Assembly (NCBI GenBank): GCA_027622275.1
Contig: JAQBZB010000034.1
Coordinates: 1 to 47,136 of the forward strand
Direction: 5' to 3'
DNA from: Planctomycetota bacterium
Lineage (GTDB): Bacteria > Planctomycetota > Planctomycetia > Pirellulales > Pirellulaceae
Length of the DNA stretch: 47,136 nt
Below the pieces are notes generated by a model. It worked only from the letters and a program-made list of their open reading frames with translations, was not told where the DNA came from and did no database searches. This document shows positions 1 to 47,136 of this stretch, piece after piece. The translations under genes and the position numbers were made by a program. Position 1 is the first letter of the stretch; every line of letters starts with the position of its first letter.

Positions 1-57
1 CTCAACAACTTCGTCCACGGCACCGCGCTCGCGAACCAGCTTGCGTTCAAGGAATAA
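1..57 (+). CDS. 3' end of an unidentified gene (partial)
   Basis: Reading from base 1 gives 18 codons ending LANQLAFKE and a TAA stop at 55-57. The gene starts before the window, so its family cannot be recognised from this stub. The frame is open from the first base and the next credible gene begins 157 bases later, which fits a true gene end. It could be upstream of, and co-directional with, the prenyltransferase-repeat gene. Confidence 0.45.
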   Translation, partial: LNNFVHGTALANQLAFKE

Positions 58-214
58 ATGTGGGTAAGGGTAAGGACAAGGGCTAAAGCTCAGGGCTATT
101 ATCCGTTGTCCCTCCGGGACCACAAATGCGCGACTTCAAAACTCGTACGATCGGCTAGTCCCTTGTTCGGCGATGTCAGGGCGGGCTATATTGGCCCAGA
201 AAAGCAAACTCTAA

Positions 215-1135
215 ATGCCCGCCTACCTCGAAGAGCTAACCGTCCGACTCGGCACGGGACTTGGCGAAGTCCCGGAGGCGATACGTGAGAGGCACGCGGG
301 CTACTTGAAGGCGGCGCAGCGAGAAGACGGCGGCTTCGCGGGGCGCGAAGGGGGAAGCGACCTATATTACACCGGCTTCGCTTTGCGTTCGTTGGCGGTG
401 CTGGGTGAGTTGACCGGCTCGCTCGCGGAACGAGCGGCCGGCTTTCTGCGGGGCAAGCTGGCGGGTCAGGAAACGATTATCGATTTTCTGTCGCTGATCT
501 ATGGAGCGTTGTTGCTGGACGCTGCTGCCGGGATCGACGTATTCGCGGCCGCTTCGCCGAATTGGCGAGACGCTGTCGCCGACGCCTTAGAAAAGCTGCG
601 GCGCGACGATGGCGGTTACGCCAAGGCCGAACAGGGCGCGGCGAGCAGCACGTATCACACTTTTCTCGTGCTCCTCTGTCGCGAGTTGATCGAGCGCCCG
701 CTGCCTCAGCCGGAACGGGTCGTCGAATTCATTATGTCGCAGCAGGCCGAAGAAGGCGGCTTCCGCGAAATTCGCGCCAGCAAACGCGCCGGCACCAACC
801 CGACGGCGGCCGCTGTCGCCACGCTGCGGATTCTCGGAGCTTTAGACAACGAGATCCGCGAACATACGCTCGACTTCCTCGTCGAGATGCAAACGGACGA
901 AGGCGGATTGCGAGCCAACACCCGCATCCCGATCGCGGACCTGTTGAGTACCTTCACCGGAAGCCTTACGCTGATTGACTTGGATGGACTCGAAGAGATC
1001 GACGTGGCTGCCGCGCGGCGGTTTGCCGAGAGCTTGCAGCTAGAGTCTGGCGGCTTTCACGGCGCGGCTTGGGATACGGCTCATGATGTCGAGTATTCGT
1101 TTTACGGAATTGGTTGTTTGGCGATCTTAAAGTAG
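215..1135 (+). CDS. Prenyltransferase/squalene-oxidase repeat protein
   Basis: A 306-residue protein built of alpha-alpha toroid repeats of the kind found in squalene cyclases and in beta subunits of protein prenyltransferases. Repeated 'Q..DGGF' motifs are visible: QREDGGFAG near residue 35, RRDDGGYAK near 131, QQAEEGGFRE near 181, QTDEGGLRA near 229 and QLESGGFHG near 274, so about five repeats cover the whole length. No signal peptide is seen. The closest named relatives by motif are the eukaryotic-like geranylgeranyl transferase beta subunits. Bacterial members lack an assigned substrate, so a prenyl-transfer or cyclase reaction is only inferred. The ATG at 215 follows a weak ribosome site. 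The TAG stop lies in the left arm of the palindrome that follows. Confidence 0.85.
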   Translation: MPAYLEELTVRLGTGLGEVPEAIRERHAGYLKAAQREDGGFAGREGGSDLYYTGFALRSLAVLGELTGSLAERAAGFLRGKLAGQETIIDFLSLIYGALLLDAAAGIDVFAAASPNWRDAVADALEKLRRDDGGYAKAEQGAASSTYHTFLVLLCRELIERPLPQPERVVEFIMSQQAEEGGFREIRASKRAGTNPTAAAVATLRILGALDNEIREHTLDFLVEMQTDEGGLRANTRIPIADLLSTFTGSLTLIDLDGLEEIDVAAARRFAESLQLESGGFHGAAWDTAHDVEYSFYGIGCLAILK

Positions 1136-1248
1136 CCATCACGCTCCGCCGTGATGAGCCCTTTGGGGGAGAGTTCATTATGCTAATCGGCTCGACACCA
1201 GATTCAGCGTCGACACAGATGGCTCATCACGCGGAGCGTGATGGCTAC
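1132..1248. repeat. 117-bp palindromic element, copy A
   Basis: The left arm (1132-1160, GTAGCCATCACGCTCC...) and right arm (1221-1248) are reverse complements apart from one single-base gap. The loop is about 60 bases. The stop codon of the upstream gene (1133-1135) lies in the left arm. The same arms, with a different loop, recur at 36636-36752, and both copies are exactly 117 bases long and followed by AAT. The element could act as a terminator hairpin or be a small non-autonomous mobile element. Confidence 0.85.
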
Positions 1249-1262
1249 AATTGGGGAACATT

Positions 1263-1940
1263 GTGCCTGATTTAATTGTCGATCATGTCGCCAAGGAATA
1301 TCCCACGCGCGGCGAGCCGCTGGTGGTCTTGCGGGATATTTCGTTCGAGCTGTCGGCTGGCGAGAATGTCGCTATCCTCGGACCGAGTGGTTGCGGAAAG
1401 AGCACGCTCCTGCATCTGATCGGGACGCTCGACGAACCGACCTCCGGCACGATCACCTTGCGAGGCGAGAACCCTTTCTCGATGAACGAGCCGCAACTTG
1501 CCCACTTCCGCAATCGCAACATCGGCTTCGTCTTCCAAGATCATCATCTGCTCCCGCAGCTTTCGGTGCTGGAGAACGTCCTGGTTCCTGCCTTGGCCGA
1601 GGGAAGCCCCAACAACGCGCAGATCAATCGGGCTCGTGACTTGATCGGTCGAGTCGGTTTGGCGGAGCGAATCGAGCATCGTCCCGCAGAGTTGTCGGGA
1701 GGCGAGCGGCAACGCGTGGCCGCAGCTCGCGCGTTGATTCACAACCCGAGCGTGCTCCTGGCCGACGAACCGACCGGCAGCCTCGATCGAACCAACGCGA
1801 ACGCCATCGGCGACCTGCTGCTCGAATTACAACAACAAGAAAACACAATGCTGATCGTCGTCACACACAGCCTGGAGCTGGCAAGTCAAATGTCGCGACG
1901 GCTAGAGCTGGATGACGGACGGTTGCGCGAAACTGAATGA
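1263..1940 (+). CDS. ABC transporter ATP-binding protein (LolD/MacB type)
   Basis: The ATPase subunit of an ABC transporter of the LolD/MacB (MJ0796) family, which work with FtsX-type permeases on lipoproteins, peptides or cell-wall enzymes. Visible motifs are Walker A GPSGCGKST, the Q-loop in GFVFQDHHLL, signature LSGGERQR, Walker B VLLADEP and the switch histidine in VVTHS. A TTG at 1251 would add four residues, but GGGGA at 1253-1257 sits 5 bases before the GTG at 1263, so the GTG is preferred (225 residues). Its partner permease follows after a 44-base spacer made entirely of 7-mer repeats, so the two are surely one unit. The substrate is unknown. Confidence 0.92.
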   Translation: MPDLIVDHVAKEYPTRGEPLVVLRDISFELSAGENVAILGPSGCGKSTLLHLIGTLDEPTSGTITLRGENPFSMNEPQLAHFRNRNIGFVFQDHHLLPQLSVLENVLVPALAEGSPNNAQINRARDLIGRVGLAERIEHRPAELSGGERQRVAAARALIHNPSVLLADEPTGSLDRTNANAIGDLLLELQQQENTMLIVVTHSLELASQMSRRLELDDGRLRETE

Positions 1941-1984
1941 CCCCTGACCTCTGACCTCTCACCCCTGACCCCTGACCTCTCACC
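1938..1984 (+). repeat. Seven tandem heptanucleotides filling an intergenic gap
   Basis: From the TGA stop of the ATPase gene to the base before the permease ATG the sequence is six 7-mers of the form T(G/C)ACC(C/T)C: TGACCCC, TGACCTC, TGACCTC, TCACCCC, TGACCCC, TGACCTC. A seventh, incomplete unit TCACC follows. The stop codon is the start of the first unit. The tract leaves no purine-rich ribosome site before the permease. Confidence 0.9.
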
Positions 1985-4900
1985 ATGTCCTTCTGGCGAC
2001 TTGTCATTCGCAGCTTGACGTATCACTGGCGGATCAACGTTGCCGTCGGGCTCGGCGTCGCGGCGGCGACGGCGGTGCTGACGGGCGCATTGCTGGTTGG
2101 CGACTCGGTCAAGGGGAGCCTGCGTCATCTGACGCTCGAGCGACTCGGCAAGATCGACGAGGTGCTTGTCACGGATCGCTTCTTTCGCACGGAACTCGCG
2201 GCCGAGCTGGCCGCGAGCGAGGGCTTTCAGCGGTACTACGAACATGCAGTGCCTGCGATTCTGTTTCCTTCGACAACGATCGAGTTGCAAAGTGCGAGTC
2301 ATACCGGCCGTTCATCCAATGTGCTGATCGTTGGTTGTGATGCCTCGTTTTGGGATCTGGGCGATGGCGTGCGGCCGAAGGCGCTGCCGGGCGAAGGCGA
2401 AATCGTTCTGAATCAAGCCTTGGCGGATGATCTCCAGGCGGCTATCTCGTCCCAGGTTGTGGCCCGGCTGCCGAAGGGGAATCAAGTGCCCGCCGACAGC
2501 CCGCTGGCGAACAAATCGGATCGCATCCGCAGCTTGCCGGGACTCCAGGTCGTCGATGTCATCCCGGCGCGCGGGCTCGGTCGTTTCAGCCTGCGCGCGA
2601 GCCAGAGCGTGCCGCTGGTGGCATTCGTTTCGATTGCGACACTGCAAGACGTGTTGGACCAAGACGGCAAGATCAACTCGGTGCTCGTCTCGCTCAAGCC
2701 AAACATCGCTCCCACGTCCGACGAAGCCCAATCCGCGAGCAAGTCGCTCGCGACGGCCTTGCACCCGTCCTTCGAAGATTACGACCTGTCGATCAAACGC
2801 GTCACACGAAACTTCGCAAACAGCGAAGGGCAAGCAGAGACGATCTACGATTACTTCAGCGTCACTTCGGATCGGATGATCTTGTCGCCGGTGGCGGAGC
2901 AGGTTGCGGCGAGGGCGTTCGAGCCGATGGGTGGACAGGGAGTCGTCACTTATCTGGCGACGACAATAAGAAAGGAGATAGGGAGAGAGGGAGAGGGGGA
3001 GAGGGGGAAGCAAGGAGCGATCGCGTATTCCATGATCAGCGGGATTGATGTGAAGAGCGACTTCCAACTGCTGGATCTTGGCGGTCAACCGATCGGTCGG
3101 CTGAAGGATAACGAAGTCATTCTGAACAGCTGGGCGGCGGAAGATCAAGGCGCGGAACCGGGCGATACGATTCGCGTCGCGTACTTTGAGGCCGAGACGA
3201 CGCACGGCGACGCGGTGGAGACTCATGCTGACTTTGTCGTGAAAGCCGTCACACCGCTCACGGAACCATCCAGCTCGTATCGCCCCCGCCGCGAAGCTGA
3301 ATACAGCAAACGTCCCACGCTGGCCAACGATCCTGACCTGACGCCGGAAGTCGAAGGAGTCACGGATCAAGAGACGATCGACGACTGGGACGCTCCGTTC
3401 CCGTTCGATTACGACTTGGTCCGCAGCCAAGACGACAACTATTGGGAGAACCATCGCACGACGCCCAAGGCGTTCGTCTCGCTGGCGACGGGCGAGCGTT
3501 TGTGGGGCAGCCGCTTTGGGCGAGTGACTTCGTTTCGCATTCCCGCGCGCGAAGGCACGACCGCCGAGAAAATCAAGCAAGCGTTCTTGGACGAACTCGC
3601 GCAGCAAGCCGAATCGCTGGGTATGGACTTTATGCCAGTCAAGCGTCGGCAGTTGCAGGCATCCTCTGGCACAACGCCGTTCGATGGTCTGTTCCTCGTA
3701 CTGAGCTTCTTCATCATCGCGGCCGCGTTGCTGCTGGTGGCGTTGCTGTTCCGGTTGGGAGTCGAGCAACGCGCGAGCGAGATCGGAACGCTGCTGGCGG
3801 TCGGATTGCGTCGCGGCCAAGCGAGTCGTCTGTTCGTTGCCGAAGGAGTGCTGGTCGCGCTCGATGGTGGAATGCTCGGGATCGCGATCGGCGTTGGCTA
3901 CGCGTGGCTGATGCTGGCCGGCTTGCGGACGTGGTGGGTCGGCGCAATCACGACGCCGTTCCTCGAGTTCCACTGGAGCATCAAGAGTCTGCTGCTGGGT
4001 TACGGACTGGGCGTCCTGATTTCGGTGCTGACGATCGCGTGGAGCATTCGGCAGACGAAACGGCTTTCGGTTCGTCGGCTGCTTGCCGGGCAAGCCACCG
4101 GCAACGACGCGATCGTTTACAAGCCGCAGCGGATACTTTCGATCGTTGCGATCCTGTGCATTGCAGTCGCGTTGGGTCTGGCTGCGTTGGCGGTGCGACT
4201 CGGCGGCATGGCACAGGCCGGTGCGTTCCTCGGCGCTGGCTTTTTAATGCTAACCGGCTTGCTGCTGCTCGTCTGGGTGCGGCTCAAATCAGGCGGACGA
4301 CGCGATTTGAAGCCGTTCACGGGCGGCTGGGCTTTGACCAAACTGGCGCTGCGCAATGCGGGACGCAATCCAGGGCGAAGCGTCACCACCATCGGCCTGA
4401 TGGCGACGGCCAGTTTCCTGATCGTCGGCTTGAGTTCGTTTCGTCTGGCTCCTTCGACCGCGGGTGCCGGCGGATTCGACTTGGTCGCGCAAAGTTCCGA
4501 GTCGGTATTCGTCGACTTGAACAGCGACGAAGGCCGCGAATCAATTCTCGCCGACAAGAAAGATGTTCTCGATGGCGGGCTGGTGTTCGGCTCGCGTTTC
4601 AAGCCGGGAGACGATGCCAGTTGCAACAACCTCTATCGCTCGACGCAACCGCGCGTCGTCGGTCTGACCGATTCGTTCGTGAAGCATTTCGATCTAGACT
4701 CGGTCACCAAGTTTCGGTGGATGAAGACCGAAGCCAGGAGCGACACCGACAAATCAAATCCCTGGCACTTGCTCGCGGCGACTGACGATTCGATTCCCGT
4801 CGTGATCGACATGAACACCGCCATGTACAGCCTGAAACCACCGGCCAGCGTCGGGACGGATCTCGAGCTGACTTACGACGGCCAGACGATCCATTTTCAC

Positions 4901-5518
4901 GTCGTCGGCTTGCTGGAGAACAGCGTGCTGCAAGGCAGCTTGTTGATCAGCGAGGCGAATTTCGAGCGACTGTTTCCCGATGTCTCCGGCTACCGGTACT
5001 TCCTGATTCAAAGCCCAGCTGGCAAGAGCCAACAGGTTGCGGAAGCGTTGGAGGAACGGCTCAGCGATCAAGGGTTTGATGCCGTTCAATCGAGCCAAGT
5101 CCTCGAACAACTATTTGCCGTCCAAAACACTTACCTCAGCACTTTCCAAAGTCTCGGCGCACTCGGGCTGCTGTTAGGCACGTTTGGGATTGCCGCGGTT
5201 CAAATGCGAAATGTGTTAGAACGGCGGGGCGAATTGGCACTGCTGCGCGCCACCGGCTTCCGCGAGAAACGGCTCGCTCAAATGGTGTTGCTGGAAAACA
5301 TTCTGCTGCTCGTCGGCGGTCTCGCAACCGGCACTGTCGCGGCGCTGCTGGCCGTTCTTCCGCACAAGTTCACCGGCGAGGCATCGATTCCGGCCGACCT
5401 GCTCCGCGATCTTGGCTTGATGTTGCTCGCGGTTCTAATCGTCGGGATCGTATCGAGCCTGTTGTCCGTTCGTGCCAGCCTCAAGGTGCCGGTGCTATCC
5501 GCCTTGCGCGGCGAATAA
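1985..5518 (+). CDS. FtsX/MacB-type ABC transporter permease, large double form
   Basis: A 1177-residue inner-membrane permease partnering the ATPase just upstream. An N-terminal membrane helix (about 17-38) is followed by a long extracytoplasmic domain. A first FtsX block then has helices near 557-580, 612-640 and 670-695. Helices near 715-735 and 742-765 separate it from a second half with a helix near 800-825, a second extracytoplasmic domain and a last FtsX block from about 1045 to the end. That makes roughly ten helices, the duplicated FtsX architecture. The family drives conformational work on periplasmic or outer-membrane substrates. There is no good ribosome site: the ATG directly follows the heptamer tract, so translation may be coupled to the ATPase. 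A purine-only stretch at 2981-3010 encodes a Gly/Glu/Arg-rich insert. Confidence 0.9.
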   Translation: MSFWRLVIRSLTYHWRINVAVGLGVAAATAVLTGALLVGDSVKGSLRHLTLERLGKIDEVLVTDRFFRTELAAELAASEGFQRYYEHAVPAILFPSTTIELQSASHTGRSSNVLIVGCDASFWDLGDGVRPKALPGEGEIVLNQALADDLQAAISSQVVARLPKGNQVPADSPLANKSDRIRSLPGLQVVDVIPARGLGRFSLRASQSVPLVAFVSIATLQDVLDQDGKINSVLVSLKPNIAPTSDEAQSASKSLATALHPSFEDYDLSIKRVTRNFANSEGQAETIYDYFSVTSDRMILSPVAEQVAARAFEPMGGQGVVTYLATTIRKEIGREGEGERGKQGAIAYSMISGIDVKSDFQLLDLGGQPIGRLKDNEVILNSWAAEDQGAEPGDTIRVAYFEAETTHGDAVETHADFVVKAVTPLTEPSSSYRPRREAEYSKRPTLANDPDLTPEVEGVTDQETIDDWDAPFPFDYDLVRSQDDNYWENHRTTPKAFVSLATGERLWGSRFGRVTSFRIPAREGTTAEKIKQAFLDELAQQAESLGMDFMPVKRRQLQASSGTTPFDGLFLVLSFFIIAAALLLVALLFRLGVEQRASEIGTLLAVGLRRGQASRLFVAEGVLVALDGGMLGIAIGVGYAWLMLAGLRTWWVGAITTPFLEFHWSIKSLLLGYGLGVLISVLTIAWSIRQTKRLSVRRLLAGQATGNDAIVYKPQRILSIVAILCIAVALGLAALAVRLGGMAQAGAFLGAGFLMLTGLLLLVWVRLKSGGRRDLKPFTGGWALTKLALRNAGRNPGRSVTTIGLMATASFLIVGLSSFRLAPSTAGAGGFDLVAQSSESVFVDLNSDEGRESILADKKDVLDGGLVFGSRFKPGDDASCNNLYRSTQPRVVGLTDSFVKHFDLDSVTKFRWMKTEARSDTDKSNPWHLLAATDDSIPVVIDMNTAMYSLKPPASVGTDLELTYDGQTIHFHVVGLLENSVLQGSLLISEANFERLFPDVSGYRYFLIQSPAGKSQQVAEALEERLSDQGFDAVQSSQVLEQLFAVQNTYLSTFQSLGALGLLLGTFGIAAVQMRNVLERRGELALLRATGFREKRLAQMVLLENILLLVGGLATGTVAALLAVLPHKFTGEASIPADLLRDLGLMLLAVLIVGIVSSLLSVRASLKVPVLSALRGE
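2969..3010 (+). repeat. Purine-rich simple repeat inside the permease gene
   Basis: Bases 2981-3010 are 30 consecutive purines made of GGGAGAG / GGGGGAGA-like units, preceded by more A/G-rich sequence. In the permease frame it reads as a low-complexity KEIGREGEGERGKQG segment unlike the flanking protein. It keeps the frame open. It looks like a simple-sequence expansion in a surface loop of the first extracytoplasmic domain. Confidence 0.75.
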
Positions 5519-5590
5519 TCGACACTTTGACGTGCGCTCCCACGAGATGATACGATGGAACCAAGCACCAATTCCTGGGAGGGTTCAATC

Positions 5591-5827
5591 ATGGAAACCG
5601 CGACGCAAACTGAACTTCTGGAGTTCCACCAATTCGTAGGCCAGCAGGTGGCGGCTCGCAACGTCAGCCTATCACCGGAGCAGGCGGTCGTGTTGTGGCG
5701 ACATCGGCAAGCGGAAGTCGCAGCGATTCGTGAGGGGCTCGAAGCAATTGATACAGGTCGAACGAAGCCGTTGGCGGATCACCTTCGCGAGTTGGACGAG
5801 CGCTTTCCTCTAGCGGAAGACGCATGA
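5591..5827 (+). CDS. Putative antitoxin of a ParE-type module
   Basis: A small acidic protein (78 residues) directly before, and overlapping by 4 bases (ATGA), a RelE/ParE-family toxin. GGGAGGG at 5577-5583 lies seven bases before the ATG at 5591, so this start is preferred over the in-frame ATG at 5555. The protein is mostly helical with many charged residues and a C-terminal LADHLRELDERFP segment, typical of small antitoxins that wrap the toxin. No clear DNA-binding fold is visible, so the family is not assigned. The role is inferred from the neighbour and the overlap. Confidence 0.7.
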   Translation: METATQTELLEFHQFVGQQVAARNVSLSPEQAVVLWRHRQAEVAAIREGLEAIDTGRTKPLADHLRELDERFPLAEDA

Positions 5828-6156
5828 ACTTTGTCGTCTATGTAACGGATCCCGCCGCAAACGATGCGTTCAGTATCTATCAATGGCTCGCGGAACGCTC
5901 GGCGCACGGGGCCGCGAACTGGAAGGCAGCCTATCGAAGTGCGTTGGTAAAACTTCAAACGACCGCCGGTAGCTTTGGGCTGGCACCAGAGACTGTAGAA
6001 TTTGGCGAAGAGCTGCACGAAATGTTTTTCAAGACCCGCAGTGGACACCGTTATCGCCTATTGTTTGTGATTCGCGGCGACATTGTCCACGTTGCTCGCA
6101 TTCGCGGTCCCGGACAAGTGCTGCTGTCGCGCGATGATATCAACCTTGGTGACTAG
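5824..6156 (+). CDS. RelE/ParE-family toxin
   Basis: A 110-residue protein with the ParE/RelE pattern: an N-terminal strand and a helix near 10-50 (DPAANDAFSIYQWLAERS), then FGEELHEMFFKTRSGHRYRLLFVIRGDIVHVARIRG, the usual 'YRLLFVI..~.V.V.~I.' strand pair. ParE members poison DNA gyrase and RelE members cleave mRNA on ribosomes; the sequence does not settle which. It overlaps the antitoxin gene by 4 bases, so translation is probably coupled. Its TAG stop lies in the terminal arm of the palindromic element that follows. Confidence 0.85.
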   Translation: MNFVVYVTDPAANDAFSIYQWLAERSAHGAANWKAAYRSALVKLQTTAGSFGLAPETVEFGEELHEMFFKTRSGHRYRLLFVIRGDIVHVARIRGPGQVLLSRDDINLGD

Positions 6157-6285
6157 TGCTTCGTCCAGTTTTAATATTTGGGTTAGCCGTTTTGGCGCTA
6201 GCCACGGTTCTTTCACGAAAACCGGGGCTAGCGCCCAAACGGCTGATTTTCCCAACCCCAATTCTGAACCTAGACGCAGCACTAG
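6153..6285. repeat. GCTAGC-centred palindromic element, copy 1
   Basis: The outer ends are CTAGTGCT (6153-6160) and AGCACTAG (6278-6285). The inner arms, AGCCGTTTTGGCGCTAGCC on the left and its near-exact complement on the right, enclose a loop with AACCG/CGGTT. The upstream toxin gene's TAG stop is at 6154-6156, inside the outer end. The inner core resembles those at 24127-24306 and 29973-30084. Confidence 0.8.
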
Positions 6286-6296
6286 GCGCAATCTAA

Positions 6297-7064
6297 ATGC
6301 CCACCGCTCTCGCCATTGCCGCCCATCCCGACGATATCGAAATCTTCATGTCGGGGACGTTGATGCTTCTCAAAGAAGTAGGTTACGAAATCCACTACAT
6401 GAACGTCGCCAACGGATGCTGCGGCACGACGGAGTACGACCGAGCGACGATCGCGAAGATTCGACGTGAAGAAGCGATCGCGGCGACTGAATTGATCGGG
6501 GCAGTTTTTCATGAGCCGATCTGTGACGATTTGTCGATCTTCTTCGACCAGCTGACCCTCGCGAAGATTGCGTCGGTGATGCGGCTAGTCGCGCCGGAGA
6601 TCGTGCTGACTCACCCGCCGGCTGACTATATGGAAGATCACATGAATGTCTGTCGGCTGGCAACGACGGCGGCCTTTACGCGAGGCATGCCGAACTTTCC
6701 CGTCGACCCACCGCGCGATCCCGTCGCTGGCAAAGTGACCGTTTACCACGCGCAACCGTTCTCGCATCGAGACCCGCTGCGCAACCCTGTCACGCCCGAC
6801 ATGTTCGTCAATGTGACCGACGTCGTCGAGCGGAAGGTCGAGATGCTGGCCAAGCACGTCAGCCAAAAGAAATGGCTCGACGAGAGCCAAGGTCATGATT
6901 CGTACTTGCAGACGCTTCGCGACCTGGACGCCCAGTGCGGGCGAATGTCCGGCATGTTCAAGTACGCGGAAGGCTGGCGGCGGCATTTGCACTTGGGATT
7001 CTGTGACGAGGACGACGATCCGCTCCGCAAGGCTTTGCACGACCGCGTGTTAATGGCAAACTAG
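6297..7064 (+). CDS. PIG-L family N-acetylglucosaminyl deacetylase-like protein
   Basis: A 255-residue zinc-dependent deacetylase of the PIG-L/LmbE fold (MshB and BshB relatives), which remove acetyl groups from GlcNAc-containing small molecules or lipids. The metal motif AHPDD is at residues 8-12, and the later metal histidine is in ADYMEDHMNV near residue 109. The length fits the family. There is no signal peptide, so it should be cytosolic. It sits alone between two palindromic spacers, so context does not point to a substrate. A second PIG-L domain occurs in the NagB fusion at 30810-32711. Confidence 0.88.
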   Translation: MPTALAIAAHPDDIEIFMSGTLMLLKEVGYEIHYMNVANGCCGTTEYDRATIAKIRREEAIAATELIGAVFHEPICDDLSIFFDQLTLAKIASVMRLVAPEIVLTHPPADYMEDHMNVCRLATTAAFTRGMPNFPVDPPRDPVAGKVTVYHAQPFSHRDPLRNPVTPDMFVNVTDVVERKVEMLAKHVSQKKWLDESQGHDSYLQTLRDLDAQCGRMSGMFKYAEGWRRHLHLGFCDEDDDPLRKALHDRVLMAN

Positions 7065-7073
7065 GGGGGAGTA

Positions 7074-7188
7074 AATGACGAATGACGAAATACCCAATGA
7101 CGATTCAGAGTTCGACATTCGGCATTCCTTCGTCATTGGGTATTTCGTCATTCGTCATTCCCCATCATCGGGTAATTCGTCATTCGTC
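7074..7188. repeat. AATGACG heptamer repeat with a perfect 30-bp inverted repeat
   Basis: The left arm 7074-7103 begins with two tandem AATGACG units and is an exact reverse complement of 7130-7159. A further CGTCATT pair lies at 7174-7188. The 26-base loop itself contains CATTCGGCATTC-like units. The tract fills most of the 138-base gap between the PIG-L gene and the AAA+ gene. No promoter or gene could be read in it. Confidence 0.9.
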
Positions 7189-7202
7189 ACTTTAGATCGC
7201 TC

Positions 7203-8855
7203 ATGACCAATCCGAACTTCGATTCACTGCTCGAACAGTTTCAGCAGGCGATCCATGATTGTCGGCAGCTGTATCTGTCGAGCGCGAAGCTCTGTATTCA
7301 GCAATGCCCCAACTTCCTGCCGGGAACGCCGGAGAGCTTCGTGCAATTGATGGACGATTTGCACAAGGGACTGCTGATCAAAATCTACGTCACGATCGTC
7401 GAAGCCGATCAACGCTGGAGCCAGGAAGAGAAACGGCTGGGGCGAGTTCTGTTCGATCACATTTGGCCCGGCGGCGTTCCGGGAGGACAGCTGCGCGACG
7501 CGGCGGCGCACGTGTTTCGTGAGGCGAAGACTCTGAATTGGTCGAGCCTCGTGCGACCCTTCGCCCAAATGCAGCCGCTGCACGATCAAGTCGACCGCCT
7601 CGCGACGATCGTCGTTCGACTGGCGAACCTCGTCGCCAAAGCGGACGGCGATCCAAAGCCTGGCGAACTGGCACGACTGCAAGATATACAGCACGAGCTG
7701 ACCAGCCACCTGCGGCCGGCTGCGACGACACTCGCCGCGCGGCCGCGCACCAACATGCCGCAGAGCGCACAGGCCGTCCAGACGATGCAGCAAGAGACCC
7801 AGGCGCTGCGCGAACAGTATGACATCCGTAGCGAGATTGAAGTGATCGGCGAGGAGAAGAGCCAAGAGGAACGTCTGGCCGAGGTGCTAGCACAACTCGA
7901 TACGCTGATCGGCTTGCACCAAGTCAAGCACGAGATCCGCACACTGACGAACTTCCTCACGATGCAGCGTCAACGCGAGGCACAGGGGCTGCCAACAACA
8001 AAGCTTAGTCTCCACCTCGTCTTCGGCGGCAACCCTGGCACGGGCAAGACGACGGTGGCGCGAATCGTGGGACAGATTTACGGCTCGATGGGAGTTCTCA
8101 GCAAGGGGCATCTCGTCGAAACCGACCGATCCGGACTGGTCGCCGAGTACGCGGGCCAAACCGGGCCGAAGACAAATCAAAAGGTGGATGAAGCACTCGA
8201 CGGCGTCTTGTTTGTCGACGAGGCGTACAGTCTTGTCGCGGACTCGGGCGACGATCCCTACGGCCGCGAAGCCGTGGCGGCGTTGCTCAAGCGAATGGAA
8301 GACAATCGCGATCGACTGGTGGTTGTGCTGGCGGGCTATCCGGAAGAAATGGATCACTTGATTCGCTCGAATCCGGGACTCTCGTCACGTTTCAACACGA
8401 AGCTGACTTTCGAAGACTACACGCCCGGCTCGCTCGGCCGCATCTTTGGCGGCATGTGTGCGACAAATCATTATGTCGTGACGCGGGAAGCACAGGCCCG
8501 GCTGCTGTTCGGCTTCCAATGGCTGTACGAGAACCGCGACGAACATTTTGGCAATGGCCGGCTGGTCCGCAATGTCTTCGAGAACGCGATCCGCCGACTG
8601 GCGAATCGAATCGCCGGCATCGCGCCGCTAACCAAGGAAGTGCTAATCACCCTTCAAGCCGAAGACATCGTGCTCGACGGAGTCCCTCCCGATCATTGGA
8701 AGCGGCTGGCCGCAGGCAACGTGCAGTTCTCGATCGCGTGCCAAGGTTGCCAAGATACGACGCAAGTGCCGGCGAAATACCTGGGCCGGAAAGTCCGCTG
8801 CAAACGCTGTAACGCCCGCTTTGTGGCTGAGTGGGGAGAACCAACCGGAACCTAG
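7203..8855 (+). CDS. TerB-like / AAA+ (CbxX-CfxQ type) ATPase with C-terminal zinc ribbon
   Basis: A 550-residue soluble protein with three parts. Residues 1-165 are helical with two TerB-like segments (YVTIVEADQRWSQEEKR near 58 and LANLVAKADGDPKPGE near 146). Residues about 215-500 form a CbxX/CfxQ/SpoVK-type AAA+ domain: GGNPGTGKTTVA Walker A near 275, DGVLFVDEAYSLV Walker B and the LSSRFN arginine-finger region. At the end is a zinc ribbon with CxxC pairs C513/C516 and C533/C536. Classical CbxX remodels inhibited Rubisco, but no Rubisco gene is here, so the AAA+ family gives only 'protein-remodelling ATPase'. The ribbon resembles those recurrent in planctomycete proteins. Start ATG 7203. 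Confidence 0.85.
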   Translation: MTNPNFDSLLEQFQQAIHDCRQLYLSSAKLCIQQCPNFLPGTPESFVQLMDDLHKGLLIKIYVTIVEADQRWSQEEKRLGRVLFDHIWPGGVPGGQLRDAAAHVFREAKTLNWSSLVRPFAQMQPLHDQVDRLATIVVRLANLVAKADGDPKPGELARLQDIQHELTSHLRPAATTLAARPRTNMPQSAQAVQTMQQETQALREQYDIRSEIEVIGEEKSQEERLAEVLAQLDTLIGLHQVKHEIRTLTNFLTMQRQREAQGLPTTKLSLHLVFGGNPGTGKTTVARIVGQIYGSMGVLSKGHLVETDRSGLVAEYAGQTGPKTNQKVDEALDGVLFVDEAYSLVADSGDDPYGREAVAALLKRMEDNRDRLVVVLAGYPEEMDHLIRSNPGLSSRFNTKLTFEDYTPGSLGRIFGGMCATNHYVVTREAQARLLFGFQWLYENRDEHFGNGRLVRNVFENAIRRLANRIAGIAPLTKEVLITLQAEDIVLDGVPPDHWKRLAAGNVQFSIACQGCQDTTQVPAKYLGRKVRCKRCNARFVAEWGEPTGT

Positions 8856-8978
8856 CACTGTTCATCGACAGCGGCTCTGATTACACTGACTTCCCCCTGC
8901 CCGATCAGACACACCTTTCCGTTTACCATCCCCCTCGACTCGACAAAGTCGGTCACTCCGAAGAGCAGAGAGAACTTC

Positions 8979-9605
8979 ATGCATGGATCATCCGCAGCGA
9001 ACTTCCCACTCATTATCGTCTCGATTCTGGCGACCGCCGTGTTTTGGGGAGTCTATGGTCCGTTTTTGCAGTGGGGACACGGAGCGATGGAGAGCGGTCG
9101 AATGAGACCATTCATTTGCGTTGGCATCGCCTATGTTGTCGTCGCAGTGATCGGACCGATCTTAGTAATCTCTGTCTTCGGGATGGAGAAGGGCGACGGG
9201 ATTTTGGCTGGTTGGACAATGAAAGGCGTTTGGTGGAGTTTTGTCGCGGGCGTCGTCGGAGCGCTCGGCGCGTTGGGGATGTTGCTGGCGTTCAACTTCG
9301 GTGGGAAACCACACTACGTTCCACCGCTCATCTTTGGGCTGGCACCGGTCGTCAATACGTTCTTTACGCTGTCAATGAACGCCCAACTGCGGGAGCAATT
9401 GCGCAACAACCTCGTGCAGAGCAGTTTGTTTGGAGCCGGTCTGCTGATGGTTGCCGTGGGTGCGGTGACCGTGCTCATCGCCGCACCGAAAGGCGGCCCC
9501 CCCAGAGCCGCTCCGCCAGCAGAGACCGTGGCGAAAGAGGCGGACAACTCCGCCGAGCAAGCTGCTCACGACAACGCCAACGACGGCGAAGTAACGGACG
9601 AGTGA
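8979..9605 (+). CDS. Integral membrane protein, EamA/DMT-like
   Basis: A 208-residue protein with about five membrane helices (roughly 8-28, 43-64, 80-104, 114-130 and 149-170) and an Ala/Glu-rich, charged soluble tail of about 38 residues. AGAGAGAA before the ATG at 8979 is a fair ribosome site. The helix pattern and GxxG-rich segments recall half of a drug/metabolite transporter, but no substrate motif is recognisable. It stands 123 bases after the AAA+ gene and 17 bases before the next small gene, so these may be co-transcribed. Confidence 0.75.
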   Translation: MHGSSAANFPLIIVSILATAVFWGVYGPFLQWGHGAMESGRMRPFICVGIAYVVVAVIGPILVISVFGMEKGDGILAGWTMKGVWWSFVAGVVGALGALGMLLAFNFGGKPHYVPPLIFGLAPVVNTFFTLSMNAQLREQLRNNLVQSSLFGAGLLMVAVGAVTVLIAAPKGGPPRAAPPAETVAKEADNSAEQAAHDNANDGEVTDE

Positions 9606-9622
9606 GCGTGTGAGGTGCCGCG

Positions 9623-9967
9623 TTGACGATGTCACCCAACGAATTGATGCAGCGCATCGATACTCTGCTAAGTCACGTGTGGATGGTGCGGGCGTTCTTA
9701 AAGCACTCGGAGGAGGCCGAAGAGGACGACGAGCTGTGCCAAGTGCATCGCTCGCTCTACGACTACATGCTGGCGTTGGGCGGGCCGTTGAAGGCCGGAG
9801 ATGCCGAAGCGTATCTCAAGCAAGCCAAAAAGAAGTATGCCAAGCTCCGCAAGGCGACGGAGCTGTTCCTCGACATTCAACCGGAGATCTCGTCGCACAC
9901 CAACTTTCAGATGGCGGCTGCTTCGCTCAAAACCGCCGTCGACGAAATCGGTCGGCTACTCTCCTGA
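9623..9967 (+). CDS. Small helical conserved protein of unknown function
   Basis: A 114-residue protein, almost entirely alpha-helical and lysine/glutamate-rich, with no membrane segment. GAGG at 9612-9615 lies seven bases before the TTG at 9623, which favours that start over the ATG at 9629. No family was recognised. It follows the membrane protein by 17 bases and its 3' end overlaps the convergent propeller gene by 12 bases (9956-9967). Confidence 0.6.
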   Translation: MTMSPNELMQRIDTLLSHVWMVRAFLKHSEEAEEDDELCQVHRSLYDYMLALGGPLKAGDAEAYLKQAKKKYAKLRKATELFLDIQPEISSHTNFQMAAASLKTAVDEIGRLLS

Positions 9968-10831
9968 CGCGGCTGCCACGAAGATGTCGAATCCGCCGTC
10001 CCGGTTCGACACCAACGTCAACCGCCCCTCCGGCGACCAGGTCGGGAAGTTGTCGATCGCTGGATGCCCGGTTGCATTGCGCGGCTGCGAACCGTCACCG
10101 GCCGCGACGTAGATCTCGAAGTTGCCGTCGCGGTTGCTGGTAAACGCCAATCGTTTGCCGTCCGGCGACCACGCGGGATAGTCGTCCAGGCCGGCGCTCT
10201 CGGTCAACCGCGTCAAGTTCTTCCCTGCGGGATCGACCGTCGCGATTTCGAGGTCTCCCCAGCGATTCGTGGCAAAGGCGATTCGCGTTCCGTCGGGTGA
10301 CCACGCCGGATGAGCATCGATCGCCGGATCGCTCGTCAAACGCTTTTCGTCCGAGCCATCGGGCAGTGACGTATACAGCTCTTGGTTGCCATCGCGCGTC
10401 GACGTGTACGCGATTCGTTTCCCGTCCGGCGACCAGCACGGCCACTCCTCGTGCGACAGCTTTTCCCGTGTCACCGCGACCGGCTGCAAATCGCTGCCGT
10501 CACTTGCAATCGAGTAGACTTCGATGTCGCCTTGATTGGGCGATGCTTTGTTGAACGAGAACAACAGCCGCTGGCCATCCGGCGAGAAGACCGCGTCGTA
10601 CTCGGAGTATTTCCCCTCGGTCAGGCGTCGCTCCACGCCATCCAAGTCACGCAGATAGAGGAAGATCGTCGCGCCCTGATGCCTCGCGAAGACGAACGTC
10701 TCGCCGTCCGGCGACCAGGCCGGACGCTGCTTGAAGTGGCCGTCATCGGTTAATCGGACGAAGCTTGGCGAATCGGCACATAGCGACCGGGTCAGCAGCA
10801 AGCACGTCAAGAGAATGGCCAGTCGGCTCAC
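9956..10831 (-). CDS. TolB-like PD40 beta-propeller protein, exported
   Basis: A 291-residue protein beginning with a clear signal peptide (MSRLAILLTCLLLTRSLCA, cleavage near residue 19). Six copies of the PD40/WD40-like motif follow, each with W/FSPDG and then IAFxSxRDGxxEIY. This is the TolB propeller fold, usually a protein-binding platform or a hydrolase-associated domain. The start overlaps the stop of the DUF1501 gene by 4 bases (ATGA), so the two are translationally coupled. It probably acts in the periplasm with that protein. No catalytic domain is fused. Confidence 0.88.
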   Translation of the reverse strand: MSRLAILLTCLLLTRSLCADSPSFVRLTDDGHFKQRPAWSPDGETFVFARHQGATIFLYLRDLDGVERRLTEGKYSEYDAVFSPDGQRLLFSFNKASPNQGDIEVYSIASDGSDLQPVAVTREKLSHEEWPCWSPDGKRIAYTSTRDGNQELYTSLPDGSDEKRLTSDPAIDAHPAWSPDGTRIAFATNRWGDLEIATVDPAGKNLTRLTESAGLDDYPAWSPDGKRLAFTSNRDGNFEIYVAAGDGSQPRNATGHPAIDNFPTWSPEGRLTLVSNRDGGFDIFVAAASGE

Positions 10832-12198
10832 ACCAGCTCCTCGATCACCTGCCCGCGCGGCGTCAACCCGGCGGCGGTCAACTGCGTCGTCGCGATGCCG
10901 ATCTGATGCAACGCGGTGGCGAAGAGATCGGCGGGCGTGAGCGGACGCGAGACGGGATATTCGGCACGATGATCGCTTTCACCGATCACTTGTCCGCCGC
11001 GCAATCCGCCACCCGCCACGATGCCGCTGTAGCATTGCTCCCAGTGATCGCGGCCTGCCTTCGCGTTGATCTTCGGTGTTCGTCCGAATTCGCCCACCGC
11101 CACGACAATCGTCTCGTCGAGCAGCCCTCGCTGTGCCAAGTCATCCAGCAAGGCCGACGCCGCTTGATCCAGCATCCAGGCGTGACGGTCTTGGAACTGT
11201 TGGAAGTGCCGGTCGTGCATGTCCCAGCCGCCGTCGCCGGTGTCTTCGACGGGCTCGACATGGCTGCTCCAGTTCACTTGCACGAACCGCACACCGGTTT
11301 CGACCAAGCGCCGCGCCAGCAGGCAACACTGGCCAAATCGATAACGGCCGTAGCGAGTTCGGAGCGCCTCGGGCTCCTGGGTCAAGTCGAACACTTCGTG
11401 CGCGTTGCGCGACGTCAGCAGCGAGTAAGCTTGCTGATAGAACTGGTCGAGCTGCCCGAACGCCTGGGAGCGATCGATGCTGCGAGAGAGTTGATTCAAC
11501 GCACTCCGCAAGCTCGCGCGGTCATCCAATCCGCTCGGTGTCACGCCGTCGATCAGCTCGAACTGCGGAATCTTGACTCCCTGTTCGGCATCGTAGTCCA
11601 AGCGAAACGGATCGTGGAGGCTGCCTAACGAGCCGCCGGTCTCGCCAGTGATACGCTTGTGGCCTTGATGCAGGAATCCCCCGACGGTCACGAACCGCGG
11701 CAAAGTCGGCTCGAAGCCAAACACCTTCGATGCAATCGAGCCGTGCGTCGGCAACAACTCGCCCGGCAAGACCTGACCGCTCAAGCTGGTCGCGCCAAAG
11801 TCAGCCCCCGTCAAGCCGATCGTCCCGGCGATGCCGTGATCGTTCGACGAACTATGCAGCGACCGCAAGATGGCATACTTGTCAGCCCGCTGGGCCAACT
11901 GCGGCAGCAACTCGCAGACTTGGATGCCCGGCACGCTGGTCGACACCGGCCGATAAGGGCCTCGATATTCGGTCGGTGCCTTGGGCTTCAGGTCAAAGGT
12001 ATCGAGATGACTCGGCCCTCCCCATAGCCAGAGCAATATGATCGATTTCGCCTGACCGGACGTTCCTCGTTCCTGAGCTTCCAGCCGCAGCAAGTCGCCA
12101 AGTCCAAGACCAAGTACACCAAGTCCGCCCACTTGCAACAGGCCACGCCGCGTCACTTTCGCGCAGTTACTGACTGTCTGCTTGCCGAGACTCAGCAT
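10828..12198 (-). CDS. DUF1501 protein with Tat signal
   Basis: A 456-residue member of DUF1501, a family abundant in planctomycetes with an alkaline-phosphatase/sulfatase-like fold and unproven activity. The N-terminus carries a twin-arginine signal (TRRGLLQVGGLGVLGLGLG near residues 16-34), so the protein is exported folded. Family hallmarks visible are LWLWGGPSHLDTFDLKP near residue 55, the LRSLHSSSNDHG segment, VQVNWSSHVEP and VVAVGEFGRTPKIN. DUF1501 genes are commonly paired with a DUF1549/DUF1553 cytochrome gene. Here the partner is instead the downstream PD40 propeller, which overlaps it by 4 bases. Confidence 0.93.
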   Translation of the reverse strand: MLSLGKQTVSNCAKVTRRGLLQVGGLGVLGLGLGDLLRLEAQERGTSGQAKSIILLWLWGGPSHLDTFDLKPKAPTEYRGPYRPVSTSVPGIQVCELLPQLAQRADKYAILRSLHSSSNDHGIAGTIGLTGADFGATSLSGQVLPGELLPTHGSIASKVFGFEPTLPRFVTVGGFLHQGHKRITGETGGSLGSLHDPFRLDYDAEQGVKIPQFELIDGVTPSGLDDRASLRSALNQLSRSIDRSQAFGQLDQFYQQAYSLLTSRNAHEVFDLTQEPEALRTRYGRYRFGQCCLLARRLVETGVRFVQVNWSSHVEPVEDTGDGGWDMHDRHFQQFQDRHAWMLDQAASALLDDLAQRGLLDETIVVAVGEFGRTPKINAKAGRDHWEQCYSGIVAGGGLRGGQVIGESDHRAEYPVSRPLTPADLFATALHQIGIATTQLTAAGLTPRGQVIEELV

Positions 12199-12274
12199 CG
12201 GAGTTCCTCAGACACGAATGACATGTCACGAGCATGGCACAGCAGTCAGCAAACGTCAATTAAATCTGCCACAG

Positions 12275-12406
12275 GGTAGCGGTACAGTTTGGTGCCCGCC
12301 AGCTGGTTCGGCGACGCATCCTAACCCGACGCGTAAGCGAGGCAACGGTCGCCGTCCTCGCTTACGCATCGGGTTGCGATGCAAATCGTCAAACTGTACC
12401 ACTACC
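12275..12406. repeat. Nested palindromic element between queE and the DUF1501 gene
   Basis: The outer arms (GGTAGCGGTACAGTTTG at 12275-12291; its near complement ends at 12406) enclose inner arms around AACCCGACGCGTAAGCGAGG and CCTCGCTTACGCATCGGGTT. It lies downstream of queE and upstream of the DUF1501 gene, which both read leftwards. It could terminate queE transcription or be a small repetitive element. Confidence 0.82.
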
Positions 12407-12422
12407 TGCCGCAGCGAGACGT

Positions 12423-12438
12423 GCGGGCTACGTCCCGC
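12423..12438. terminator. Short palindrome containing the queE stop codon
   Basis: GCGGG and CCCGC arms pair across a 6-base loop. On the minus strand the loop region contains the queE stop codon TAG (12430-12428). No T-run follows, so it is at most a weak hairpin by itself; the larger palindrome lies just beyond it. Confidence 0.45.
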
Positions 12439-13114
12439 GAGCAAAACCGAACAGTTCAATATGTCGCCGCGGACAAAACCGATAGCCGTGTTCCGTACAA
12501 TACTTTTGCAGCCAGCGGCCGGTCTCCTCGAGCTGTACGCTTTCCGTCCCTTGCGGCATGAGCATCACGCGGTGGCGGTCGATCTCGGTCATCTCTTCGA
12601 GATAGCGATCGATTTCCTCGCAATCGGCTGGCTGGTCAACGACGAATTTGATCTGGTACGAGTGTTCAACAATCAGGCACCGAATGACGTCGGGCACATG
12701 TCGGGAGCGATCATGCCGATCGTGCCATTTCGCGTCGAGTTCGATCGTAGGCGTCGAGTTCGCCAGCTTGGGGCTGATCGACATCAGGTCACATTCCACC
12801 GGCAGATGCAACGTCCCGGCCGTCTCGATCGTGATGTGGTACCCTGCCTCGCGCAACCCACGGCACAACGGGATCAGCTCGGCAAACAGCATTGGCTCGC
12901 CGCCGGTCACAACGACATGCAAGCAATCAAAACCCGCGATCTGCCGGAGGATTTCATCGACTTCGAGATCCTCGCCTTCCGGACGCCACGACGTGAACGG
13001 CGTATCGCAATACCAACACCGCAAGTTGCAGCCCGAAGTACGCACGAAGACACTCTCGGTCCCCGTGAGAAACCCTTCGCCTTGAATTGACTTGTAGATT
13101 TCGGCGATGCGCAC
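12428..13114 (-). CDS. queE: 7-carboxy-7-deazaguanine synthase
   Basis: A 228-residue radical SAM enzyme. QueE rearranges 6-carboxy-tetrahydropterin to 7-carboxy-7-deazaguanine, the ring-contraction step in the path to preQ0 and queuosine. The N-terminus has IYKSIQGEG, and the cluster-binding cysteines form a CX3CX2C motif (C29, C33, C36). GGEP follows in VVTGGEPML, and SPKLANS and KFVV blocks match the family. The length is typical. It is divergent from queF with a 181-base gap holding a palindrome. QueC and QueD are not in the window. Confidence 0.95.
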   Translation of the reverse strand: MRIAEIYKSIQGEGFLTGTESVFVRTSGCNLRCWYCDTPFTSWRPEGEDLEVDEILRQIAGFDCLHVVVTGGEPMLFAELIPLCRGLREAGYHITIETAGTLHLPVECDLMSISPKLANSTPTIELDAKWHDRHDRSRHVPDVIRCLIVEHSYQIKFVVDQPADCEEIDRYLEEMTEIDRHRVMLMPQGTESVQLEETGRWLQKYCTEHGYRFCPRRHIELFGFARGT

Positions 13115-13137
13115 TTTGGTGGACTCGGGTTTCCATT

Positions 13138-13200
13138 GAACAGAAGGTAACGAAGTAGGAGCCGAGGTCTTGCCTTCGTTTGCTTCGTTACCTTCTGTTC
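13138..13200. repeat. Perfect 18-bp inverted repeat between queE and queF
   Basis: GAACAGAAGGTAACGAAG (13138-13155) and its exact complement (13183-13200) flank a 27-base loop that contains further GAAGG/CCTTC-type sequence. It sits in the divergent promoter region of queE and queF. Confidence 0.85.
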
Positions 13201-13295
13201 GAATCCTTCGGGCGAGCTACTGCTGCTGTGTCACGCCCCCTCTACCGACAACTCCCGCATCTTGCCAGAATAGCCGTTTACTCGAAAGGAGACTG

Positions 13296-13655
13296 ATGTC
13301 CGACAACTTCCGCGAGATGCTCGAGACCTTCGACAATCAATTCCCGCAGCGTGACTATGAGATAGAAATCGTCTGCCCTGAATTCACTTCTGTGTGCCCG
13401 AAAACGGGCCAGCCGGACTTTGGTGTGCTCACGTTTACCTATACGCCGGCGGCAAAGTGCGTCGAATTGAGAAGTCTTAAGACGTACCTGCAACAGTTTC
13501 GTAATGAAGGGATTTTCTACGAAAACGTCAGCAATCGGATTCTGGATGACATGGTTGCCGTGCTCCAACCGCGTCGCATCAAGCTGGTTGCCGCCTTCAG
13601 CGCCCGCGGCGGCATCACCACGAATATCACCGCAACGTACGAAGCGGAACGTTAA
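13296..13655 (+). CDS. queF: NADPH-dependent 7-cyano-7-deazaguanine reductase
   Basis: A 119-residue enzyme of the short, YkvM-type QueF class that reduces preQ0 to preQ1, the last step before insertion into tRNA. The catalytic Cys34 and Asp41 are in [11 protein letters not shown], and [16 protein letters not shown] matches the nicotinamide-binding ESKSLK region (with R in place of the usual K). AAGGAG (13286-13291) lies four bases before the ATG at 13296, so the longer in-frame extension upstream is not coding. The gene is divergent from queE and overlaps the end of the DUF1559 gene by 4 bases. Confidence 0.95.
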
Positions 13656-14662
13656 TCCAGTTCGCCGTCGTCCCGTGTGCCGAGCCGATTGTAAGTCGCA
13701 CGATCGATGCTGCCGCTGACCCAACGCACGCTGCCGTCACCAAAAGCGTGGTTCGCGCCGCCCGGATGGTGACTGCTCGCCGCGACGTTGGAAATGGATG
13801 CGGATTCGTAACAGCTCGGACCGTTTGGCAGGTTCGCGGACTGGAAGCTCGAATAGTGCGCGAGCCCGTGATGCCAGTATCGCCCCTGCACGCCAGTCCC
13901 TGGGCTGGTGTAGCTGCTGCCGTCGTGATGGGCCGCACAAGGATCGGAGACCGGAAATGTCGCCAGCAGCGGGAGTCGTGCCACCGAACCTTTGACGCCA
14001 AATCCGACAAAGCTGTTCGGCGTCGAACCCGTGATCGCGACTTCGCTCACGAGAAAGACATTCGACGTGCCATCGCGAGCGTCGGAGAATCGCAGGCCAT
14101 CCATTGCCTGGAACATCCCGTTATTCGCCGTATCGACGCCATCGACATCTGTCCCGGTGCAAGCTTTGTAACTGAGCGACGCGAACGCGCCAGGTGTCCC
14201 GAGACCGAACACGTCCGTCGTCGAAGCAACCGGCTGGCCAACGGGGTCGGATGGGCATTCATACGTCGCCAGTCGCAAGCTGCCGCCTCCCGGTCTTCCA
14301 GCCGTCCCATAGAACGCATCCGAGTCCAGCATCGCCGGACCACCGGATCGATGCGTCAGCTTTTCGAACTCCGCGAACAACGGCTGTTGTTCGACAAACG
14401 GCAATAGATGCACCGACCAGCTCAATGCCCCTTCCGCCTGCGCCGGTCCGATGTAGAGCGGCGGAAGGCTGCCGTTGGTATCGTGATAGTTGCACAGCCC
14501 GAGCGTGATTTGCTTGAGGCTATTCGAGCAACTCATCCGCCGCGCTGCCTCGCGAGCCGATTGAACGACCGGTAACAGCAGTGCCACCAGCACACCGATG
14601 ATCGTGATCACGACCAACAGCTCGACCAAAGTAAAGCCACGTCTTTCTCGGCGAGCGGGCAT
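13652..14662 (-). CDS. DUF1559 protein with prepilin-type N-terminal methylation site
   Basis: A 336-residue protein starting with [34 protein letters not shown]-type sequence: a type IV pilin-like leader cut before F10, then a hydrophobic helix. A DUF1559 domain follows, with the C-terminal [18 protein letters not shown] motif that marks this planctomycete-expanded family. These proteins are thought to be exported pseudopilin-like surface proteins, but their function is unproven. The gene lies 109 bases downstream of the kinase gene in the same direction. Its last four bases overlap those of convergent queF. Confidence 0.95.
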
Positions 14663-14771
14663 TCGCGTCCTGCGAAGTTGGAGCGTCCAGGGCCATTGAG
14701 TGCCGGTAACCTAGCAGTGTCATTCGGCAGGTTCAAGTGTCATCAGTCCACAGCAACAGCGGCGAGGCGAC

Positions 14772-17724
14772 TCAATCCAGGCGGAACGGCTGGCCGGCCG
14801 CGAACAGTTTCAATCGCTGTTCACAAAGTGGACGCTGCGCCGGGGAAGCCAATGAGCAGGCTCTCTTTTGTGTCTTGATCGCCTCGTCAAAATCTCCAAC
14901 TTCCGCCCTTGTCGCCGCCAGCGCCGCCAAGCAGACCCACGACTCGTGGTCGCTCAGCAGACAAGCTCGTTCCGCCGCCGCGATCGCTGCCTTGCCATCG
15001 CGCACCGATTTGTCACGGCTGGCGGCAAGTTGCAGCGCGAGCAACGCGTGGCCAGTCGCCGCTTCGCCGGCCAAGGCGGTGACACGTGCAAAGTCCTGCC
15101 GCGCCAACGCATCGCTGCCTCGCGCGCGGTACGCCAAGCCTCGCAGCAGGTAACATGCCGGCTGTCTGCCGTCGAGCCGGACGGCCCGGGAAATCTCGGC
15201 GATCCCTTCCCCTGCCCCACCTTCGCAAGACCGGGCGTATCCCTGCACCGCCATCGCCAGCACGAACGAAGGATCGAGACGTACCGCTTCTTCGGCGTCG
15301 ACCACGGCTTGCTCCAACTGGCCGCAGTGGCAATAGGTCAGCGACCGCAAGGTGAAGATCGCGGGATGCATGTCGGTCGTCTGCAACCAGCGCGTCAGCA
15401 AGACAGCCATCTCCTGGTAGGCATCGTGGCTCAAAGAACCCGTTGGCTCGATACTCCAGAACGCCTCGTCAATCAGTTGTTCCGCGCGATCCGACCAATC
15501 GATGATCCGCTTGTTCACCGCTTTCATCTGGTCGCTCAGCTCCGTCAGTTCCTGACGTTTCCCCTTCGCTTCCAGGGCGAGCCGATCGTAATACTGCATC
15601 GCGAGCGCTCGCTCGCGACGGACACCGGTCAGCTGGAACTCCATCGAGCGGCGATTCGCCTCGTTGTCCGACAGAGCACTCATCCGCAGCAATTCACCCT
15701 GGCGAAGATTGATTCGACGAATCTCTTCCGTGGTTTCTTCGCCCAACCGCAGCAGCTGCGCATAATCCGCCGAGGCTTTCAGGTGCGACTGAGGCAGCAC
15801 CGCATCACGCTGGTTGAGCAGTTGCTTCATTTCCGCCAGCATCTGCTGGCGTCGCAGGCCGATGCCGTTCAGCGCGTTCAGGCATCTCTGTTCGTATCGA
15901 CTTAACGGCCGTGCCGATGCGTCGCCTAGCGTCGAGGCGACGTCCGCGCCCACCGAATCCGCCGGAAACAGATCCAACGGTGAGAGCATCGCCTCAAGAT
16001 TAACCGGCGCGATCGTTTCAACATCTGCCGCCGCAATCGCGGCTGCATTCGCGGCTGCATTCGCGGCCAGCGGCGGGGCCGGACTATCGGAAACCTGCAA
16101 CCATGTCTCGACCCGTTCGCGATCCGTCACGTCTAGCGTGGCCAGCGACAATTCGTACCAGTACTTGGCCCGCTCGGTAGCAGCGGCTTTGCTACTGGCG
16201 AGACTTTGTTTCGCGGCAAAATCCGCCCACGCATCCGCAATGGCCAGCATCGGCGCGGCAGCCCGCTCGGGCTCGGCTTTCGCCGCGCTCAGATCCTGCG
16301 TCGCAAGTTGCTTTAATGTCTCGTCCGCTCCGCGAGCCAGGTACTGCAAGCCTCGCGGCCAATCCCGTTCCGTGAAACAGAGGTAACGTCCGAGCACATA
16401 GTTGACGACCACATCCTCTTTTTTCTCGACATCCGGATTGTCGATCGGTGCCAAGTTTACGGACGAGCCCGCTCCATCCGCGAGTTCGCCGAAGCCGTCG
16501 TCTGGCGAGATCGAATTGGCGGGCGTCCCCTTCCCGAAGTAAGCAAACGCCGCCAGCAGCAGCAATGTCAAGACGACGGTCGTAACCGCGGTGGCGACGA
16601 GCAATCTGGTCTGTTGCTGCGTCTTGAGGTCTGTCTTGGCCGCAGGGCTCGCGACACGTGCTTGTCGTGGTGCGGTCGGTGAGACGGGCGTCGGATCAGA
16701 CAAATCACCCTGCACCAGAAAGCGAGTCAATTCTCGCGCCAACTCCTCGGCGGAAGCGAAACGATCTTCTGGATCTTTCGCCAACGCGCGTAAGCAGATC
16801 GCGTCGATCGTCTTTGGAGCGTCCTGGCAGTAGGTCGACGGAGGAGCCGGCAATTCGTGCGCGATCTTGTTGAGCAGCGGTACGAGTTCGCCCTCGAATG
16901 GCAAACGCCCCGCGACCAACTCGTACAAGATCACGCCCAGGCTGTAGACGTCGCTCGCTTCGGTCGCCTCGATGCCAGCCACTTGCTCGGGCGACATGTA
17001 AGCCGGCGTGCCGACGATCGCGCCAGCGGCTGTCAATTGCACGTCGTCCGTATCGCGACGGCGTGCCAAGCCGAAGTCCATAATGATCGGCTCGCCCCGT
17101 CTGTCGATCATGATGTTCGCCGGCTTCAAATCCCGGTGGACGATGCCACGCTGATGCGCCGCGTGCAGCGCCAACGCAAGCTTACGAACCAGCGACACGG
17201 CTTGACTCACGGAGAGCGATACGCGCTCTTCCAGCACACGAGCCAGCGGACGCCCCTCGATGAACGCCATCGTCATGAACAGCGACCCGTCGATCTGACC
17301 AACGTCGTAGATGGGACAGATGTTCGGATGCTGAATGGACGCAGCCGCGCGAATCTCACGTTGAAACCGTTCGACGATGGCGGCCTCGCTGGACCGCCCG
17401 AAAAGCGGCAGCTTGAGTGCCACCAAACGTCCAAGCTCGACATCCTTGGCCAAGTACACGACGCCCATCGCACCCTGCCCGAGCTTTCGCCGAATCGTAT
17501 AGCGGCCGAATTGCCCGGTCGGAATCTCGGCCTCGCTGGCATTGACGTTCGTCTCGTCGTTCGCGAAGTTCTCGGTCGCGAGTTGCATCAAACAGCGCGC
17601 ACACAAACCATCGACCGCCCGCCCGCCCCGCGATCGCACCGCCGCACTGTGGGCAGCGACGAGTCGGCGGATTTGCGTTTGGGCTGCCTGCTTCCGGCTC
17701 CGTTCGATCCGACGTGACCGACAT
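14772..17724 (-). CDS. Membrane Ser/Thr protein kinase with TPR region; apparent N-terminal frameshift
   Basis: A Hanks-type kinase: GQGAMGVVYLAKD glycine loop, VALKLP lysine, HRDLKPANIM catalytic loop, DFGLA and GTPAYMSPEQ. A membrane helix (TRLLVATAVTTVVLTLLLLA) follows, then an external, helical, TPR-like sensor region. Planctomycete kinases often start with a CPxCG...GLCxxCL zinc ribbon. Here CPQCGG is read from ATG 17724 and GLCARCLMQ from another frame, with the switch in the G-rich run complementary to 17613-17630. The span is 2953 bases (3x984+1), so dropping one base restores one protein of 983 residues. As read, the intact kinase frame can start at ATG 17588 or at ATG 17777. The ECF sigma factor gene is just upstream. 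A sequencing error or a real mutation would look the same. Confidence 0.88.
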
Positions 17725-17795
17725 GCTTCGCTCGATGCCAAAGATGAGAAGATCCACGGACAGCGTAACGCGCGCATTGCACTCGACGCAAGTCT

Positions 17796-18533
17796 TCAGC
17801 CGAGCGACGCGAATAGCTGTTTGATTTCGTCGTCGACTTCCGCCGGATCGGCCACGGTTTCCGCGATTTCCGCCCGCAGTAATTCGCGGTAACGGCAACG
17901 CATCCGGTACACCGATGTCTTGATTGCACCGACCGTGCTGCCGAGCGATTTCGCGACGTCTTCGTAGCTCTCCGTGGAACCGGTACCCGTCAAGTACGGC
18001 TTCAGCAGGTCGTACGCTTGCCGCTTGCCGCTCGCCGTATATTCGTCGCCCAGTCGCTGATGCACGATCTCCAAGAGGTTCAAAGTCCAGCGGCGGTCGA
18101 ACGTCCGCTCGGGCGTCTCGTTGTCGACGGGCTCGGTCGCGTAGAGCGATTCCCCGCTGGAAAAATCGAGCGACAGGACACGCTTGCCGCCACCACGCTT
18201 GAGCGCATTCGACTTCGCCCATTCCTTGGACAGGAACCGCTGCGCCGCCGTCAACAGAAACGTGCGGAACCGACCGCGGTCTTGCCTCGCATCGCTCAGG
18301 TAGTTCTTTTCCAGAACAGTCGCGAAGAACTCTTGCGTCATATCTTGGGCGTCGACCGCGCTGCCGATCCGGCGGCGGAAATAGGCATAAACCGGAAACC
18401 AGTAGCTTTGGCAAAGCTCGCCGAGTGCTTCCTGCGAGTCGTCGCGGCGCGCATCGCCGGCCGCTTGCACCAAGCTCCAACGCGTGGTGCGGAAGCGAGC
18501 GTCGTGCGGTGAGCGAGCGTCCGTAACAGACAT
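17796..18533 (-). CDS. ECF-family RNA polymerase sigma factor, planctomycete type
   Basis: A 245-residue sigma-70-like factor. It begins with the RFRTTRWSLVQAAGD stretch found in the planctomycete ECF groups linked to Ser/Thr kinases. Region 2 follows (YWFPVYAYFRRR...AQDMTQEFFATVLEK), and region 4 lies at the C-terminus with the helix-turn-helix SYEDVAKSLGSTVGAIKTSVYRMRCRYRELL. No anti-sigma gene adjoins it. Instead the membrane kinase gene follows after 71 bases, a linkage that suggests control by phosphorylation rather than by an anti-sigma factor (inference from known genomic pairings). Confidence 0.93.
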   Translation of the reverse strand: MSVTDARSPHDARFRTTRWSLVQAAGDARRDDSQEALGELCQSYWFPVYAYFRRRIGSAVDAQDMTQEFFATVLEKNYLSDARQDRGRFRTFLLTAAQRFLSKEWAKSNALKRGGGKRVLSLDFSSGESLYATEPVDNETPERTFDRRWTLNLLEIVHQRLGDEYTASGKRQAYDLLKPYLTGTGSTESYEDVAKSLGSTVGAIKTSVYRMRCRYRELLRAEIAETVADPAEVDDEIKQLFASLG

Positions 18534-18563
18534 GATGGCAAAGGCCCTCGTACAGTGGGCCGC

Positions 18564-19037
18564 TCAATAGACCACGCGATCCGATCGTTGGAGCCAACAT
18601 TGAAACAGGTCGCGGCATTCAACAGACAATACGCCGCTGACGAGTGCAACCTGACTGCCACCGATTTTCAAGACATCCGCCGCGGGAACTTGCAATTCGT
18701 TGAATCCGGCCGCATCAGCATCTGCGATCGACGCGCCAAAGTAAACCGTCTCGACGCGGGCCCAGTGCAACGCCGCCATGCACATCGGGCAGGGCTCGCA
18801 AGTTGTCGCGACGACACAGCCTTCGAGATGAATCTGACCCGTGGTTTTGCAACCCAGCCGCAACGCATTGACCTCGGCATGCGCCGTGATGTCGGTCGTC
18901 GCAAGGACCGTGTTGTGTGCGATGGCAATCGCCTGGCCGCCGCGAGCAATCGCACAGCCAAAGGGGCTTTGGCCGGCATCGATTCCTGTGCGAGCCTGGT
19001 CGATCGCCAACCGCATTAACTCTTCGGGAGCGATCAT
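18564..19037 (-). CDS. Nucleoside/guanine deaminase of the cytidine-deaminase superfamily
   Basis: A 157-residue zinc hydrolase. The zinc and proton-shuttle residues are visible as H53-A-E55 in ITAHAEVNAL and C83/C86 in TCEPCPMCMAAL. The PCPMC form together with the N-terminal MRLAIDQARTG is typical of GuaD/TadA-like purine deaminases. Guanine deaminase is more likely than tRNA deaminase, because it carries the C-terminal extension ending FQCWLQRSD and lacks TadA's basic tail. It stands alone, 30 bases upstream of the sigma factor start on the same strand. Confidence 0.88.
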   Translation of the reverse strand: MIAPEELMRLAIDQARTGIDAGQSPFGCAIARGGQAIAIAHNTVLATTDITAHAEVNALRLGCKTTGQIHLEGCVVATTCEPCPMCMAALHWARVETVYFGASIADADAAGFNELQVPAADVLKIGGSQVALVSGVLSVECRDLFQCWLQRSDRVVY

Positions 19038-19310
19038 CGCAACTTCAGTTCGAGGAGGCCGGGAAAAGCTTCGCAGTTCCGGCGCGATTCACGCGGATGG
19101 TGGCTTACACGTTGATGGTCATCGCGCACGTTAAGAACTCCTTCGCTTCACTTTCAAAGATTCTTCTGGGCACCATCATTGTACGATCGGCGAGATTCCC
19201 GGTCGAATCCAACAAGCATCCGTCGTGCAGAGCGTGCTCGAAGGTCGATGTGCGATCATCTCCGCGGCGAATGGATTCAGGAGTCCGATTCAAAGAACGC
19301 CTCGATCGGC

Positions 19311-19727
19311 CTATCGCGGGTCAGTCGCGAGCCCGCTCTGATTGACTTCACTCACCTGGCCGTTCAAGGTCCAGAAGTCATAAAGCACGCCGATCATGAA
19401 TAGCCCACCGGTGAATAGATAAATCAAGCCGGTGATGATCTTGCCCATGTAGAAGCGATGGAGGCCGAGCGGCCCGAGGAACGTCAACAGAATCCAGGCG
19501 ATCGAATAGTCGATCATCCCGGTTTCGTATCGCAGGCTGGCATCGCGATCCATGCTGGGAATCAGAAACGCATCAATCAGCCAGCCGATGCCGAGCAGGC
19601 CGAAGGTGAAGAACCAAATCGTTCCGCTGACGGGCTTGCCGTAGTAAAAGCGGTGCGCTCCCGTGAATCCAAACAGCCACAACAGGTAACCTACGACGAT
19701 CAAATGTGTTTCGAGCGTGGGCTTCAT
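19311..19727 (-). CDS. TM2-domain membrane protein
   Basis: A 138-residue protein with two tandem TM2-type helical hairpins: GFTGAHRFYYGKPVSGTIWFFTFGLLGIGWLIDAFLI (about 17-55) and GPLGLHRFYMGKIITGLIYLFTGGLFMIGVLYDFWTL (about 82-118). Both show the G..G.HRFY.G signature and a D in the second helix. The ATG at 19727 is chosen because the conserved sequence starts only there; a longer frame to 19829 adds an unrelated Ser/Arg-rich tail. TM2 proteins are of unproven function in bacteria. Confidence 0.85.
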   Translation of the reverse strand: MKPTLETHLIVVGYLLWLFGFTGAHRFYYGKPVSGTIWFFTFGLLGIGWLIDAFLIPSMDRDASLRYETGMIDYSIAWILLTFLGPLGLHRFYMGKIITGLIYLFTGGLFMIGVLYDFWTLNGQVSEVNQSGLATDPR

Positions 19728-19896
19728 TGCAATGGGTTCCCGGTGATAATGTTGACACCGTTTCCGGCTGTGATCGGTAGTTCGGTACGGGGGCACGATT
19801 CTTGGCGATGACGATGCCTTCGCGGCCACCGGCCATCATAGCCGGTTGCGGCTCAGCCTTTGAAGCACGTACAATCCCGAACCTTGAGGAATTGAA

Positions 19897-20739
19897 ATGC
19901 CGGAATTGCCTGAAGTCGAAACGATGCGACGCGGGATTCTGTCAGCCGTGGGCTGCCGGATCGAACGCGTCGAAAGAATACCAACCTCGGTTAAACCGCT
20001 GCTGATCGCTCCATCGGCTACCGTCATCAATCGCCGTGTCGCCGACCGCGAGATCGTCGCGATCGAACGGATCGGCAAGCGCGTCATCGTCCGCTTGGAA
20101 ACCGATGACCGCTTGGTGTTCGAACCGCGCATGACAGGCTTGGTCCTGATTGCCCATCCGCCCAGCGTCGAGCACTTGCGTTTCCGAGTTGACTTGGCGG
20201 GCGGCCCGCTCGACACAATCTGGTATTGGGATCGCCGTGGTCTCGGCTCTGTCAAGCTGTTCTCGCCGAAACAGTTCGACCGCGATGTCGTCTCTCGGTT
20301 TGGTCCCGATGCGCTGGCGTTGACCACCGAGCTGCTCCGCGAGCGTCTTCGTTCGAGCCGCCGCGCCGTAAAGGTTGCCTTGCTCGATCAACAGGCCATT
20401 GCCGGGATCGGCAATCTGTATGCCTCGGAGATACTCAACGTCGCGAGTATCCATCCCGCAACGCGCTGCGACAAGCTGACCATTGCTCAGTGGCAGCGCA
20501 TTCATCAAGCGACACTTGATGTGTTGCAAGACGCGATCGAACACGAGGGCTCGACGCTTTCCGACGGGACATATCGGAATGCCTTGAACGACGCCGGCAG
20601 CTACCAGAACCAACACCGCGTCTATGATCGCGCGGGTGAACTGTGCCGCACATGCAACCGTGGCGTCATCCAACGAATCGTCCAGACACAGCGTTCGACC
20701 TTCTTCTGCCCGAACTGCCAGTCGAAGCGACGCCGCTAG
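19897..20739 (+). CDS. mutM: Formamidopyrimidine-DNA glycosylase
   Basis: A 280-residue base-excision repair enzyme that removes 8-oxoguanine and formamidopyrimidines and nicks the strand. The mature N-terminus PELPEVET holds the catalytic Pro and Glu. GIGNLYASEIL supplies the helix-two-turn-helix, and the C-terminal zinc finger is CRTCNRG...FFCPNCQ. GAGG upstream supports ATG 19897. The length is standard. Its last four bases overlap the convergent S4-domain gene. Confidence 0.95.
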   Translation: MPELPEVETMRRGILSAVGCRIERVERIPTSVKPLLIAPSATVINRRVADREIVAIERIGKRVIVRLETDDRLVFEPRMTGLVLIAHPPSVEHLRFRVDLAGGPLDTIWYWDRRGLGSVKLFSPKQFDRDVVSRFGPDALALTTELLRERLRSSRRAVKVALLDQQAIAGIGNLYASEILNVASIHPATRCDKLTIAQWQRIHQATLDVLQDAIEHEGSTLSDGTYRNALNDAGSYQNQHRVYDRAGELCRTCNRGVIQRIVQTQRSTFFCPNCQSKRRR

Positions 20740-20963
20740 CCACCGAGATATTCCGACACCGACAACTCGTTGCCCGCCACCGCGACAACATCTCCCGCGA
20801 ACAACTTTCGGCGCCGGCGCGTTTCGAGTTGGCCGTTGACCGCGACTTCACCGGCCTGAATGAGCAGCTTCGCGTGCCCGCCGGTTTCCGCGACTCCAGT
20901 AAACTTCAAAAACTGATCGAGCCGAATTGGGTCGACAGCAGACGATGAGGCATCTTGATCCAA
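20736..20963 (-). CDS. Small S4-domain RNA-binding protein
   Basis: A 75-residue protein that is essentially one S4 domain: IRLDQFLKFTGVAETGGHAKLLIQAGEVAVNGQLETRRRRKLFAGDVV, of the YbcJ/YaaA type. Such proteins bind structured RNA, possibly rRNA. It starts 17 bases after the stop of the membrane protein gene at 20981-21469 on the same strand, so the two may share a transcript. Confidence 0.85.
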   Translation of the reverse strand: MDQDASSSAVDPIRLDQFLKFTGVAETGGHAKLLIQAGEVAVNGQLETRRRRKLFAGDVVAVAGNELSVSEYLGG

Positions 20964-20980
20964 GCTAGGTTCCTTGCGAG

Positions 20981-21469
20981 TTACTGCGTGCGCGAGCCTT
21001 GATTGTCCGCACGTGCGGTCAGTTGTTGCAAGAACGCGGCTAGTGCGATCGGATCATCCGTGCCGATGCGCAGCTTTCGTCCACGGGTCAGATATACGTC
21101 GACACAATCAAAGCCCCACAGGTTCCAGGTCCAACCGCCGCTTGGGCTCATGTGAATTCCCCAACCATCCAACCAAGACGAACGCGCTTGCTCCGCTCGT
21201 TCGATCTCGCTGTAACGGACACGGCGTCGGAACAGCGAGAGCGGCCCAAAGCAGATGAGCAATGCTTCACCCTCATCGCGGATCGTCAATTGGCGAAAGG
21301 CAAGTGCGAGCATCGCCATCATGCCACCACCTATCGCAAGGCTGATTTGGACCACGGGCTCCGGAACCGACCATGCGGCAATCAACATGCCACTCGCGAT
21401 TGCCGCTAGCAGGAGATAGAGCGGTGCTTTTTGGGTGTGTTCGTATCGCATGGGAGTTGCCGACAACAT
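20981..21469 (-). CDS. Small membrane protein of unknown function
   Basis: A 162-residue protein with two adjacent membrane helices (about 16-32 and 38-58). A soluble part follows, reading LTIRDEGEALLICFGPLSLFRRRVRYSEIERAEQAR, reminiscent of bacterial PH-like (YdbS-type) domains. No enzyme motif is visible. A second ATG at 21451 is also possible, and neither start has a clear ribosome site. It is followed by the S4-domain gene. Confidence 0.7.
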   Translation of the reverse strand: MLSATPMRYEHTQKAPLYLLLAAIASGMLIAAWSVPEPVVQISLAIGGGMMAMLALAFRQLTIRDEGEALLICFGPLSLFRRRVRYSEIERAEQARSSWLDGWGIHMSPSGGWTWNLWGFDCVDVYLTRGRKLRIGTDDPIALAAFLQQLTARADNQGSRTQ

Positions 21470-21552
21470 GACGAATTTTTACGCCAAGACAACTCGTTCG
21501 TCCAGCGGCGAAGCCGGAAGGCGATCTGAGAAAGTCGCAGATTCGATCCGCT

Positions 21553-21759
21553 TTAACCAATGCTGCGCTGCTGGAGCAATTGCGGATCGCGCACGACACG
21601 GTCGATCAGGTGTTCGTCGATGGCATACACCGAAAGTGACCAGTCACACGCGGCACGATCCCAAATCACGGCCATCCATCGATCCGCGTCCAAACGATCG
21701 CGAAGCTTCACGATCTGCTCGGACCAGAGTGCATAACAGTCGCCAGATTGAAGCCGCAT
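21553..21759 (-). CDS. Small conserved hypothetical protein
   Basis: A 68-residue protein, MRLQSGDCYALWSEQ..., tryptophan-rich with no membrane segment or known motif. AGAGGAG lies about six bases before the ATG at 21759, so this start is preferred over the ATG at 21786. No family recognised. The 271 bases between it and the histidine kinase gene hold nothing that could be recognised. Confidence 0.55.
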   Translation of the reverse strand: MRLQSGDCYALWSEQIVKLRDRLDADRWMAVIWDRAACDWSLSVYAIDEHLIDRVVRDPQLLQQRSIG

Positions 21760-22030
21760 TGCCTTCTCCTCTTTGCCAGTTCCCACTTCCAGCGTAGTCG
21801 CGATTTGGAATCCGGCAAGTCTTTTTCAGACGAGAACTTGCCACGTATAGCCGCTGAAGTGATGGGCGGTATCGCGTCGCGGTTGCACCCACTGTGCAGT
21901 TTATGCAGCAGCGATTCCCCTATCGTTCTTTGACTGTGTTGGCAACCCACGCGCCCCAATCCCTAATGGCGGATGCCCAGGTACAATCACACCCATTCGA
22001 CACCCTTTCAGCAATAGTCATCATTCCGCC

Positions 22031-24130
22031 ATGTCCTACGAGCTGCGATTGTTCTGTATCGGTGCGGCAGCCGTGATCGACACGGCGCTCCTGCTGAGCA
22101 TCAGCGAGCGAAGCAATTGGCGACGGACGGCGATGCCGATCGCCACGTTGACGATCGGCGTGTGGCTGTTGCATTGCGGCGAGTTTGCAAATCTGTTGCT
22201 GCTGCATTCCATCGGAGATTGGGCGGAAGCCGCACGTTGGGGCGCCATGTCAGCCATGAGTGCTGGCTTGCTGCTCATGCCCAGCGCCCTGCTGCATGGC
22301 GTCGTGCGGATCGTGCAAAGCGGCTTTGCGGTCGATTCGCCACCGCGCCGGGCTACGCTCTGCTCCTACCTGCCGTTGCTTGCAACACCGCTGCTGATGG
22401 ACTCCATCGCCACACATCCAGGTGAAGCGTTTTTGGAGCGAGTCGCCAGCTATCACGGGCCGTACATCTCGTTCGCCGCGGCGGTCAATCTGGCGGCCGT
22501 CATCGTCTTTCATCGGCAACGCGCTCGGCCGTCATCGCGCGAACTCCGGCAGTTCCTGCTGGCGATGGAAGCCGTTCTGTGCCTGCTGACAGGGCTGTTG
22601 GTATTCGAGTTCTTCGTTGTCGACGCGGCGTGGCGAGCGTCCGACTCGCCGCTGATCGTTGCTATCGTTTTGCTTCCAGCCGCCCCCATCGTGTTGTTCG
22701 CTTACTTGGTGATTCGATATCGCTTCATGCGGCTGGTTGTCGAACGCACACTGGTCTACGGCGTGATTCTAGCTTCCGCCCTGCTCTTCCATCATCTCAT
22801 CTTGCAGCGTTTTGCCGAACCGCTTGCCGACCAATTGCGGATCGACATCGGAATCTTTGAAGGGATCATCGTCTTTCTGCTCGTCTTGATGTACCAACCG
22901 TTTCGACAGCGAGTTGGGGAGGCGTTGCAGTATCTGATGGGGCGCAGCCGGGTCGACGTCCGGCAGCGCACGCGAGCGTTGGCGGTCGAAATGTGGCAAC
23001 ATGTCGGCGACAAACCGGAGGCACTCGTCGAATGGTTCGTCACCAACATCAAAACATCATTTCAGTTGAAGTCAGCAGCCGCTTGGCTATTCGACGACTC
23101 CGACGCGCCGTTCGTGGAATGCTGCAACGAGGCTGGTATCCCGGCAGCGACGATCGTCCGGCTGCATCAAACACTCGCATCGCATTCGCACGTCGCTTGC
23201 CGCGGGCCGAGTGCGAGCAACCAGCCCGCGTTGGATCTCCTGACCGAGCTAAACGCGTCTCTCGCCATTCGCGTTTCCCACGAACGAGCCTCCGGGCTGT
23301 TATTGCTCGGCCGAGGCCGCCGCGCAAAGGAGCTGGGCGAGGAGGAGACAAACGCGATCTTGCTGCTCGTTGAGCTGTTCGCCGTGACGCTCCACAACCA
23401 CTACCTTCAACAACAGCAGACCATCGCGGAACGACGCGCGGCACAGAATGAAAAACTTAGCACGCTCGGCTTGCTCACCAGCAGCATCACGCATGAAATC
23501 AAGAACCCGCTCTCGTCGATCAAGACCATCGCGGCCTTGCTTGCCGAGCGCTGCGGACCAGACGATGACGATGCAGAAAGCCTGAATCTAATCCTTGAGG
23601 AAGTGGACCGGCTCACGGCAACAACGACACAGTTCCTGAAGTTCGCGAGACCCGCGTCGGGAACGGGCGACGCGATCGACATCATCTCGGTATTCCAGGG
23701 TGTGATCCATGTGCTGTCACACCTGGCCAAGCAGCACAACGTCCAAGTCGAGGCAATGTTTCAAGAGAACGCACCTGCGATCGCAGGTCCGGAAGACACG
23801 CTGCGCCAGATCGTCTTCAATCTGGTACTCAACGCGATCGAGGCCACGCCGCCGAACGGACACGTCCGAATCAACGTCAAACATGATGCCGATCAGATCA
23901 TCGCGACGATCAGCGATGACGGAGTTGGCATCTCCGACGACATCAAGGAACAGATATTCGATCCATTCGTCACGAGCAAGACAACGGGCACGGGTTTGGG
24001 GTTGTACGTCGTGCGACGGAACATCGAGGAACTCGAGGGAACCATTGCTTGTCATGACGAGCCAGCCGGCGGAACCTGCTTCACGATCAAGCTCCCGTTG
24101 GATAAGCTACGGTGCGATCGCGGGTATTAA
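22031..24130 (+). CDS. Membrane sensor histidine kinase with GAF-like domain
   Basis: A 699-residue kinase. About eight membrane helices occupy residues 1-295. A GAF-like cytoplasmic domain follows (about 310-455), then a coiled segment, the phosphoacceptor His488 in LGLLTSSITHEIKNPLSS, and an HATPase domain with N-box LVLNAIEATP, G1 DDGVGIS, F-box DPFVTSK and G2 GTGLGLYVV. The layout (multi-helix sensor, GAF, HisKA, HATPase) resembles PrsK-type kinases that pair with sigma-54 activators. The next gene is such an activator, 191 bases away beyond a palindromic element. The TAA stop coincides with the outer edge of that element. The signal is unknown. Confidence 0.92.
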   Translation: MSYELRLFCIGAAAVIDTALLLSISERSNWRRTAMPIATLTIGVWLLHCGEFANLLLLHSIGDWAEAARWGAMSAMSAGLLLMPSALLHGVVRIVQSGFAVDSPPRRATLCSYLPLLATPLLMDSIATHPGEAFLERVASYHGPYISFAAAVNLAAVIVFHRQRARPSSRELRQFLLAMEAVLCLLTGLLVFEFFVVDAAWRASDSPLIVAIVLLPAAPIVLFAYLVIRYRFMRLVVERTLVYGVILASALLFHHLILQRFAEPLADQLRIDIGIFEGIIVFLLVLMYQPFRQRVGEALQYLMGRSRVDVRQRTRALAVEMWQHVGDKPEALVEWFVTNIKTSFQLKSAAAWLFDDSDAPFVECCNEAGIPAATIVRLHQTLASHSHVACRGPSASNQPALDLLTELNASLAIRVSHERASGLLLLGRGRRAKELGEEETNAILLLVELFAVTLHNHYLQQQQTIAERRAAQNEKLSTLGLLTSSITHEIKNPLSSIKTIAALLAERCGPDDDDAESLNLILEEVDRLTATTTQFLKFARPASGTGDAIDIISVFQGVIHVLSHLAKQHNVQVEAMFQENAPAIAGPEDTLRQIVFNLVLNAIEATPPNGHVRINVKHDADQIIATISDDGVGISDDIKEQIFDPFVTSKTTGTGLGLYVVRRNIEELEGTIACHDEPAGGTCFTIKLPLDKLRCDRGY

Positions 24131-24306
24131 CCCGGATTATTCATGAACCGGTCAGCATTCTTCAAAATATACGTTGGTGAAAAGAGTTAGGGCTATCTTG
24201 CCCAAAACACCGCGCAAATCAGCCGCCACGCGCTAGCGAGCGGTTCTCTCGAAATTCGCGAGAACCGCAGGCTAGCGCCAGGCGGCTGATGAATGATCCG
24301 GGTTAA
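24127..24306. repeat. GCTAGC-centred palindromic element, copy 2
   Basis: The outer ends TTAACCCGGATTATTCAT (24127-24144) and ATGAATGATCCGGGTTAA (24289-24306) are near-perfect complements. The right half holds the inner hairpin with CAGCCGCCACGCGCTAGCG and its partner. The outer left end includes the kinase stop codon. About 110 bases match copy 3 in opposite orientation. It fills the gap between the kinase and regulator genes and may set their expression ratio. Confidence 0.87.
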
Positions 24307-24321
24307 GCATCGAGCCAATCA

Positions 24322-25716
24322 ATGACAAATACGACGACGCTTCGAATCCTGATCACCGACGACGAGCGGCCAGCGCGCTTCGCATTGCGCAAAGCGTTGG
24401 AGTGCGCGGAGTACGAGATCGCGGAAGCGGAACACGGGCAAGCGGCAGTTGAGTTCCTTCAAGACAACGGCGTGGACCTGATGTTCCTTGATCTCTCGAT
24501 GCCCGTTCTTGATGGCCGCGGGACTCTCGAAACTCTCGGCGCGCTCGCACAGTCGACCGAAATCATCATCGTTACCGCCGACGACAGTGTCTCGTCAGCG
24601 GTTGATTGCATTCGGCTTGGTGCTGCCGATTACATCACGAAACCCTACGAGATCGAGCAGGTCCGCGCCATCGCGCGGCGAGCGGCGAAACGCGTCTCGC
24701 TGGAACACCGGCTCCAACATCTGCAATTGCAACTCGACGAGAAGCAAGCGTTCGGAGCGCTGGTCGGCGTCTCGCAACCGATGCGTGACCTGTTCTTCCA
24801 GATGCAACGAGCCGCGAAAGCTCCGGTCGACATCCTGATCCGCGGCGAAACGGGGACTGGCAAGGAACTGATCGCTCGCGAAATCCACCGTTTGAGCGCT
24901 CGTTCAAGCGGGCCATTTGTGGCCGTTAATACGGCGGCAATCGCCGAATCACTTGCCGAGAGTGAATTGTTCGGGCACGTGCGTGGAGCGTTTACCGGGG
25001 CCGAAGCGGATCGCAAAGGGGTCTTTGAACAGGCCGATGGAGGCACTCTGTTCCTCGACGAGATCGGCGACATGCCTGCTCCGGCCCAAACGAAGATTCT
25101 CCGAGTTTTACAGGAGCGAACCGTTCAGCCTGTTGGCTCGTCGAAGAACATGAAAGTCGACGTCCGCGTGATCACGGCCACGCATCAAGACCTTGAACAG
25201 GCGATCGCCGACCACGGCTTCCGTCAGGATCTGTACTATCGGATCAAGGGTATCGAGCTGCGAGTGCCGCCGCTGCGCAAGCGTCGCGAAGACATCATCC
25301 TGCTGGCGAACTTCTTTCTCGTCCGCATCGCCGACGGCCTTCCGACAACACCGCGATTCGACACGCGCGCCGTCGACCAATTGTTAACTTATGCCTGGCC
25401 GGGCAACGTCCGGGAGTTGGAACACGCCATCTCTGCGGCAGCGGCAATGGCGACAGACGGCTTGATTCGCGCTGGCGATTTACCGATGTCGCGGTCGTCC
25501 GACGAGCTAAGCCACGACGGCTTCGCCGACCTGCTCGATCTCCCGCTCACGGAAGCAAAGGCCAGACTCGTCGAATCGTTTGAACAACAGGCCATCACGC
25601 GGGCGCTGCGGAACCACGCCGGCAACGTCAGCGCCGCCGCGAGACAACTCGGCATTCACCGCCAAAGCTTGCAACAGAAGATCGGGCAGCTCGGCATTCG
25701 TGTGGAGCGATCCTAG
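24322..25716 (+). CDS. NtrC-family sigma-54-dependent response regulator
   Basis: A 464-residue regulator with three domains. The receiver has Asp57 as phosphoacceptor in MFLDLSMP and TKPYE as its lysine switch. The AAA+ domain has GETGTGKE Walker A at 175-182, the sigma-54 contact loop GAFTGA at 222-227, Walker B LFLDEIGD and the FRQDLYYRI/ WPGNVRELE blocks. A Fis-type helix-turn-helix lies at the C-terminus (GNVSAAARQLGIHRQSLQQKI). It must act with RpoN at -24/-12 promoters and is the likely partner of the kinase upstream. Only two bases separate its stop from the FetA-like gene. Confidence 0.95.
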   Translation: MTNTTTLRILITDDERPARFALRKALECAEYEIAEAEHGQAAVEFLQDNGVDLMFLDLSMPVLDGRGTLETLGALAQSTEIIIVTADDSVSSAVDCIRLGAADYITKPYEIEQVRAIARRAAKRVSLEHRLQHLQLQLDEKQAFGALVGVSQPMRDLFFQMQRAAKAPVDILIRGETGTGKELIAREIHRLSARSSGPFVAVNTAAIAESLAESELFGHVRGAFTGAEADRKGVFEQADGGTLFLDEIGDMPAPAQTKILRVLQERTVQPVGSSKNMKVDVRVITATHQDLEQAIADHGFRQDLYYRIKGIELRVPPLRKRREDIILLANFFLVRIADGLPTTPRFDTRAVDQLLTYAWPGNVRELEHAISAAAAMATDGLIRAGDLPMSRSSDELSHDGFADLLDLPLTEAKARLVESFEQQAITRALRNHAGNVSAAARQLGIHRQSLQQKIGQLGIRVERS

Positions 25717-25718
25717 GA

Positions 25719-26411
25719 ATGCCGATGGAGGTTCCATTGCTTGAGGCTCGCGGCATCGGTCGGCAGCATCGTGAAGGAACTTCTTGGTTGCTTCGCGACG
25801 TCTCGCTGGCAATCCGAACGGGAGACCGCATTGCGTTGACAGGACCAACCGGTTCGGGCAAGACGGTCTTCTTGCGTTCGCTGGCGATGCTCGACGCGGT
25901 TGATGAAGGCGCGGTGCTTTGGCAAGCCGAGCCGGTGGTTGCGGACGAAGTTCCTGTTTATCGATCGCAGGGAATCTACCTGACGCAACGGGCTCGCTTG
26001 TTTGACGGGACCGTCGAGAAGAATCTGCAACTGCCCTATTCACTCGCAGTTCACCGACACCGGCATTACTCACGAGACAACATCGTCAGCTACCTCGATC
26101 ACCTTGGACGCGACGAGCAATTCCTAATGCTCGACTCAGCAAACCTTTCGGGCGGAGAGACTCAAATCGTCGCTCTCCTTCGCGTGATACAGCTCGATCC
26201 GACAATCCTGCTGCTCGATGAACCAACCGCTTCGCTGGATGAAGGCACCACGCAGCAGATCGAAGAACTCGTCAGCGAATGGATGTCGGTCGTGGACTCA
26301 CGGCGAGCGTTTGTATGGGTGACGCACGATGCCGCCCAAGCGGATCGAGTCGCGAACCGAACGTTACAACTTCGGGACGGACAACTTATCGAGCTGGAGT
26401 CGAATCCATGA
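25719..26411 (+). CDS. FetA-like ABC transporter ATPase
   Basis: A 230-residue ABC ATPase with GPTGSGKT Walker A, the Q-loop in YLTQRARLF, signature LSGGETQI, Walker B ILLLDEP and switch VWVTHD. The short form and the FetB-type permease directly downstream (4-base ATGA overlap) identify it as the FetA partner of the UPF0014 exporter, which in E. coli lowers cellular iron. It starts two bases after the NtrC-type gene and must be on the same message. Metal specificity here is inferred from the family. Confidence 0.88.
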   Translation: MPMEVPLLEARGIGRQHREGTSWLLRDVSLAIRTGDRIALTGPTGSGKTVFLRSLAMLDAVDEGAVLWQAEPVVADEVPVYRSQGIYLTQRARLFDGTVEKNLQLPYSLAVHRHRHYSRDNIVSYLDHLGRDEQFLMLDSANLSGGETQIVALLRVIQLDPTILLLDEPTASLDEGTTQQIEELVSEWMSVVDSRRAFVWVTHDAAQADRVANRTLQLRDGQLIELESNP

Positions 26412-27226
26412 AGTCCTACGTTGAACTATCGGCGCTCCAAGTCGGTGCGGCCGCGTTGCTCATTCTCGTCAATGCGGCGATCTCGCTGGCGCTTCGATTG
26501 AGGCTCGAACGCTCGTTGCTGATCGCGAGCGTCCGCACGATCTTACAGCTGCTATTGATCGGCCTCGTACTGCAGTGGGTGTTTCGGGTCGAACAGATTA
26601 TCATCGTCGTCGCGCTGCTGTCGATCATGACCGGCATCGCCGGATATACGGCGTTCACCCGTTCGGCTCACGCGTACACCGGAATGCTGCTCGATACGAT
26701 GGTCGCCGTGTGGGCCAGCTCGTGGTTCGTGCTTGCGTTCGCGATGTTTGCGGTATTACAGGGCTCACGATCGTGGCACGATCCGCAATACGCGATACCG
26801 CTGCTCGGCATGATCCTCGGCAACACGCTGAACGGCATCACACTTGGATTGGCCGGCGTGCTGGATGGATTCCGGTCAGGCCGGGATCAAATCGAGACGC
26901 TTCTCACGCTCGGTGCAACGCGCTGGGAAGCCGCCCGCGCGTCGATTCAGAAAGCGTTAACGACGGCGATGACGCCGATCATCAACTCGATGATGGTGGT
27001 CGGGATCGTGAGTCTGCCTGGAATGATGACCGGTCAACTGCTCTCGGGCGTCGAACCCATGGAAACGGTCAAGTATCAGATCGTGATCATGTTTCTGATC
27101 GCCTCGGCGACGGCACTCGGGAGCGTCGGCGTGGTGCTGTTGGCTTATCGCAGGCTGTTCAACAGGCACCACCAATTCCGTTACGACGCCATCCGCCGTC
27201 GTGACGAACGCCGGACGCGCGAGTAA
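26408..27226 (+). CDS. FetB-like (UPF0014) metal exporter permease
   Basis: A 272-residue integral membrane protein with about seven helices. It shows the UPF0014 family blocks SVRTILQLLLIGLVLQW, IMTGIAGYTAFTR, IPLLGMILGNTLNGITLGL, ETLLTLGATRWEAAR and MMVVGIVSLPGMMTGQLL. In E. coli FetB with FetA exports iron and raises tolerance to peroxide. The ATG at 26408 overlaps the stop of the ATPase gene, and a longer in-frame extension from 26279 lies inside that gene and is rejected. The C-terminus is arginine-rich. Confidence 0.92.
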   Translation: MKSYVELSALQVGAAALLILVNAAISLALRLRLERSLLIASVRTILQLLLIGLVLQWVFRVEQIIIVVALLSIMTGIAGYTAFTRSAHAYTGMLLDTMVAVWASSWFVLAFAMFAVLQGSRSWHDPQYAIPLLGMILGNTLNGITLGLAGVLDGFRSGRDQIETLLTLGATRWEAARASIQKALTTAMTPIINSMMVVGIVSLPGMMTGQLLSGVEPMETVKYQIVIMFLIASATALGSVGVVLLAYRRLFNRHHQFRYDAIRRRDERRTRE

Positions 27227-27286
27227 AATGAGTGACTGCATGTGCTCAAGATCCTCCATCTCGAGCAGGCGTACTAGAGAATCAAC

Positions 27287-27826
27287 GTGGCATTAAACCT
27301 TGACGATCACCGACCTGGACTCAAGCCGCCGCGTTTCAGTCTCAGCTCGTTATTCTTGGCGGTGGCGGTGTTAGGCATTCTGTTCGCGGCGATGAACTAC
27401 TTCGGCTCGTACGCGACGTTGCTGCTCATTCTGTTCGCGCTGACAGTTGCCGCCCACGTTGCCGGGAACGCGCTCGGGACTCAACTGCGGGAAAACGGCA
27501 ATCGACATCCGGCCGCGAACCACGACGCGTTGCAACAGCAACGACCGCCGATCGCCTCGACCGACTTCGCGCCGACGTCGCAACTGCATGACCGCACGGC
27601 ATTGGGCAGGCCAATCCACATCACAACCTTCATCGGCAGCGTCGCAGGTGCCGTACTCGGCGGCTATGGCTTGACGACGCTGATGGAACGTCCGACGCTG
27701 CACGCCATCGCACTGGGAGTCATTGCGTCCGCGGTGCTGGGAGGAATCTGGACATTCGCGGCGTCTAGCTTTTTGCAGGTCGCTTCGAGTGCTCTGCGAC
27801 AAGCGGCACGCGACACGAAGCATTGA
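27287..27826 (+). CDS. Membrane protein of unknown function
   Basis: A 179-residue protein starting at GTG 27287. Residues 16-22, RFSLSSL, and the helix LFLAVAVLGILFAAMNYF recall the 'FSLRSLLLLV' leader common in planctomycete proteins. Membrane helices are near 22-36, 42-60, 115-130 and 140-160. A polar linker of about 40 residues separates the halves. No family assigned. Its end is 11 bases from the end of the convergent pyruvate kinase gene. Confidence 0.65.
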   Translation: MALNLDDHRPGLKPPRFSLSSLFLAVAVLGILFAAMNYFGSYATLLLILFALTVAAHVAGNALGTQLRENGNRHPAANHDALQQQRPPIASTDFAPTSQLHDRTALGRPIHITTFIGSVAGAVLGGYGLTTLMERPTLHAIALGVIASAVLGGIWTFAASSFLQVASSALRQAARDTKH

Positions 27827-27837
27827 CCTTCGAGAGA

Positions 27838-29310
27838 CTACTCGACTTCCTGCACGACGACGACATTGTGGGCGTGAGCGATCACTTCACTACCGGTCAC
27901 GTAAACAACCCGGTCGCCTTTGGCGAGAACTCCAGCGGCACGTCCCCAATTGTCGATGAACTGGCGAAGTTTCGGTCCATTGGCGACTGGCGCGCCAGGC
28001 AGCGGTAGGATCCCCCAGAACAAAGTCATCCGGCGCAATGTCCCCTCGTTGTCGCTGACCCCAACGACCGGGATAGCGGAGCGGAATTTTGCCTTGACGC
28101 GAGCCGTAGCACCGCCATTGCTGGCGATGACAATCAGTTTCGCATTCACACGACTCGCGATTTCAGTCGCGCCGTAAACTGTCGCCGCCGTAATCGGATG
28201 CACACCCGAGAGCGCCGCGATTGGCACTTGCTCGCTCGACATTCGCGTCAGCGTCCGCTCGGTACTCAACATCACCCGGTGCATGACGTCAACCGCCTCG
28301 CGCGGGTACTTCCCGATCGCGGTCTCGCCGGACAACATGCACGCATCGGCTCCATCCAAGATCGCGTTCGCAATGTCGCTCACTTCCGCCCGGGTTGGAC
28401 GAGGCGAATCTTCCATACTGTCGAGCATTTGAGTCGCGACAATGACCGGTTTCGCCAAACGCTGGCAGACTTCGATGATTCGTTTTTGAACCACGGGCGT
28501 TTCGGCCAGATCGATTTCTACGCCGAGATCGCCGCGTGCGACCATCACGCCGCCGGCCGCCAGCACGATCTCGTCAAGGTGTTCCAGCGCCTCGCCCTTC
28601 TCGATTTTGGCGATCACGAGCGCGCGGGAATCATGTGACCGAACGAGTTCCTTCAGTTGCCTTACTTCGACGGGCGAGCGGACGAAGCTGAGGCTGATGA
28701 AGTCCGCACCGGCCTGAGCGGCCCAGATTGCATTCGAGATGTCCGCTTCGGTGAGCGCCGGAACGCTTAGCGCGACGCCGGGCAGGTTCACGCCTTGGCG
28801 GCTGCGCACAAAGCCGGCTCCGGTGACCACACAGCGAGCCGACGCCTCGTCTTTCTCAACAACCTGAAGACTGACCGTTCCATCCGCCAACATGACTCGA
28901 TTGCCAACCGCCAGCTCCGTCACGAGCGATTCGTAGGTACAGGTGAACTCGTTCGCGTTCTGTGGCGTCTCGCCCCGGACAAAACGGAACTCGGCACCCA
29001 GCGGACAGTCGGTCGGATCTTCAATCAATTGTCCCAACCGGATCTTAGGGCCCGCCAGGTCGACAAGAATGCCAACGGTCTGTTCACAGTCGACGCTCGC
29101 TTTGCGGATCGCGTTCAACGTCGCTTGATGTTCCGCGCGAGTGCCGTGGGCCGTGTTGATTCGAAACACGTCAACGCCCGTGCGAATCAACTCGCGAAGC
29201 ATTTCTGGCGATTGACAGGCGGGACCGACGGTTGCCACGATCTTCGTTCGTGATTCGGCACTCGGCTGGGTCTTTTGAGTTTGGGCGTCTGGAATTGTGG
29301 CGTCTGACAT
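27838..29310 (-). CDS. pyk: Pyruvate kinase
   Basis: A 490-residue glycolytic enzyme that makes pyruvate and ATP from phosphoenolpyruvate and ADP. Visible hallmarks are RTKIVATVGPA, DVFRINTAHGTRAEH, GILVDLAGPKIRLG, SFVRSPVEV, the signature VIAKIEKGEAL, VARGDLGVEI, ATQMLDSM, PTRAEVSDIANAILDGADA and MLSGETAIGKYP. The ATG at 29310 follows GGAAG and is preferred; the frame is open further upstream but without family similarity. NTAHG replaces the usual NFSHG. A C-terminal domain with IASNGGATARVKAKFR is present, so allosteric regulation is possible. Confidence 0.95.
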   Translation of the reverse strand: MSDATIPDAQTQKTQPSAESRTKIVATVGPACQSPEMLRELIRTGVDVFRINTAHGTRAEHQATLNAIRKASVDCEQTVGILVDLAGPKIRLGQLIEDPTDCPLGAEFRFVRGETPQNANEFTCTYESLVTELAVGNRVMLADGTVSLQVVEKDEASARCVVTGAGFVRSRQGVNLPGVALSVPALTEADISNAIWAAQAGADFISLSFVRSPVEVRQLKELVRSHDSRALVIAKIEKGEALEHLDEIVLAAGGVMVARGDLGVEIDLAETPVVQKRIIEVCQRLAKPVIVATQMLDSMEDSPRPTRAEVSDIANAILDGADACMLSGETAIGKYPREAVDVMHRVMLSTERTLTRMSSEQVPIAALSGVHPITAATVYGATEIASRVNAKLIVIASNGGATARVKAKFRSAIPVVGVSDNEGTLRRMTLFWGILPLPGAPVANGPKLRQFIDNWGRAAGVLAKGDRVVYVTGSEVIAHAHNVVVVQEVE

Positions 29311-29460
29311 GCTGGCTCTTCCGTGAGGGATTGGTCGTTGACCGCACTCGCGAGTCGCGAGACAATTTAGTTGAATTCGCGCCAAACCGCGAGTCGACTT
29401 CCGCACCCACCAGCCGAGATCCGATCGTTGACGTCTGATTCCGCCGCCCCGTCGCCACGC

Positions 29461-29976
29461 ATGCGTCGGATTGCGAGCTATACGACCGCGGGATTGCTCG
29501 GTGTCGTCGCCGGCATCGCCGGCCTGTTGACGATCGTCGTTCTGCGACATCAACAATCGCTGCCACAACTCACGCCCGACGCTTTCTACGAGGCGCAGGC
29601 TCGTTGGGAGGAAAACGCACCGCCAAGTTACAACATCGAGGTTGCGGTGACTGGGCGGCAAGCGGCCGTCTACTACGCACAGGTTCGCGGCGGCGAAGTG
29701 CTCGCGGCGACGCGCGACGGCGAAGTGCTGTCACGACTCAGAACGATCGACACGTGGTCCGTGCCAGGAATGTTTACAACCATTCACTCGGATGTCGTCA
29801 ACCTGGAGAAACACCTCGCCGGGACGGCCGACCAAAACACACCGCAGATTCTTCTGCGTGGTTACTTCGACGAGCAAAACGGGACGCCGCTTCGCTATCA
29901 TCGCACGGAACTTCGAAAGTGGGGCGCCAACGTCGAGGTGATGTGGGAAGTGACACGATTTGAAATCGTGCCTTAA
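29461..29976 (+). CDS. Membrane-anchored protein of unknown function
   Basis: A 171-residue protein with an N-terminal helix (RIASYTTAGLLGVVAGIAGLLTIVVL) as signal anchor. The soluble domain reads W..NAPPSYNIEVAV..RQAAVYYAQVRGGEVLAATRDGE, a strand-rich pattern like small periplasmic DUF6174-type domains (weak). The ATG at 29461 was chosen because the helix starts there; TTG codons at 29428 and 29371 are alternatives. Its TAA stop is at the edge of the palindromic element shared with convergent lexA. Confidence 0.68.
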   Translation: MRRIASYTTAGLLGVVAGIAGLLTIVVLRHQQSLPQLTPDAFYEAQARWEENAPPSYNIEVAVTGRQAAVYYAQVRGGEVLAATRDGEVLSRLRTIDTWSVPGMFTTIHSDVVNLEKHLAGTADQNTPQILLRGYFDEQNGTPLRYHRTELRKWGANVEVMWEVTRFEIVP

Positions 29977-30084
29977 AGCGGATTACCCATCAGCCGCCTG
30001 GCGCTAGCCTGCGGTTCCGCGAACTTCGAGAGAACCGCACGCTAGCGCGTGGCGGCTGATTTGCGCGGTGCTTTGGGCAAGATC
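29973..30084. repeat. GCTAGC-centred palindromic element, copy 3
   Basis: Nearly identical, in opposite orientation, to about 110 bases of the element at 24127-24306: TTAA, then CATCAGCCGCCTGGCGCTAGC, loop, and GCTAGCGCGTGGCGGCTGATT, ending in GGGCAAGAT. It fills exactly the space between two convergent genes, from the TAA of the membrane-anchored protein to the stop of lexA, so it may serve as a two-way terminator. Confidence 0.87.
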
Positions 30085-30688
30085 AGGCGACGCTTCGCAC
30101 GACGCCTACGACAACACCGAGCACGCTGACGTTGTTCAGGTAAATCGGGTCCATCGATGAGTTCGCGGGCTGTAACCGAACGCGATCCCGTTCCGGAAAC
30201 CAGTACTTCAGCGTGGCTTCACCATCATCCGTTTGTGCGACAACCATCTGGCCCACCTCGGCTCGTTCCTGCTTCTTGACGACGACATAGTCGCCATCGG
30301 CAATTTGAGCTTCGATCATCGACTCGCCGCGGACTTGCAACGCGAATAGCCCCTCGCGGGTAAACATCTCGCCAAAATCAACTCGTTCGTTCTGCTCGAA
30401 GGCAAGGCTCGTCAGACCCGCGGCGACCGTGCCGGCCATCGGAATTCCGCTGGCTTCGCGGACGGCTTCGCGCGTCAATTCGATGGCGCGGGACTTGTTC
30501 GGGGTTCGTCGAATGAGCCCTTTCTTCTCCAGGGCCTTCAAGTGACACATGACACCGTTCGGCGAACTGATCTCGAAACGCTCGCCGATCTCTCGAACGG
30601 TTGGGCCATAGCCACGATTCACAATCTTGTCGCGAATGAAATCGTAGACGGCGGCCTGGCGTTTCGTTAACTGATCGAGGACAGACAT
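30083..30688 (-). CDS. lexA: LexA repressor
   Basis: A 201-residue SOS repressor. The N-terminal winged helix reads LTKRQAAVYDFIRDKI...PTVREIGERFEISSPNGVMCHLKALEKKGLI. The self-cleavage site is A85-G86 in PMAGTVAAG. The catalytic pair is S123 (RGESMIE) and K139 (VVVKKQ). RecA-stimulated cleavage would derepress DNA-damage genes. The ATG at 30688 has a 121-base upstream gap containing a promoter-like region with two CTGTAC direct repeats. Confidence 0.96.
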   Translation of the reverse strand: MSVLDQLTKRQAAVYDFIRDKIVNRGYGPTVREIGERFEISSPNGVMCHLKALEKKGLIRRTPNKSRAIELTREAVREASGIPMAGTVAAGLTSLAFEQNERVDFGEMFTREGLFALQVRGESMIEAQIADGDYVVVKKQERAEVGQMVVAQTDDGEATLKYWFPERDRVRLQPANSSMDPIYLNNVSVLGVVVGVVRSVA

Positions 30689-30732
30689 GAGTCGAGCCTT
30701 TCGCGAGACAGGGGCAAATGCATCACTAACAA

Positions 30733-30774
30733 TCTATAATATACAACCGTACAGAGTCAATAGCGTATGTACAG
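30733..30774 (-). promoter_or_regulatory. Candidate lexA promoter with two CTGTAC direct repeats
   Basis: On the minus strand, TTGACT (30760-30755) is followed after 16 bases by TATAGA (30738-30733), a fair -35/-10 pair ahead of lexA. CTGTAC occurs at 30774-30769 and again at 30754-30749, exactly 20 bases apart and straddling the -35 box. This arrangement suits an autoregulatory operator. A perfect GAACTAGTTC palindrome at 30789-30798 is a second candidate site. Confidence 0.45.
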
Positions 30775-30809
30775 TAATTTTCGGACAAGAACTAGTTCGC
30801 TAGATCCGC

Positions 30810-32711
30810 TCAAAGTGGCACGCCGTCCCATCGAACAAACGCTTCCAGCGCAAAGAACTCAGGCAAACCGATTTGATTGTAGCGCGCCGCCGTACCCTTG
30901 TTTCGGTCTTCAGCGCGCTGCCAAAACTCGCGCGGATCGGCACCGGGAAACAGGGCTTCGTCTTTCTGGCTCTCGTGCATGAAGATGGCATCGCGTTTCA
31001 GTTCCATGTCACCAGGGCTCAGAGGGACGGCAATCTCGATCTCGTCGAGTTCGTATTCCTGCCACGCGCCGCGATACAGCAACACGTCGGGACGCGAACC
31101 GGTCGCTTGCTCGATTTTCTGAAGAGCCAGCAAGATCGCTTCGGCACAAACTCGATGTGTCCCGTGAGGATCGGAAAGATCGCCGGCGACGTAGATCTGG
31201 TGCGGCTGAACGCGTTCGATCAGCTCGCGAATGATAGCGACGTCTTCGGTGCCAACCGGTTTCTTGTCGACGGCACCAGTTCGATAAAACGGCAAGTCCA
31301 AGAAGTGAAGATTCTGCTCCTGGCAGCCGACCGCCAACGCACCGGCCTTCGCTTCGCTCCAACGAATCAGACCTTTGATTTTCAAAACGGCTTCGTGATC
31401 GAACTGACCCGGCAGCTTCTCGGTGAGCGCTCCGTGTACCAACGACTCGACTTCGGACGACTTCTTCTCGTCGATGTCAAACAGACGGTTGTATTCGGTA
31501 ACCATATCGGCGACGCGTCGGGCATCGTGATCGAAGACGGCGATGTTGCCGCTCGTCATGTACGCGATATGAGTCTCGTGTTGATCCTCGACTAATCGGA
31601 TCAGTGTGCCGCCCATGCTGATCACGTCGTCGTCGGGATGTGGACTGAAACAGATGACTCGTTTCGGCTCGCGGCCGGCGGGATGATAATCGATCGTATC
31701 CATCATCCAACGAAACACGCGATGAGCCAGTGTCGGTGCCGGGCCATGATGCCTGAGCAAGTAATGCAGGTTGTGTTGACGGAAGTCATCGTCATCGAGC
31801 TTCAACAGCGCCTTGCCTGATTGTTCACACAACCAGATCACCGCCCGTTTGATCATCGAGTCGGTCCACTCGGTGGCCCCGACCAACCAAGGCGTCGTCA
31901 CCGCGCACAGTCCTTTCGCCGCCGCGAGATCGATCAAGACCGAGACGTCTTCGTGATCTTGCAGATGGCTTGCCGGGTTTCTGGCGGTGACTTCGCCTTC
32001 GAGCGTTTCACGAATGATGCGGGATTTCGATTCACCAAGTGCGATCAGCAGAATCTTTCGAGACGCGAGGATGGACCCGAATCCCATCGTAATTGCCTGC
32101 GTCGGAACATTCTCTTCGCCGAAGAAGTCGCTGGCTGCATCGATTCGCGTGACCGGATCAAGCGTACAAAGTCTCGTCCGGCTGTTACGAACGCTGAACG
32201 GCTCGTTGAAGCCAATGTGCCCATTCCGCCCGATCCCCAGCAGCATCACGTCGATGCCTCCCGCCTGTTGAATCCGCGTCTCATACGCTTCGCAAAACGC
32301 ATCCACCTCTACCAAAGGCAAAGTCCCATCCGGGATGTGGATGTTCGCGGGCGGTATGTTGACGTGGTCGAACAGGTGCTCGCGCATCCAACGCTGGTAG
32401 CTCTGGGAACGGTCTGGGTGGATGCCGTAATACTCGTCCAGATTAAAAGTCACGACATTGGAAAAATCCAAGCCGTCTTCCTGGTGCATCCGAATCAACT
32501 CGCGATAGATGCCCACCGGCGTAGAACCGGTTGGCAAACCGAGGACAGCATTCTGTCCGAGTGCGTTGCGTTCGTGGATTACATTCGCAATGACTTCGGC
32601 GACGCGGCGTGCGAGACTTTTTGCGGAATCAAACACATAGGCAGGCAGCTTGGCCCCGATAACTAAGCGCGCGGTTGTATTCGAGGAGGGAATTTGAAGC
32701 ATCTTCGCCAA
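30810..32711 (-). CDS. Bifunctional NagB-like deaminase / PIG-L deacetylase fusion
   Basis: A 633-residue two-domain protein. Residues about 15-285 are glucosamine-6-phosphate deaminase-like (GLPTGSTPVGIYRELIR, FNLDEYYGI, GIGRNGHIGFNEP, TQAITMGFGSIL). NagB converts glucosamine-6-phosphate to fructose-6-phosphate and ammonia. Residues about 345-633 form a PIG-L-type zinc deacetylase with FSPHPDDDVISMGG and DPHGTHRVCAEA. The fusion suggests sequential deacetylation and deamination of an amino sugar. The TTG at 32711 follows AGGA at good spacing; the ATG three codons on is equally possible. This NagB/PIG-L arrangement is known from other bacteria. It reads toward lexA. Confidence 0.9.
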   Translation of the reverse strand: MAKMLQIPSSNTTARLVIGAKLPAYVFDSAKSLARRVAEVIANVIHERNALGQNAVLGLPTGSTPVGIYRELIRMHQEDGLDFSNVVTFNLDEYYGIHPDRSQSYQRWMREHLFDHVNIPPANIHIPDGTLPLVEVDAFCEAYETRIQQAGGIDVMLLGIGRNGHIGFNEPFSVRNSRTRLCTLDPVTRIDAASDFFGEENVPTQAITMGFGSILASRKILLIALGESKSRIIRETLEGEVTARNPASHLQDHEDVSVLIDLAAAKGLCAVTTPWLVGATEWTDSMIKRAVIWLCEQSGKALLKLDDDDFRQHNLHYLLRHHGPAPTLAHRVFRWMMDTIDYHPAGREPKRVICFSPHPDDDVISMGGTLIRLVEDQHETHIAYMTSGNIAVFDHDARRVADMVTEYNRLFDIDEKKSSEVESLVHGALTEKLPGQFDHEAVLKIKGLIRWSEAKAGALAVGCQEQNLHFLDLPFYRTGAVDKKPVGTEDVAIIRELIERVQPHQIYVAGDLSDPHGTHRVCAEAILLALQKIEQATGSRPDVLLYRGAWQEYELDEIEIAVPLSPGDMELKRDAIFMHESQKDEALFPGADPREFWQRAEDRNKGTAARYNQIGLPEFFALEAFVRWDGVPL

Positions 32712-32904
32712 CTGAATTTCCTGCCTATCTGGTCATCTGGACGAATCAGAATCCAGAATATCTATTGAACTCACTCAACGCAAACCGGGGGTGCGACGCT
32801 GACGTTCAGCCCCGCCGCGGCAATCTGCGTGGTAACAAGCGACTCGAACGTTTATGATGGGAGCATGCGTTCATCGGCATAAAACAGACGAACTGAGTTT
32901 CCTG

Positions 32905-33588
32905 ATGGCAACTGAAATCCGACCCAACAGCATCGCTACAGCGCCTCCACTACGAACGGGTGATCGCTTGACGCGCGACGAATTCGAGCGTCGTTACCAC
33001 GCCATGCCAGACGTCAAGAAGGCAGAACTGATTGAGGGAGTCGTTTATATGCCATCACCAGTATCCAACGAGAGTCACGGGGCTCCGCACGCAAAACTCA
33101 TCGGCTGGCTCATTGCCTACGAGTCGCACACTCCTGGAGTAGAAGTCTCCGACAACGCGACAGTCCGTCTCGATTGGGACAACGAGCCACAACCGGATGC
33201 ATTGCTTCGCATCGTTCCCAAGTGCGGCGGGCAAAGTCGTGATGAAGCGGGCTACATCGCCAATGGTCCCGAATGGGTTGGCGAAGTCGCGGCGAGCAGC
33301 GTCAGCTACGACCTGCATGACAAGAAAGAGGCCTACCGACGCAATGGCGTCCGCGAGTATCTCGTGTGGCGAGTCGAGGACCGCGCGATTGACTGGTTCG
33401 TCTTGCGGGGCGGCAGTTACGAATCGCTGAAGCCGGGCGAAGACGGCATCTACCGCAGCGAAGTCTTTCCCGGCCTCTGGCTTGACGCCAGCGCACTGCT
33501 CGCTGGCAACGCGCGACAAGTCCTTGATGTGCTTAACACCGGGATTCATTCGACGGAACACGAAGCGTTTGTCGGGGCGCTGGCGTAG
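32905..33588 (+). CDS. Uma2-family (DUF820) putative restriction-like endonuclease
   Basis: A 227-residue protein of the PD-(D/E)XK-fold Uma2 family, which is expanded in cyanobacteria and planctomycetes. It shows the family patterns ELIEGVVYMPSPVSNESHGAPHAKLI, the acidic residue in NEPQPDALL, the E in VGEVAASS, and DLHDKKEAYRRNGVREYLVW with the lysine pair. Nuclease activity is inferred from the fold. The in-frame stretch from 32854 lacks family similarity, so ATG 32905 is preferred. It is convergent with proB. Its TAG stop is in a short palindrome. Confidence 0.87.
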   Translation: MATEIRPNSIATAPPLRTGDRLTRDEFERRYHAMPDVKKAELIEGVVYMPSPVSNESHGAPHAKLIGWLIAYESHTPGVEVSDNATVRLDWDNEPQPDALLRIVPKCGGQSRDEAGYIANGPEWVGEVAASSVSYDLHDKKEAYRRNGVREYLVWRVEDRAIDWFVLRGGSYESLKPGEDGIYRSEVFPGLWLDASALLAGNARQVLDVLNTGIHSTEHEAFVGALA

Positions 33589-33610
33589 GCCTGGGCTTCG
33601 CGAGACCTAC
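33585..33610. terminator. Palindrome between the convergent Uma2 and proB genes
   Basis: GTAGG (33585-33589) and CCTAC (33606-33610) bracket a GC-rich loop with imperfect inner pairing. The Uma2 stop TAG (33586-33588) lies in the left arm. It is five bases short of the proB stop. No T-run follows on either strand, so termination is only inferred from position. Confidence 0.4.
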
Positions 33611-33615
33611 ACAAC

Positions 33616-34752
33616 TCACACCGTCGCCAGGTTGTCGCGATGAACGACCTCTTGATACGGACAGTGGCCGAGGACTTGCGCGATGCGATCGGACTTGAGG
33701 CCCTTGATGCGGTCGATTTCTGACGCGGGATAGTTTGTCAAGCCGCGAGCTAGTTCTCGGCCTTGAAGGTCGCACAGCGCGACGACGTCCCCTTTCGAGA
33801 AAGTGCCTTCGATGCCCGAGATGCCAATCGCCAGCAAACTGCTCCCGTTCTGAGCGATCGCGCGACAGGCTCCTTCGTCGAGCAGGATCTTTCCTCGCGG
33901 CGTCGCGGAAAATCCAATCCAGCGTTTCCAGGGGCTGATGGACTTGCCTTGAGCCACGAACAACGTGCCAACGCATTCGCCAGCCATGATTCGCCCGAGC
34001 GTTCCGGGCTCGTGGCCGCTGGCGACAATCACGTTTTCACCGGCTGCGGTAACGATCTTTGCCGCCCGCAGTTTGCTCGCCATGCCGCCCTTGCTGTGGC
34101 CAGTTTTCTTGTCGACCGCGAACCCGACGACCGTCTCGTCCAAAGCTGTCACCAGCGGCACCAGCTGTGACGAACTCACCGCCGGATCGCCCGTGTACAG
34201 CCCCGCAACATCGGACAGGATGACGAGCAACGGAGCACGCACCAAGTTCGTCACCAGCGCCGCCAGCCGATCGTTGTCTCCGAACGTTGTGGCCAGTTCT
34301 TCGACCGCGACCGTGTCGTTTTCGTTGATGATCGGAATCGCATTCAGTTCGGTTAGCGCGAGCAACGTGTTGCGGACGTTCAGGTAGCGTTGCCGATCGT
34401 CGAGGTCTTCCGCCGTGAGCAATACCTGAGCCGCATGGCGTCCATGCTTGCGGAAGGTTCGATCGTAGGTCTCGATGAGTTTGGTTTGCCCGATCGCGGC
34501 AACGGCCTGAAGCGTCGCCAAATCCGTGGGACGTTTCGCGAGGCCCAACTGGCTCATCCCGGCACCCACCGCCCCTGAACTAACCAAAATCACTCGTCTC
34601 CCCGACTGCTTGATCTCGTTCAACTCTTCTGCCAAACGAGCAATTCGCATCTCGTCGAGCGTGCCGTCGGCGTGTGTCAAGACACGCGTGCCGACTTTGA
34701 CGACGACGATGTTCGCCGCGGCGATGACTTCTTGGCGAAGTAGATCAGGCAT
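33616..34752 (-). CDS. proB: Glutamate 5-kinase
   Basis: A 378-residue enzyme for the first step of proline synthesis, phosphorylating glutamate. The amino-acid kinase domain shows [60 protein letters not shown] and GTGGMASKL-type sequence (here [14 protein letters not shown]). A C-terminal PUA domain spans about 285-378. The ATG at 34752 is directly preceded by five 7-mer repeats and no Shine-Dalgarno sequence. proA is not in the window. It is divergent from purF. Confidence 0.95.
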
Positions 34753-34755
34753 CCG

Positions 34756-34790
34756 AGGATTTTCGATTGATGATTTCTGATTTTCGATTT
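34756..34790 (-). repeat. Five tandem heptamers directly upstream of proB
   Basis: On the minus strand the units read AAATCGA, AAATCAG, AAATCAT, CAATCGA and AAATCCT, followed by CGG and the proB ATG. The consensus is AAATCNN with period seven. The tract occupies the place where a ribosome site would be expected. Confidence 0.85.
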
Positions 34791-35033
34791 AGCCACGCTT
34801 TGACGGTAGCGATAACGACGAGTGTCCACAACGGGCAGCCATTCGTGAATCCCCTCGAATTTCACGCGGCCAGCGGTTCCTTGTGGATTCTGGGCGGCCG
34901 GTTTAGAATGAGCCGAGTCGTGAGGCACTCTCTCGAATTCGCCGCCGGAACTGGTTCAACTCAGCGTTTCTTCCATCCTACCTTAACCGGTGACACGCGT
35001 CCCTTAACCAGACAGTGTCGCTGGAGGACTTCG

Positions 35034-36632
35034 ATGAGCGTACTCCACCACGAATGCGGCATTTGTGCGGTCTATCACCTGCCGAACGCCCCTGTCAGCG
35101 AGGTTTGCCCGGCTGGACCAGAACACGCAGCGAGGCTCCTGCCTCGGATGCTGCTCGATATTCAAAACCGGGGGCAACTGGCCGCCGGCATCACGACTTA
35201 CAACACCGATCGCAAGCAGCTGATCGACACCCACAAGGATATTGGGTCGGTCACGGAAGTCTTTCGGCTGGCACATCGCGAGCCTTGCGAGCGGTTGATG
35301 GAGAAGTATGCGGGGCAAGCCGGCATCGGGCACGTTCGCTATGCCACTTGCGGGACCGAAGACCGGAGCTACGCTCAGCCGTTTGAGCGGCATCACATCG
35401 AAAAGCGGAAGTGGTTTAGTTTCGGGTTCAACGGCCAACTGGCGAACTACTCCGAGTTGCGTGATGCGTTGTTGCGAGACGGCGACCATCATCTGGCGAG
35501 GGAAACCGATACTGAAATCCTGATGCACGAATTCTGTCACGAATTGTCGGGCGACCGGGAGCCGTCACTGGTCGAGATGATGTGCAACGTCGCCGGTCGT
35601 CTCGATGGTGCCTACAGCCTCGTGTTCCTCAATGCCCGTGGCGAGATGTTGGTGGCGCGCGACCCGCTGGGGATCAAGCCGCTTTGTTATGCCTTTGATG
35701 GCAGCCTGTTCGCCGCCGCGAGCGAGAGCGTCGCGCTGCTGAATCTGGGGTTTGCGCCGGAACAAATCAAGTCGCTAGAACCTGGCCACGCGATCACCAT
35801 CGTTGACGGTCGGTTCGACATTCGGCCTTTCGTCAGCAGCCCGGATCGAGCACATTGTTTTTTCGAGTGGATCTATTTCGCAAACGTCGCCAGTACGCTC
35901 GACAGCCGAAGCGTTTACGTGTCGCGCACCGCGTTGGGAGTCGAGTTAGCAAAGCTCGAAGCCGCGGACGGCACGATTGACTACAAAGACGGCAACACGA
36001 TCGTCGTGCCGGTGCCCGACACCAGCAAAGCAGCAGCCGACTCGATGGCTTACGAACTCGGCATCCCGTCTCGCGAAGGTCTGATCCGCAATCGCTACTC
36101 CGGGCGAACCTTTATCGAAGGTGGTCCGGGGCGTCGCAAGAAAGCCGAAACCAAGTACACGCCGCTGCGCGAAGTCCTCGAAGGCAAGCGCGTCTTTCTC
36201 GTCGAGGATTCGATCGTCCGTTCGACGACCATGCAAGTACTGCTGGACCGTATTAAGGGTCTGGGCGGAGCCAAGGAGATTCACGTCCGAGTCGCTTGCC
36301 CACCAATCATCGCTCCCTGCTTCTATGGCATCGACATGCCGACGGTGGACGATTTGTTCGCTCCCAAGTTTCTCAAAGGCGGTCCGTTGACGGACGAAGT
36401 GCAAGCAGCGATGGCCAAGCAACTCGGTGCCGACTCGTTGCGCTATCTGCCTGTCGAAGCCATCGCACGGGCGATCGATCTTCCCGGCTCGCAACTTTGC
36501 CAGGCGTGTATCACGGGGCATTATCCCACCGATCGCGGGCAAGAGCTGTACCAGATCGACTTGAAGGAATCAGGCAAGCCAAACACCGTTCGCCGTGCCA
36601 TTGAACGGACGCGCGCCGTGGCGGCGACCTGA
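35034..36632 (+). CDS. purF: Amidophosphoribosyltransferase, Fe-S type
   Basis: A 532-residue enzyme for the first committed step of purine synthesis, making phosphoribosylamine from PRPP and glutamine. The N-terminal nucleophile is Cys8 in [11 protein letters not shown], exposed after removal of a 7-residue propeptide. FNGQLANY and [10 protein letters not shown] mark the glutaminase domain, and [13 protein letters not shown] is the PRPP-binding loop. Four cysteines match the B. subtilis-type cluster ligands: C275 (HCFFEW), C429 (PCFYG), and C489/C492 (LCQACITG). GGAGG at 35023-35027 fixes ATG 35034; the open frame upstream to 34767 is not used. No other purine genes adjoin it. Confidence 0.93.
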
Positions 36633-36635
36633 CGC

Positions 36636-36752
36636 GTAGGCATCACGCTCCGCCGTGATGAGCCTGTGCGGGACAGACCTGCCACATCGCGAGTCCAGCT
36701 CAAAGTTGGCGTCCAACTTCCGAGGCTCATCACGGCGGAGCGTGATGGCTAC
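36636..36752. repeat. 117-bp palindromic element, copy B
   Basis: The arms GTAGGCATCACGCTCCGCC... (36636-36664) and its complement ending GATGGCTAC (36752) match copy A at 1132-1248, while the loop is unrelated. It begins three bases after the purF stop and ends 11 bases before the next gene's start, so it fills the spacer. Confidence 0.85.
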
Positions 36753-36763
36753 AATGACCGCCT

Positions 36764-37822
36764 ATGGCTGCCAACACGCCACAACTCGAAATCACTTGCT
36801 CGCGACAATTCCCGGAGTGGATGGCTGAGCGACGAGTGAGCTTGGCGCTGACGACCTACCAGACCGGCAAGCTGTTCATGATCGGCTTGCAGCCCAGCGG
36901 TCGACTCTCGATCTTCGAGCGAACATTCAACCGTTGCATGGGGCTTTACGGTAACGGACAGACGTTGTGGATGAGCACGCTCTACCAACTCTGGCGGTTG
37001 GAGAATGTCGTTGAGTCAGGGCAAGTCGTGAACGACGGCTACGATTGCTTGTTCGTTCCCCAGGTCGGCTACACGACGGGCGACGTGGACATCCATGACA
37101 TTGCCGTTACCTCCGCGGGCCGCGTTGTCTTTGCCAACACGTTGTTCAACTGCCTCGCGACGCTCAGCGAGACACACAGTTTCGCTCCGCTCTGGAAGCC
37201 GCCATTCATTAGCAAACTCGCCGCGGAAGACCGCTGCCACTTGAATGGCATCGCACTCGACAACGGCCGGCCTCGTTACGTCACCGCGGTCAGTCAAAGT
37301 GACGTTGTCGACGGTTGGCGCGACCGGCGTCGCGACGGTGGGTGTGTGATCGATATCGAATCCAACGAACTCGTCGCCACGGGCCTGTCGATGCCACACT
37401 CGCCGCGGGTGTACCGGGATCAGCTGTGGCTGCTGAATTCGGGAACGGGTCACTTCGGCCGCGTTGATCGCAGCGATGGCAGCTTTGAGCCGCTTGTGTT
37501 CTGTGCCGGCTATCTCCGCGGCATGGCATTCATCGAAGACTTCGCCGTGGTGGGACTATCACGCCCTCGTGAAAACAAAACCTTTACAGGACTCGGGCTC
37601 GACGACAATCTCGCCGCACGAGATGCCGAGGCGCGCTGCGGTTTGCAAGTCATCGACTTACGGACGATGGATGTTGTTCACTGGTTGCGAATCGAAGGCA
37701 TCGTCGCGGAACTGTACGACGTCGTTGTTTTGCCCAACGTCACACGTCCGATGCTCCTCGGCTTCAAGAGTGACGAGATACGCCGTACGCTGTCGATCGA
37801 CGACACCGCATCGCTGTTGTAA
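36764..37822 (+). CDS. TIGR03032-family protein
   Basis: A 352-residue protein matching the TIGR03032 family of uncharacterised, propeller-like proteins: ITCSRQFPEWMAERRVSLALTTYQTGKLFMIG at the start, then the blocks NRCMGLYGNGQTLWMSTLYQLWRLEN, DVDIHDIAV, HLNGIALDNGRPRYVTAVSQSD, SMPHSPRVYRDQLWLLNSGTG and YLRGMAFI. No signal peptide. In other genomes relatives often occur near large surface proteins or TPR proteins, but here the neighbours are purF and a receiver gene. The function is unknown. Confidence 0.87.
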   Translation: MAANTPQLEITCSRQFPEWMAERRVSLALTTYQTGKLFMIGLQPSGRLSIFERTFNRCMGLYGNGQTLWMSTLYQLWRLENVVESGQVVNDGYDCLFVPQVGYTTGDVDIHDIAVTSAGRVVFANTLFNCLATLSETHSFAPLWKPPFISKLAAEDRCHLNGIALDNGRPRYVTAVSQSDVVDGWRDRRRDGGCVIDIESNELVATGLSMPHSPRVYRDQLWLLNSGTGHFGRVDRSDGSFEPLVFCAGYLRGMAFIEDFAVVGLSRPRENKTFTGLGLDDNLAARDAEARCGLQVIDLRTMDVVHWLRIEGIVAELYDVVVLPNVTRPMLLGFKSDEIRRTLSIDDTASLL

Positions 37823-37842
37823 CCAGCCGAATCGAATTCGCG

Positions 37843-38286
37843 TCAGCCCCGATTTGGCAGCGTCGCGCTGCGGAGCCAGAACCGGTCGAGCACTTCGAGC
37901 AGTTTGCCGAACCCTTCCGCATCGTGCGGCTTCTGCAGATAGCAGTTGGCCTGCAAGTCGTAGGCTCGTCGTATATCCGCCTCGTTGCTCGAACCCGTGA
38001 GCACAATTACCGGAATGTCCTTGAGGTGCTCGTGCTGCTTGATCGCAGCCAGCACTTCGAAACCCGTCATCTCAGGCAGATTCAGGTCGAGCAGCACAAC
38101 ATCGGGACGAGGAGCGTCCGTATACTCGACACCACGATACAAGAACGACAGAGCCGACTCGCCATCGCGTACCGTATGGACGTTATGCGGCGGATCGTTC
38201 CGGGCGAAATACTCCTTTAACAGCCTCGCATCGAACGGGTTGTCTTCCACCAGCAGGATTTCGCGTGGGCAAGTTACCGCAGTCAT
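37843..38286 (-). CDS. Stand-alone response regulator (Rcp1/CheY type)
   Basis: A 147-residue single receiver domain. The acidic pair is in ILLVEDNPFDARLL, the phosphoacceptor Asp in PDVVLLDLNLPEMTG, the Thr in VIVLTGSS, and the Lys in CYLQKPHDAEGF. This is the long-loop Rcp1 type usually paired with phytochrome-like or hybrid kinases. AAGGAG lies eight bases before the ATG at 38286, so that start is preferred to the GTG at 38295. No output domain and no kinase neighbour are present. Confidence 0.9.
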   Translation of the reverse strand: MTAVTCPREILLVEDNPFDARLLKEYFARNDPPHNVHTVRDGESALSFLYRGVEYTDAPRPDVVLLDLNLPEMTGFEVLAAIKQHEHLKDIPVIVLTGSSNEADIRRAYDLQANCYLQKPHDAEGFGKLLEVLDRFWLRSATLPNRG

Positions 38287-38387
38287 TGGCCCCACTCCTT
38301 ATCTCCGCCAATACTCCGTGTCGCCAGAACCATCCATCAGTGTATGCAAGCCACGTGCCGACACAACAGGCAGCTACCACGAAACCT

Positions 38388-38448
38388 GTACGATGGCCTT
38401 CCGAGGCCGTCGTGAAACAATCGACGGCCATCGGAAGGCCATCGTACA
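38388..38448. repeat. Long palindrome between desaturase and receiver genes
   Basis: TGTACGATGGCCTTCCGA... (38388-38413) pairs with 38422-38448, with a single one-base gap and an 8-base loop. It lies downstream of the desaturase and upstream of the receiver gene, both on the minus strand. Strong hairpin potential; no T-run. Confidence 0.85.
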
Positions 38449-38504
38449 AAGGTGCCAACGCCGCCCGCTAGTACTATACATGCGAACAAAGTGGTGCCGT
38501 CCGA

Positions 38505-39683
38505 TCAGAGCGGAGCGTCGCTGTTCCGTTCGACAACGAACTTCCAGCCAATATCAGCCTTCGAAACAACATTGCAGTTCGCGGCGATACGCCACAGGGC
38601 CTTGGGAATCGGTGTTGGATCGTAGAGATAAAGATCCGGAAAGGCGCGCTTCAGAGCTTCCGTCGCTCGCTTGGCATGGTAATGCGGGATGCGGGCGTCA
38701 ATATGATGGGCAACATGCGTGCTGCCGATCCGATGGTGCAAAAAGTCGAGCACCCGGCCGTAAGGTCGATCGATCGTCATAAACGCGCCCAGCACCCAAG
38801 ACCATTCATCGTCTTCAAAGTGTGGAACATCGACATCCGTATGTTGCAGCCAGGTGTAGAGCACCAACCAGAAATTCACCACCAAGTAAGGCCCGGCATA
38901 CAACGCGAGCACCGGGACGATCGCTCCGGCTGCGTACACCCACCAACCAAGGACACCCAAGGTGGCGAGTACGCCGAGCGTGGAGAGCCATACTTTGGTC
39001 CGCCACTTACCGGGAAACATCGCCGCCGAGAATGGCCTTGCTGGCCAGAAGTGATTGGTGATCCCACGCGCAGGTCCGCCGCTGGCTCCCGTCATCAAAT
39101 AGAGCGGCCAACCGATCAGGAATCTGAAGAGCATGACGAACACCGCAAACGCCTCGTCGCCAACAACGTCCCGCCACTTGGCCCACACCTTGCCTGCCGC
39201 CGTGGTGTCGCGGATCGGAACGAACGTCTCGCCTTCATCCAGGTGATTCGTTCGCGCGTGATGCAAGGCGTGACTTCGCTGCCACGAAAAATAAGGCACC
39301 AGCAGGGCGGAATGCAGCGTAAAGCCGATGGTATCCTGGAGCCAGTTATGACGGGTAAAAGCGCGATGCCCGCACTCATGAGCGATAACCCAGCAACCGG
39401 TCGCCACGGTACCCGTGACGAGGGCATAAGCAATCCAGGCCGGCAGCCAGACCCAACTCAGAGGGAGTAAGAAATATCCCGCGAATCCAGCTCCCAGTGT
39501 GAGCGCAAGGGAAGCCACCATGAAAATCGACGACTTCACCAGACTGCGCTCGAAACAGTCTTCCGGAATGGCCGCTAAGACTTGTTGTTTCGTCGGCAAT
39601 GAAAGCACACCGGTGGCTTTCGTCGATTCGCATCGCCAATTGATCTCGCTAGTCTCTACCGTGGGTTCAGTGACAACAGACAA
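38505..39683 (-). CDS. Membrane fatty acid desaturase (delta-12/omega-6 type)
   Basis: A 392-residue membrane diiron desaturase. Its three histidine boxes are HECGH (102-106), HALHH (138-142, in SHALHHARTNH) and HVAHH (323-327). The spacing and the HVAHH box are those of the plant FAD2-like and bacterial delta-12 group, which inserts a double bond into membrane acyl chains. Four or more helices lie near 50-75, 78-100, 180-200 and 235-275. AGGA lies seven bases before the TTG at 39683. No electron carrier gene adjoins it. The gene diverges from the sulfatase. Confidence 0.9.
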   Translation of the reverse strand: MSVVTEPTVETSEINWRCESTKATGVLSLPTKQQVLAAIPEDCFERSLVKSSIFMVASLALTLGAGFAGYFLLPLSWVWLPAWIAYALVTGTVATGCWVIAHECGHRAFTRHNWLQDTIGFTLHSALLVPYFSWQRSHALHHARTNHLDEGETFVPIRDTTAAGKVWAKWRDVVGDEAFAVFVMLFRFLIGWPLYLMTGASGGPARGITNHFWPARPFSAAMFPGKWRTKVWLSTLGVLATLGVLGWWVYAAGAIVPVLALYAGPYLVVNFWLVLYTWLQHTDVDVPHFEDDEWSWVLGAFMTIDRPYGRVLDFLHHRIGSTHVAHHIDARIPHYHAKRATEALKRAFPDLYLYDPTPIPKALWRIAANCNVVSKADIGWKFVVERNSDAPL

Positions 39684-40044
39684 GGGATGTTCCTGATGAT
39701 GGTTAATAAGGGAGGACGGCGAGCCCGTAAAAGCCCCACGAGCAAGACCCCAAGAAGGCTAAACGGTAGCAGAAATCCGAGACGGCTGAAAGAGGCAAAG
39801 CACCAGCGGGTCCGGGGATACGATCGAGGAAACCTAGTCAGAGCCGTGCGGTTTTCGCACAGCAGGTGTGTGGAGAACGCAGTCTCCCTTGGATAAGGCA
39901 AGATCACGGTCGCCTCGATGCTGTGGGTGCCAATTGCTGGGAAGGTACAGCGGCCGAGTCTATCGAGCAGGGGAAGCGGCGCGGTAGCATGGGACAACGT
40001 CGCGGACGCGAGCTTCGCATCCGTCTGTCTCTTGAGGAACGCCC
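39684..40044. other. 361-base divergent spacer between desaturase and sulfatase
   Basis: No convincing gene is seen; the frames in it are short and of odd composition (Lys/Arg-rich on +, Leu/Arg-rich on -). A small hairpin GTGCG-GTTTT-CGCAC lies near 39847-39861, preceded by GAGCC. The hairpin superficially recalls a group II intron domain V, but its closing CGGTTC arm is missing. The region must hold both divergent promoters; none could be placed confidently. Confidence 0.5.
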
Positions 40045-41493
40045 ATGTGGCACCGGTCGAGCATCTGCATTTTGGTTTGCCTTGTTTTTGTAGCATCGGT
40101 CGCGGAGGCCGAGCGGCCTAACATCGTGTTGATGATGGCCGACGACTTGGGTTGGGGCGATGTTGGCTTTAACGGCGGGAAGATTATCCGGACGACGCAC
40201 CTCGACGAGATGGCGAAGGCGGGGTTGCGGTTCGAGCGGTTCTACGCGGCGGCTCCGGTTTGCAGTCCGACTCGCGGAAGCGCGATCACGGGGCGGCATC
40301 CTTATCGCTACGGCGTCTTCTTCGCCAACACAGGACACATGCGACCACAGGAGCTGACGCTCGCCGAGTTGCTCAAGGAACACGGCTATGCAACCGGGCA
40401 TTTTGGCAAGTGGCATCTGGGGACGCTGACCAAGACCGAGAAAGACGCCAATCGCGGCGGGCCGAAGAACGTCGAGCACTTCTCGCCTCCGTGGGAGAAT
40501 GGTTTTGATCAGTGCTTCTCGACCGAATCGAAAGTGCCAACTTGGGACCCGCTGCTTCGTCCAACGGGCGTCAAGGGAGACAACTGGTGGGACCCGGTCG
40601 TCGATGCCAAGCTGGCGGGAGCGTATGGCACGTCGTACTGGTCCAGTGGCGAGAAGGTAACCGAAACGCTGCGGGGCGATGATTCACGCATCGTCATGGA
40701 CCGAGCGATTCCGTTTATTCGAGACGCCGTGTCGCTAGAGAAACCGTTTTTCACGATCGTCTGGTTCCATGCTCCTCATCTTCCGGTCGTCGCTGGCCCG
40801 GAGTACACCAAGCTCTACGCCGAGCATGACAAATACCACCAGCATTACTACGGTTGCATCACGGCCTTGGACGAGCAAGTTGGCCGGCTGCGGGCCGAAC
40901 TTCGCGAGCTGAAGGTCGCCGATCACACGCTGGTTTTCTTCTGTTCGGACAATGGTCCGGAAGGCAACGAGAAGGCTCCCGGATCGGCAGGCGGCTTGCG
41001 CGGCCGAAAGCGGAGCTTGTTTGAAGGTGGCGTGCGGGTGCCAGGACTCGCCGAATGGCCCGCGAAGATCGAAGCCGGCAGCGTGACAAGTATTCCGGCT
41101 GTCACCAGCGACTATCTGCCGACGATCCTCGCAGCCATTGGCGCGGAGTCCATCGGCGATCGCCCCATCGACGGTGTCAGCCTCCTGCCGCTATTCGCCG
41201 GCGAGATGCAAGCCCGCCCCAAGCCCATCGCCTTCGAATCGGCTGGCCAACTGACGCTTGTCGACAATCGCTACAAGATCGTCCGCCCGGAGCAGACCAG
41301 CAAACGCGAGAAGCCCGCTGCGACGCCGGCCAAGCTCGACCCGAAATCGTTTATGCTCTTTGATCTCCAAGCGGATCGATCCGAATCGAACGACCTCGCA
41401 CAAGACCATCCTGAGATTGTTGGTAAGATGGTTGCGACGTTCGGCGACTGGCAACAATCCTGCCGGGACAGTCTGGCGGAGAAAGATTATTGA
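40045..41493 (+). CDS. Secreted formylglycine-dependent sulfatase
   Basis: A 482-residue type I sulfatase with a signal peptide (CILVCLVFVASVAEA, cut near residue 22). Metal ligands lie in NIVLMMADDLGWGD, and the CxPxR motif CSPTR has Cys73 as the residue matured to formylglycine. TGHFGKWHLG and FCSDNGPEGNE provide further active-site residues. It should hydrolyse sulfate esters in the periplasm or outside the cell, perhaps on algal polysaccharides, an activity abundant in marine planctomycetes. GAGGA upstream supports the ATG at 40045. Beyond its TGA the same frame continues as the alpha/beta hydrolase remnant. Confidence 0.94.
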   Translation: MWHRSSICILVCLVFVASVAEAERPNIVLMMADDLGWGDVGFNGGKIIRTTHLDEMAKAGLRFERFYAAAPVCSPTRGSAITGRHPYRYGVFFANTGHMRPQELTLAELLKEHGYATGHFGKWHLGTLTKTEKDANRGGPKNVEHFSPPWENGFDQCFSTESKVPTWDPLLRPTGVKGDNWWDPVVDAKLAGAYGTSYWSSGEKVTETLRGDDSRIVMDRAIPFIRDAVSLEKPFFTIVWFHAPHLPVVAGPEYTKLYAEHDKYHQHYYGCITALDEQVGRLRAELRELKVADHTLVFFCSDNGPEGNEKAPGSAGGLRGRKRSLFEGGVRVPGLAEWPAKIEAGSVTSIPAVTSDYLPTILAAIGAESIGDRPIDGVSLLPLFAGEMQARPKPIAFESAGQLTLVDNRYKIVRPEQTSKREKPAATPAKLDPKSFMLFDLQADRSESNDLAQDHPEIVGKMVATFGDWQQSCRDSLAEKDY

Positions 41494-42102
41494 AACAATG
41501 GCACCAAGGCGAAGGAGTGTGTGGCGGATGCCAAGTCGGCGATTCGCTGGGTTCGTCAAGAAGCCGAACGGCTAGGGGTCGACCCCAACCGGCTGGTCGC
41601 GGGAGGCGGTTCGGCGGGCGGGCATATCGCGGGCTGTACCGGAGTCATTGCCGGGTTTGAAGAGTCGAGTGAAGACCTGACGATCAGCTCGAAGCCAAAC
41701 GCCATGTCCCTGTTCAACACGGCGCTGGTGCTGGCGCAAGTCGATGGCGAAGATCCGCTTCCCGCCGACACGATGCCGACCTTGCCCGAACGCATGGGCG
41801 TCGATCCTAAAGCGATTTCGCCGTATCACCACGTCGAAGCAGACGTGCCGCCGACGATCATCTTTCACGGCAAGGGGGACACGACCGTTCCTTACAAGAC
41901 CGCGGAGCAGTTCGCCGCAGCCATGAAGAAGGCCGGGAATCGGTGCGAGTTGGTCGGCTACGAGGACCAGCCTCACGGCTTCTTCAACTACGGCCGCAGT
42001 GAAAACAAGTATTTCGAGGCAACACTGGTCTCGCTCGACAATTTCCTTGTGTCGCTGGGTTATTTGGAGGGTGAAGCCACGGTTGGCAAGCCACCGCGGT
42101 AA
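41494..42102 (+). pseudogene. N-terminally truncated alpha/beta hydrolase (esterase/lipase family)
   Basis: The frame continues past the sulfatase stop as NNGTKAKECVADAKSAIRWVRQ and on for 202 residues, matching the C-terminal two thirds of planctomycete BD-FAE/acetyl-esterase-like hydrolases. The nucleophile motif GGGSAGG, the acid in HGKGDTTVP and the histidine in QPHGFFN are all present. The signal peptide, the first 90-110 residues and the HGGG oxyanion-hole motif are missing. A GTG at 41521 could start a 193-residue product, but the sequence before it still reads as family-like protein. Most likely this is a deletion scar that joined it to the sulfatase gene. Confidence 0.75.
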
Positions 42103-42264
42103 GCGTCAACCGTCACAATCGCGCCGACCACGCGAAAATGCCTTGCCGTCTTGGCAATACGCGGGCTAGGAATTCCAAATCCGCGTATACAATAGATGGA
42201 CGTGTGGGCCTCACCTGCACGCTCGGTGTCGAAACCACTTCCTCACTTTTCCCTATCCAATCAA

Positions 42265-42663
42265 ATGATCCGAGAGTATTTCTTCATCGCGATGCTGACA
42301 ATGATTCCCGCCGGAATCATCCTGTACTTCCTCATTCATCTCGGCAAAGGGTTGATCGGGATGGTCTCGGACCGGTCGTTGCACCGCGAGCTGGACGAGT
42401 TGGCCGCGCATGGCGAAACGCGTCGGCAGGCACGCGAGGAGTCCAACCAGAAGCGGCTCGACAATGGCTGCGAACACGAGTTTGACGGCGCGTTGGGAGG
42501 CTTTCCACCGGAAGTCTGCCACAAGTGCGGGCTTGCCAGTCAGAAGCCGAACGGCCCTTGCGATCACGTCTGGCGAGCCGGTGAAGGGGGTGCCCCGCAC
42601 AGCGCTTGCGAGAAGTGCGGGCGGCAATACAATCCGTCCAAGGAACGCGGCGCGTATGCTTGA
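42265..42663 (+). CDS. Small membrane-anchored double zinc-ribbon protein
   Basis: A 132-residue protein with one N-terminal membrane helix (YFFIAMLTMIPAGIILYFLIHL), a charged helical linker and two cysteine/histidine clusters: CEHEFDG...EVCHKCG and CDHVWRAG...SACEKCG. The repeated CxH...CxxCG pattern suggests two zinc-binding ribbons facing the cytoplasm. No ribosome site is clear; an upstream in-frame ATG at 42196 is an alternative that would put polar residues before the helix. Unknown function. Confidence 0.68.
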   Translation: MIREYFFIAMLTMIPAGIILYFLIHLGKGLIGMVSDRSLHRELDELAAHGETRRQAREESNQKRLDNGCEHEFDGALGGFPPEVCHKCGLASQKPNGPCDHVWRAGEGGAPHSACEKCGRQYNPSKERGAYA

Positions 42664-42690
42664 GCGGCGCGAGCCCGCCGTCTCAGCGTA

Positions 42691-42711
42691 GGACGGAGTT
42701 GCCCTCCGTCC
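42691..42711. terminator. Hairpin between convergent genes
   Basis: GGACGGAG (42691-42698) and CTCCGTCC (42704-42711) form a perfect 8-bp stem with a 5-base loop. It lies between the end of the zinc-ribbon gene and the end of the convergent propeller gene. No T-run follows, so a two-way terminator is inferred from position only. Confidence 0.55.
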
Positions 42712-42791
42712 CCAACGGAGAATCGAGCTGCCTGAACTCGATCAAGACGGCGATCTGAACCTCGTCACCTGCGAGGAACGTGGCAACGCTC

Positions 42792-44078
42792 TTACTTCCG
42801 TACGTCGAGGCACACGATGTCGTCATTGTCTCGCAAATACAGCAGGCCGTTCGCTAGAGCTGGTGCTTGGCGAGTTGACCCGATGACCGTGCTTCGTCCG
42901 ATCTCGTCGTAGCCGTTGGGTGATGCCCGCGCGACGATCAACTCGCCTTTCAGCGTGGACATAAACAACTTGCCGTCGGCGGCAATGAGGTTCCCCTTGC
43001 CGAACCGGGACTCCTGCCAGCGACGTTCACCCGTCGCGGCATCAACGCAAGTCAGATGCGTAATCGGCCCCGCGCCGCCAACGTTATCCATGCCGTACAA
43101 GTAACCGTCGAGCAAGATCGACGTCTGCCACTCGTTTCGCAACACGCTTTGCGGGCCGTGCGATGACCAGACCTCGCTGACGGCAAACAAGTTTCCGCTT
43201 GGCTTCAAGTCGAGCAAGACGCAGCCGTGGTTCTCGCCCGACGAGACGAAGACTTTTCCATCCACCGCGATCGGCGTGGCAATGTTGCAGCTGTAATCGG
43301 TCACGTACGGATAACGCCACAAGACGGTACCCGTCTTTGGCTCAAGCCCCAACACCGCGCTGCCCGCATGAACGACGATCTGCTCGCGGCCGCCGACCGT
43401 GAGCAACGCGGGCGATGAGTAGCCGGTCGTCTCGTTACCCGCGGTCCAGGCAAGTTTGCCGGACACGGTGTCATACGCAACGACCGTCGCGTCCGATGCT
43501 CCAACGGTAACGATGACTTGCGTGCCCACAACCAGCGGTGAACAAGCCATCCCATACTCGGCAGGTTGACCGTCAAGTTCTTTAACCGTGTTGTGAGACC
43601 ACAGAATGCGGCCGTCAGGCGCATTCAACGCGACCAAGACGCCTTCGCCGGTAAAGGCAAACACCGTGTTACCCGCGACCGTCGGCGTCGCCCTCGGTCC
43701 ATCACCCATCTGGTTCTCGTACGCGGGAGCAACGGCGATCCGCCAAATCACGGCTCCGGTGGCTGCCGCGTGCGCGACGACGCTTTGCTGGCCTTCGCGT
43801 TGAACGAGCGTCAACAAACGGCCTCCGCTGATTGCCAAACCCGACATGCCGACGCCGCCTTTGACTCGCCACACTTCCTTCGGTCCGCCAGCGGGCCACG
43901 CGTCGAGCAGTCCTTTCTCCGCGGAGATCCCATTGCGCGACGAGCCCAAGTGTTGCGGCCAACTGTTGTCTTGCGCCTTCGCACCAGTCGCAGCAAGCAG
44001 AATGCACAGCAACACCATGAGAGCGGCTTCAGGTCGAACGCGCATCAGAATCTGCAATTCGTGTTGGCGGTTGAACAT
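42792..44078 (-). CDS. Exported PQQ-type beta-propeller protein
   Basis: A 428-residue protein with a signal peptide (ALMVLLCILLAATGAKA, cut near residue 35). PQQ-like repeats follow: WPQHLGSSRNGISAEKGLL, WRVKGGVGMSGLAISGGRL, GAVIWRIAVA, GRILWSHNT, GKLAWTAGNE, GTVLWRYPY and GERRWQESR. The fold is that of outer-membrane assembly factor BamB and quinoprotein propellers. No enzyme residues are evident, so a structural or binding role is likely, as for many planctomycete relatives. GAGG is about 9 bases before the ATG at 44078. Confidence 0.9.
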   Translation of the reverse strand: MFNRQHELQILMRVRPEAALMVLLCILLAATGAKAQDNSWPQHLGSSRNGISAEKGLLDAWPAGGPKEVWRVKGGVGMSGLAISGGRLLTLVQREGQQSVVAHAAATGAVIWRIAVAPAYENQMGDGPRATPTVAGNTVFAFTGEGVLVALNAPDGRILWSHNTVKELDGQPAEYGMACSPLVVGTQVIVTVGASDATVVAYDTVSGKLAWTAGNETTGYSSPALLTVGGREQIVVHAGSAVLGLEPKTGTVLWRYPYVTDYSCNIATPIAVDGKVFVSSGENHGCVLLDLKPSGNLFAVSEVWSSHGPQSVLRNEWQTSILLDGYLYGMDNVGGAGPITHLTCVDAATGERRWQESRFGKGNLIAADGKLFMSTLKGELIVARASPNGYDEIGRSTVIGSTRQAPALANGLLYLRDNDDIVCLDVRK

Positions 44079-44279
44079 AGAAAATTTCCCTCAAAACTAC
44101 GACGGCGAGACGGATGGCTGCGGGAACTATCTTGGCGGTTCTTGGTGCAGGAGTCCAGACAGGTCCTGTAACTCTCTCTGGTGCCGCAATCGAAGGCCCG
44201 AAGGGCCGAGGCGTGACGAAGGTGACCGTCGATCGAGCCGGCCTTTGCGAAGATGCCGGATTAATTTCGACGCCGCTCC

Positions 44280-45530
44280 TTACATGAAGTTCGGCGTGTG
44301 CAAGTCCGACAAGTTCTGTGCTTGCTCGGTTGTGAATCCCGCATGTTCCAAGCGTTTCACCCGGCTGGCGTGCATGGTGTGCAGCAACTCGCGAAATGCG
44401 TCATGCCCGCGGGCGATCGACTTTGAATCCGTACTACCGGCGGCGAGCACGGTCAATCCATCTTGCAGCGGTTCCGGCGCACCGCCGACATTCGAAAGAC
44501 TCACCGCTCGTTTCCGCACCGCGGCTTCCAGCCGGCCGTACAAGCTTGCATCATGAGCCAAGGCGTGTCGCACATGCACGAGCCCAAAACGCACGTGACG
44601 TGCTTCATCGTTGCGGGCACGCCGCACAATGTCGGCCGTCACTTCATCCGGGGCGTGGTCTTCGATGAACGTCAACAAATCCAAGAACGTCCCCTCTCCC
44701 AGGACAGACAGCAGGAACGCCGCTTCGGTAAAGTCTTCCAGCTCAAGAAGCGAGAGCAACGACTGCGAAGTGGTTGCCGACGACACGCCCAACCCGCCGC
44801 CCCCCGCGCGGGCTCGCTTGAGAAAGACGTCGATGTGCCGTGCCTCGTCAGCCATCTGCGTCGAAAGAAACATCGCCGTCTCGGCGTACGCTGGGTGAAT
44901 CCGCGAAATGAATTTGGAAGGGAGATAAAGCGCTGACAGCTCGTTCTCGGCGAGGAAAGTAAACACTTGGCCGAGTGCTCTTTCGATCACATCCGGCAGT
45001 TTGCGGATCTTGTTCCAAGCGATGTCCGTGGCGGCGTTCCATTGCGCGGCGACGGCCTGATCGTACAGTTTCGCGATTTCAGGAGGTGCTACGTGGTCGC
45101 GGTCCAGCAGCGTAAAGGGGTAGCGCGGACCACCCGGTTCGACGCGCGCCCCGCGCGGCGCGAAGCCGCTCGACGGATCGGCATGCTCGGGCATCGGAAT
45201 CGACTTCAGAACATCCTCCGTCGAAATGTGACCGTCGCGCTGCGGTAGCGTGACGCCGCTCTCGCGCTGACCGCTGGGCAAGGACAAAGCGCCACGGCCG
45301 ATCAAGTGCCGGTCGTAGCCCTGTTCGGTCCGTTGCCGCTCACGATACTCGTGATGTTGCAGCTGGCACCAACGGGGCAAGTCGTCGCGCAAAGCCTGAT
45401 TGACCGAATTGACCGCCAAGACGCCACCCGGCTCCAAGAGATCCAAAGCGGGGCGGATCAACGCCAGCAGACCGCCTCCCAAAGCCAAATCGCCGCCATC
45501 GATCGCCAACGCCGCATTTTCGTTTTGCAC
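44280..45530 (-). CDS. TusA-like domain fused to a diiron ferritin-like domain
   Basis: A 416-residue protein. Residues about 5-75 follow the TusA/SirA fold pattern (LLALIRPALDLLEPGGVLAVNS, then ALRDDLPRWCQLQHHEYRE), but the normal CPxP motif is replaced by LALGGG, so the sulfur-carrying Cys is absent. Residues about 130-416 form a ferritin-like four-helix bundle with diiron ligands in ENELSAL, DEARHIDVF, LGEGTFLDLL and NDEARHVRFG, similar to AurF-like oxygenases and CADD-type proteins. GTG 45530 is chosen because the TusA-like part begins there; it is five bases downstream of the upstream gene's stop. The reaction is unknown. The ending DLHTPNFM has no known meaning. Confidence 0.8.
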   Translation of the reverse strand: MQNENAALAIDGGDLALGGGLLALIRPALDLLEPGGVLAVNSVNQALRDDLPRWCQLQHHEYRERQRTEQGYDRHLIGRGALSLPSGQRESGVTLPQRDGHISTEDVLKSIPMPEHADPSSGFAPRGARVEPGGPRYPFTLLDRDHVAPPEIAKLYDQAVAAQWNAATDIAWNKIRKLPDVIERALGQVFTFLAENELSALYLPSKFISRIHPAYAETAMFLSTQMADEARHIDVFLKRARAGGGGLGVSSATTSQSLLSLLELEDFTEAAFLLSVLGEGTFLDLLTFIEDHAPDEVTADIVRRARNDEARHVRFGLVHVRHALAHDASLYGRLEAAVRKRAVSLSNVGGAPEPLQDGLTVLAAGSTDSKSIARGHDAFRELLHTMHASRVKRLEHAGFTTEQAQNLSDLHTPNFM

Positions 45531-45534
45531 GATG

Positions 45535-46344
45535 TTACTCAGGGGTGGGATTCGCCAACGCCTCGCGCAAGCTCTCATAACCGCTCTCGCGCGGCGGCAT
45601 CCAGACCTTCAGACCTTCCAACTCCAGCAAGCGGCGGTGCTCGGGAACGTCCCATCTCATGCCGAACAATGCTTTCTTGAACCGCTCGATTTTGCCGACG
45701 TCGAGTCCGGGCAGCGCGTCGAACATGCAGTGGTCAAAAGGTGGAGTCGTCCAGAGGGAACGAATCAGATTCGTGTCGACATGGCCCGCCGATTGTTCAT
45801 TCACCCAAATCAAGTCACCGACCGTCCCCGCATCAGCTCGTCCATTCGCCAAAGCCTCCAGCACATCAATTTCGCTGGTCCCCGTGTCGCCGTGCTTGCC
45901 GACGTCGGTGTCGAATTTGAGGAAACGTACCTGCTCCAAATCAACGCCCTCCTGGCGGAGAAAATGCAGCGGCAAGATGCGGGCCTGCGTCGAGTCGCGG
46001 CTGCCGACGGCTAACGTCTTTCCTTCCAGGTCCTTTAACGCGGCGATGCCCGAATCACTCCGGACCACGAGGCGTGAGCGAAAATCCTGGTCGGAATCCC
46101 GCATCCCCAGCGATAGAGAACGGTCGTCCGTCTGCTGTCGAACTCGAACGTGAGCCAACGGCGTATTCCAAGCGACATCGATGTGCCCCTTCAGCAACAG
46201 CTCAACCTGGCGTTCGTAGTTGGAGAACAGCACGAAGTCCATCGGAGCCCCTTCATTTTGAAAGTGCTGGCGAATGCCCTCCCAAATCGTCACGACCTTG
46301 GCGTCATACGCTACGGCACCCAGCAGAATGGTCTCATCGCTCAC
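45535..46344 (-). CDS. PhnD/SsuA-type substrate-binding protein without signal peptide
   Basis: A 269-residue protein of the periplasmic-binding type II fold, PhnD (phosphate/phosphonate) branch: ILLGAVAYDAKVVTIWEGIRQHF, DFVLFSNYERQVELLLKGHIDVAWNTPLAHVR, LKDLEGKTLAVGSRDSTQARILPLHFLR, NGRADAGTVGDLIW and PPFDHCMFDALPGL. From the GTG at 46344 (AGGA at 11 bases) there is no signal peptide, which is odd for a transport binding protein and suggests a cytosolic ligand-binding role. The in-frame stretch back to 46416 is Arg/Asn-rich and not a leader. It is closely followed by the TusA/ferritin fusion, surely as one unit. Confidence 0.85.
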   Translation of the reverse strand: MSDETILLGAVAYDAKVVTIWEGIRQHFQNEGAPMDFVLFSNYERQVELLLKGHIDVAWNTPLAHVRVRQQTDDRSLSLGMRDSDQDFRSRLVVRSDSGIAALKDLEGKTLAVGSRDSTQARILPLHFLRQEGVDLEQVRFLKFDTDVGKHGDTGTSEIDVLEALANGRADAGTVGDLIWVNEQSAGHVDTNLIRSLWTTPPFDHCMFDALPGLDVGKIERFKKALFGMRWDVPEHRRLLELEGLKVWMPPRESGYESLREALANPTPE

Positions 46345-46952
46345 GTGATTCACGTTCCTGGTTGAAGGAAAGGCTGAACGGTCGCATCGATCGAAGACAT
46401 TGTATCGCCGAGGCAATTCGAGACCAATCGTGGGGTGTTCAGTTTCAAGGGTTTTGATTCATTCAATCTGTAACGCGTTCAATCGAGTAGCATGGCCTCG
46501 TAGGCCGTGCGTTTTCTGACGCGCCGACCCCGACACGGCCTACGAGGCCATGCTACCTCGTACGCAACCTAAAACAAACAGAGCCCTGTGTTCAGTCTGG
46601 TGCTGTCGATGCCAATGACGTCGATCCATATTTGTCCCGCATAGTTACCCTTTCCGCCGATCCAGTGTCGGGGAATTCCTGTCCCCAACGAGCTTGTCTC
46701 GTTGGGAAAAAAGATTCGCCAGTTAAAAGAAAATGTGACCGGAGTCGAGACCCCCATGGGCTTGTCCCGTTCGGTGAATGAGATTTGATCCTGACTTATT
46801 CATGCCCTCAATGCACTGTCCGGCTGACGTGCCTTCACGAGACAGCGGGGCGTGTGAGGTCGGCGGGCGGCGCGTCGGGGCGTAAGGCCCCCTACCCCAA
46901 GTTGTCGTGTGCTGAATTGATCCCATGAGAAACTACGCCGACAGGAGGCACG
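46345..46952. other. 608-base region without a recognisable gene
   Basis: No frame here looks like protein. It contains the long palindrome at 46487-46556, a CCCAACGAG/CTCGTTGGG hairpin at 46684-46706 followed by an A-run, and a smaller GGGGA/TCCCC pair around it (46670-46686). The stretch 46723-46926 is open on the minus strand but its composition looks non-coding. Confidence 0.6.
46487..46556. repeat. 23-bp perfect inverted repeat with 24-base loop
   Basis: GTAGCATGGCCTCGTAGGCC... at 46487-46509 and its exact complement at 46534-46556 form a strong stem; the arms extend by a few more bases beyond GTAGC with CGAG. It is another palindrome family distinct from those at 1132, 6153, 12275, 13138 and 38388. 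Confidence 0.88.
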
Positions 46953-47135
46953 TCACTCGCGCCGCACCTCCTCCGCAAACGCGTGCCGCGGCGGCGGAAG
47001 CCAAGCACACGCACACGCACGTGCTCCCAACGGAGTGGCAAAACGCGAGGGAAGTTGCCAGCGTTCCAGACAGGCGATCAACCGCTGCCAGAACGGAGCC
47101 ACCACCTTCGCCACCTGCAACACCAACCGCCGACC
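46953..47135 (-). CDS. Possible 3' end of an unidentified gene (partial)
   Basis: Reading leftwards from base 47135 a frame stays open for 60 codons and ends at TGA (46955-46953). The product has a hydrophobic, Trp-containing stretch (VLQVAKVVAPFWQRLIACLERW) and ends AEEVRRE. No family could be assigned and the start is outside the window, so this is only a candidate. Confidence 0.3.
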   Translation of the reverse strand, partial: GRRLVLQVAKVVAPFWQRLIACLERWQLPSRFATPLGARACACAWLPPPRHAFAEEVRRE

Positions 47136-47136
47136 G

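Follow-up and report, generated by a model that had tools for sequence, protein, structure and literature searches.

The window, that is, the whole analyzed stretch of 47,136 nucleotides, encodes a signal-less protein of the PhnD fold (hereafter PBP) and a fusion of a TusA-like domain to a ferritin-like diiron domain. With a probability of about 0.55, we consider these two genes to be two-thirds of a conserved cassette, in the diiron version of a set that is also known with a radical-SAM protein. In the best explanation, held at the same probability, the set combines a cytosolic flavoprotein of the acyl-CoA-dehydrogenase (ACAD) fold, a PhnD-fold carrier, and an exchangeable catalyst that docks via a TusA-like domain devoid of the sulfur-carrier Cys. 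The computed support comprises the conservation of the set, the TusA-like domain common to two catalysts, their mutual exclusion in scanned genomes, the invariant diiron ligands, and the lack of a signal-like N-terminus in PBP. The features of the window are as follows.

45535..46344, minus strand: PBP gene, signal-less PhnD-fold protein, Rv1680-like, 269 aa
44280..45530, minus strand: TusA-like/diiron fusion gene, 416 aa (model and Foldseek)
45297..45509, minus strand: TusA-like domain without the carrier Cys, residues 8-78 (model secondary structure, Foldseek, alignment)
44283..45077, minus strand: ferritin-like diiron domain, residues 152-416 (model, Foldseek, invariant ligands)
44835..44846, minus strand: first ExxH motif, E229..H232 (alignment)
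44595..44606, minus strand: second ExxH motif, E309..H312 (alignment)
46487..46556, no strand assigned: REP-like palindrome with 23-nt arms, upstream of the PBP gene

The signal-less PhnD-fold protein

Both genes start with GTG (at 46344 for PBP and at 45530 for the fusion); the PBP gene ends with a TAA stop at 45537-45535, the stop of the fusion gene lies at 44280, and the spacing between the two genes is 4 bases rather than the five claimed in an earlier note made from the sequence of this DNA. PBP matches the Pfam family Phosphonate-bd (PF12974) with 132.5 bits at a cut-off of 27, and its best group among sequence models is the Rv1680 family of SBP-like proteins (NCBIfam NF049985; 311.3 bits, under the curated cut-off of 400). 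The structure model of PBP (pLDDT 95.9) matches the PhnD1/PtxB fold. The closest proteins by fold and sequence, namely PhnD1, PtxB, ArrX, and AioX, are true oxyanion or phosphonate binders, and the ligands of the nearest folds in the fold comparison are phosphite, methylphosphonate, arsenate, and arsenite.

The earlier note described a PhnD-type protein without an export signal. Pfam and the model confirm the fold, and no hydrophobic N-terminus was found for PBP at any in-frame start in the 88 homologous loci (0/88), as judged by a hydrophobicity rule used in place of a dedicated predictor; homologs with normal signal peptides, which the note had named as counterevidence, are thus absent among the loci examined. 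Its further statement that no transporter ATPase adjoins also holds, as ABC-ATPase motifs, the sole transporter test applied, occur in called genes within 4 kb of PBP in only one of the 88 loci (L121). PBP therefore shares the fold and a remote sequence similarity with PhnD1, PtxB, and AioX but differs from them in both of these respects, and a role as a phosphonate importer is not supported. Among 45 aligned sequences (alignment A6, 45 of the 88 PBPs), the invariant polar residues include Y43, R82, D85, D117, S118, K150, H151, D153, and E158, and H205 and C206 are kept in 44. A defence system was rejected, since neither PBP nor the fusion protein has a PADLOC match at E<=0.01.

The TusA-like/diiron fusion protein

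The AlphaFold2 model of the fusion protein, built with 42 aligned homologs, has a pLDDT of 93.5 and a pTM of 0.93 and consists of a TusA-like domain (residues 8-78) followed by a ferritin-like helical bundle. The underlying alignment A5 includes 42 of the 47 diiron proteins; L076, L078, L096, L100, and L104 were left out as fragments or shifted sequences. The N-terminal domain runs strand-helix-strand-helix-strand-strand. Foldseek aligns it with E. coli TusA (3lvj_C; TM-score 0.81 by target length, E 1.9e-3) and also with the TusA structures 1dcj and 3hz7, so that the TusA-like N-terminus, which the earlier note had put up as a test, is borne out. The match of the fusion protein to Pfam TusA (PF01206) is 19.3 bits, under the cut-off of 28.6, and 39 of the 42 aligned homologs match this family at E<=0.1. 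The carrier Cys of TusA sits in a CPxP motif. Although the fold is that of TusA sulfur carriers, a Cys at this position is missing from all 42 diiron proteins, as had been noted for the window, and a true sulfurtransferase was rejected on this ground. Single alignment rows carry a Cys two or four residues before the carrier position.

The diiron ligands E197, E229/H232, E279, and E309/H312 are invariant (42/42), which upholds the previously proposed diiron bundle with two ExxH pairs; as modeled, a helical bundle with this E, ExxH, E, ExxH set is that of a ferritin-like diiron carboxylate protein. We predict that the diiron enzyme of the window probably uses O2. The Foldseek matches of the bundle include aldehyde-deformylating oxygenases, the azoxy synthase VlmB, and R2lox. 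With these diiron oxygenases the bundle shares the fold and the E/ExxH ligand set, whereas the fusion to a TusA-like domain and an identity of 12-20% among the 50 matches listed set it apart. Simple membership in the AurF, R2lox, or DUF455 families was rejected, since the fusion protein scores beneath the cut-offs of AurF (PF11583; 18.1 bits, cut-off 29.6), DUF455 (18.1 bits), and R2lox (NF006200; 38.8 bits, curated cut-off 194); it is also beneath the cut-off of the R2 model. An AurF match at E<=0.1 is observed for 33 of the 42 homologs.

Distribution of the cassette and types of the third gene

The scan of a genome collection with the PBP alignment yielded 459 relatives, ranked by their likeness to an alignment of planctomycete sequences. 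The studied 88 loci comprise the best 80 of the 459 together with the window and seven loci from planctomycetes (L041 and L045-L050); three more, L038, L043, and L044, were removed by hand as duplicates. Genes were called by a custom codon-score script, and some were missed. Of the 88 loci, 47 have a TusA-diiron fusion as the third gene (type I; five of these are fragments or have disrupted frames) and 28 a radical-SAM protein from the Rv1681 family (type II). This ratio is no census, since the relatives were ranked with a planctomycete-built alignment and only the top 80 of the 459 were used; diiron forms are likely over-represented because of that alignment. One locus (L120) contains a MetE-like third gene, and in 12 a third gene was not seen. 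Among the 13 loci lacking both the fusion and the radical-SAM gene, five from Polyangium have PBP without an ACAD nearby, and in three others PBP lies within 1 kb of the contig start. In 36 of the 47 type I loci the diiron gene comes after PBP, and in 11 it lies ahead of the ACAD gene; thus the gene order varies while the set stays together.

The radical-SAM version is present in many soil bacteria, and PBP is conserved in many phyla with its invariant residues and constant partners. The type II protein of L124 scores 494 bits against the NCBIfam Rv1681 family radical-SAM model (cut-off 380), and the CxxxCxxC motif is intact in all 21 aligned type II proteins (alignment A4, 21 of 28). Among 392 planctomycete genomes, PBP was found in 30 (E<=1e-30) and the fusion in 18 (E<=1e-50), 17 of which belong to the 30 PBP genomes. 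In the 13 PBP genomes in which the fusion is missing, a MetE-like gene was found no more than 5 kb from PBP in ten; the other three have ACAD and PBP on short contigs or at a contig end, and no third gene was seen there. Rv1681-type radical-SAM proteins were rejected for planctomycetes: 87 of the 392 genomes match NF049973 at 1e-20 but none above the cut-off (0/392, G000 included), and matches below the cut-off also occur in 2 of 14 control genomes.

Glycosyltransferase-type neighbors are common beside the radical-SAM form and nearly absent beside the diiron form. A GT2 family occurs near 16 of the 28 type II loci and near L120, whereas L077 is the sole type I locus with it nearby; DUF2064 genes were found solely in the vicinity of L120 and type II loci. 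An arsenosugar pathway might be suggested by TIGR04282/DUF2064, GT2, a PNP-like gene, and a weak ArsM-like neighbor near radical-SAM loci, but such genes are hardly found beside the diiron type, where further gene families each appear in four loci at most.

The ACAD partner and the genome of the window

The most constant partner of PBP is the ACAD gene, which 72 of the 88 loci carry upstream of it, no more than 1.5 kb away and in the same orientation. It adjoins PBP in G002, the nearest relative, which belongs to the genus of the window, and likewise in each of the 13 further planctomycete loci retrieved around the fusion. The earlier description of a two-gene unit, in which the ACAD was missed, was therefore too narrow. 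The G002 protein is nearest to the NCBIfam family Rv1679 FadE16 (400 bits, cut-off 600). At the one position compared, all 13 aligned ACADs have Ala where solved dehydrogenases carry the Glu of the YEGT stretch, which we take to be the catalytic residue in acyl-CoA dehydrogenases; a site without this Glu would not be expected to carry out the usual dehydrogenation of acyl-CoA.

In the genome of the window, the best ACAD homolog is on another contig, C154, away from PBP. It starts one base after a 460-aa frame, for which no Pfam family was matched, and is 77% identical to the G002 ACAD, whereas PBP and the fusion protein are 88-89% identical to their G002 counterparts. The set may thus be split in this genome, or the C154 protein may be a paralog, as its location and lower identity suggest. 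The contig of the window ends 792 bases upstream of PBP, and blastn found no similarity between this stretch and the ACAD region of G002. The REP-like palindrome located there occurs in copies across the genome; it is outside the cassette and occupies the place of the ACAD gene in many relatives.

A shared domain on two alternative catalysts

Whole-family profiles of the diiron and radical-SAM proteins can be aligned only over 83 N-terminal columns (hhalign; probability 97.2, E 3.7e-11), and comparison of the N-terminal domains alone gave E 1.5e-15, with 47 diiron and 26 of the 28 radical-SAM N-termini and just 3 CGxG domains included. At E<=0.1, 17 of the 21 radical-SAM proteins match Pfam TusA, and all 21 lack a Cys at the carrier position. 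By sequence comparison, the two otherwise unrelated enzymes carry a homologous Cys-less TusA-like N-terminal domain. The proposal of the earlier note that this domain is a docking module gains support, since an unrelated radical-SAM enzyme, encoded alongside the same ACAD and PBP partners, carries it as well. The locus L069 was rejected as one containing both catalysts, as the match there is to the shared N-terminal domain only.

The two catalysts exclude each other in the scanned genomes. In the 47 genomes scanned for the radical-SAM protein, full-length matches were found in 11 of 11 radical-SAM-type genomes, in none of 29 diiron-type genomes, and in none of seven others; no full-length match came from five of the nine genomes without a third gene that are treated below, nor from L131 and L105. 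G438 and G461 have matches to the radical-SAM core only. The reciprocal scan of 26 genomes gave no full-length fusion in the 16 radical-SAM-type genomes, with one partial match (2.8e-11). Among the 10 other genomes, long matches are present elsewhere in the genome for L105 and L131, the TusA-like part alone was matched for L089, and no match was found for seven, including L120 with its MetE-like gene; for the nine genomes without a third gene at the locus, this amounts to two long matches, one TusA-like part, and six blanks. Since no third gene was seen in 12 of the 88 loci and the genome scans are mostly blank, ACAD and PBP can stand without a recognized catalyst, although most of the genomes concerned are drafts.

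The PBP tree (100 sequences, midpoint root; L047 and the tandem PBPs L163 and L164 left out) requires two label changes for radical SAM, one for MetE, 13 for diiron, and 11 for loci without a third gene, the latter two labels changing mostly against one another. The sister of the main radical-SAM group (27 rows) is the diiron-type row L093, on a long branch; that of the MetE group consists mostly of diiron-type sequences. The second radical-SAM change is at the Streptomyces locus L109, whose position is unsure because of its long branch. Based on the shared domain, the mutual exclusion, and the changes on the tree, we treat the diiron and radical-SAM proteins as alternatives. The exclusion could also reflect inheritance of whole cassettes with different chemistry by separate lineages. 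Since the organisms with either form are presumably mostly aerobes, the presence or absence of oxygen is not an obvious cause of the swap.

MetE-like proteins and CGxG-type relatives

In the 10 planctomycete loci with a MetE-like gene (type III), a member of the OsmC-like family was called in eight and an ACAD match was found in nine. Seven MetE-like frames keep the motifs around GS, FDEP, LE, and NPDCG; the GE motif was correctly picked up in six of the seven, and HxC was located by eye in one sequence. According to the passages of PMC7857596 that deal with these motifs, they carry zinc and homocysteine residues in MetE. The type III partner thus resembles the Core-MetE and MesD-MesX methionine synthases in its motifs, a likeness confined to type III and not extending to the window, and differs from them in having ACAD, PBP, and an OsmC-like gene as neighbors.

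A sister group of TusA-like domains retains the Cys in a CGxG motif. These domains are fused to MetE-like and OsmC-like proteins and are located with DsrE genes, a pattern that may point to a broader setting in thiol or sulfur chemistry. One CGxG-type cluster directly flanks a type I operon (L039), and in G216 a tandem-PBP gene lies inside such a cluster.

Proposed mechanism and alternative explanations

In the proposed scheme, PBP would hold a small anionic ligand in the cytosol, as its nearest folds bind oxyanions. The TusA-like domain would have lost its own chemistry and kept an adaptor role, tethering the catalyst to PBP or to the ACAD. The carrier would pass the ligand between the flavoprotein and the docked catalyst, both acting in turn; the catalyst of the window would activate O2 at its diiron site, and its relatives would perform the same step by a radical-SAM center. 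The earlier note envisaged a small ligand that is bound and then oxidized; since a radical-SAM or a MetE-like protein can take the place of the diiron enzyme, something other than a plain oxidation may be catalyzed, and a first guess at the chemistry would be an attack on, or a dealkylation at, the carbon adjoining a heteroatom. Tentatively, and at somewhat less than even odds, we propose that three unrelated metal centers (diiron, radical-SAM iron-sulfur, and MetE-type zinc) are interchangeable for one step on a PBP-held ligand together with a flavoprotein, and that two of the three are recruited by an inactive sulfur-carrier domain.

A possible though doubtful competitor makes ACAD and PBP a common front end, after which the diiron, radical-SAM, and MetE-like enzymes carry out different follow-up reactions to different products, with the TusA-like domain as a docking tag. 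Three unrelated chemistries and the concentration of GT2 and DUF2064 genes near radical-SAM loci agree with it, whereas the one-for-one replacement, the exclusion in scanned genomes, and the degenerate domain that two unrelated catalysts have in common argue against it. We regard as unlikely that PBP itself would be the enzyme or a self-sacrificing substrate, with the diiron protein acting on PBP or its product. Such cytosolic PBP-fold proteins exist in MqnA/MqnD and THI5, and the lack of a signal-like N-terminus in all 88 loci and the many invariant polar residues point in this direction, against which stands the nearest relationship of PBP to true binders.

Still less probable is a specific version of the chemistry, in which the cassette would remove methyl or other alkyl groups from a small phosphonate-, arsonate-, or sulfonate-like compound by diiron hydroxylation, radical-SAM hydrogen abstraction, or MetE-like transfer to a zinc-bound thiol. 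Dealkylation beside a heteroatom is feasible for all three catalysts, the relatives of PBP bind methylphosphonate, phosphite, arsenite, and arsenate, and the type III proteins retain the MetE motifs with the zinc and homocysteine residues described in the cited passages; however, beside the diiron type no further gene family was seen in more than four loci. Less probable again is a TusA-like domain that would still carry sulfur or accept a persulfide through another residue: a Cys that comes after a conserved Trp is present in 36 of the 42 diiron proteins and in 15 of the 21 radical-SAM proteins, and DsrE, OsmC-like, and MetE-like genes accompany the CGxG relatives, which in one case directly adjoin a diiron-type operon, but the carrier position lacks Cys in 63 of 63 proteins, and the Cys after the Trp is not invariant. 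A decayed phosphonate uptake locus next to an unrelated gene would account for the PhnD fold with no ABC ATPase nearby; the conservation in many phyla, the invariant residues, and the constant partners make it hardly credible.

Relation to known systems

The genes Rv1679, Rv1680, and Rv1681 are presumably neighbors in Mycobacterium tuberculosis, judging by their numbering. The corresponding families (FadE16, Rv1680, and MoeX) resemble the cassette in the ACAD and PBP partners and in the Cys-less TusA-like N-terminus on the radical-SAM protein; they differ in that the catalyst of the window is a diiron protein, and the PBP of the window and the ACAD of the same genus score under the family cut-offs of 400 and 600, respectively. 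The radical-SAM set consists of catalogued families whose function was not found in the literature, and the diiron form is a variant of this known cassette; the diiron and MetE forms themselves did not turn up in the open-access literature searched. To our knowledge, few swaps between diiron and radical-SAM enzymes have been described, an example from chlorophyll synthesis being its two cyclases, one requiring oxygen and the other not.

In the section of PMC8562490 that lists it, Rv1680 appears as a "putative phosphonate transporter component," and our findings argue against this annotation of the PBP family. They tie the widespread and poorly understood FadE16/Rv1680/MoeX set to a testable idea, the swap of a diiron for a radical-SAM enzyme on one docking domain, and the hosts in which the set stands alone may offer a route to its substrate.

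Sequences Related to the Diiron Gene at Other Loci, and a Repeat in the Window

Incomplete sequences related to the gene of the diiron protein (the TusA-like/ferritin-like fusion) were found at two loci.

L170 4612-4725 (G061:C31): stretch resembling the diiron protein C-terminus; 42 residues, 55% identical
L171 279-741 (G002:C7): incomplete second copy of the diiron gene, divided between two frames

The former lies in a genome with a MetE-type cassette, and a congener of this genome (G125) has the diiron type; the 42-residue stretch is possibly a relic. The additional incomplete copy belongs to a genome of the window's genus. The window itself contains a REP-like palindromic element, whose arm occurs in 72 exact copies genome-wide (37 forward and 35 reverse) and in none in the reversed control.

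Window 46487-46556: perfect inverted repeat; 23-nt arms separated by 24 nt, starting with GTAG

Neighboring Genes and Homologs of the Cassette Components

L124 1545-5458, L136 10799-14050, L120 4398-6579: recurrent neighbor genes of radical-SAM-type cassettes and one MetE-type cassette (L120)
L039 12377-16560: cluster of transglutaminase-like, TusA, DsrE, TusA-OsmC, and MetE-like genes
L168 1666-4213 (G000:C154): 460-aa frame, then ACAD homolog
L163 7804-11861 (G216:C50): tandem double-PBP gene region
L164 8139-9914 (G187:C30): tandem double-PBP gene region

The recurrent neighbors are GT2, DUF2064 (TIGR04282 in L124), GT87-like, or DoxX/DoxD-like genes, and in Bradyrhizobium they include a second radical SAM/SPASM gene. 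The cluster in L039 adjoins a diiron-type ACAD-PBP operon. The 460-aa frame in the window's genome, which matches no Pfam family, ends 1 base ahead of the ACAD homolog start; in L156, a similar frame comes after ACAD.

PBP homologs (55–56% identical) were also found in Polyangium (L082-L086), where ACAD, diiron, and radical-SAM matches near PBP are all absent; the two genomes scanned among these loci contain no full-length diiron or radical-SAM match. The double-PBP genes of about 590–630 aa, adjoined in L163 by small TusA-like, DsrE, and TusA-MetE-like genes, possibly represent a second, sister system.
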